Part shown: positions 1 to 35,440 of the stretch, in pieces
How the letters are laid out: every line of letters begins with the position of its first letter
Numbering within the stretch: position 1 is the stretch's first letter
From: Clostridia bacterium
GTDB taxonomy: Bacteria > Bacillota > DSM-521 > Neomoorellales > SLTJ01
Reading direction: 5' to 3'
Length of the DNA stretch: 35,440 nt
Assembly (NCBI GenBank): GCA_024653205.1
Contig: JANLFO010000022.1
Location: 1 to 35,440, forward strand
The notes under the pieces: model-generated
Told to the model about the DNA's origin: nothing
The model's input: the letters and a program-made list of their open reading frames with translations, nothing else
Database searches by the model: none
Position numbers and translations under genes: made by a program

Positions 1-61
1 TACTCAGGCGAGCACCCGGTACCGCCAGTCAACTCAAGTTAACTCGAAAGTGGGGGATACG
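1..61. repeat. Left copy of a ~60-base inverted repeat at the window ends
   Basis: This stretch matches the reverse complement of 35375-35433 almost perfectly; the only differences are two single-base insertions here, in an A run and a G run. It contains the palindromes AGTTAACT and CGGTACCG. It begins immediately after the cbiZ stop codon. Both copies run outward off the window, as would be expected if the sequence ends inside a multicopy element such as an IS or repeat. No transposase is visible. Confidence 0.85.
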
Positions 62-1141
62 TCAGGAACCGGGGGCCTTGCCCACCAGCAGCCCGTTTAC
101 GCCCGACACCAGGTAATCCAGGACGCTGGGTAGCGTATCGCCCGCTTCTTCCCCCGGTCTCGCCTCACCACAAAGCAGGCGCCCCACAAAGCGCCGGGCC
201 TCCACTACCGCCACCTCCGACGGCAGGAGGCCCCAGGCAGCCTCATCCAGAAGGTGCAGAACCGCCGCCGCCAGGGCCACGAGCATGGGGTCTCGCGCCA
301 GTTCCCGCAAACGAGAAAGATAGGTCTCTTTGCCTTCGCTCCAGCCCATCTCGCGGGCCTGCTGCCAGAAAACCTCCGGCCCCACCCGGTAGCGATCCAG
401 CCGGGCCAGCAGATCGAGCTGCCGCGCCGGGCCCAGCCCCGTTTCCTTCTCCAGCGCCTCCTTGGTGGCGGCGATGACTGCCCGGCCGATCAGCTCGCCC
501 AGCTTGGAGTGTTGGCCGGCATCGGTAAACGTTCTGGGGCTGGTGGGATCGGCCACTACGGCAATCTGATCGGTTCCCGAGCCGGTGGCTACCCCGCAGG
601 AGTAGCGGCTCGGAGCCATCAGTTCCTGCAGGGCGGCGGCCTTGGCTTCGCTGGCGGTTACCACCGCGCGCACCAGGGCGTGGGGAGGCAGGTTCCCACG
701 GATGAACAGCAGGGTATTCACGGTGCCCACCGAAGTCCACTCCTCATCCACCTCGTAATAGCCCGCGGGATCGCCGGCCCGGCCGCCGTTCACATCCACC
801 CCGGCGGTGACGATGGCGGTAACCGCCAATTCCCGGTATTCCATGACCTGCAAGGCTGCATTCTCCATGCGCGCCGCGGTGAGAAGGCCTGCCGTCCGTT
901 CCGGCGCCACTCCTGCCCGTTGGGCGACCATCCGGAGGTAGTCGGCCACCCTTCCCCCTGCCACCTCCTCGATCTCTTCGTGGCCGGAAATGTGGCAGTT
1001 GAAGACCGCGTCAAGGTCCTCCCGGTAGCCTCCGTTGAGCCGGGCGGAAGAAAGCACGCGCCGGGGCCCGGGGAAACGCACCACCAGGGCCTTTTCCCCG
1101 ATCTGCGCCCTCTCCCCTCCCGGAAGTTGCCACTCCCTCAT
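62..1141 (-). CDS. cbiZ: Adenosylcobinamide amidohydrolase CbiZ
   Basis: CbiZ cleaves the nucleotide-loop amide of salvaged (pseudo)cobalamins to give adenosylcobyric acid, which allows imported corrinoids to be rebuilt with the native lower ligand. The 359-residue protein shows family blocks SSARLNGGY (about 31-39), TAGVDVNGGRAGDP (about 112-125), GTVNTLLFI (about 139-147) and ATGSGTDQI (about 185-193). The C-terminal ~130 residues are alpha-helical and less conserved. The ATG start follows directly on the TAG stop of the preceding small ORF. It lies in a btuF-btuC-(btuD)-cbiZ arrangement typical of salvage loci, so import and remodelling are probably co-expressed. It is probably the last gene of the transcript. 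Confidence 0.92.
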   Translation of the reverse strand: MREWQLPGGERAQIGEKALVVRFPGPRRVLSSARLNGGYREDLDAVFNCHISGHEEIEEVAGGRVADYLRMVAQRAGVAPERTAGLLTAARMENAALQVMEYRELAVTAIVTAGVDVNGGRAGDPAGYYEVDEEWTSVGTVNTLLFIRGNLPPHALVRAVVTASEAKAAALQELMAPSRYSCGVATGSGTDQIAVVADPTSPRTFTDAGQHSKLGELIGRAVIAATKEALEKETGLGPARQLDLLARLDRYRVGPEVFWQQAREMGWSEGKETYLSRLRELARDPMLVALAAAVLHLLDEAAWGLLPSEVAVVEARRFVGRLLCGEARPGEEAGDTLPSVLDYLVSGVNGLLVGKAPGS

Positions 1142-1402
1142 CTACTCCGCCCTCCTTCCTGCCAGCTCGTGCCTCAGCGCCCCAACCACCTCACGCGACC
1201 GGCAATACACCAGTCGCGAGGCCACCGCCCCTCCGCAGAGGTCCTCGGCCTCCTCCCGAGAACGCAAGCTGAACACCTTCCTTCCCTCGCTTACCAGACG
1301 TGCAGCGAGCTCCGGGTTACGCCGGTTGGCGGCACCCACGGGAAAAGCTGCTTGGTGGTCGTACCCGGTAGTGAGTTGGTGCGCCGTCAACACGGGGCTC
1401 AC
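1142..1402 (-). CDS. 86-aa ORF in the btuD position; possible internally deleted ABC ATPase
   Basis: The ORF begins with a GTG that overlaps the btuC stop as GTGA. A strong AAGGAGG site lies upstream, and the ORF ends directly against the cbiZ start, so it occupies exactly the slot where the btuD ATPase gene normally sits. Its first residues, PVLTAHQLTTGYDHQ, resemble the first beta strand of an ABC ATPase. After that there is no Walker A, no signature motif, no Walker B and no H-loop. The remaining ~65 residues (from AAFPVG to the C-terminus) look like a small alpha/beta segment that I do not recognise. The two readings are a btuD gene that lost its core by in-frame deletion, or an unrelated small protein that replaced it. 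The resemblance to ABC ATPases rests on about 12 residues only. Confidence 0.45.
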   Translation of the reverse strand: MSPVLTAHQLTTGYDHQAAFPVGAANRRNPELAARLVSEGRKVFSLRSREEAEDLCGGAVASRLVYCRSREVVGALRHELAGRRAE

Positions 1403-2430
1403 ATCCCCACCCTCCTTCGCCGGAGAAAACTGATGACCAGAGGGGCGCCAAAGAGAGCGGTCACCGCACTCAGGGGCAGCTCCACGGGCGAAAGAATCAA
1501 GCGGGCCACCAGGTCGCAACCGCTGGTAATCACCCCGCCCACCAGGGTGGCGGCCGGAATGAGATGGCGGTTGTCAGCTGTTCCCAAGAGCAGGCGGGCC
1601 AGATGCGGAGCGGCCAGACCCACGAAACCCACCGGGCCGGCAAAGGCGGTCACTATTGCCGCAAGGCTGCTGGCCAGGAGCACCAGTACCACCCGCACCG
1701 CCCGCAGATTCACTCCCAGGCTGCGGGCGTAATCTTCGCCCATGAGCAGGGCATTGAGAGGCTTGCACAACAGATAGACTCCACCGATCAGCCCGCTGGC
1801 GCACGGCGCCACGATCGTCACCTCGTCCCAGGTAAAGCCGGAGAAACTGCCCAGGGTCCAGAGCACGAAGGCGTGTACCTTTTCCTTCTCGGCCACCGCC
1901 ACGAGGATGCTGCTGCCGGCGCTGCACAGGTAGCCGATCATCAGCCCTACCAGCAGCAGGGTAACCGCGTTCCTGACCCGACCCGCCACCGCCACTACCA
2001 GGACCAGCACCATGGCGGCACCCGCCAGGGCGGCCAGATTCATCAGGTAGGGGGATACGGCGGTTCTTCCCACCACCACCCCGGCCAGGAGCACCGCGCC
2101 TACTGCCAGCGTGGCGCCGGAAGAAATTCCCAGGATGAACGGGTCCACGATGGGGTTGCGGAAGAAAATCTGAAGCAACAGCCCACTGGCCGCCAGCGAT
2201 GCCCCGCCGAAGGCGCCCGCCAGGGCCCGGGGAAAACGGATCTCCCAAAGCATCCGGGCCGCGGCTCCGGCATCGCCGCGCGAGGCCAAGACGGCAGCCA
2301 GTTCACGCCAGGGAACCCTGACCGAACCCAGGGCCAGATTCAAAGCCAGAAACACCAGGAGCAACCCGGCCAGGGCTACAATGACCCATCGCCTCCAGGA
2401 GACTGCCGTCTTCTGACCCCCGTTAGCCAT
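1399..2430 (-). CDS. btuC: BtuC-like corrinoid ABC transporter permease (FecCD family)
   Basis: This is the membrane permease of a type II importer that moves cobalamin or cobinamide across the cytoplasmic membrane. The 343-residue protein has about ten hydrophobic segments and FecCD-family blocks, including FPRALAGAFGGASLAASGLLLQ split over the second helix region, NPIVDPFILGISSGA, and GPVGFVGLAAPHLARLL before the last helices. The ATG at 2430 is chosen over a GTG nine bases upstream because AAGGGG lies at the right spacing. It sits 15 bases after btuF and its stop overlaps the next start as GTGA. The substrate is assigned from the cbiZ and cobalamin-gene neighbours; family members can also carry haem or siderophores. 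Confidence 0.88.
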   Translation of the reverse strand: MANGGQKTAVSWRRWVIVALAGLLLVFLALNLALGSVRVPWRELAAVLASRGDAGAAARMLWEIRFPRALAGAFGGASLAASGLLLQIFFRNPIVDPFILGISSGATLAVGAVLLAGVVVGRTAVSPYLMNLAALAGAAMVLVLVVAVAGRVRNAVTLLLVGLMIGYLCSAGSSILVAVAEKEKVHAFVLWTLGSFSGFTWDEVTIVAPCASGLIGGVYLLCKPLNALLMGEDYARSLGVNLRAVRVVLVLLASSLAAIVTAFAGPVGFVGLAAPHLARLLLGTADNRHLIPAATLVGGVITSGCDLVARLILSPVELPLSAVTALFGAPLVISFLRRRRVGM

Positions 2431-2445
2431 ACCGTGCACCCCTTC

Positions 2446-3570
2446 TCAGCGGTCGGTAGCCGGGAGCTTCATGTGGTGCTTTAGCTCCACCTCCCGGAAC
2501 AGATCGGGATGGAAGATGGCCGCCAGGTCGGCGAACATCTCGTCGGCCTTATCAATCGACTGGTAGTACCAGGGCTGAAAGCACCAGACCCGACCGGCCC
2601 TTATTACCGGCAGGTCGGCCAGTCTTTTCTCTTGCTCTACCAGCTTGGCAATGGAAGTGGTCCCGTAATTGGGCAGGGTGGAAGAAATAAATACCTCGGC
2701 CTCGAGGCCCCGACGATAGAACTCCTCCAAGCTGACAGTGGCGCTGCCTGTTCCCCCAAGGTCCTTGAACAGGTAATCACCCCCGGCCATTCCGATCATC
2801 TTGGCCACATAGGAATCCCCGGCGGGAACGTAGACCTCTCCCTGGTAGATCAAACCCCATAGTACCCTGGGCCGGGAGGTTGCCCCGGCCACCGCGCGGG
2901 TGACCGCTTCGGTGTTTTCTACCACCCTTTGGAAGTACTGTTCTGCCCGATCCTCCTTCCCGTAGAAGGCGGCCAGGAATTTTACCCACTCTACCCGACC
3001 CAGGGGATGGTTCTCCCGGTGGCTGTTATCCACGGCTACCGGGATCTTCAGCTCCTCAAGCTTCTTCAGCTTCTGCAAGTCTTCCGGCGAGCCGGTGTAG
3101 ATGAAAACCAGGTCGGGATTAAGCTCGAGCACTGCCTCGTAGTCGAGGGGGCCCATGTCGTTCCCTACTAACCTAATCCGACCTTCCTCCAGCCCGATCC
3201 TGACCTCCGGAATATACCAGTGCTCCCTGTCTGTGGTTACGGCAATGATGCTTTCGAGTTCCTCGAGAGGCCGCAGGAGGGCCGCCGTAGTTGTGGAAGC
3301 TACCACCACCCGTCGGACCGGAGTATGAACCACCGGCAGGTGCCGGTATGCCTCCGGCACCTTATGGCCCCGTGGAACAAGGAGGAGTTGCCTTGCCTCC
3401 CCATCAGTAACTACCCGGCAACCGTCCGCCAAATACTCCAGCCCAAAGCCGGTGGCGTATTTAGGGCAAGAAGACAAGCCCGAGGCCGAAGGCTCCTCGG
3501 CGCCGCACCCACTCGCCAGCAGTCCCAACAGCAACACCAGCAATAATATCCGTACCCCTAGACTTCGCAT
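2446..3570 (-). CDS. btuF: BtuF-like corrinoid-binding lipoprotein
   Basis: This is the extracytoplasmic substrate-binding lipoprotein that delivers corrinoid to BtuC. The start at 3570 is chosen because it gives a classic lipoprotein signal: MRSLGVR, a hydrophobic LLLVLLLGLLA core, then the lipobox LASGC. A GGGAGG site sits just upstream. The mature protein has the two-lobed fold of the PF01497 family, including RRVVVASTTTAALL in the first lobe, LNPDLVFIYTG and a conserved C-terminal RAGRVWCFQPWYY block. It is 374 residues long, a little longer than classic BtuF. It is the first gene of the btuF-btuC-cbiZ unit. The corrinoid specificity is an inference from context. Confidence 0.85.
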   Translation of the reverse strand: MRSLGVRILLLVLLLGLLASGCGAEEPSASGLSSCPKYATGFGLEYLADGCRVVTDGEARQLLLVPRGHKVPEAYRHLPVVHTPVRRVVVASTTTAALLRPLEELESIIAVTTDREHWYIPEVRIGLEEGRIRLVGNDMGPLDYEAVLELNPDLVFIYTGSPEDLQKLKKLEELKIPVAVDNSHRENHPLGRVEWVKFLAAFYGKEDRAEQYFQRVVENTEAVTRAVAGATSRPRVLWGLIYQGEVYVPAGDSYVAKMIGMAGGDYLFKDLGGTGSATVSLEEFYRRGLEAEVFISSTLPNYGTTSIAKLVEQEKRLADLPVIRAGRVWCFQPWYYQSIDKADEMFADLAAIFHPDLFREVELKHHMKLPATDR

Positions 3571-3675
3571 CCCTGGCTCCCTCCCCAATCGCAACTGACT
3601 CGAGACGCCGGCGCTACTTCGAACAGCGCCCAGCACCTTCGCTACAGGCCTAGAGCATGAAAGGAAAACCGGATC

Positions 3676-4422
3676 TCACTCCATCCGCCAGGTGGCCCAG
3701 GCTGCCAGGGCAAGGAATGCCCCGGCATAGGCAGCCAGCACCGCCAGCGAGAATCCGGGAAATTCCCCTCCTAAGGCCGCGGCCCTCAGGGCCAGAGAGG
3801 AGTGGGTAAGGGGAAGAACCTGAACCAGCTCTGCCACCGGAGGCGGGAACTTTTCCACCTGAAAAAACGTTCCGCACAGGAAACTCATGGGCAGGATGAC
3901 GAAAGTGGAGAACCGGCCCATGTCTTCGTGGGAGTTGATCAGCATAGCCGCCGCCACCCCCAGGGCGGCAAACAGGAAGCAGGTAAGGAACAGGGACGCC
4001 AGCAGCCAGGGGCTGAAGAAATGCAGCCGGGCACCGAAGAGGAAGGCCAGCAGGAGGATCAGGGCGCTGGAAAGTACGCCCCGGATGAAGCCTCCCAGCA
4101 CGTGACCCAGCACCAGCGGTCCCAACCCTACGGGCGCCAGGAGAAACTCTTCCAGGGTACGGTGGTAAAGGCGGCTGATGTTCAGAGAGGTGCTGGTGGC
4201 GTTGAAACTGGCCGACATGGCGCTGAGGGCCAGGATGCCCGGCACCACAAAGTCGAGGTAGCTCGTGCCTCCGAAGTCCAAATTCCTGCCCAGGCCCCAC
4301 CCGAAGGCGGTGAGGTAGAGCAGGGGACCCACCAGGTGGGCGGCCACATAGCGCCCGAATCTCTTGCGCAACATCAAGAGGTCGCGCCACAGGACTGCTC
4401 CCGTACCCCGCACTTCATTCAC
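3676..4422 (-). CDS. ABC-2 type exporter permease
   Basis: This is a 248-residue integral membrane protein with six predicted helices and the ABC-2 family pattern seen in NodJ/DrrB proteins, for example PGILALSAMSASFNATSTS in the middle and MSFLCGTFFQVEKFPPPV before the last helices. Start is a GTG at 4422 that lies inside the end of the ATPase gene (8-base overlap), so the pair is translationally coupled. It would form the membrane channel of an exporter. The substrate is unknown: NodIJ/Drr relatives export drugs, lipids or polysaccharides. Its position between the cobalt chelatase genes and btuF suggests, but does not show, a role in corrinoid or metal homeostasis. Confidence 0.85.
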   Translation of the reverse strand: MNEVRGTGAVLWRDLLMLRKRFGRYVAAHLVGPLLYLTAFGWGLGRNLDFGGTSYLDFVVPGILALSAMSASFNATSTSLNISRLYHRTLEEFLLAPVGLGPLVLGHVLGGFIRGVLSSALILLLAFLFGARLHFFSPWLLASLFLTCFLFAALGVAAAMLINSHEDMGRFSTFVILPMSFLCGTFFQVEKFPPPVAELVQVLPLTHSSLALRAAALGGEFPGFSLAVLAAYAGAFLALAAWATWRME

Positions 4423-5254
4423 CCACCTTATCGCCGGTCAATTCCACGAACACGTCTTCCAGGTTCCCCTCACGAATGGTTGTTCTCCCGCCAGTTCGCG
4501 CCACATGCTCCAGGGCCTGCTCCCGGCTTTCGAAAGCTCGATACTCGGTGCAATTAGGGCCCGTCACCTCTACCACTACCCGCGCTACCCGGGCCTTGAG
4601 CTCCCTGGGGGTACCCAGCGCTATGAGTCGGCCCCGGTTGAGAATGCCTACCCGCTGGCAGAGCTGCTCCGCCTCCTCTATATAGTGGGTGGTCAGCAGG
4701 ATGGTGAGGCCCTGAGCGTTGAGACGCCGGATCAGGTCCCACAGCCTTCGCCGTACCTGGGGATCCAGGCCCACGGTAGGCTCGTCCAGAAGCAGCACCC
4801 GAGGCCGGTGCAGAAGGGCCCGGGCGATCATTAGCCGGCGTTTCATTCCCCCGGAGAGGTGCTCCACCAGAGTGTTTTTCCGCTCTGCCAGCTCCACAAA
4901 GGCCAGCAGTTCCCCTATCCGTTTCTCCCTCTCCCGACCGGCCAGGCCGTACAGGCGTCCGTGAAGCTCCATATTTTCCCATACCGTAAGCTCCTGATCC
5001 AGGTTGACGTATTGCGGCACCACGCCGAGCTGGCGCTTTGCTTCCGGCCGGGCCCGGGTCAGTTCCCGGCCGTCCAGAAAAACCTTGCCCCTGGTGGGGC
5101 GGGCCAGAGTGGTAAGCACCCGCACAGTAGTGGTCTTGCCGGCGCCGTTGGGCCCCAAGAGGCCGAAAACCTCACCCCGGCGGATGGTTAGATCGAGCCC
5201 CTCCACCGCCTTGATTTCGCCGTAATACTTGCACAGCCCGCAAATCTCGATCAA
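4415..5254 (-). CDS. ABC-2 type exporter ATPase (CcmA/DrrA-like)
   Basis: This is the ATP-hydrolysing subunit of the exporter whose permease follows. The 279-residue protein has Walker A GPNGAGKT (34-41), the Q-loop near VVPQY (79-82), signature LSGGM (133-137), Walker B LLLDEPT (154-160) and the H-loop histidine in TTHY (190). The C-terminal ~65 residues end in GNLEDVFVELTG, typical of drug-exporter ATPases of the DrrA type. Translation appears to start at a TTG (5254) behind a GGAGAGG site. It lies 68 bases after the stand-alone chelatase ATPase. It is unlikely to be the missing BtuD, because it belongs to the exporter class and is coupled to its own permease. Confidence 0.9.
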   Translation of the reverse strand: MIEICGLCKYYGEIKAVEGLDLTIRRGEVFGLLGPNGAGKTTTVRVLTTLARPTRGKVFLDGRELTRARPEAKRQLGVVPQYVNLDQELTVWENMELHGRLYGLAGREREKRIGELLAFVELAERKNTLVEHLSGGMKRRLMIARALLHRPRVLLLDEPTVGLDPQVRRRLWDLIRRLNAQGLTILLTTHYIEEAEQLCQRVGILNRGRLIALGTPRELKARVARVVVEVTGPNCTEYRAFESREQALEHVARTGGRTTIREGNLEDVFVELTGDKVGE

Positions 5255-5300
5255 AACCCGCTTCCTCTCCTTCCGGAGCGGCCACAGCCCAGGCTAGGGG

Positions 5301-5322
5301 ACTGAGTTATCCATCCCTCAGG
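5301..5322. repeat. Small hairpin repeat, copy 1
   Basis: The sequence ACTGAGTTATCC continues to CTCAGG and forms a CTGAG/CTCAG stem. A second copy with the same 12-base start and the same CTCAGG end, but a longer loop, is at 20668-20694. This copy lies between the chelatase ATPase stop and the exporter genes and is flanked by a short direct repeat, CAGGCTAGGG. It could be an operator or an RNA hairpin; two copies are too few to decide. Confidence 0.5.
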
Positions 5323-6384
5323 CTAGGGAAGGGTTGACCCCGTACCCGGCGTTGGAGCGGCCCTCAAAATGCCGGTCAGCTTCTCCCGGTCCAGCGCCAC
5401 CTCCTCGAAGGGACGGCGCCGCAGGCGGTGGGCCAGAGCGAATCCCGCCGTAGCCTCCACGTCCGCTTCGGTCACCTGCGTACGGCCCGCCAGGGCGGCG
5501 TGGGCCCTGGCCGCCTTCACCATCACCAGGTCCGCCCGGTGGCCGTCCACTCCCAGCTCCAGCGCGGTACGCACGATCAGGAGCAGCATTTCCTCCGGTA
5601 TCTGCACCCTGGGCAACAGATGCCGAGCGGCTTCGATCTGACGGCGCAGTTTCTCCTCTTCTTCCTCCCAGGCCCCGGCAAAGCCCGCCGGGTCCTCCTC
5701 GAAGGCCAGACGCCGCCTCACGATCTCCGCCCGCAAGGCCGGGTCGTCCACCCCGGTCACGCTCACGCACAGCCCGAAGCGGTCCAGCAACTGGGGCCGG
5801 AGTTCCCCTTCCTCCGGGTTCATAGTACCTACCAGGATGAAGCTTGCCGGGTGGCTGAAGGAGATGCCCTCGCGCTCCACGGTGTTCACCCCCATGGCAG
5901 CGGCGTCCAGCAGCACGTCTACAACGTGATCGTCCAGCAGGTTTACCTCGTCCACGTAAAGGATACCGCGGTTGGCCTCGGCCAGCACCCCCGGCTCGAA
6001 GCGCTTCTCCCCCTTCCTGATAGCCTGCTCCAGGTCCAGGGTGCCGACCACCCTATCCTCGGTGGCCGAAACCGGCAGTTCCACCACCCGCATCCGCTGT
6101 ACGGCCACCGGCAGTTCTTCGCCGCCTTCCACACGCTCCCGGCATTGCGCGCACATGCCGCCCAGGTCGTCCGGGTCGCAGCGGAAGGGGCAATCGGCCA
6201 CAACCCGGATCTCGGGCAAGAGCCGCGCCAGGGCCCGGACCGCCGTGGATTTTGCGGTACCCTTCTCCCCCCGGATCAGCACCCCGCCGATCTTAGGGGA
6301 GACGGCGTTCAGCAGCAGCGCCAACTTCATGTCCTCCTGCCCCACCAGAGCGGTGAAAGGGAAAAGGTCGTGTTGCACGGGCAT
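5323..6384 (-). CDS. Stand-alone ChlI/BchI-like AAA+ chelatase ATPase
   Basis: This is an AAA+ motor of the Mg/Co chelatase type, which would drive metal insertion with CobN. The 353-residue protein shows Walker [10 protein letters not shown] (39-47), Walker [11 protein letters not shown] (141-150), sensor [20 protein letters not shown], and a cysteine set C65, C69, C78, C81 inserted after the Walker A region that looks metal-binding. Its first 300 residues are closely similar to the N-terminal half of the preceding fused protein, so the two are tandem paralogues. The ATG at 6384 has AAGGAG only two bases away; the in-frame GTG at 6378 has better spacing and may be the real start. It overlaps the preceding gene by 58 bases. 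Confidence 0.88.
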
Positions 6385-8435
6385 CTCTCCTTCTCTACTT
6401 TTGGGACAACCGGCCGAAATGATTCGGCCGCCGCCCGCACCGCCTCGGCCAGGGTCTGGGAGCGCAGGTCCTCGATCCGGTAGTAGGCCGCTCCCAACTC
6501 CTCGGCCAGGCGTTGGGCCAGCCCCAGGCTCAGGAAGCCGTCGCCCTCGGCATCCACCACCAAGCTTTGCACCCGCCCATCGTGCCGGACCAGTTCGGCC
6601 ACCTTCCAGGCTTCCTGCAGGGGCTTGCCTTTCCCCAAGGCCACGTTGGCCCGACCATCGGTGATCACTATCAGCAGGGGCGAAAGGTTGGGGTTCTTGG
6701 TCAGGTGGACCGTGGCAAGCTCGTAAGCCTTCCACAGCCCCGCCGCCAGGGGGGTACGGCCGCCGGTGGGCAGCTCTGCCAGGCAACGGTGGGCCAGCTC
6801 CACGCTGTTGGTGGGGGGCAGCAGCACTTCTGCCCGCTCGCCCCGGAAGGCCACCATGCCTACCCGGTCACGCTTCTGATAGGCGTCCAGCAGGAGGGAG
6901 AAAACCGCCCCTTTGGCCGCCACCATCCGCTGCTGCGCCCCCATGGAGCCGCTAGCGTCCACAACGAACAGGAGCAGGTTTCCCACCCGCTTCTCCCGTA
7001 CCTTCTCCCGCAGGTCGCCAGGCTCCACCGCCACCGCCACCCCGGCCCGGTCGCGGCGGGCCTGGTAAGGGGCAGCGGCCCGCAAGGTGGCGTCCAAAGC
7101 CACATCCCCCGTGCCCCGGGCGGGTACTGCCCGCACGTAGCGGCCCAGGCGGGTGGGAGTGCGGGTGCGGGAGCGCCGGCCCGAGCCCTTCCGCAGCCGG
7201 CGGTCCCGGCCGAACTCAAGCCGCCGGACCGGGAAGGACTGGCCCACGGCAAACCGCCGCTCCCCGGCCGTGGCTCTGGCGTGTAGACCGGAACCGTCCT
7301 CCGGCTCAGGGCACGAGTCCAGGTCCATATCTCCAGGACCGGCCGAAGGAGGGCGTTCCTCGGGGCCGCCGCCCGGTTCCTGACGCGGCTCGTCGCCCTG
7401 GTTGTCCTCCGACCGCTCCGGCGGCTCCGGTGGCGGTGGGACGGACTCCGGTCGAGGGGGCGCAGGGGAGATTGCCTCCCGGCGCCGGTGCCGAAGCACC
7501 AGCTCCGCCACCCGCTCCAGGTCGCCCACCTGTACCGCCTCGCGCCCTTCCCAGGCAGCCAGAGCCCGGCCCGCCTCTACCAGCACAATCTCCGCCCGGT
7601 GGCCGGCGCAGGCGGCTTCGCGGGCCAGAAACGCCGCCGACGTCAGCACCTCGGCCGGCAGCGCCACCGTCCCCAGAGCGGCCCGCGCCCGGGCCAGGCG
7701 ACCACGCAGATCCTCTTCCCACGGCGCCCAGATGGCCGCAAATCCCCCGGGGTCGGCGTCAAAAGCTTCCCGCCGCCGTAGCAGCTCCACCCGCGCCGCG
7801 GGGTCGGGCAATCCCTCCACCGCCACGCACAGACCGAAGCGGTCCAGCAGTTGGGGTCTGAGCTCCCCTTCCTCCGGGTTCATGGTGCCCACCAGGGCAA
7901 ACCGCGCCGGGTGCACCGCCGACACCCCTTCCCGCTCGACCACATTCACGCCCGAGGCGGCGGCATCCAATACCAGGTCTACCAGGTGGTCGTCCAGCAG
8001 ATTCACCTCGTCGACGTAGAGAATCCCGCGGTTGGCCTGGGCCAAAAGACCACACGCCAGCCGCCTCTGGCCGTAGCGCAGGGCGGGCTGGAAATCCAGG
8101 CTTCCTACCACCCGGTCCTCGGTGGCCGAAACCGGCAGCTCCACCACCGGCACCGGCCGCCGGCGGGCCTCCAGCTTCTCCCCCCTCGCCTGCCGCTCCC
8201 GGCAAAGAGGGCAGAGCCGCTCCCCGGCCCCGGGGTCACAGTTGCAGGGGCAGCCGGCCACCACCTCGATTTCGGGCAGAAGGCGCGCCAGAGCCCGCAC
8301 CGCGGTGGATTTGGCCGTGCCCTTCTCGCCCCGGATCAGCACCCCGCCGACCCTGGGGTTGATGACGTTCAGGATAAGGGCCAGTTTCATTTCTTCCTGC
8401 CCCAGAATGGCGCTGAACGGATAGAGCCAACCCAT
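6327..8435 (-). CDS. Fused ChlI-ChlD cobaltochelatase subunit (AAA+ plus VWA)
   Basis: This supplies the ATPase and the integrin-like adaptor of a class I chelatase in one 702-residue chain. The N-terminal AAA+ domain carries Walker [10 protein letters not shown] (36-44), cysteines at 62, 64, 66, 75 and 78, and Walker [11 protein letters not shown] (138-147). An acidic, proline-rich linker spans about 321-385. The C-terminal VWA domain has the MIDAS motif DASGSM (493-498). The start at 8435 is supported by GGAGG eight bases upstream. It begins 16 bases after cobN, and such ChlID proteins commonly accompany CobN in anaerobes that lack CobS/CobT. The metal is inferred to be cobalt from the flanking corrinoid genes. 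Confidence 0.9.
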
Positions 8436-8451
8436 GAGTCCGCCTCCGGTT

Positions 8452-11400
8452 TCAGGTGCTTTCTTCAACGACCGCCTCCAGATCCAACACTGCCTCCGCA
8501 AAGGCGGCGCGCTCTTGGGCCGTGAGGCTGAAGTACCCTCGGCGCTCGGCTTCGGCCAGGCGCCGGGCCAGCTCCAAGGTGGCAAAGCGATTATTCTCAG
8601 CCAGCCGGCGGCGCACTCCCGGATCCAGGATTAGGCGGTGAAGCGCCTCACGGAACACCCATTCCCCCACCTGGCCGGTGGTGGCCGCCAGGCCCACCAG
8701 GTACTGCACCCGGTCGGCCACCTTCTGGCCGCCGTGAAAGGGATGGGCCAGCATACCCTCGAGCCAGCGGGGGTTGAACAGGCGGGCCCTCACTGCCCGG
8801 TCTACGGCCAGGCCCGCCTCGGCCACCTCCGGGAGTTCTTCGCTGGTGTCCACCACCCACTGCCGGGGTCTGGCTCCGCGGTGCCGGGCCACGGCCCCGG
8901 AAAGGCCGCCGAAGAACTCGTAGTAGTGGTCCAGATCGGCGAACTCGTACTCCGCGCTGTGCCTCACCTGGGAAACCACTTCCACGGTTGCGGCAAGGGC
9001 GTCAAAGAGCTTCCGGTTCTCCGCGATCCGGCCCCGGTAGTGGCAGTAGGCCAAGGATCTCTCGTAGGCTTCCACCAACTCCTCCTCGTCCTGCCAGGCT
9101 CCGCTTTCCACCAGGGCCCGCACCGCGGTAGCGTACTCCCCCTCGCGGGGGCCGAAGATCCGGGCCCGGCTGAGCGCCCCGTGCTCTGCCCGGGCCTTTT
9201 GGCTGTGCAGGCGCACGTAGTTCATTTCCTCCGGCTCCGGCGCCTCGGCCGCCAGCTCCACCGCCCGGTTGATCAGCTCGACCTGTGGACCCAGCAGATC
9301 CCGGAAGATGCCGCAGATGGTAACCAGCACGTCGATGCGCGGCCGTCCCAATTCTGTCAGGGGAACGAGTTCCAGGTCCTTGAACCAGGGGTTGCCCTTG
9401 CGCACCAGGCGCACCCCCAAGTAGGCCAGGATCTGAGCGATCGTCTCCCCGCCGGTGCTCAGGGTCTCAAACCCCCACAGCACCAGGCCCACACTCTCCG
9501 GATAGCGGCCGTGGGCGGCCCGGAAGCGCTCCAGCACCGCAGCTACGGTTTCCTCGCCCCGGCGCCGGGCGGTTACCGTCGGTATAAGCCGGGGATCGAA
9601 CTCGTACATGTTGCGCCCCACGGGAAAGACCTCCGGGGAGCGCAAGGGGTCCCCGCCCAGGTTGGGAAGAAGGTAGCGACCGGCGAGCGCGGTGAGCAGG
9701 CCTTCGCTTTCACGGGAGCGGCCGAGGTTTTCCCGCACCCGGGCCAGGTACCGGGCAGTATCCGGCGGCAGGGCCTCCTCTTCCCCGGCCAGCCAGCGCC
9801 GCACCGCCCATCCGGCCTCTTCCTCCAGCGTCCTTAGCCGCTCGGGACGGCCCAGGCACTCCTCGTAGTTCCACCCTCTCCGACCGGCCAGCACCCGGAG
9901 CAGCGAGGGCACTTCCCGGTCAAAGCGCACCAGGCCAACCAGGTACTCGGCCAGATCCTCACCTTCAAGCTGCCGGTCCAGCACGTGCAGCCCCCGGGGG
10001 ATGAGCCGGCGCTTCAGCCGGTACAGGTAGAGTTCCAGTTCCTCCGGTGTCCGGACGGGGAGGGAGAGGTCCTTCGCCCGCGCCGCCAGGCGCTCCTCGA
10101 GTTGGCGGCGCTCCTGCTCGGGCGCCCGGCGCCACTCGCCCAGCAGATCCTCCAGTTCCAGGTAGTCGCCGTAGAGGCCGGAAGGAACCAGGGGCGGTGA
10201 GGCGTGGGAGACGGTAACGGCGTAGCTCCTGCGCTTGGCCAGCGTGGCCTCGGAGGGATTGCCCACCCAGTAGTAATACACGTGGGGCAGATCGCCCACC
10301 AGGATATCCGGGAAACAGCGCCGCGATACCGGGCCTTCCCGCCCGGGGGTGAACTCCAGAGTACCGTGGGTTCCCCAGTGGACGAGAGCGTGCGCCCCGA
10401 ACTCTTTAGCCAGCCACCAGTAGAAGGCCAGGTACTGGTGGTGCGGAGGCAGGTCCCGGTCGTGGTAGAGCTTATCCGGGGTTTCGTGCACCCCTCGCGA
10501 GGGCTGCACGCCCAGGAAAATGTTGCCCAGCACCACCCCGGGCAGGAGCAGTCTGTCCTGCCGCACCATCACCGTGCCCGGCGGCTTCCCCCAGTGCTTC
10601 TCGACTTCCGCCCGTAGGTCGGCCGGCAGTTCCTGGTACCAGCTTTGGTAGACCTCGACGGGCACACAAAGCTCCGGCTCCGGAGCGGGCCACTCCGGCC
10701 CGTTCACCACCCCACGCGGGATCAGGAATTCGGCCAGATCACCTTCCGGCACTTCCACCCCATACCCGGCGGCAGCCAGTTTTTCAAGAAACACTCGCAA
10801 GCTTCCCAGGGCGTCAAGGTATCCGGCGTTTCCCAAGCGGGCCTCTCCCGGAGGATAGTCGTACAGGATCAGCGCCAGCCGCTTCTCCGCGTTGGGCAGC
10901 CGCCTCAGGGCCAGCCACCGGCGCCCCCGTCCACATAGCCGCTCTATCCCTTCCGGCAGAGCCTGCGCCTCCTTGCCCTCACCTTCCAGGTACCCCTTCC
11001 CGAGAGTCGTGGCCAGGCCGCCGACGTAGACCGGGTCAATGCCCCCGTCCAACTCGGGCAGCACCACCCCCAGGGTGGTCTCCAGGGGGCTAAGCCGCAT
11101 CCCCTGCCACCACTCCCCTGTCTCCGTGGTGTAGGACCGGAACCCGATCAGCACCGGAACGCCCAGCTCGGAGAGGAGCTGGTGCGTGGGCTCGGGAGGG
11201 CCGCCGTAAGGGCCGCCGTGCAGGCAGAAGTACTGGAGGTTGACCACCAGGTTCACCGCCGGTCGTCCGGCCTCGAAGAAAAGGGAGCGCAGCGCGGTAA
11301 GGTTGTGCTCCACGCGGGAGAACACGGGAAGGAGGTTGACCTCGCCCCGCAGGGCTTCAATCAGGGCCCGGACCACCGGCAAACATTCCGCCTGGTGCGC

Positions 11401-12093
11401 CCCGGCGTAGAAGAGGATGCCCACCGTGGGCTTATCCGCCTCCCACCCTACGGCCTCCTGAAAAGACTTACGGTCCGTAAAGCACCTGTCTTCCGGCCAC
11501 CACAGGCCGTAATCCGGCCTCTTGCGCGGCGGCTCTACCTTTACCCGGGCGCCGAAGTACTCGCGCAGCAGGAACAGGAGCAGGTGGCGGAGGTTCTCCC
11601 TTCCCCCTTCGGCGTAGTACTCGCACGCCACAAGCCAGTTGCGCATGTGCCGGAGCTTCCCCACCGGAAGCACGGTACCCAGCCTCCGCGTCATGTCCAT
11701 GAACTTGCGGGCCTTCAGGTATGTCTCCAGGTCGAAGCGTCCCTCGCGCCGGGGCAGGTCCGCGCCGGAAAAGTTTCCCAGGCGGGTTAGGGCAAGCAGA
11801 TCGCGGCTGGCGCCCACCAGCACCACTATCTGAGCCGAGCTTCGGGGCAGGAGCCGAACCAGGTAGTCGGTCAGTTCGGTCTGCCCCATGATGGCCACCA
11901 GGATCAGGTCGGCGGCGGAAACCGCGGCCTCTACCTCTTCCCGGCGGAGCCGGCCCCGCTCCCAGTCGGAGAGGCAGAGCTTCTGAACGGTAAGCAGGGG
12001 ACCGTATTGAGAATGAATGTCGGCCAGCGCCGCCGAGAGTTCCCCGGTGCTCTCGATGGTGCTGAGCAACAAGAACCTGACCGGCCTCTCCAC
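8452..12093 (-). CDS. cobN: Cobaltochelatase large subunit CobN
   Basis: CobN is the large porphyrin-binding subunit of the ATP-dependent class I chelatase, placing cobalt into the corrin precursor (or another tetrapyrrole). The protein has 1213 residues, normal for CobN/BchH, and family blocks such as HWGTHGTLEFTPGREG, YEFDPRLIPT and VLWGFETLSTGGETIAQIL. A longer reading frame runs up to 12180, but that extension crosses two terminator hairpins. The GTG at 12093, behind AAAGGGG, is therefore the likely start and gives the normal N-terminus VERPVRFLLLSTIES. Expression is controlled by the cobalamin riboswitch just upstream. The absence of other chlorophyll genes argues against a BchH role. 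Confidence 0.93.
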   Translation of the reverse strand: MERPVRFLLLSTIESTGELSAALADIHSQYGPLLTVQKLCLSDWERGRLRREEVEAAVSAADLILVAIMGQTELTDYLVRLLPRSSAQIVVLVGASRDLLALTRLGNFSGADLPRREGRFDLETYLKARKFMDMTRRLGTVLPVGKLRHMRNWLVACEYYAEGGRENLRHLLLFLLREYFGARVKVEPPRKRPDYGLWWPEDRCFTDRKSFQEAVGWEADKPTVGILFYAGAHQAECLPVVRALIEALRGEVNLLPVFSRVEHNLTALRSLFFEAGRPAVNLVVNLQYFCLHGGPYGGPPEPTHQLLSELGVPVLIGFRSYTTETGEWWQGMRLSPLETTLGVVLPELDGGIDPVYVGGLATTLGKGYLEGEGKEAQALPEGIERLCGRGRRWLALRRLPNAEKRLALILYDYPPGEARLGNAGYLDALGSLRVFLEKLAAAGYGVEVPEGDLAEFLIPRGVVNGPEWPAPEPELCVPVEVYQSWYQELPADLRAEVEKHWGKPPGTVMVRQDRLLLPGVVLGNIFLGVQPSRGVHETPDKLYHDRDLPPHHQYLAFYWWLAKEFGAHALVHWGTHGTLEFTPGREGPVSRRCFPDILVGDLPHVYYYWVGNPSEATLAKRRSYAVTVSHASPPLVPSGLYGDYLELEDLLGEWRRAPEQERRQLEERLAARAKDLSLPVRTPEELELYLYRLKRRLIPRGLHVLDRQLEGEDLAEYLVGLVRFDREVPSLLRVLAGRRGWNYEECLGRPERLRTLEEEAGWAVRRWLAGEEEALPPDTARYLARVRENLGRSRESEGLLTALAGRYLLPNLGGDPLRSPEVFPVGRNMYEFDPRLIPTVTARRRGEETVAAVLERFRAAHGRYPESVGLVLWGFETLSTGGETIAQILAYLGVRLVRKGNPWFKDLELVPLTELGRPRIDVLVTICGIFRDLLGPQVELINRAVELAAEAPEPEEMNYVRLHSQKARAEHGALSRARIFGPREGEYATAVRALVESGAWQDEEELVEAYERSLAYCHYRGRIAENRKLFDALAATVEVVSQVRHSAEYEFADLDHYYEFFGGLSGAVARHRGARPRQWVVDTSEELPEVAEAGLAVDRAVRARLFNPRWLEGMLAHPFHGGQKVADRVQYLVGLAATTGQVGEWVFREALHRLILDPGVRRRLAENNRFATLELARRLAEAERRGYFSLTAQERAAFAEAVLDLEAVVEEST

Positions 12094-12118
12094 CCTTACC
12101 CGCCCCTTTCCCAGAATC

Positions 12119-12141
12119 AAAAACCCGACCCCACGGTCGGG
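12119..12141 (-). terminator. Intrinsic terminator of the cobN cobalamin riboswitch
   Basis: On the minus strand a 7-base-pair stem CCCGACC/GGTCGGG with loop GTGG is followed at once by TTTTT. It sits between the riboswitch aptamer and the cobN GTG start, the usual place for a transcription-terminating expression platform. When cobalamin is bound, it should stop transcription before cobN. Confidence 0.88.
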
Positions 12142-12145
12142 AAAG

Positions 12146-12176
12146 AAAAAAGGACCCTTCCCATCCGCGTGGGAAG
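12146..12176 (-). terminator. Second hairpin with T-run in the cobN leader
   Basis: On the minus strand CTTCCCA/TGGGAAG forms a 7-base-pair stem (12157-12176), followed after GGTCC by six Ts (12146-12151). It lies between the aptamer and the stronger terminator. The five-base gap before the Ts makes it a weaker terminator; it could instead be part of the switching structure. Confidence 0.6.
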
Positions 12177-12189
12177 CCAACGCCTCCGC

Positions 12190-12345
12190 GGGCAGGCAGG
12201 TCTCCTGGCTCGGGTTCGTCGGGCGCTCTACGCCTTCCCGGGTTTCCCCAGTGGCCTGCGGTAAAGGCCCTCCCCCTCACAGTGGCGGGACCGCGCCGGA
12301 TTTGCACCGGCTTCCCTAACACCTGCCCCGGCAGGTCTTACCCAG
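12190..12345 (-). promoter_or_regulatory. Cobalamin riboswitch 1 (upstream of cobN)
   Basis: On the minus strand the region reads through the family hallmarks: AGGGAAGCCGGTGCAAATCC, then GCGGTCCCGCCACTGTGA (GCCACTG at 12280-12286), and the 3' B12 box AGCCAGGAGACCTGCC (about 12192-12209). Binding of adenosylcobalamin is expected to favour the terminators downstream. It lies between the cbiC stop and cobN inside the cluster, and I see no convincing promoter in front of it. It therefore probably acts on read-through from the cbi genes, as a second checkpoint. Confidence 0.96.
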
Positions 12346-12415
12346 AGTTGAGCTGCTATGCCCCTTCCGTTACACCACCACCCTCCCTTTGCCGGTTTCG
12401 TCCCCCACAGGGTAT

Positions 12416-13048
12416 TCAGTCAGCTTTCCCGACCGCCAGGCGGAGCAGGGCGTTTACCGCCGCGGCAGCCACGGTGCTGCCACCCCGGCTTCCACGGACG
12501 GTGAGGTAGGGGATACCGCTCTCCCGCAGTGCCTCCTTGGCCTCGGCCGCTCCCACAAAGCCCACCGGGGTTCCCACCACTGCGGCCGGCCTGGCCCGGC
12601 CCTCCTGCCAGAGTTGCAGGAGCCGGAACAGCGCGGTAGGAGCGTTGCCGATCGCCACCAGGCCGCCCTGCATCAAGGGTGCCAGATAATCCATGGCCGC
12701 CATGGCCCGGGTGAGGCCTTGAGCCCGCGCCCGGGCGACTACCTCCGCCCGGGCGATGGCGCAGTGCACCCGCCCACCCAACTGGCGTAAGCGCCGCCTA
12801 TCTATCCCTGCCGCCACCATCTTCACGTCCACCACCACGTTGGCCCCGGTCCGAAGGCCTGCCAGTGCCCGGGCCACAAAATCCGGATGACAGTCGAAGA
12901 CCTCTTTCAGTCCGAGATCCCCGGAAGCGTGAAGCATCCGGGCCAGCACCTGTTTTTCCTCCCGAGGGCGATCTTCTTCTTCCAGGGCTCTGGCCACCGT
13001 TGCCAGGCTCCGAGCCTCGATGGCCGTCGGTTCCGCCAGAAAGGTCAA
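12416..13048 (-). CDS. cbiC: Cobalt-precorrin-8 methylmutase CbiC
   Basis: CbiC moves the methyl group from C-11 to C-12, giving cobyrinic acid, the last ring-forming step before amidation. The 210-residue length is exact for the family. Visible blocks are the putative catalytic histidine in MLHASGD (about His40), VVVDVKMVAAGID, and the C-terminal GTPVGFVGAAEAKEAL followed by PYLTVRGSRGGSTVAAAAVNALL. The start is a TTG that overlaps the cbiX stop as TTGA, with GGGAGG upstream; a longer frame exists, but it would run back into cbiX. The gap of about 70 bases to riboswitch 1 holds nothing else I can name. Confidence 0.93.
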   Translation of the reverse strand: MTFLAEPTAIEARSLATVARALEEEDRPREEKQVLARMLHASGDLGLKEVFDCHPDFVARALAGLRTGANVVVDVKMVAAGIDRRRLRQLGGRVHCAIARAEVVARARAQGLTRAMAAMDYLAPLMQGGLVAIGNAPTALFRLLQLWQEGRARPAAVVGTPVGFVGAAEAKEALRESGIPYLTVRGSRGGSTVAAAAVNALLRLAVGKAD

Positions 13049-13416
13049 CCCTCGCCCACCTCCCGAATCCGGTCCAGAACTATCTCGGTGATGCGCGGGT
13101 CGCTTCCCAGGCTGGCCGTGCACCGCAGTGGCAAACCCGGGTACTCCTGGCGCAACTCCTCAAGCTGCTCAGGAATATCCTTCCGCACATGCACACCGTC
13201 ATAAAGAAACAGCGGTACTACCACCACCTCCTGCGCGCCCCGCCTGAGGGCGGCAGCTACCGCTTCGGCCAGGGTGGGCCGACCGTGCGCCAGATACCCC
13301 ACCTCTACCACCCTCTGAGGAAAACGGCGTTCCACCTGGGCGGCCAGCTCCCCTACTCCTCGGTTGGCCTCCTCCCGGCGGCTGCCGTGCCCCAGGAGCA
13401 CAATTCCTTGTCTCAG
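13045..13416 (-). CDS. cbiX: Short sirohydrochlorin cobaltochelatase CbiX
   Basis: This is a small class II chelatase that inserts cobalt into sirohydrochlorin without ATP, the entry step of the anaerobic pathway. It has the chelatase motif LLGHGSR and a second histidine in FLYDGVHVRKDIP, the pair that binds metal. At about 123 residues it is the short homodimeric (CbiX-S) form. The start is notable: a CTG at 13416 overlaps the cobK stop as CTGA, sits the right distance behind GGAGG, and yields the family-like N-terminus LRQGIVLLGHGSR. The alternative is a GTG at 13401, which would clip that strand. It shares its product role with CobN encoded downstream. Confidence 0.9.
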   Translation of the reverse strand: MRQGIVLLGHGSRREEANRGVGELAAQVERRFPQRVVEVGYLAHGRPTLAEAVAAALRRGAQEVVVVPLFLYDGVHVRKDIPEQLEELRQEYPGLPLRCTASLGSDPRITEIVLDRIREVGEG

Positions 13417-14180
13417 GGGCTTTCACCTCCGCTCAGCCGTACGCAGGCCTTTAGGATCGCGGCTACGTCCTCTCCTTCTTCTTCCCGTGGCCGACGGATT
13501 ACCACCGCCCGGATCCCCTCCGACAGCGCGGCGGCCAGCTTTTCCTCCAGCCCCCCCGGCCGACCGCTCTCCTTGGTAACCAGTACCTGCGCCCCAAAGT
13601 GCCGTAGCATCGCCCGGTTGAGTTCTACCGAGAACGGGCCTTGGGCAGCCACGATGTCCCTGGGACCGATCCCCAGGGCCAAACAGTGCTCCAGCGAGCG
13701 CGGATCGGGCAGGATGCGCACCACCAGCCGTTTTCCCTTCAAGGCCGGGTGGCCGAGTATCTCACCCAGAAGCCGGGTACCCACGGCCAGGAAGACCGTA
13801 CTGCCTGCGGCCGCCGCCTCCGCCGCCTCGGCGGCGTTTCCCGCCACGGTGACCAGCGGGTGCTCCGGCAGAGGACACGTGGGGCGGAGATAGCGGAATA
13901 GGGGCAGACCGTAGGCGCGGCACACCGAGCGGGCCAGTTCCCGGATCTTCACGGCAAAGGGGTGGGTAGCATCTACCACCGCCCGGGGGTTAAGCTCCTC
14001 CACCAGCCGGTGCAAGTCGGCCTCGCCCAGGGGGCCCACCCGCACCCGGGAGGCACCGGCGGCCCTTGCCAGAACGGCGCCGTACTCGGTCACCGCGGTA
14101 GCCGCTACCTCCAGCCCCCGGTCGGCGAGGGCGCGGATCACCTCCCGGGCCTCGGTGGTCCCGGCGAGTACCAGGATCAT
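13413..14180 (-). CDS. cbiJ: Cobalt-precorrin-6A reductase CobK/CbiJ
   Basis: This enzyme reduces cobalt-precorrin-6A to 6B with a nicotinamide cofactor. The 255-residue protein begins MILVLAGTTEAREVIRALA, the usual N-terminal strand and turn, and carries VVDATHPFAVKI, which holds conserved substrate-pocket residues. The C-terminal part has VTKESGRPGGLEEKLAAA, also family-typical. The start is the ATG overlapping the cbiH stop as ATGA; a longer frame lacks similarity. Codon use and spacing match the neighbouring cbi genes. Confidence 0.93.
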   Translation of the reverse strand: MILVLAGTTEAREVIRALADRGLEVAATAVTEYGAVLARAAGASRVRVGPLGEADLHRLVEELNPRAVVDATHPFAVKIRELARSVCRAYGLPLFRYLRPTCPLPEHPLVTVAGNAAEAAEAAAAGSTVFLAVGTRLLGEILGHPALKGKRLVVRILPDPRSLEHCLALGIGPRDIVAAQGPFSVELNRAMLRHFGAQVLVTKESGRPGGLEEKLAAALSEGIRAVVIRRPREEEGEDVAAILKACVRLSGGESP

Positions 14181-14902
14181 AGCCGGTACCCCCGGGGCGT
14201 GACCATACGTCCCCCCAGAACCCGGGTCTGGCGGCTGCCCACGATTACCGTGGTCGCCATATCGATTGGCAGGTTGATGAACCCCTCCAAATCGGAAACC
14301 CACCACCGTTCCCCGCAACGAGCCGCGTTCTGCACCACCCCTACCGGGGTCTGAGGCTGCCGGTACTCCAGAAGAATCTGCCGAGCGCGCACGAGCTGCT
14401 CCTGTCGGCCGTGACTACGGGGGTTGTACAGGGCCAGCACCAGATCGGCCTTCGCCGCCAGGCGCAGCCGCTTTTCGATCACCTCCCAGGGGGTTAGCCG
14501 ATCGCTCAGGCTGATCACGGCAAAGTCGTGCCCCAAGGGGGCGCCCAGAACGGCTGCCGCCGCCAGGGCGGCGGTCATGCCGGGCACAATCTCTACCGGT
14601 AGCTCGGGTCCCTCCCGGGCGGCGAGCAGCTCCAGCACCAGAGAGGCCAGACCGTACACCCCCGGATCCCCGCCGCACACCAGGGCCACCCGCCGACCGG
14701 CTTCTGCCCGGCGAATGGCTTCCCGGCAGCGGGCCACCTCCTCGGTCATACCGGTGGCCACTACTTCCCGACCGGCAAGATAAGGCCCCAGGAACCCCAG
14801 GTAGGTGCGGTAACCCACAATCACCTCGGCTTCTTCCAGGGCCTGGCGGGCCGCAGGTGTGAGGTGACGCTCCGAACCCGGGCCCACTCCCACTACCGCC
14901 AG
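14177..14902 (-). CDS. cbiH: Cobalt-precorrin-3 C17-methyltransferase CbiH
   Basis: CbiH methylates C-17 and contracts the ring in the anaerobic pathway, using S-adenosylmethionine. It shows the precorrin methylase pattern: VVGVGPGSERHLTPAA near the start, ALVCGGDPGVYGLAS, EIVPGMTAALAAAAVLGAPLGHDFAVISLSD (split blocks) and ALYNPRSHGR. About 241 residues is normal. The start is uncertain. The conserved region begins at LAVVGVGPG, whose leucine is a CTG at 14902, a few bases before the cbiG stop. In-frame GTG or TTG codons upstream lie 80 or more bases inside cbiG. Either a CTG is used or the protein carries an unusual N-terminal extension. Confidence 0.9.
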   Translation of the reverse strand: MAVVGVGPGSERHLTPAARQALEEAEVIVGYRTYLGFLGPYLAGREVVATGMTEEVARCREAIRRAEAGRRVALVCGGDPGVYGLASLVLELLAAREGPELPVEIVPGMTAALAAAAVLGAPLGHDFAVISLSDRLTPWEVIEKRLRLAAKADLVLALYNPRSHGRQEQLVRARQILLEYRQPQTPVGVVQNAARCGERWWVSDLEGFINLPIDMATTVIVGSRQTRVLGGRMVTPRGYRL

Positions 14903-15963
14903 CCGGCCCGGGCCACGGCCACCGTCACTCCCCGGTAGGCGGTCTTGGGCCAGATCAGGCTTCCGCCCCCGGCTCCCAGCCTGGCACACGGCTCGCAAAC
15001 CCCTCCCACTCCTATTCTGGCCTGCACCCGCGCGGAACGGGCCAACTGGCCATCCTCACTCAGCATCCGGGCTACCTCTCTGCGGCCAAACACCAGTAGC
15101 GGGCACCGGAGCCGTGCCACGGCAGACACCAGCCCCGGCTCCTCCGCCTTAAGGTCCACCGTGGCCAGAGCCAGCAGGCTGCGGCGGCTGACGCCTGCGA
15201 ACCTGAGTGCACGGCCCACAGCGGCCAGCACGGTCCGGGCGGAAACCCCGCGACGACAACCCACGCCCACCACTACCGTGCGCGGTCGCCAAAACATCCA
15301 GTTGGGACCGAAATCGGGGAGGCGCCGGTCGGTCACCAGCACTCCTCCCTCCCACCCCTCCGGCCCCTCAAACTCCTCCAGCGGCCGCACCCGGCCCCGG
15401 CCCAGACGGTCTTCCAAGACGGATACCAGGGAGGGCTCGGCCCAGAAACCTACCCGGGCACCATCTGCCAGCCGGGCCGCCACCCGTGCCAGGCGCCGTT
15501 CCGGCGCCGGCACCAGCCCCAGGTCTCGCGCCACCACGTCCAGCGCCGGCAGGCCCCCAAGGTCGCCGGCCGTGGTGATGACCGCCTGACCGCCGATCAG
15601 GCGGGCGACCTCCCGCGCCAGATCGTTTGCACCGCCCAAATGCCCCGAAAGCAAACTGATTACATATCGTCCGTCCTCACCAACCACTACCACCGCGGGA
15701 TCGCAACGCTTGTCCCGCAAGTGCGGAGCAAGGCACCGGACGGCAATGCCGGTGGCCATGACCAACACCAACGCTTGCCGGGTGGTGAAGAGCTCGCCCA
15801 GAAAGGCGGTCAAGGCGCCTTTGCCCGCGCGCTTACCTGGGTTTGAGTGAGGCCACTCGGACCAAGGAAGATACACCTGCGCCTTTTTCCCAAGCCCGGC
15901 CCCGATCCTTTCCGCCAGTTCTCCTCCCCGTTTAGTCAAGGCCACTACCGCTATTTCGGACAT
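14893..15963 (-). CDS. cbiG: Cobalt-precorrin-5A hydrolase CbiG
   Basis: CbiG opens the delta-lactone of cobalt-precorrin-5A and releases acetaldehyde, a step specific to the anaerobic route. The 356-residue protein has both halves: an N-terminal domain with MATGIAVRCLAPHLRDKRCDP (split) and SLLSGHLGGANDLA, and a C-terminal CbiG_C/CobE-like domain starting near VVVGVGCRRGVSA. The start at 15963 has GGAGG upstream and lies 32 bases inside the end of cbiF. It is one of the best markers in the window for the oxygen-independent pathway. Confidence 0.93.
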   Translation of the reverse strand: MSEIAVVALTKRGGELAERIGAGLGKKAQVYLPWSEWPHSNPGKRAGKGALTAFLGELFTTRQALVLVMATGIAVRCLAPHLRDKRCDPAVVVVGEDGRYVISLLSGHLGGANDLAREVARLIGGQAVITTAGDLGGLPALDVVARDLGLVPAPERRLARVAARLADGARVGFWAEPSLVSVLEDRLGRGRVRPLEEFEGPEGWEGGVLVTDRRLPDFGPNWMFWRPRTVVVGVGCRRGVSARTVLAAVGRALRFAGVSRRSLLALATVDLKAEEPGLVSAVARLRCPLLVFGRREVARMLSEDGQLARSARVQARIGVGGVCEPCARLGAGGGSLIWPKTAYRGVTVAVARAGWR

Positions 15964-16711
15964 TGCTTCTCCTCCGATAACCGTGAGTAAAACCGGGATG
16001 GTATAGTAACGAACGTCCGCCTTGGCGCCGCAGAAACGGCCCCACCAGCAAGAGGGCACTACGGTCCAGGCCCGCCGCTCGGGCCCCGGCCACCACTTCC
16101 TCCAACTCTCCGCTCAGAACCCGCTGTTGCGGCCATGAGGCCCGGTACACCAGCGCCGCCGGGACCTCTTGCCCGTAGCCTCGGTGCAAGGCCTCGGCCG
16201 CCGTCTCCAGCCGGCTGGCACTCAGGAAAAGGCAGAGGCTGGCGCGGTGGTTGGCCAAAGCCTCCAACTCCTCTCGCGCCGGAACCGGTGTGCGTCCGGG
16301 TAGCCGGGTGAGGATTACCGTCTGGCTCACTCCCGGCTGAGTCAGCTCCGCTCCAAGCGCGGCCGCGGCGGCGGTAAAGGAGCTTACCCCGGGGACAATT
16401 TCGTAGTCCACCCCCCGCTTCTCCAGGGCCAGAATCTGCTCCTGCAGGGCCCCGTAAAGGGTGGGATCCCCGCTGTGCAGGCGCACTACCATTTTCCCGG
16501 CACTCGCTTCCCGCACCATCAGCTCTACTATCTCCTCCAGGGTCATGCCGGCGCTGTCGTAGCAGGCCGCCCGGGGAGCGTAGGTCAGAACGGCCGGGTT
16601 CACCAGAGATCCGGCATAAACCACAACCTCCGCCTGCTTCAGCAACCGCATTCCCCGCACGGTAATCAGTTCCGGGTCTCCGGGGCCCGCGCCTACAAAG
16701 TAAACCTTCAC
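15932..16711 (-). CDS. cbiF: Cobalt-precorrin-4 C11-methyltransferase CbiF
   Basis: CbiF adds a methyl group at C-11 of the contracting ring. The 259-residue protein follows the class III methylase plan: YFVGAGPGDPELITVRG at the N-terminus, VVYAGSLVNP, VRLHSGDPTLYGALQEQ and EIVPGVSSFTAAAA. The GTG start overlaps the cbiL stop as GTGA. The last ~30 residues, rich in arginine, extend beyond the conserved fold and overlap cbiG. Confidence 0.94.
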   Translation of the reverse strand: MKVYFVGAGPGDPELITVRGMRLLKQAEVVVYAGSLVNPAVLTYAPRAACYDSAGMTLEEIVELMVREASAGKMVVRLHSGDPTLYGALQEQILALEKRGVDYEIVPGVSSFTAAAAALGAELTQPGVSQTVILTRLPGRTPVPAREELEALANHRASLCLFLSASRLETAAEALHRGYGQEVPAALVYRASWPQQRVLSGELEEVVAGARAAGLDRSALLLVGPFLRRQGGRSLLYHPGFTHGYRRRSNVRNSGSGLD

Positions 16712-17424
16712 CGCCGTGTCTCTCCTTTGACGATGATTAGCGACAGGTAGTCCGGCTCTACGGCCGCCTCAGCCCCTTTCAGGTCCCGGACCAGCCTTTC
16801 CTCCGACCAGCCGCAGCGGCTGGCCAGCACCGCGTCTTCCAGCCTTCCTTCCTCCTCCAGAACCCGCAAGATCTCCGCATAGCGCCGGTGCACCTTCATG
16901 AGCACCAGATTGGGAAAGGCCCGTAAGAGGCGCCGCAATTCCTCGCCATCCTCGGCCGAGGGTAGTATCGCCAGCGGCTCCGTACCCTGGGCCAGAGAAA
17001 GGCCCAACCGGGCGGCCGCAGCGCAAAAAGAGGGAACGCCAGGCACGGTTTCCACCTCCAGGTCCGGGGCCGCCCGCTGCAGCCGTGGCAACAGGTACCC
17101 GTAGGTACTGTAAAGACCGGCATCCCCCAGAGTCAGGAAGGCCACGTCCAATCCCCGGCCCAGCCGTTCCAGCAACTCGCCCGTGGCCCGGTTCCAGGCC
17201 GCCTCCAGTTCCGCTTCGGTCCGGAGCATGGGCAACAGCAGCTTCACGATCTCCTGCTTCTCGGACAGCCACGGCCGCGCCGCCTTAAGGGCCAGGCTTT
17301 CCTCGCCCGGTCGGGAGATCGGGACCGCCACCACCGGTACCGAGGCCAGCACTTGGCGTCCCCGCACGGTGATGAGCTCCGGATCCCCCGGACCTACTCC
17401 CAGGCCGAAGAGCTTACCCGCCAA
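16708..17424 (-). CDS. cbiL: Cobalt-precorrin-2 C20-methyltransferase CbiL
   Basis: CbiL methylates C-20 of cobalt-factor II or precorrin-2, the first committed step after cobalt insertion. It has LFGLGVGPGDPELITVRG at the start, VPISRPGEESLAL, LTLGDAGLYSTYGYL and TVPGVPSFCAAAARLGLSL. The 238-residue length fits. The likely start is a TTG at 17424, 11 bases inside cbiT, behind AGGGCGAGG; no ATG lies near the conserved beginning. Confidence 0.92.
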   Translation of the reverse strand: MAGKLFGLGVGPGDPELITVRGRQVLASVPVVAVPISRPGEESLALKAARPWLSEKQEIVKLLLPMLRTEAELEAAWNRATGELLERLGRGLDVAFLTLGDAGLYSTYGYLLPRLQRAAPDLEVETVPGVPSFCAAAARLGLSLAQGTEPLAILPSAEDGEELRRLLRAFPNLVLMKVHRRYAEILRVLEEEGRLEDAVLASRCGWSEERLVRDLKGAEAAVEPDYLSLIIVKGETRR

Positions 17425-18028
17425 GGTCCTCGCCCTTTCTGGCCGCACGCACGAGGTACACCGGGTTCTGCGCCTTCCACGCCCGCGAGCCTCCCAGGGG
17501 AGCGAGACGCGCCACATTCAGACACACGGCTTCCACTTCCCAGCCGGGCTTTCGGTCAAAAAAAGCCATCAGCGTTGCCATAGTCTCCCAGGTAACGGCA
17601 CTGGCCACCAAAATGCCTTCCCGCCGCAACCCTCCGGCGCAGAGGCTCAGGATCTCCTCCAAACGTCCGCCGCTGCCGCCCACCAGTACCCGGTCTGGAG
17701 CCGGCAGGCCCGCCAGGGCCTCGGGAGCCTCTCCCTCTACCACGCGCAGGTTATCCGTTCCGAACCGAGCGGCGTTGGCCCGTACCAGCGAGGCCGCCCG
17801 TGGATCCCGCTCTACGGCCCAAACCGGGCCGGGAGCCACGAGCCGTGCCGCCTCTACGCTCACCGAACCGGTACCCGCGCCCACGTCCCAGACTACCTGG
17901 CCGGGCGCCAGCCGGGTAAGGGCCAGCCATACCACCCGCACCTCCAATCGGGTCACGGGAACCTCGCCAAGCAGGAATCGATCCTCCGGAATACCCGGAG
18001 TCAGGTAGGGCCAGCATACTTCAGGCAT
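17414..18028 (-). CDS. cbiT: Cobalt-precorrin C15-methyltransferase (decarboxylating) CbiT
   Basis: CbiT methylates C-15 and decarboxylates the C-12 acetate side chain. It corresponds to the C-terminal half of aerobic CobL. The 204-residue protein has the Rossmann-type SAM motif VWDVGAGTGSVSVEAA, the N-terminal block TPGIPEDRFLLGEVPVTRLEVR and the acidic VERDP. The ATG start overlaps the cbiE stop by eight bases. CbiE and CbiT are separate here, as usual in Firmicutes. Confidence 0.93.
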   Translation of the reverse strand: MPEVCWPYLTPGIPEDRFLLGEVPVTRLEVRVVWLALTRLAPGQVVWDVGAGTGSVSVEAARLVAPGPVWAVERDPRAASLVRANAARFGTDNLRVVEGEAPEALAGLPAPDRVLVGGSGGRLEEILSLCAGGLRREGILVASAVTWETMATLMAFFDRKPGWEVEAVCLNVARLAPLGGSRAWKAQNPVYLVRAARKGEDLGG

Positions 18029-18671
18029 GACCGAGCACCACCACCGCAGCCGACGGGAAGTCGTTTTTCGCCGCCAGGGTCTCAAGATCGGCTTCCAGAC
18101 ACCGCTCTTCCGGACGGCCCAAATCTGCTCCTACCCATACCCGGCCCTTTACCCCCTGGCGCAGGAGGTAACGGGCCAGTTCCGCCGGGGTCATCCGGCC
18201 GCCGGTAAGCACTACCAGCTTGCGCCCCGCCGGTTCCCGCAGGAGGGGGAGGTGCGGTTCTAGCTCCTCCCAGCTCCGGCCGTGGAGGCTGACAAATACC
18301 GCATCGTGCCAGCAGGAGGCCAGGCGGGCAAACGCCACCTGCACCGAGCTTATGCCCGGGACTACCTCCAACCTCTGGTCCGGAAACTCGCGCCGCAGCC
18401 AGTTCAGGAGGCTGTAAAACCCTGGGTCCCCCGAGACCAGCACCGCCACCGCCCGGTCCAGCCGCAAGCGGAGCCATTGGGCCAAACGAGAGAGGTTGGC
18501 ATCCAGCCGGTACACCTCTTTTCCCGCCAGCCGGAAAAGCGCCAGAGCACCGGGAGGACCTGCCACCGCCTCCGCCGCCTCTACCGCCTCCACCGCCGCC
18601 GGGGTGAGGTATTCCCGCCTGCCGGGCCCGGTACCTACCACCCTCCAGACCGCCTTGGTTTGTGTTTCCAA
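18021..18671 (-). CDS. cbiE: Cobalt-precorrin-7 C5-methyltransferase CbiE
   Basis: CbiE methylates C-5 of cobalt-precorrin-7 and corresponds to the N-terminal half of CobL. It has VVGTGPGRREYLTPAAVEAV at the N-terminus, VLVSGDPGFYSLLNWL and VVPGISSVQVAFARL, all standard for this methylase group. The 216-residue protein starts at a TTG four bases after the cobU-cbiD stop, with GAGGGGG upstream. The next gene, cbiT, overlaps it by eight bases. Confidence 0.93.
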   Translation of the reverse strand: METQTKAVWRVVGTGPGRREYLTPAAVEAVEAAEAVAGPPGALALFRLAGKEVYRLDANLSRLAQWLRLRLDRAVAVLVSGDPGFYSLLNWLRREFPDQRLEVVPGISSVQVAFARLASCWHDAVFVSLHGRSWEELEPHLPLLREPAGRKLVVLTGGRMTPAELARYLLRQGVKGRVWVGADLGRPEERCLEADLETLAAKNDFPSAAVVVLGHA

Positions 18672-18675
18672 ACCG

Positions 18676-20340
18676 TTACCCCCTCAGTTCCTGCATCAGG
18701 GCTACGGCCTCTCGGTCACGGCCCAAGATTCTTCCCTGGCGGTCCAGCAATACCGTACCCACTTCCAGTTTTCCCCGCACCAGAGATCGAGCCTGCTCGC
18801 TGGCCCGTTCGGCCAGCACCGACCACACCCGGCTCATGCCCTCGGCCTCCAGCACCGTCTGGGCCTCCTCCATGGTGGCCACGGAAAGCAGGCGCCGCAC
18901 CGTTTCCCGGGAGGCACCTTCCGCCGCCGCCCAGGCGCCGATGATTTCCCGGCGGGCGTCCGCCGCCCGGCTGTGGGTGTAGAAGCTGCCGCCGGCCAAC
19001 TTGACCAGTTTGCCGGCGTGCCCCCAGAGAAGCACCCGGCGCACCGATCTCTTGGCGCAGGTTTCCAAGAGTTCGCCCAAGAAATTTCCGGTTTCCACTA
19101 CCACCGCCTCGGGAAGCCCGTGCTGCCCGGCGCTCTGCCGCCCTTTGGCTCCGGGAACCAGTACCAGGGTGTCGAACCCTTGGGCTACAGATACCTCTAC
19201 CTGCAGTCTCAAGGCGGTAAGCATGGCCTCCCGAGACATGGGCCGCACGCGCCCGGTGGTTCCCAGAACCGAAAGACCGCCCACGATTCCCAGGCGGGGA
19301 TTCATGGTCCGCCGGGCCAGTTTCTCTCCTTGGGGAATGGATAGAGTAATCTTCACCCCGGCGCCCGGCGGCAGCACCTCCTCCACCGAGTTTAGAATCA
19401 TCTTCCGGGGTACGGGGTTGATGGCCGGCTCACCCACCGGGACAGGCAGGCCCGGTCTGGTCACCCGACCGATGCCCGCCCCCGCTTCCAGCACCACCCC
19501 GGCTGTCACCTGCGGCTCGGCCACCGCCACCACCTCGGCGCCGTGGGTAACGTCGGGATCGTCGCCCGCGTCCTTTACCACCACCGCCCGGGCCCGGCCC
19601 TCCTCCCGATACACCCGCACCGGCAGCCGAACACGACTTCCGTCCGGAAGGCCGACTTCCTCCTCCGGCACTTCCCGGCCCGAGAAGATGGCCCGCGTTG
19701 CGGCCTTGGCCGCCACGGCAGCGCAGGTGCCGGTGGTAAAGCCCCGGCGGAGGGGCGGCCCACCGGCTCGGGACTTCAGTTCCAGGGGCAGCCCGCACAC
19801 CACCAGGTACACTTCCCGAGCCACGAGGGCCAGGCGCTGGTTTGCCCAGCCCAGCCACTGGCGGTAAGCGCGGCCCAGAGGGAAAACCGGTTCCGTTCCG
19901 CACCCCACTTCGGTACTCACCACGATGACCTCCGCCCGGGCTCTAGAAGTGACCCGCACCAGATTTTCGATGGCCCCCGCCATTCGCTCTGCCCCTTGAA
20001 GGTGAAGGGATTCCGAGGTCAGCTCCGGCGGAGAGGCAGCGTAGGCTTCGAGCAGATTGCCCATGTACATTCCCAGGCCATCGATCAGCAACACCCGGTC
20101 AGGGCCATCTCGATCTTCTATCGCCCGGGCGAGGTGCAGGGGCTCCTCCACCGTTTCCCACTCCTGAAGTGGGCCCTGACGCTGGCGCCCAGTCGCTCTC
20201 CGCATTTCTCCGTCTCCGGCCGCGGCGGCGACTATATGAATCACCCGTCTGCCACGGGCAGCAGCCAGGTTCTCGGCAAAACGTCTCTTGCCGCTGCCCG
20301 CTCCTCCGGTTACCAGCACCAGGCCTCCGGGCACCGCCAC
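18676..20340 (-). CDS. cbiD: CobU-like domain fused to CbiD (C1-methyltransferase)
   Basis: This 554-residue chain joins two cobalamin enzymes. Residues ~5-190 resemble CobU/CobP, the adenosylcobinamide kinase/guanylyltransferase. They keep VLVTGGAGSGK (8-18), TEVGCGTEPVFP, ANQRLA and VYLVVCG. However, the P-loop Ser/Thr is Arg (GKR), and the place of the guanylylated histidine region reads GRQRQG with no histidine. Residues ~196-554 are a complete CbiD, starting RRGFTTGTCAAVAAKAA, which methylates C-1 of cobalt-precorrin-5B. The GTG at 20340 behind GGAGG is chosen because the longer frame runs through the riboswitch terminator. It is first in the cbi operon. The CbiD part is likely functional; the CobU part may not be. 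Confidence 0.92.
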   Translation of the reverse strand: MAVPGGLVLVTGGAGSGKRRFAENLAAARGRRVIHIVAAAAGDGEMRRATGRQRQGPLQEWETVEEPLHLARAIEDRDGPDRVLLIDGLGMYMGNLLEAYAASPPELTSESLHLQGAERMAGAIENLVRVTSRARAEVIVVSTEVGCGTEPVFPLGRAYRQWLGWANQRLALVAREVYLVVCGLPLELKSRAGGPPLRRGFTTGTCAAVAAKAATRAIFSGREVPEEEVGLPDGSRVRLPVRVYREEGRARAVVVKDAGDDPDVTHGAEVVAVAEPQVTAGVVLEAGAGIGRVTRPGLPVPVGEPAINPVPRKMILNSVEEVLPPGAGVKITLSIPQGEKLARRTMNPRLGIVGGLSVLGTTGRVRPMSREAMLTALRLQVEVSVAQGFDTLVLVPGAKGRQSAGQHGLPEAVVVETGNFLGELLETCAKRSVRRVLLWGHAGKLVKLAGGSFYTHSRAADARREIIGAWAAAEGASRETVRRLLSVATMEEAQTVLEAEGMSRVWSVLAERASEQARSLVRGKLEVGTVLLDRQGRILGRDREAVALMQELRG

Positions 20341-20352
20341 TGATCCTCCAGT

Positions 20353-20392
20353 AAACAAAAACTTCCCTGGCCTCTGGCCGAGGCTCGGGAAG
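20353..20392 (-). terminator. Intrinsic terminator of the cbiD-leader riboswitch
   Basis: On the minus strand CTTCCC/GGGAAG closes an inner GCCTC/GAGGC stem, and TTTTTGTTT follows. It lies between riboswitch 2 and the cobU-cbiD start. GGCCTC at 20445-20450 (minus strand) could pair with the GAGGCC of the terminator's 3' arm, giving a simple antiterminator. Confidence 0.88.
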
Positions 20393-20452
20393 TGACACAT
20401 CCGTACTACGTACTACGGCCCGTATCCCTAACCGCGAGGACCATGAGGCCTA

Positions 20453-20612
20453 CGGCTGGGCAGGTCTCCTGGCTCCCAGATCACCGCCGGTTCTCCCCTT
20501 CCCGGAATACTTCCAGTGGTTTTCGGAGACGGCTCCCCGGTTACAGTGGCGCGACCGCTCAGGCTTTTCACCTGATTCCCTATTAAACCCGCTCGGCACC
20601 CAGCCGCTCACG
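20453..20612 (-). promoter_or_regulatory. Cobalamin riboswitch 2 (upstream of cobU-cbiD)
   Basis: Read on the minus strand, the region has AATAGGGAATCAGGTGAAAA, the core GCGCCACTGTAACCGGGG (GCCACTG at 20544-20550) and the 3' B12 box GGGAGCCAGGAGACCTGCCC (about 20458-20475). With the terminator at 20353-20392 it forms a standard cobalamin-sensing attenuator for the whole cbi operon. It is the first of two such switches in the cluster. Confidence 0.96.
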
Positions 20613-20627
20613 TTTTATTTTTTGCTA

Positions 20628-20656
20628 ATTATAACTGCTTAGACCCTGGCCATCAA
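20628..20656 (-). promoter_or_regulatory. Sigma-A-type promoter for the cobalamin operon
   Basis: On the minus strand TTGATG (20651-20656) and a perfect TATAAT (20628-20633) are 17 bases apart. The predicted transcript would begin near 20621, a few bases before the start of cobalamin riboswitch 2. Confidence 0.85.
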
Positions 20657-20667
20657 GCCCTTAGCCT

Positions 20668-20694
20668 ACTGAGTTATCCCTGGTTTGTCTCAGG
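20668..20694. repeat. Small hairpin repeat, copy 2
   Basis: This copy shares ACTGAGTTATCC and the closing CTCAGG with 5301-5322 and forms the same CTGAG/CTCAG stem with a longer loop. It lies just upstream of the riboswitch 2 promoter and next to the palindromic element that starts at 20697, so it may be an operator or part of that element. Confidence 0.5.
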
Positions 20695-20696
20695 TC

Positions 20697-20897
20697 AGTG
20701 CTGGTTTGCCCCTCGTACCGGTCGCTTAGCCGACCGAACTAGGGTTCGAGCTTCGCGCTCCGGCCAGCTCCCCGCTTAGGCGCCGTCCGTGGCGCCGGCG
20801 CGGCTTCGGCCATCCGTGGCCTCCGGCCTGCCTCCGCGCTCGCTCTCACCGAGTTCGGTACCCGGCACGCTTTAGGTACTCGGGCAAAACCAGCACT
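20697..20897. repeat. ~200-base palindromic element with terminal inverted repeats
   Basis: The two ends, 20697-20719 and 20875-20897, are imperfect inverted repeats; 19 of 23 positions pair and the outer 11 are perfect (AGTGCTGGTTT). Inside are several short hairpins: CGGTCG/CGACCG (20719-20736), GAGC/GCTC near 20750, GGCGCC/GGCGCC near 20780-20797, and GGCCA/TGGCC (20808-20821). No gene is apparent. It looks like a MITE-like or REP-like element, or a structured RNA. I see no clear target-site duplication. The flanking gap 20611-20920 otherwise contains only the promoter and hairpin repeat listed separately. Confidence 0.6.
20703..20821. repeat. Dispersed repeat, copy A
   Basis: Positions 20743-20810 match 32045-32112 without gaps at about 62 of 68 bases, and weaker similarity reaches left to 20703. 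Beyond the right edge both copies keep a hairpin, although its sequence differs (GGCCA/TGGCC here, GGCG/CGCC in copy B). This copy is the interior of the palindromic element. Confidence 0.85.
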
Positions 20898-20920
20898 CCC
20901 CTCCAAAAAGTGGGAATCCG

Positions 20921-21211
20921 TCAGCTTAGCCTGCGGAATACCCCCTTGGGGTCGGTTACCAGCAGCACAATCAGCCAAACCACAAGACCCAGGAGAACCA
21001 CGTTGGCTCCCAGCAGTGCGGCGTCCGGGGTAACCTCGAAGAACTCCCCGCCTTCCATGAGATAGGCCATCACGTGATCGACCAGCCACATGAGCGTCGC
21101 TCCCCAGAATATGAAGCCGAGAAGGCTGAGCCTGTAAGTGTCTTTCGGGGCGTTAACATACCACGCGATGGTTACGATTACCGCTGCCAATGCGGTGATT
21201 ACAAAGAACAT
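20921..21211 (-). CDS. Small membrane protein, unrecognised (3 TM)
   Basis: This 96-residue protein has three likely membrane helices, about 1-19, 28-50 and 66-87, and a short charged tail ending FRRLS. I do not recognise the family. An acidic stretch, MEGGEFFEVTPD, separates helices two and three. The ATG start is well supported by GAGGGG about eight bases upstream. It follows the next small membrane gene by 13 bases, so the two form a unit. The palindromic element and the cobalamin operon promoter lie directly downstream. A link to cobalamin or metal transport is possible only by position. Confidence 0.72.
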   Translation of the reverse strand: MFFVITALAAVIVTIAWYVNAPKDTYRLSLLGFIFWGATLMWLVDHVMAYLMEGGEFFEVTPDAALLGANVVLLGLVVWLIVLLVTDPKGVFRRLS

Positions 21212-21224
21212 GCTTCGTCACCCC

Positions 21225-21605
21225 TCAGGCGTCGGTTCCAAGCCTGACGGCAGAAGCGGCCTTCCTTTCGGCGATAACTACCATTACCAGCCACACAACC
21301 GTGACCAGTACGGCCATCCCCGTGCCGATCGTGGCCATTTCGTAGAACATCGGGCCCACATCGGCAGGGTTAGCCATTGCCGTCAGAAAAGGCGGCCAGG
21401 GAACGATTTCACCGTGCCACCAGTGCTCGAACGCCAGCAGGAGCACCCCACCCCACAGGAGCCGGTTGAGCCAGCCCAACTTGCGGCCCCAGGTCAGGCC
21501 TGCGGGTGAAGTGCCTCCCTGGGCTCCTCTCTCCTTCTTCTCCACCACCTTCTGCACTACGGTGGTTACGATTGCCTCGCCCATCGGTACCAGAAAGCAG
21601 GCCAT
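21225..21605 (-). CDS. Small membrane protein with a histidine/tryptophan loop, unrecognised
   Basis: The protein is about 126 residues when started at the ATG at 21605, which has GGAGGG eight bases upstream; an upstream extension has no such site. It opens with MACFLVPMGEAIVTTVVQKV, followed by a lysine/glutamate stretch (VEKKER). Then come a helix, the loop FEHWWHGEIVPWPP and a second long helix (about 89-110). The two histidines in the loop could bind metal. It is paired with the 96-residue membrane protein that follows. I cannot name the family or the function. Confidence 0.72.
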   Translation of the reverse strand: MACFLVPMGEAIVTTVVQKVVEKKERGAQGGTSPAGLTWGRKLGWLNRLLWGGVLLLAFEHWWHGEIVPWPPFLTAMANPADVGPMFYEMATIGTGMAVLVTVVWLVMVVIAERKAASAVRLGTDA

Positions 21606-22038
21606 CTCTCTAACCCTCCATCTTGAGAATGATCCGCCCTTGATACGGCGGCCGGACACGGGCGTGAGAACCTAGACTATCTGCACCACCTCCCCGGCCT
21701 GCGCCCGAACAAAAAAGCCCGGAAAACTGGGTCTCGGATCTTCCGCATCCGAGAAACCAAGCCTCCGTGGCCTGTTCAGTCCAATTCTGTTTATCTCGTC
21801 TGCCGGTATTCCTCTATACCGGACCGTCCTTTTTTGGATATTCGACGCCGTGTCGGCCATTCCTGCTTGCCGTCGGCAGCTTGACCCGTCAGATTGCGGT
21901 GCGTACCCGGACCAGGGGCCGCGTGCTGCCCAGCTGCATCAGCCCCGTTTGCCGGTAGTCAACAAGTAAATGGCAGGAGAACCGGAGCCAGACAAAGAAG
22001 AGAACTCACTGAACCAGCCGAGAAAGGAGGGATCAGAG
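21606..22038. other. 433-base gap between divergent units, with two strong hairpins
   Basis: The gap holds an 8-base-pair hairpin TCTCGGAT/ATCCGAGA (21732-21754) and a 7-base-pair hairpin CCGGTAT/ATACCGG (21803-21822). The second is followed on the plus strand by ACCGTCC and six Ts (21830-21835). On the minus strand, T-rich stretches follow the first hairpin. A 62-residue minus-strand frame (21672-21860) crosses the first hairpin and is probably not a gene. No convincing promoter was found. The structures may belong to leader RNAs for either unit. Confidence 0.5.
21803..21835 (+). terminator. Candidate hairpin/T-run in the response-regulator leader
   Basis: Stem CCGGTAT/ATACCGG with a six-base loop is followed, after seven bases, by TTTTTT. 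The gap before the T-run is longer than ideal. As there is no plus-strand gene upstream, it would act, if real, as an attenuator of the response-regulator operon. Confidence 0.35.
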
Positions 22039-22815
22039 GTGACCGGGGGTTTCAAGCGGATACTGGTAGTGGAGGATACGGCGGTGACCCGTTTCTCGGT
22101 ACGACACACGCTGCAGGAACACGGTTACCAGGTGGAAGAGGCGGCCAGCGGCGAAGAGGCTCTGACCACGGCCGCGGCCTCACCGGAGCCGTTTGACCTG
22201 GTAGTCCTGGACATTTTGCTGCCGGGAATGGACGGTTTGGCGGTGTTGCAGGAGCTAAAGAGCCGCCCCAAATCCAGATATACCCCGGTCATGGTCCTGA
22301 CCGCGAGTGCCTCACCACCGGTAGTGAAGCAGGCATTGAATCTCGGAGCCGTAGAATACCTGATCAAACCCTTCACCCCTCAGGAACTGCTTCGACGGGT
22401 TGAGAAACTGATCGGACCCGGCTGCAGTACCCCTTCCGGACCGCAGGGAAGCCTGCTGGGAGTTCTCCGTCTGGAAATCAACCGCGCCTCCCGAGCGAAA
22501 GGAGTGTTCTCTCTTCTGGTGGCTCGCCGACTGGGATGGGGAAACCGTACCACCTCGGACCTGGAAGCCCACCTTCGTCGCCGACTGCGCGACATCGATA
22601 GCGTGGTGGCCCTGGATGTCGGCCACCTGGGCGTGGTTCTACCCCTAACTCCGGCCGGTGGAGCAGAAGTGGTCAGGAACAAGCTGGAGAAGTGGCTGGG
22701 AGACTTGGAGCCGGAGGCCAAATGGCAGTTCGGGCTGGCGGTGTATCCCGACCACGGCTCCGATCCTGCTGCCCTCCTGGCGTCCGCCCAGGCACACCTG
22801 AACGCGCAGGAATAG
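22039..22815 (+). CDS. Response regulator with degenerate GGDEF-like output domain
   Basis: The 258-residue protein has an N-terminal receiver domain (about 5-120). Phosphorylation is expected on Asp58 (VVLDILLPGMDG), helped by the acidic pair E12/D13, Thr88 and Lys110 (LIKPF). The C-terminal domain (about 135-258) has the size and layout of a GGDEF domain, with EINRASRAKGVFSLLVAR, LRDIDSVVALDVGHLGVVLP and a closing GLAVYPDHGSDPAALLASAQAHL. DVGHLGVV stands where GG(D/E)EF should be, so it probably cannot make cyclic di-GMP. Start is a GTG behind AAAGGAGG. It is followed five bases later by the flavoprotein gene. No sensor kinase is nearby. Confidence 0.85.
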   Translation: MTGGFKRILVVEDTAVTRFSVRHTLQEHGYQVEEAASGEEALTTAAASPEPFDLVVLDILLPGMDGLAVLQELKSRPKSRYTPVMVLTASASPPVVKQALNLGAVEYLIKPFTPQELLRRVEKLIGPGCSTPSGPQGSLLGVLRLEINRASRAKGVFSLLVARRLGWGNRTTSDLEAHLRRRLRDIDSVVALDVGHLGVVLPLTPAGGAEVVRNKLEKWLGDLEPEAKWQFGLAVYPDHGSDPAALLASAQAHLNAQE

Positions 22816-22820
22816 AAGCG

Positions 22821-24734
22821 ATGCGCACACGAAGCCGGCTGCGAATAGGGCTCGGAATTCTGGGGGCAGTCGTCCTGACTGCCGGAGTACTGATTTTTTA
22901 CTGGCACACCTGGCTCCTCTCCCATCCGCCCCATCCCGTTCCCGTCTCACCCGCGGCCTCACCCCCGCCGGAGCAGCTGGCCTCCGCCTACGAAGTGATT
23001 GTGGTTTCCGGCGAGCCCGAGGGCATCGCCGCCGCGGTCTCTGCGGCCCGCAACGGGGCGCGCACCCTGCTCCTCTCGGAAAGGGAAACGCTCGGCGGTC
23101 TCATGACCGTCGGCATGCTCAACCTGATCGACCTGGACCGGGGTCGGTGGGGACGCCTGACCACCCGAGGCATCTTCTTGGAATTTTACCGGGGCGTGCG
23201 CGGCTCGCCTTTTGACATCCGGCGGGCCGTCCAGGTTTTCGAGCGTATGGTGGCGCGCGAGAAGCTCCTGACCGTGGTACGGCCGGTCCGGGACGTAGTC
23301 CCCCTGACGGAGGGAAATCGGGTTGCCGGGCTGCGTTTCCGCTACCACGATCAGACCCTGGCCGTCGCCGCCTCCCGGGTCATAGACGCCACACCGGACG
23401 CAGACGTGGCGGCCGCAGCCGGTGCCCCTCACACCTTTGGACGGAACGACTACGGAGGCCAGGGCACCATGGCGGCCACCTTGATGATGCACTTCGCCGG
23501 GGTGGACTGGAACCGCCTGCGGCAGGCGGCGCGAGAAGGGACTTTCGGCCGCGCCCGCTTTATCGGGGACCACGCCTACGGGTTTGGAAGACTGTTTGGC
23601 GCCTATCGACCGGTGCACCCGGAGATGCGTCTCCGGGGTCTAAACATCAGCCGCCAAAGCGACGGAACGGTGGTAATCAACGGTCTCCTGATCTACGGCC
23701 TGGATCCCCTGTCTCGCCCCGCGGTCGAGCAGGCCTATGCAAGGGCACGCGCGGAGACCGTGCACGTACTTGCCTTCCTGCGGCGTCACTTTCCCGGCTT
23801 TGAAAACGCCCGGATCGCCGGGTACCCGGAGATGCTGTACATCCGCGAGAGCCGGCACATCCTGGGAGAATACGTCCTCGATATTGCCGACGTGATCGAG
23901 AACCGAGACTTTCCCGACCGCGTGGCCATCGGGACCTACCCCGTCGACATCCAGGCCGGTTCCCCCGCCGAATACGGTTTGGTGGTAGGAGACCCGGTTC
24001 AGTACAGCATACCCTTCCGCTGCCTCGTACCGTTAAAGGTGGAAAACCTCCTGGTGGTCGGCCGCGCCGCTTCCTTCTCCTCTCTGGCCGCGGGCAGCGC
24101 CCGGGTGATCCCGGTGGGCATGGCCACCGGTCAGGCCGCTGGCGTGGCCGCGGCCTACAGTCTCAGGCACGGTATCGGCTTCCGGGAAATAGCCCGAGAA
24201 CCCGAGGGTCCACACATACGCGCCATTCAGCAAACGCTCGTCTCCCAAGGCGCCTATCTCAAGGCGTTTTCCCTGAAGCCCGCCTTTACCCGCCACCCTG
24301 CCTATCCCGCGGCCCGGGAGGTCATGCGTCTGGGGCTGGTAAGCGCGGGCTACCGAAACAACTTCGACTTTGACCGGCCGGTTACCCACCTGGAATTCGC
24401 CAACCTGTTCACTTCGGCCCTGGAACGCGCCCGCAACCTGGGCCGTCTGCCCGCGCTCCAACAGGTGCGCTACCCTCTTTCCGTACCCGAGCAGCCGCTT
24501 ACCGCACGAGAAGCCGCCCGGATGGTGCTGTGGATCACCGGCAGTGCGGCCGCTGCCGAGCGCGCCTGGCCTTTGGCGCTGGACAAACGCCTGGTCCCCA
24601 GAGAACTCATCGACCGGCCGGATTCTTCTCTGACCCGGGCCGACCTCTACCTTTGGATCGACCATGCCCTCAGGCACTTCCGAAGGGAACCCCTAAATGG
24701 AGAGAGCACGGTCCCGGCCGGAGCAGATGGCTAG
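22821..24734 (+). CDS. Membrane-anchored FAD-dependent oxidoreductase with SLH-like C-terminus
   Basis: The 637-residue protein starts at ATG 22821, behind AGGA, right after the response-regulator stop; a longer frame would overlap that gene. Residues 9-28 form one hydrophobic anchor. A PF12831-type flavoprotein domain follows, with the nucleotide-binding turn SGEPEG (63-68, first Gly of the usual motif replaced by Ser), GGLMTVGMLNLIDLD and a C-terminal GRAASFSSLAAGSARV block. From about 490 onward are SLH-like repeats, the clearest being MRLGLVSAGYRNNFDFDRPV. This suggests a cell-surface redox enzyme. No twin-arginine motif is visible, so export of a flavin-loaded protein is a puzzle. The substrate is unknown. 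Confidence 0.82.
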   Translation: MRTRSRLRIGLGILGAVVLTAGVLIFYWHTWLLSHPPHPVPVSPAASPPPEQLASAYEVIVVSGEPEGIAAAVSAARNGARTLLLSERETLGGLMTVGMLNLIDLDRGRWGRLTTRGIFLEFYRGVRGSPFDIRRAVQVFERMVAREKLLTVVRPVRDVVPLTEGNRVAGLRFRYHDQTLAVAASRVIDATPDADVAAAAGAPHTFGRNDYGGQGTMAATLMMHFAGVDWNRLRQAAREGTFGRARFIGDHAYGFGRLFGAYRPVHPEMRLRGLNISRQSDGTVVINGLLIYGLDPLSRPAVEQAYARARAETVHVLAFLRRHFPGFENARIAGYPEMLYIRESRHILGEYVLDIADVIENRDFPDRVAIGTYPVDIQAGSPAEYGLVVGDPVQYSIPFRCLVPLKVENLLVVGRAASFSSLAAGSARVIPVGMATGQAAGVAAAYSLRHGIGFREIAREPEGPHIRAIQQTLVSQGAYLKAFSLKPAFTRHPAYPAAREVMRLGLVSAGYRNNFDFDRPVTHLEFANLFTSALERARNLGRLPALQQVRYPLSVPEQPLTAREAARMVLWITGSAAAAERAWPLALDKRLVPRELIDRPDSSLTRADLYLWIDHALRHFRREPLNGESTVPAGADG

Positions 24735-25576
24735 AGCACCGCGCTCCGGTGCCGGGCGGCGTGGCAATTGAGGTTAACCGCCACCGGCAGGCTGGCAATG
24801 TGACAGGGGAAAACCTCCACGTGAACGGCCAGGGCGGTGACCCGGCCTCCGAAGCCCTGCGGACCGATGCCCAGGGCGTTTATTTCTTCCAGGAGTTCTC
24901 TTTCCAAGGCGGCGGCCTCCGGGTCGGGGCTGGCCGCTCCCAGCGGCCGCAGCAGGGCGGTCTTGGCCAGCAGGGCCGCCTTTTCAAAGGTTCCGCCCAG
25001 GCCCACGCCCACCACCAGCGGCGGGCAGGGGTTGGGGCCGGCCCTTTCCACCGTTTCCACCACGAAGCGTTTTACCCCTTCCCGACCCTCGGCAGGGCTG
25101 AGCATGGCCAGGGCGCTCATGTTCTCGCTTCCCGCACCCTTGGGCGCCACCGCAATCCGCAGCCGGTCGCCGGGAACGATCTGCACGTGGATCACCGCCG
25201 GCGTGTTGTCTCCGGTATTGCGCCGGCGCAACGGGTGTTCCACTACCGAGCGGCGGAGGTACCCGGCCTCGTAGCCCCGGCGTATGCCTTCGTTCACGGC
25301 ATCGTAGAGGTAACCGCCCCGGATCTCCACCTCCTGGCCGATTTCCAGGAAGACCACCGCCACGCCGGTATCCTGGCAGAGCGGCACCTCTCCCCGGGCG
25401 GCAATCTGCGCGTTGGTCAAGACCTGTTCCAGCACCTCCCGACCCAGAGGCGAAACCTCCGAGCGCAGGGCTCCTTCCAGAGCCGCCCTCACCTCCTCGG
25501 CCAGGCAGTAGTTGGCCTGCTGCGCCAGCTCCGCTACTTTGGCCGCGATTTCTTGGCAGGAGATCACCCTGGGCAC
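24731..25576 (-). CDS. Fumarate hydratase class I, alpha subunit
   Basis: This is the iron-sulfur hydratase subunit that interconverts fumarate and malate (or L-tartrate and oxaloacetate in close relatives). The 281-residue protein has three cysteines in family positions for a 4Fe-4S cluster: C67 in PLCQDTG, C184 in PNPCPPLVVGVG and C258 in FPCHIAS. It also carries RRNTGDNTPAVIH and APKGAGSENMS. The GTG at 25576 has only a weak ribosome site. The beta subunit, usually the next gene, is absent; the neighbour is a convergent flavoprotein gene whose stop overlaps this one by four bases. The beta subunit must be elsewhere or lost. Confidence 0.88.
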   Translation of the reverse strand: MPRVISCQEIAAKVAELAQQANYCLAEEVRAALEGALRSEVSPLGREVLEQVLTNAQIAARGEVPLCQDTGVAVVFLEIGQEVEIRGGYLYDAVNEGIRRGYEAGYLRRSVVEHPLRRRNTGDNTPAVIHVQIVPGDRLRIAVAPKGAGSENMSALAMLSPAEGREGVKRFVVETVERAGPNPCPPLVVGVGLGGTFEKAALLAKTALLRPLGAASPDPEAAALERELLEEINALGIGPQGFGGRVTALAVHVEVFPCHIASLPVAVNLNCHAARHRSAVL

Positions 25577-25597
25577 CGTCTCGAACGCCCTTTCCGT

Positions 25598-26188
25598 CTA
25601 GAGTCTCCTGAACGACGCGCGCCACCACTCGCTGAGGGCCGCGAGCAGGCCGAGCAATGCCGGGCCCAGCAGGTATACCCGCAACCCGACCACACAGTCC
25701 AGATCCACCGCCCAGCCCGATCCCAGGAAGGAAGGCTCTATGTAAACCCGAGGCCGGACTCCGGGAGGCATGCGCCGGGCCAGGAGGCTCTGTGCTCGAG
25801 CCTGCCAGGCCCAGGCCCCTCCCACCAGCCAGGCGGTGGCGGCGGCATCGCCGGCCCCCAGACGCAGGTGGAGTTCCCAGTGCCGCACGACCACGGCCGC
25901 ATACAGCCCACCGGCCAGGCGGTTCAGGTGCCGCCACAGCCGAAGCCCCCTCCTCACCTGCACCCGGGCTGGTCTTCCGGGCTTTCCCCGACTTCCGCCT
26001 ACCAGCGCGAGCATCCTCTCCCACGAAGGCGCCGGAAGCACCCAGGTAAACGGCCGACGCCTCGCGGGTACGAACAGAAGCACCCGCACCGGCCCTTCCA
26101 TATCCTTGTGGATCTTCACCCGAAAGCGAAGCGGCAACCACAGTAAGACGCCGAGAAAAACGGCACTTCCCAGTAAGACGGCCGGCAA
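25598..26188 (-). CDS. DUF2953 family protein
   Basis: This 196-residue protein has an N-terminal hydrophobic helix (about 3-20), a basic middle region rich in arginine, and a second hydrophobic stretch close to the C-terminus (VYLLGPALLGLLAAL). The layout and its place after scpB match DUF2953 proteins of spore-forming Firmicutes, which often sit beside the sporulation gene ytfJ. No ytfJ is present here. It probably starts at a TTG (26188). The function is unknown. Confidence 0.7.
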   Translation of the reverse strand: MPAVLLGSAVFLGVLLWLPLRFRVKIHKDMEGPVRVLLFVPARRRPFTWVLPAPSWERMLALVGGSRGKPGRPARVQVRRGLRLWRHLNRLAGGLYAAVVVRHWELHLRLGAGDAAATAWLVGGAWAWQARAQSLLARRMPPGVRPRVYIEPSFLGSGWAVDLDCVVGLRVYLLGPALLGLLAALSEWWRASFRRL

Positions 26189-26230
26189 CTACTTCACCTG
26201 CCCGGGGATAGTCTTTCCCCCGGGCGGCAA

Positions 26231-26743
26231 TCATACCGTACTCTCTTCCGGTAAGGGCGGGAGTTCGCCAAGGTCGCGAAGTCCGAAATGGTCGAGAAAC
26301 CTGCGCGTGGTGCCGTAGAGTACCGGACGACCGGGCGCCTCTTTCCGCCCCACCTCCTGAACCAGTCCCTTCTCTACCAGGGTGGCCAGAACCCCCTCCA
26401 CCCGCACCCCTCGGATTTCTTCGATCTGGGCCTTGGTGACCGGCTGAAGGTAGGCAACAATGGCCAGTGTTTCCAGCGCCGCCCGGCTCAGCCTCTGGCT
26501 CCGGGGAAGGAACAGCTTCTCCAGCATCTCCCGGTACTCAGGCCGGGTCGCCAGGCGGTATCCCTCGGCCACCTCCAGAAGGGTTAGGGCGTGCCCTTCG
26601 CGATCGTAGTGGGCGGCCAGTTCCCGCGCCAGTTCCCGGACCTCGGCCTCGTCCGCCTCCAGCAACTGGCTCAGTTCGGCCACGGTTAGCGCCTCTCCGG
26701 AAGCAAAGAGAAGACTTTCCAAGGCCGCCACCTTCTCCTTCAT
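26231..26743 (-). CDS. scpB: Segregation and condensation protein ScpB
   Basis: ScpB is a winged-helix kleisin partner that works with ScpA and SMC in chromosome compaction and segregation. The 170-residue protein shows KVAALESLLFASGEALTVAE at the start, LSRAALETLAIVAYLQPVTK in the middle and VLYGTTRRFLDHFGL near the end, all typical. ATG 26743 is chosen; a GTG at 26752 that overlaps the scpA stop is an alternative. It is coupled to scpA. Confidence 0.93.
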   Translation of the reverse strand: MKEKVAALESLLFASGEALTVAELSQLLEADEAEVRELARELAAHYDREGHALTLLEVAEGYRLATRPEYREMLEKLFLPRSQRLSRAALETLAIVAYLQPVTKAQIEEIRGVRVEGVLATLVEKGLVQEVGRKEAPGRPVLYGTTRRFLDHFGLRDLGELPPLPEESTV

Positions 26744-26748
26744 GGCAG

Positions 26749-27495
26749 TCACCCTCTTGCCCGCCTGCCCGGCCGGGGATACACGTAGATAGGCCCCCAC
26801 AGCTGCGGCTGCTCCAGGTGCACCTCGCCCCGCTGGTTAAGGATGAGGAGGGCCAACAGGCCGAACACCAATTCCCGCACCTCGACGAACAGCTCCTGCA
26901 GGGTAACCGGGCTCCGCCGTCTCAACTCCCGGCGCAGGCGGCGGAAGAGCACCGGGAGGTCGATCTCCTTTCTGGGCGGGCTCACGGATGCCGCTGCCTC
27001 CCGAAGGTATCCCGTGACCCGCCCCCAAACGCGTGCCAGTTCCCAAAGGTCGATCCCCTCCAGGGGGTCCCGGTCCGCCATGGCCTGGCGGTAGGCCTCG
27101 ACATCCGGTCCGCGACCCACGCAGGCCAGGCGGCGCTCCTCCCGGACGGCCAGCATCTCCGCCGCCTTCTGAAAACGCCGAAAGGTCGCCAGCCGCTCGG
27201 CCAGCACCCGGGCCGGGACCGACGGATCCGGCTCCGCGCTCGCCTCCGCAGACCTTTCCGGAGGAGGAGCGGGCAGCAGCAGACGGGCTTTTAAGGCCAC
27301 CAGGGTGGCCAGGGTCACCAGGAACTGGCTCCACAGTTCCAGGTCTTCCCGGGCCAGACTGCGCAGGTAGCCGAGCCCCTGCCCCGTCACCTCCGCCACC
27401 GCCACCTCGGCGGCCGGCAGGCGCCGCTCGGACACCAGTCGCAGCAGGTCCTCCAGGGATCCCTCGAAGCCCGCCAGTCTCACTTTCCAGGACAT
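26749..27495 (-). CDS. scpA: Segregation and condensation protein ScpA
   Basis: This is the kleisin subunit of the SMC-ScpAB condensin. The 248-residue protein has the N-terminal SMC-binding pattern VRLAGFEGSLEDLLRLVSER (usual form FEGPLDLLLHLI), LATLVALKARLLLP, and a C-terminal winged-helix segment with VTLQELFVEVRELVFGLLALLIL. The middle is alanine- and proline-rich and variable. In the first motif Pro is replaced by Ser, which is unusual but mild. Confidence 0.9.
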   Translation of the reverse strand: MSWKVRLAGFEGSLEDLLRLVSERRLPAAEVAVAEVTGQGLGYLRSLAREDLELWSQFLVTLATLVALKARLLLPAPPPERSAEASAEPDPSVPARVLAERLATFRRFQKAAEMLAVREERRLACVGRGPDVEAYRQAMADRDPLEGIDLWELARVWGRVTGYLREAAASVSPPRKEIDLPVLFRRLRRELRRRSPVTLQELFVEVRELVFGLLALLILNQRGEVHLEQPQLWGPIYVYPRPGRRARG

Positions 27496-27526
27496 ATCCG
27501 ATCCCCGGGGTCGCTCCCGGCAACCC

Positions 27527-28522
27527 TCAGCCCAGTCCCATGGCCTCCCGGACCTCGGCGAGCGTGCGGGCCGCCACCTCTCGGGCCCGGGCCGCGCCTC
27601 GGGCGGAAATCTCCTCTATCAGCCCGGGCCTCGTCGCCAGTTCCCGCCGCCGCTCCCGCACGGGAGCCAGGGCCCGGTCGATTGCCTCGGCCAGCCGGTT
27701 CTTGCAGGGGACGCACCCTACCTGTCCTCTCCGGCACCGCTCTTCCTGCTCCTCTACTTCCTCCGGGTTGTACAGGCGCTGGTACACGTCTACGATGCAG
27801 ACCTCCGGATGCCCCGGATCGGTAGGGTGAATGCGGGCCGGATCGGTGATCATCATCCGCACCTTGTTGCGGATCTCCTCGGCCGAGGCGGTCAGGGGAA
27901 TCTCGTTGCCGTAGCTCTTGCTCATCTTGCGTCCGTCCACCCCGGGGAGAAGGGCTATTTCCGCCAGCTTTGCCTGGGGCTCGGGAAAAACCTTGCGGCC
28001 GTACAGATGGTTAAACCGCCTGGCCACCTCCCGGCACAACTCCAGATGGGGCAACTGGTCCTCCCCTACCGGAACGGCGTCCGCCTTGTAGATCAAGATG
28101 TCGGCCGCCTGGAGCAGGGGATAACCCAGGAAGCCGTAGGTCGTAATGTCCTTCCCCGCTTCCCGAAACTGCTGCACCTGCTCCTTGTAGGTAGGCACCC
28201 TCTCCAGCCAGGACTGGGGAACAATCATGGAGAAAAGCAGGTGAAGCTCGGCGTGCTCCTTGACGTGCGACTGCACGAACAGCACGCTCTTCTCCGGATC
28301 CAGCCCCACGGCCAGCCAGTCCAGCATCATTTCCCGCGTGCTCTCCCGCAGCTCCCGCGGATCGTCGAAAACCGTGGTCAGCGCGTGCCAGTCGGCTACC
28401 ATGTAGAAGCACTGGTGCTCTTCCTGCAACGCCACCCAGTTTTTCAGCACCTGCAGGTGGCCGATGTGCAGTCTCCCGGTGGGTCGCATACCGCTGAGAA
28501 TTCTTCCTCGTAGCTCGGCCAT
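27527..28522 (-). CDS. trpS: Tryptophanyl-tRNA synthetase TrpS
   Basis: This class I aminoacyl-tRNA synthetase charges tRNA-Trp. The 331-residue protein has the HIGH signature (19-22) and KMSKS (199-203), together with SGMRPTGRLHIGHL at the start and the family blocks FLGYPLLQAADIL and PVGEDQLPHLEL. A CRRGQVGCVPCKNRLAEAI segment after KMSKS is normal for this subgroup. ATG 28522 follows GGGGAGAGAGG. It sits between the M50 protease and scpA. No T-box leader is visible, and the gene is probably transcribed from upstream. Confidence 0.95.
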   Translation of the reverse strand: MAELRGRILSGMRPTGRLHIGHLQVLKNWVALQEEHQCFYMVADWHALTTVFDDPRELRESTREMMLDWLAVGLDPEKSVLFVQSHVKEHAELHLLFSMIVPQSWLERVPTYKEQVQQFREAGKDITTYGFLGYPLLQAADILIYKADAVPVGEDQLPHLELCREVARRFNHLYGRKVFPEPQAKLAEIALLPGVDGRKMSKSYGNEIPLTASAEEIRNKVRMMITDPARIHPTDPGHPEVCIVDVYQRLYNPEEVEEQEERCRRGQVGCVPCKNRLAEAIDRALAPVRERRRELATRPGLIEEISARGAARAREVAARTLAEVREAMGLG

Positions 28523-28545
28523 GCCCTCTCTCCCCAACTAAGGAT

Positions 28546-29169
28546 CTACAAGAACACGGCGCCGGCCGCCCCGAGCACGGCGGAGGTAAGGCCCTGTACC
28601 AGAGGCCCGAGTACCCGCCCCACCAGGCCGGTAAAGACCAGAACAAGCAACAACCAGGGCCCGTAACTCTCGAGGCGCCAGAAGGCAGCCCGGGCGGAGG
28701 CGGGGAGCAACTCTCCCACCACCTTCGAACCGTCCAGCGGGGGTACGGGCAGCAGGTTGAAGGCGGCCAGGACCAGGTTGTAAAGCAGGAACCAACTGCA
28801 GAAACTGGCCAAATACCCTCCCGGTCTGAAGCCCACCAGCACCAGGGCGGCCAGAAAACCCAGGAGCAGATTGGCCAGCGGACCGGCCAGGCTGACGCTT
28901 ATCATGGCCAGACGCCGGTGACGTCGAAAATAGAAGGGGTTTATCTCTACCGGTTTGGCCCACCCGAAGCGGGCGACGATAAGCAGCAGCGTGCCCAGCG
29001 GATCGAGGTGGGCCAGGGGGTTAAGGGTGAGCCGTCCCTGGCGGGCCGGCGTGGGATCACCCCACCATACCGCGGTTCTGGCGTGGGCGTACTCGTGAAA
29101 GGTTAAGGCCAGAAGGAGGGCCGGCAGGGCGGCCGCTATCTCCCGGCCGAACGAACTCAAGAAGGACAC
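28546..29169 (-). CDS. Site-2 protease-like M50 zinc metalloprotease
   Basis: This is an intramembrane metalloprotease family member of 207 residues with about five hydrophobic segments. The zinc-binding HEYAH (25-29) is an HExxH motif in the first helix. [10 protein letters not shown] follows, and the third motif [11 protein letters not shown] carries the usual aspartate ligand. GTG 29169 is preceded by GGAGG. The compact form without a PDZ domain is common next to trpS, scpA and scpB in Firmicutes; its substrate is unknown. Confidence 0.9.
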
Positions 29170-29179
29170 TCCGCACCTC

Positions 29180-30502
29180 CTACATCCCGGCCGACGGAGG
29201 CCGCAGGCGCGAAGGCAGGACCTCCAGGCGCAACAGGTCGGCGTAGGTCTCCCGGCGTCCGATCAATTCGGCCTCACCGTCCCTCACCAGCACCACCGCC
29301 GGCCGAGGCAGCCGGTTGTAATTGCTGGCCATGGGATAGCAGTAGGCCCCGGTGCAGCTCACCGCCAGGACGTCGCCGGGGGCTGCCCGGGGCAGCCAGA
29401 TATCCCATATGAGCATGTCACCGGATTCGCAGCACTTGCCGGTTATGCTGACCTTCTCCTCGGCCGCCCGGTCGGCCTTGTTGGCCAGCAGGGCCTCGTA
29501 GCGGGCCTGGTAGAGTGCCGGACGGACGTTGTCCGCCATTCCCCCATCCACGGCCACATACTTTCTCATTCCGGGAATCTCCTTTATGGAGCCCACGGTA
29601 TACAGCGTGGTTCCCGCCGGCCCGATTATGGCCCTTCCGGGCTCCACCAGGATGCGGGGTTCGGGGAGCCCGTGGGCGGCGGCCTTTTGGGCCACTACCT
29701 GCTTTATGGCCCGGGCGTATTCCTCCGGCGCCCGCGGTTGGTCGCCCTCGGCGTAGTAAATGCCGAAGCCCCCGCCCAGGTCCAGCTCCTGAACGGCCAG
29801 ACCGTTTTGGCGGTGAACGCGGGCGGCAAAGTCCATCATCACTGCTGCCGCCTCGGCGTAGGGCTCGAGGCTGAACACCTGGGAACCTATGTGGCAGTGC
29901 AGGCCTACCATGTGCAGCCGGGAACTGGACGCCACCCTGGCTACCGCCTCGTCCGCCTGGCCGTTGCCCAGGGCGAAGCCGAACTTAGAGTCGATCTGAC
30001 CGGTGCGAATGTATTCGTGGGTGTGGGCCTCTATGCCCGGCGTGAGGCGCAGGAGCACCCTGACCGGGTGATCGCCGTTCCTGACCGCCAGGGCGGATAG
30101 CAGCTCCAGTTCCCGGAAATTATCCACCACTATGCGGCCTACTCCGGCGGCCAGAGCCTGTTCCAGCTCTTCTTGCGCCTTGTTGTTGCCGTGAAAGTAA
30201 AGCTTCTCGGGAGGAAAACCGGCGCTCAGCGCGGTGAACAGTTCTCCTCCGGAAACCACGTCCAGGCCCAGACCTTCTTCGGCCACTATGCGGCAGATGG
30301 CCTGCATGAGGAAGGCCTTGCCCGCGTAGAGCACGTTGTCCGGGCCGAAGGCCTGCCGGAAGGCGCGACAACGGTCGCGCAGACAGGCCTCGTCGATCAC
30401 CAGCAGGGGAGTGCCGAATTCCCGCGCCAGTTCCACCGTATCGCAGCCGCCGATCACCAGGTGCCCGGCGGGACTAACGGCCATGGTTCCTTGCAGCCGC
30501 AC
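29180..30502 (-). CDS. lysA: Diaminopimelate decarboxylase LysA
   Basis: LysA is a PLP enzyme that converts meso-diaminopimelate to L-lysine, the last step of lysine synthesis. The 440-residue protein has the PLP lysine in YAGKAFL (Lys62), HCHIGSQ, GGGFGIYY, EPGRAIIGPAG and the catalytic CESGDML near the C-terminus. GTG 30502 has AAAGGTGG at good spacing; the ATG at 30484 matches the usual family N-terminus (MAV..GHL) and is possible. It is 26 bases after trpB2. Confidence 0.94.
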   Translation of the reverse strand: MRLQGTMAVSPAGHLVIGGCDTVELAREFGTPLLVIDEACLRDRCRAFRQAFGPDNVLYAGKAFLMQAICRIVAEEGLGLDVVSGGELFTALSAGFPPEKLYFHGNNKAQEELEQALAAGVGRIVVDNFRELELLSALAVRNGDHPVRVLLRLTPGIEAHTHEYIRTGQIDSKFGFALGNGQADEAVARVASSSRLHMVGLHCHIGSQVFSLEPYAEAAAVMMDFAARVHRQNGLAVQELDLGGGFGIYYAEGDQPRAPEEYARAIKQVVAQKAAAHGLPEPRILVEPGRAIIGPAGTTLYTVGSIKEIPGMRKYVAVDGGMADNVRPALYQARYEALLANKADRAAEEKVSITGKCCESGDMLIWDIWLPRAAPGDVLAVSCTGAYCYPMASNYNRLPRPAVVLVRDGEAELIGRRETYADLLRLEVLPSRLRPPSAGM

Positions 30503-30528
30503 CGATCCACCACCTTTCCCCGCCGCCT

Positions 30529-31881
30529 CTACGGCAGGGCGGCCAGGCTGGCCTGAAGCTCCTCTTCCGAGTAGACTACGTCCTCCAACTTGCCCCCCAG
30601 ATAGGCGTCGTAGGCGGCCAGGTCGAAATGCCCGTGACCGCTGAGGCCGAAAAGGATTACCTTCTGCTCCCCGCTCTCCCGGCAGGCCAGGGCCTCGTCA
30701 ATGGCCGCCCTGATGGCGTGGGCACTCTCCGGAGCAGGCAGGATTCCTTCGTGGCGGGCAAACAGCACCGCGGCAGCAAAGACTTCCTTCTGCCCTACGG
30801 CCCGGGCCTCGATGAAGCCGTCGTGGTAAAGCTGACACAAAAGGGGAGAGTCGCCGTGGTAGCGCAAACCGCCGGCGTGGATCCCCGGCGGGACGAAGGC
30901 GTGCCCCAGGGTGTACATGTGGAGCAACGGCGTAAGACCGGCGGTGTCGCCGAAGTCGTAGGCCAGCTTGCCCCGGGTCAGGGTGGGACAGGCCGTGGGC
31001 TCTACCGCCACCGCTTTGACCCTGGTCCCCTTGGTGATCTTATCCTGAAGGAAGGGGAAGGCCAGCCCGGAGAAATTGCTGCCTCCGCCGCAACAGCCGA
31101 TCACCACGTCCGGGTAAAGGTCTGCCTTGGCCATCTGCGCCTTGGCTTCCAGGCCGATTACGGTCTGGTGCAGGCAGACGTGATTGAGCACGCTGCCCAG
31201 GGAATAGTTGGTGTCGTCCCGGGAGGCCGCATCCTCCACGGCCTCGCTGATGGCAATACCCAGGCTGCCCAGGCACTCCGGGTCCCGGGCCAGAACCTCC
31301 CGGCCGGCCCGGGTGCGGGGGCTGGGGCTGGGAATAACCTCGGCGCCGTAAACCTCCATAAACGAGCGGCGGTAAGGCTTCTGCTCGTAGCTAACCCGGA
31401 CCATGTACACCGTGCACTCCATTCCGAAGAAGTTGCAGGCCAGGCTGAGGGCGCTGCCCCACTGGCCGGCGCCGGTTTCGGTGGTCAGGCGTCTGATACC
31501 CGCCGCCCGGTTGTAGTAAGCCTGGGCCACGGCAGTGTTGGGCTTGTGACTGCCCGCCGGGCTGGTGCCTTCGTATTTATAGAAAATCCGGGCCGGGGTG
31601 TCTAGAGCTCTTTCCAGGCGCCGGGCGCGATAAAGCGGAGTGGGACGCCACAGTCTGTAGATGTCCAGCACCGGTCCCGGAATATCAATCCAGCGCTCGC
31701 GGGTGACTTCTTGCTCGATCAGGGCCGGAGGAAAGATCACTCCCAGGTCTTGGGGCCCGATGGGTTCTCTGGTGCCCGGATTGAGCGGCGGAGGCGGAAG
31801 GTTAGGCATATCCGCCTGGATGTTGTACCATTGAGCCGGCATCTCCTCTTCCCGAAGCAGGATCTTGTAGGCTTCGCTCAT
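30529..31881 (-). CDS. Tryptophan synthase beta-like protein TrpB2
   Basis: This is a PLP-dependent TrpB of the second type, 450 residues, longer than TrpB1. The PLP lysine is in GSHKPNTA (Lys113). ETGAGQWG (135-142) holds the catalytic glutamate, and GCCGGGSNF is the phosphate-binding loop. TrpB2 makes tryptophan from indole and serine, often without TrpA, and may mainly scavenge indole; some members use other substrates. No trpA or other trp gene is adjacent. The promoter at 31924-31952 drives it. ATG 31881 has GGAGAG upstream. Confidence 0.92.
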
Positions 31882-31923
31882 CTGGTCTCAACTCTCCTCT
31901 CCTAAGGCTAAAATACTGACCTA

Positions 31924-31952
31924 ATTTTAATCAAGACCACCAAACTTGTCTA
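31924..31952 (-). promoter_or_regulatory. Sigma-A-type promoter upstream of trpB2
   Basis: On the minus strand TAGACA (31947-31952) and TAAAAT (31924-31929) are separated by 17 bases, each matching the consensus at five of six positions. The transcript should begin near 31917, about 35 bases before the trpB2 start. It probably also serves lysA and the genes downstream. Confidence 0.8.
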
Positions 31953-32004
31953 CCGACCGTCACCGTGGCGTATCCCAAAAACTTGCCCTGGCGCGAGCCG
32001 TTAT

Positions 32005-32120
32005 GGTTTGGCCTCCTGCTAACCGTGTAGCCTGATCAAACCGGGGTTCGAGCTTCGCGCTCCGGCGCGTACACCGCTTAGGCGCCGTCCATGGCGCCGG
32101 CGCGGCTTCGGCGGTCCGCC
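32005..32120. repeat. Dispersed repeat, copy B, overlapping a gene 3' end
   Basis: This copy shares about 62 of 68 bases with copy A (20743-20810) at 32045-32112, and weaker similarity extends left to 32005. It keeps hairpins GAGC/GCTC and GGCGCC/GGCGCC and a short GGCG/CGCC hairpin (32110-32120) at the position of A's GGCCA/TGGCC. Its right part lies inside the DUF2229 gene and supplies its stop codon. The rest of 31953-32077 contains nothing else I can identify. Confidence 0.85.
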
Positions 32121-33199
32121 TCTTTGCGCCGCCTGATCATATCCACGAAGGCCTCCAGGCGGGTTACAAAGCCCGCCTCCCCGGTCTGCTCGTCAAAGAA
32201 CATGGTCATGACCGGCAGATCGCAGTCCTGACTCGCCCGGGGCAGGATGGACTCGGCCACGATTTCCGGCATGCAGGTGAAGGGCGCAAGCTGAATGAGT
32301 CCGTCGAACCCTTTGCGGGCAAAGTAGACCACACTTCCCACCGACTCCCGGCCGTGCCCGCCCACAAAGTACCCCAGGTAGGGTTGGGCCAGCTTCTTGG
32401 CCTTCTTGGCCGGGCTGTCCAAACGCATGAAGCCCCCGAAAAGGTGATCGTTTATCCACTCGCTCAAGTAGAGGTCGCGCACCACCTCTGCCCCCATACG
32501 CCCCAGCTTGCGCTCGATGTCCAGGTTCATGAAGGGCTCGAGCAGGGTGTAGATCTCGCCCACCAGGGCGATGCGCACCACCTTTGCCTCCCGTACCGGG
32601 TCCCTTTCCACCGCGTCCAGTTCTGCCAGGGCCTGCTGCCTCGCCAGCTCCACCTCCCGGCGCGTGGCGGCGGCGTCTATGGCCGCCCGGGCCCGGTTGT
32701 AGATGCGGTCGGCCGTACCCAGCACCTTTTCCCGCGGCCTCAGCCACTCCACCCGTTTCTCCACCTCGTCCACCGCCCGCGTCTTCCACCAGGCCATGCG
32801 CACGCCCTGAATGGCCCGCCGCCAGTCCGTTTGGCAGAGGTACTTGATCTTGTCCACCAACTCGGAGAAGTGGGCATCGGGCGGTTCCAAGACCACCATT
32901 TCCATATCGTAGCCCAGGTCCTTTAGGATCTCCCTCTGCACCTGGGCGTAGTACCCGAAACGGCAGGGCCCCACCCCGCCGGCCATGACGATCACTTCGG
33001 CTCCCCGCTCTGCCGCCTCAATGTAGTTGCCCAGGTTTAGCTTGAGCGGTAGACAGGCAAACTCCGGGGAATGCTGGGTGCCCAGGCTCAAAGTACGCTT
33101 GGTGCAGGGAGGCGGGACCACCACCTCCAGCCCCAATCCCCCCAGAAGCGCCCTGGCGGTTATGTAGAGATTGCCCATGTGGGGAAAGGTAGCCTTCAT
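32078..33199 (-). CDS. DUF2229 acyl-CoA dehydratase activase-related protein (second of pair)
   Basis: The 373-residue protein belongs to the group related to 2-hydroxyacyl-CoA dehydratase activases and their partner subunits (HgdB/DUF2229-like). It has cysteine-bearing blocks ACLPLKLNLGNY, GGVGPCRFGYYAQVQREIL and FTCMPEIVAESILP, and the terminal MFFDEQTGEAGFVTRLEAFVD. The start overlaps the preceding stop as ATGA, behind GGAGGG. The last ~11 residues (RSRAGAMDGA) and the stop are encoded by dispersed repeat B. The real reaction is not established; an ATP-driven iron-sulfur electron transfer role is an inference. Confidence 0.8.
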   Translation of the reverse strand: MKATFPHMGNLYITARALLGGLGLEVVVPPPCTKRTLSLGTQHSPEFACLPLKLNLGNYIEAAERGAEVIVMAGGVGPCRFGYYAQVQREILKDLGYDMEMVVLEPPDAHFSELVDKIKYLCQTDWRRAIQGVRMAWWKTRAVDEVEKRVEWLRPREKVLGTADRIYNRARAAIDAAATRREVELARQQALAELDAVERDPVREAKVVRIALVGEIYTLLEPFMNLDIERKLGRMGAEVVRDLYLSEWINDHLFGGFMRLDSPAKKAKKLAQPYLGYFVGGHGRESVGSVVYFARKGFDGLIQLAPFTCMPEIVAESILPRASQDCDLPVMTMFFDEQTGEAGFVTRLEAFVDMIRRRKEADRRSRAGAMDGA

Positions 33200-34182
33200 T
33201 GCGCCGCCCTCCACGCGAGCATGTCGGTAAAGGCCTCCACCCGGGTCTGCAGACCCGCCTCGCCGGTTTGCTCGTCCAGGGTAAGGTAAAGGAAGGGGAG
33301 CTTCCTGGTGCGCTGGCTGAACCTTTCCACCAGGTCTCCCACCAGGCTGTCGGGGCCGCAGCCGAAGGAGGAAACGTGAATTATGCCGTCGATGTCGGGT
33401 CGCTGCAGGAAATGCAGGGTGCTGCCCACCAGACGCTTGCCCAGAGTCCAGAAGAGCCGCTTGGGCAGCCGGGCGGCCTCGGTCTCAATAACCGCGCCGG
33501 GTATTTGATCCGGCGTAACCACCTCGACTCCGAGACGGCCCAACCGGCCGATCAGATCCATGCTGATGTATTCGTCGTAAAGGTTGTAGCCGTGCCCCAC
33601 CAGACCTACTTTCCAGCGCCCGGGGCCCTCTCCTTCTCCTCGACGGCGCCGACCCTCCGGTACCCCGGTCAGGCGCTCGATGGCCGGCCCGGGACGCAAG
33701 CCGGACTCCAGCAGGGCAACGTAGTGCTGGTAGACCGCCTGCGCCTTCTCCCAGGCAGCCAGAATTTGCCGCTTGTTGCGCGTAAGCAGCCTCCCCATCT
33801 CCAGGGCCACTTCCAGCACCTTCTCCGTACCCTGGCGGAGGTTGACGTTGGTATCGATAAACCGGGGCAGATCCCGCAGGCCGGCCCGCAGCATGTCCGG
33901 CAACCCCATGAACTTCGGGCAAATGTAGGCTTTGGGTTCCACACTGACCAACCGGGGGACGAATAGCAGGTCGGCCTTATTCCGCAGGGCCAGGACGTGG
34001 CCATAATACACCTTGATGGGCAGACAGGCCTCGTCCACCGCCCCCCGGACTCCCTGGTCCAGGATGGCCTTGTTCGTGGGCGGGGACACTTCTACCTTGG
34101 CCCCCAAGGCGGTGAAGAAGGCATGCCACAGGGGGAAGTAGTAATAATAAAAAAGGGCGCGCGGAATACCGATTCTCATCAT
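33196..34182 (-). CDS. DUF2229 acyl-CoA dehydratase activase-related protein (first of pair)
   Basis: This 328-residue protein is paralogous to the following gene, with IGIPRALFYYYYFPLWHAFF at the start, EACLPIKVYYGH, PKAYICPKFMGLPDML and the same DEQTGEAGLQTRVEAFTDML ending (split blocks). It may bind an iron-sulfur cluster. It overlaps the next gene by four bases. A small CCGAG/CTCGG hairpin sits just before the start codon, between GAGGG and ATG. The ATPase partner (HgdC-like) usually found with these proteins is not in the window. Confidence 0.8.
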   Translation of the reverse strand: MMRIGIPRALFYYYYFPLWHAFFTALGAKVEVSPPTNKAILDQGVRGAVDEACLPIKVYYGHVLALRNKADLLFVPRLVSVEPKAYICPKFMGLPDMLRAGLRDLPRFIDTNVNLRQGTEKVLEVALEMGRLLTRNKRQILAAWEKAQAVYQHYVALLESGLRPGPAIERLTGVPEGRRRRGEGEGPGRWKVGLVGHGYNLYDEYISMDLIGRLGRLGVEVVTPDQIPGAVIETEAARLPKRLFWTLGKRLVGSTLHFLQRPDIDGIIHVSSFGCGPDSLVGDLVERFSQRTRKLPFLYLTLDEQTGEAGLQTRVEAFTDMLAWRAAQ

Positions 34183-34257
34183 TGCCGAGCTTCTCGGGTT
34201 CCCTCACCGCAGCCGTATACTCTCTCCACAACCTTAGACTCCGACGGTCCAGGCCTT

Positions 34258-34286
34258 ATTATAACCCCACCGCCCGCATATTTCCA
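34258..34286 (-). promoter_or_regulatory. Sigma-A-type promoter upstream of the DUF2229 pair
   Basis: On the minus strand TGGAAA (34281-34286) and a perfect TATAAT (34258-34263) are 17 bases apart, in the 125-base gap between pheA and the DUF2229 pair. The predicted leader is about 70 bases. Confidence 0.78.
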
Positions 34287-34307
34287 TCTCCGCGGCCGCG
34301 CAGTTTT

Positions 34308-35183
34308 TCAACCCGGCGAGGGACAGCCTCCTTCCTGCTCCTCCCGCCCTTCCTTCCACACCGGGTAGCTGCCCAGCACCTTCACACTGCGCGCCCGGGC
34401 TTCCAACTCGCCCAATACCCCGGCCAGAGGAGGCAGCCGGTGATGTCCCCGACAATCCAGGAAGAATATGTAATCACCCAGCCGCCTCTTCCCGGGCCGG
34501 GACTCGATCCGGGTGAGATCGATCCCCGCCAGCGCAAACGGCGCCAGGAGTTCGTACAAGGCCCCGGGTCGGTTGGCCGCCGGCACCACGAGCAAGGAAG
34601 TCTTGTCGCTGCCCGTGGGCGGGACCACTCCCCGTCCCAGGACCACAAACCGGGTCACGTTGTCAGGCGAGTCCTCGAGATGCCTCCGGATCACGTTGAG
34701 CCCGTAAATCCCGGCCGCCAGCTCCGAGGCAATGGCCGCCGCCCGTGCCCCCTCCCGGGCGGCTCTCAAGGCAGCCTGGGCAGTACTGCTGGTGAGCTCC
34801 ACCCGCCCCTTCGGCCAGTAAAGGTTAAGGAACCTCCGGCACTGGGCCAAGGCATGCGGGTGGGAGTAGATTACCTCGACTTCTTCCAGGCGCTGTGCCC
34901 TGCCCACCAGATGATGGCTTACGGGAATGATCACCTCGCCCTGGATCTGAGGCGTCCCGGAAACGAATAACTCCAAAGTTGCCGGCACGCTGCCTTCCAG
35001 GGAATTTTCCAGAGGGATCACCCCTTGGAAGAACCGGCCCCGTTCTACTCCGGTCACTACTTCTTCCATACCTTCACAGGCTACCAACTCAACCTCTCCG
35101 TGCTGTCTGGCCGCCCAGCAACGGGCCGCCTGCTCGCAGAAGCTTCCCGCCGGACCGAGATACCCGAGGATGGAACTTGCCAC
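34308..35183 (-). CDS. pheA: Prephenate dehydratase PheA
   Basis: PheA converts prephenate to phenylpyruvate in phenylalanine synthesis. The 291-residue protein has the catalytic domain with YLGPAGSFCEQAA, PLENSLEGSV and the TRF motif in NVTRFVVLG. A C-terminal ACT domain (TSLLVVPAANRPGALYELL, then ESRPGKRRLGDY) binds phenylalanine for feedback inhibition. GTG 35183 has GGGAGG eight bases upstream. No chorismate mutase domain is fused. The leader holds several hairpins, described separately. Confidence 0.94.
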   Translation of the reverse strand: MASSILGYLGPAGSFCEQAARCWAARQHGEVELVACEGMEEVVTGVERGRFFQGVIPLENSLEGSVPATLELFVSGTPQIQGEVIIPVSHHLVGRAQRLEEVEVIYSHPHALAQCRRFLNLYWPKGRVELTSSTAQAALRAAREGARAAAIASELAAGIYGLNVIRRHLEDSPDNVTRFVVLGRGVVPPTGSDKTSLLVVPAANRPGALYELLAPFALAGIDLTRIESRPGKRRLGDYIFFLDCRGHHRLPPLAGVLGELEARARSVKVLGSYPVWKEGREEQEGGCPSPG

Positions 35184-35359
35184 CGCCGATACCTCCCGAA
35201 GCTACCGGTCCGCAGGACCGATCGTAACCGGCATTGCCGGGATAATGATAAAACAAATGGCCCCCGCAGAGGCCACCCCGGCAACTACCCCTACCGTACT
35301 ACCGTCCTGCCGCCGTATGCCTTTGTCTCTATGGTAGCATACGCGGGACGCTGCCGCAA
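35184..35359 (-). promoter_or_regulatory. Structured pheA leader with possible attenuator and weak promoter
   Basis: On the minus strand TTGCGG (35354-35359) and TACCAT (35331-35336) are 17 bases apart, a weak promoter candidate. Downstream, TGGCC/GGCCA forms a stem followed by TTTGTTTT, a weak terminator shape. TTGCCGGG before it can pair with CCCGGCAA after it, competing with a local CCGGC/GCCGG hairpin. CGGTCC/GGACCG forms one more stem just before the ribosome site. This looks like a switching leader, but the class is not recognised. Confidence 0.4.
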
Positions 35360-35374
35360 TGGGCCGAGCAACTG

Positions 35375-35433
35375 CGTATCCCCACTTCGAGTTAACTTGA
35401 GTTGACTGGCGGTACCGGGTGCTCGCCTGAGTA
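35375..35433. repeat. Right copy of the window-end inverted repeat
   Basis: This 59-base stretch is the reverse complement of 1-61 apart from two single-base differences in length. It lies upstream of the pheA leader. The sequence continues a few bases (ATTGGC) beyond the match. Both copies face outward. Confidence 0.85.
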
Positions 35434-35440
35434 CATTGGC

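Follow-up and report, generated by a model that had tools for sequence, protein, structure and literature searches.

A CobU-CbiD fusion protein with a degenerate CobU domain in the anaerobic corrin operon of a Clostridia bacterium

The only CbiD match found in the genome of a Clostridia bacterium (GenBank assembly GCA_024653205.1) forms the C-terminal part of a protein whose N-terminal part is a CobU domain lacking key active-site residues. The gene lies in the window analysed here, a stretch of 35,440 nucleotides of contig JANLFO010000022.1. CobU/CobP is the bifunctional adenosylcobinamide kinase/adenosylcobinamide-phosphate guanylyltransferase. In the fusion, its counterpart probably persists as a pseudoenzyme domain, retained as a folded module in front of CbiD and necessarily translated along with it; to this reading we assign a probability of roughly 0.58. 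The protein would then be a small, naturally occurring example of catalysis being lost from an enzyme domain that had been duplicated and fused, with selection apparently still acting on its fold. It can be compared with two reference states, namely the intact paralogue encoded by this genome and, in a relative, a fusion of both domains with an intact CobU. The case also carries a warning for annotation, as family-based calls return CobU and CbiD, yet the CobU part is not to be counted as a working enzyme.

The fused frame and the active site of its CobU domain

The preliminary description of this DNA had proposed that one frame unites a CobU-like domain with a full CbiD. This was borne out, as a single uninterrupted frame of 554 codons runs on the minus strand from position 20340 to 18676 and both family profiles were matched over their full length (Table 1). 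The Pfam profile for CobU (PF02283) was matched with 133 bits over positions 1-168 of 168, that for CbiD (PF01888) with 313.5 bits from residue 197 of the fusion on, and the NCBIfam profile for CbiD (TIGR00312) with 412.9 bits against a cut-off of 200. The GTG start codon follows a ribosome-binding-like site, whereas an alternative in-frame ATG at 20400 has no GGAGG-like site. Since no in-frame ATG, GTG or TTG is present across residues 182-208, the junction offers CbiD no separate start codon, and normal-length CbiD therefore requires translation of the CobU part. Compared with known CbiD proteins (PF01888, TIGR00312; PDB 1sr8), the domain is likewise complete, scores twice the NCBIfam cut-off and is set in a cbi operon, whereas it differs by the 190-residue CobU domain in front and by the missing start codon. 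As no other CbiD was found in the genome, the fused protein must supply it if the operon works, and the CbiD part probably retains cobalt-precorrin-5B C1-methyltransferase activity.

Table 1. Features of the fusion gene and of the corrin operon within the window
Feature	Position	Strand	Basis or remark
Sigma-70-type promoter-like site TTGATG-17-TATAAT, just upstream of riboswitch	20628..20656	(-)	consensus match only
Cobalamin riboswitch aptamer RF00174	20442..20618	(-)	114.6 bits
Ribosome-binding-like GGAGG, ahead of GTG 20340	20345..20349	(-)	sequence
cobU-cbiD fusion gene	18676..20340	(-)	start GTG 20340; stop codon 18678-18676
Degenerate CobU domain, residues 8-188	19777..20319	(-)	PF02283 match; alignment; predicted fold
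Arg19 codon AGA replacing invariant P-loop Ser13 (AGC in intact copy C8)	20284..20286	(-)	alignment
Gln53 codon CAG replacing guanylylated His46 (CAC in intact copy C8)	20182..20184	(-)	alignment
Linker RAGGPP, about 6 residues, from CobU end (LELKS) to CbiD start (LRRGFTTGTC)	19753..19770	(-)	
Complete CbiD domain	18676..19752	(-)	PF01888 full length; TIGR00312 1-346/346
cbiE-type tetrapyrrole methylase, next after fusion	18021..18671	(-)	PF00590; CbiE inferred from order
cbiT-type methyltransferase	17414..18085	(-)	generic methyltransferase match; CbiT inferred from order
cbiL-type tetrapyrrole methylase	16708..17517	(-)	PF00590; type inferred from order
cbiF-type tetrapyrrole methylase	15932..16711	(-)	PF00590; type inferred from order
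cbiG	14893..16059	(-)	PF11760/PF11761/PF01890
cbiH-type tetrapyrrole methylase	14177..14998	(-)	PF00590; type inferred from order
cbiJ	13413..14318	(-)	PF02571
cbiC	12416..13123	(-)	PF02570

The N-terminal part resembles CobU/CobP (PF02283; PDB 1c9k, 1cbu, 8yk8, 9vio) in its full-length domain match and its predicted fold. It differs in its fusion to CbiD, in the absence of Ser13, His46 and other conserved residues (numbered throughout as in Salmonella CobU), and in scoring 137.2 bits with the NCBIfam CobU equivalog NF004469, which is below the cut-off of 161. When the fused domain was aligned to Salmonella CobU (1c9k), its P-loop read GAGSGKRR in place of GARSGKSR and its histidine region TGRQRQGPL in place of IQHHKDGRP. 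Thomas et al. (2000), a paper cited in PMC8749415, names His-46 in its title as the guanylylation site of CobU. The full alignment comprised 56 CobU sequences. Three are the copies of this genome, among them the fused domain, and one belongs to a Moorella-group fusion; the other 52 served for comparison and were drawn from the taxonomic order, from gut clostridia, from Salmonella and from a phylum sample in which strong matches are over-represented. In all 52 comparison proteins Ser13 and His46 were invariant, and within the alignment both were missing only from the fused domain and from a further copy of the same genome (C2). The motifs that the preliminary description gave for CobU (Ser/Thr after GK, the histidine in HHKDGRP) and their mapping were thus correct, and so was the proposed loss of both catalytic marks: neither a Ser/Thr nor a His occupies the catalytic positions of the fused domain.

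The losses extend beyond these two positions. In the 52 comparison sequences, 44 columns reach a conservation of 85% or more; the fused domain keeps 34 of them, compared to 43 in the intact paralogue (C8), 25 in C2 and all 44 in the Moorella-group fusion. Nine of its ten changed columns fall within the first 51 residues, surrounding the active site, and comprise Ser13, His46 and seven further conserved residues. Up to the His46 region 9 of 21 conserved columns are lost, after it only 1 of 23 (Fisher p=0.003); with all split points permitted, the clustering remained significant (permutation p=0.02). Because the seven further changes affect the same region and occur within one open frame, a sequencing or frame error was rejected as the source of the two catalytic changes. 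A CobU fold was predicted for the domain (mean pLDDT 82, pTM 0.82; six sequences), with a TM score of 0.7-0.8 between the predicted model and solved CobU. The first 24 structure matches were all solved CobU chains, and the segment bearing the His46 position was predicted less confidently (blocks of 60-61). With nine residues of the active-site region gone and an intact CobU encoded on another contig, the proposal that the domain is no longer a classical CobU is well supported at the level of sequence.

Paralogues, gene order and other fusions

Three CobU matches were identified in the genome (98.8% complete), located on contig C8, in the fusion and on contig C2. The C8 protein answers the earlier suggestion to look for an intact second cobU: it scores 196.8 bits, carries both GARSGKS and EQHRRRRP, and is 57% identical to the fused domain. 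Its gene is followed by cbiP-like and cbiA-like genes, both named by reading the sequences rather than by a family search. The late CobU step is therefore covered by this copy, and a genome devoid of CobU function was rejected. The third CobU (C2:49372-49881; L003 1399-2013 (+); 76.3 bits) is more decayed, with a P-loop reading GSGRH and His46 absent, though its frame is still open; it precedes a gene that reads as cbiB-like, again named without a family search. A relative in the same family (G001) has an intact cobU at the corresponding place, ahead of cbiB and cobS.

In the tree, the C8 protein and the fused domain were recovered as sisters (support 100/99, and 94/99 in a smaller set) with branch lengths of 0.42 and 0.83, respectively, indicating that the duplicate arose within the lineage. 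Across the taxonomic order, relatives commonly carry cobU immediately ahead of cbiD, the pair usually being preceded by a cobalamin riboswitch. The fusion retains this ancestral riboswitch-cobU-cbiD arrangement. A second CobU-CbiD protein, a single frame of 576 aa, was found in a Moorella-group MAG (G013, 58% complete; L127 3310-5037 (-)). It shares with the window's fusion the domain order, the single frame and a cobalamin riboswitch upstream, but has a longer linker and an intact CobU active site. As its CobU nests among Moorella-group CobUs in the tree, fusion of the two genes apparently occurred twice and independently. The search for proteins of the same domain order, which the preliminary description had called for, produced this one relative; among the matches listed for a 398-genome phylum sample (177 genomes with CbiD; frames of at least 497 aa), the window's protein was the only CobU-CbiD fusion, and none was present in 80 GTDB loci. 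A widespread CobU-CbiD family was thus not found in these sets. In a literature search covering mostly titles and the first lines of abstracts, no paper describing either a fusion of CobU with CbiD or a pseudoenzyme derived from CobU was recognised.

Other CbiD fusions of the phylum likewise join CbiD in frame, however with different partners, which are an ABC ATPase (L131, L140) and a tetrapyrrole methylase (L134). In a further composite frame (G285, L146 67-2052 (+)), an intact CobU is combined with part of an ABC ATPase and with an AIR-synthase-like domain. It had been suggested that the CobU domain may dock CbiD. As cobU adjoins cbiD across the order and one relative has fused them with CobU intact, a special docking explanation is not needed. 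The conserved adjacency and the other CbiD fusions also weaken the notion that the pairing as such implies a special interaction. The earlier interpretation as a whole is thus partly supported, through the loss of classical CobU function.

Selection on the CobU domain and its possible role

Between the fused and the C8 copy, dN was 0.33 and dS ranged from 1.3 (NG86) to 3.0 (ML), so that synonymous sites are near saturation and omega values are rough. A codon model for six sequences treated the domain in two partitions, one ending with the His46 region and one following it, at a boundary set after the changed columns had been seen. After the His46 region the ratio of fused to intact omega was 1.00, while before it the ratio was about 43, with the intact copy very strongly conserved there (omega 0.002); the difference between partitions was significant (2dL=10.9, p=0.001). 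Neutrality was rejected for the later part (p=8e-12 with and p=6e-4 without a clock) and also for the earlier part (p=1e-7 and 0.002, respectively), indicating that the active-site part is relaxed rather than free. The omega values are averages into which any period preceding the loss of activity also enters, and the fusion was sampled from one species. Within these bounds, and with dS near saturation, the part after His46 appears as constrained as the intact copy. The CobU domain therefore seems to have evolved mostly under purifying selection that was loosened at the active site, which favours a retained structural role over simple junk.

As the apparently inactive part still looks selected for its fold, the most likely role of the domain is that of a structural front end of CbiD rather than of an enzyme. 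The gene would descend from the riboswitch-cobU-cbiD pair ancestral to this taxonomic order. After duplication, the copy now located on C8 ahead of the cbiP-like and cbiA-like genes would perform the enzymatic job, while in the copy next to cbiD, which became fused to it in frame, the P-loop serine, the guanylylated histidine and neighbouring residues of the active site were lost. What remained would be a folded pseudoenzyme domain that has to be translated for CbiD to be made and that may serve the cobalt-precorrin-5B C1-methyltransferase in folding, solubility and possibly oligomerisation.

The main rival is that the domain is a neutral relic, a redundant CobU in decay, kept only as the carrier of the cbiD start codon, its apparent constraint predating inactivation. 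The redundant intact copy on C8, the likewise decaying but open C2 frame, the fused branch of about twice its sister's length and the lack of a separate CbiD start all agree with this view. However, the equal omega of fused and intact copies after the His46 region, the rejection of neutrality and the concentration of losses in the active-site part speak against it, and we regard it as unlikely, though it stands ahead of the other alternatives. Somewhat less probable still is the idea raised in the preliminary description, by which the pocket would continue to bind a corrinoid or nucleotide in the absence of catalysis and tune CbiD. Such a pseudoenzyme, taken over by CbiD for regulation or assembly, might tie early corrin-ring methylation to late corrinoids or nucleotides. 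The predicted fold appears intact, and Lys12 of the P-loop is retained along with D36, E38, E80 (as Asp), N88, R148, R151 and N158. However, Ser13, which as in P-loop enzymes generally would contribute to Mg-nucleotide binding, is replaced by Arg. Furthermore, CobU is a late, GDP-adding enzyme whose substrate arises many steps after that of the C1 methyltransferase CbiD (PMC7242693). We regard regulation as a doubtful alternative to the structural front end. Partial activity, e.g., as a cobinamide kinase without guanylyl transfer, would fit the retained P-loop lysine but is very improbable given an Arg in place of the P-loop Ser found in 52 of 52 comparison proteins and the loss of seven conserved residues of the region besides His46.

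The CbiD of the fusion is part of an anaerobic corrin operon, with the riboswitch upstream and the tetrapyrrole methylases, cbiG, cbiJ and cbiC downstream (Table 1). Ahead of the riboswitch, one promoter-like consensus was found where 0.1 were expected. A second cobalamin riboswitch (12178-12341 (-)) precedes a gene for a cobN/bchH-like large chelatase subunit (8452-12180 (-)), and ChlI/ChlD-like subunits follow this gene, in a genome that relies on the anaerobic cbi genes. Elsewhere in the window, a corrinoid salvage set (62-1141 (-)) comprises a CbiZ-type adenosylcobinamide amidohydrolase adjoining a BtuC-like permease gene.
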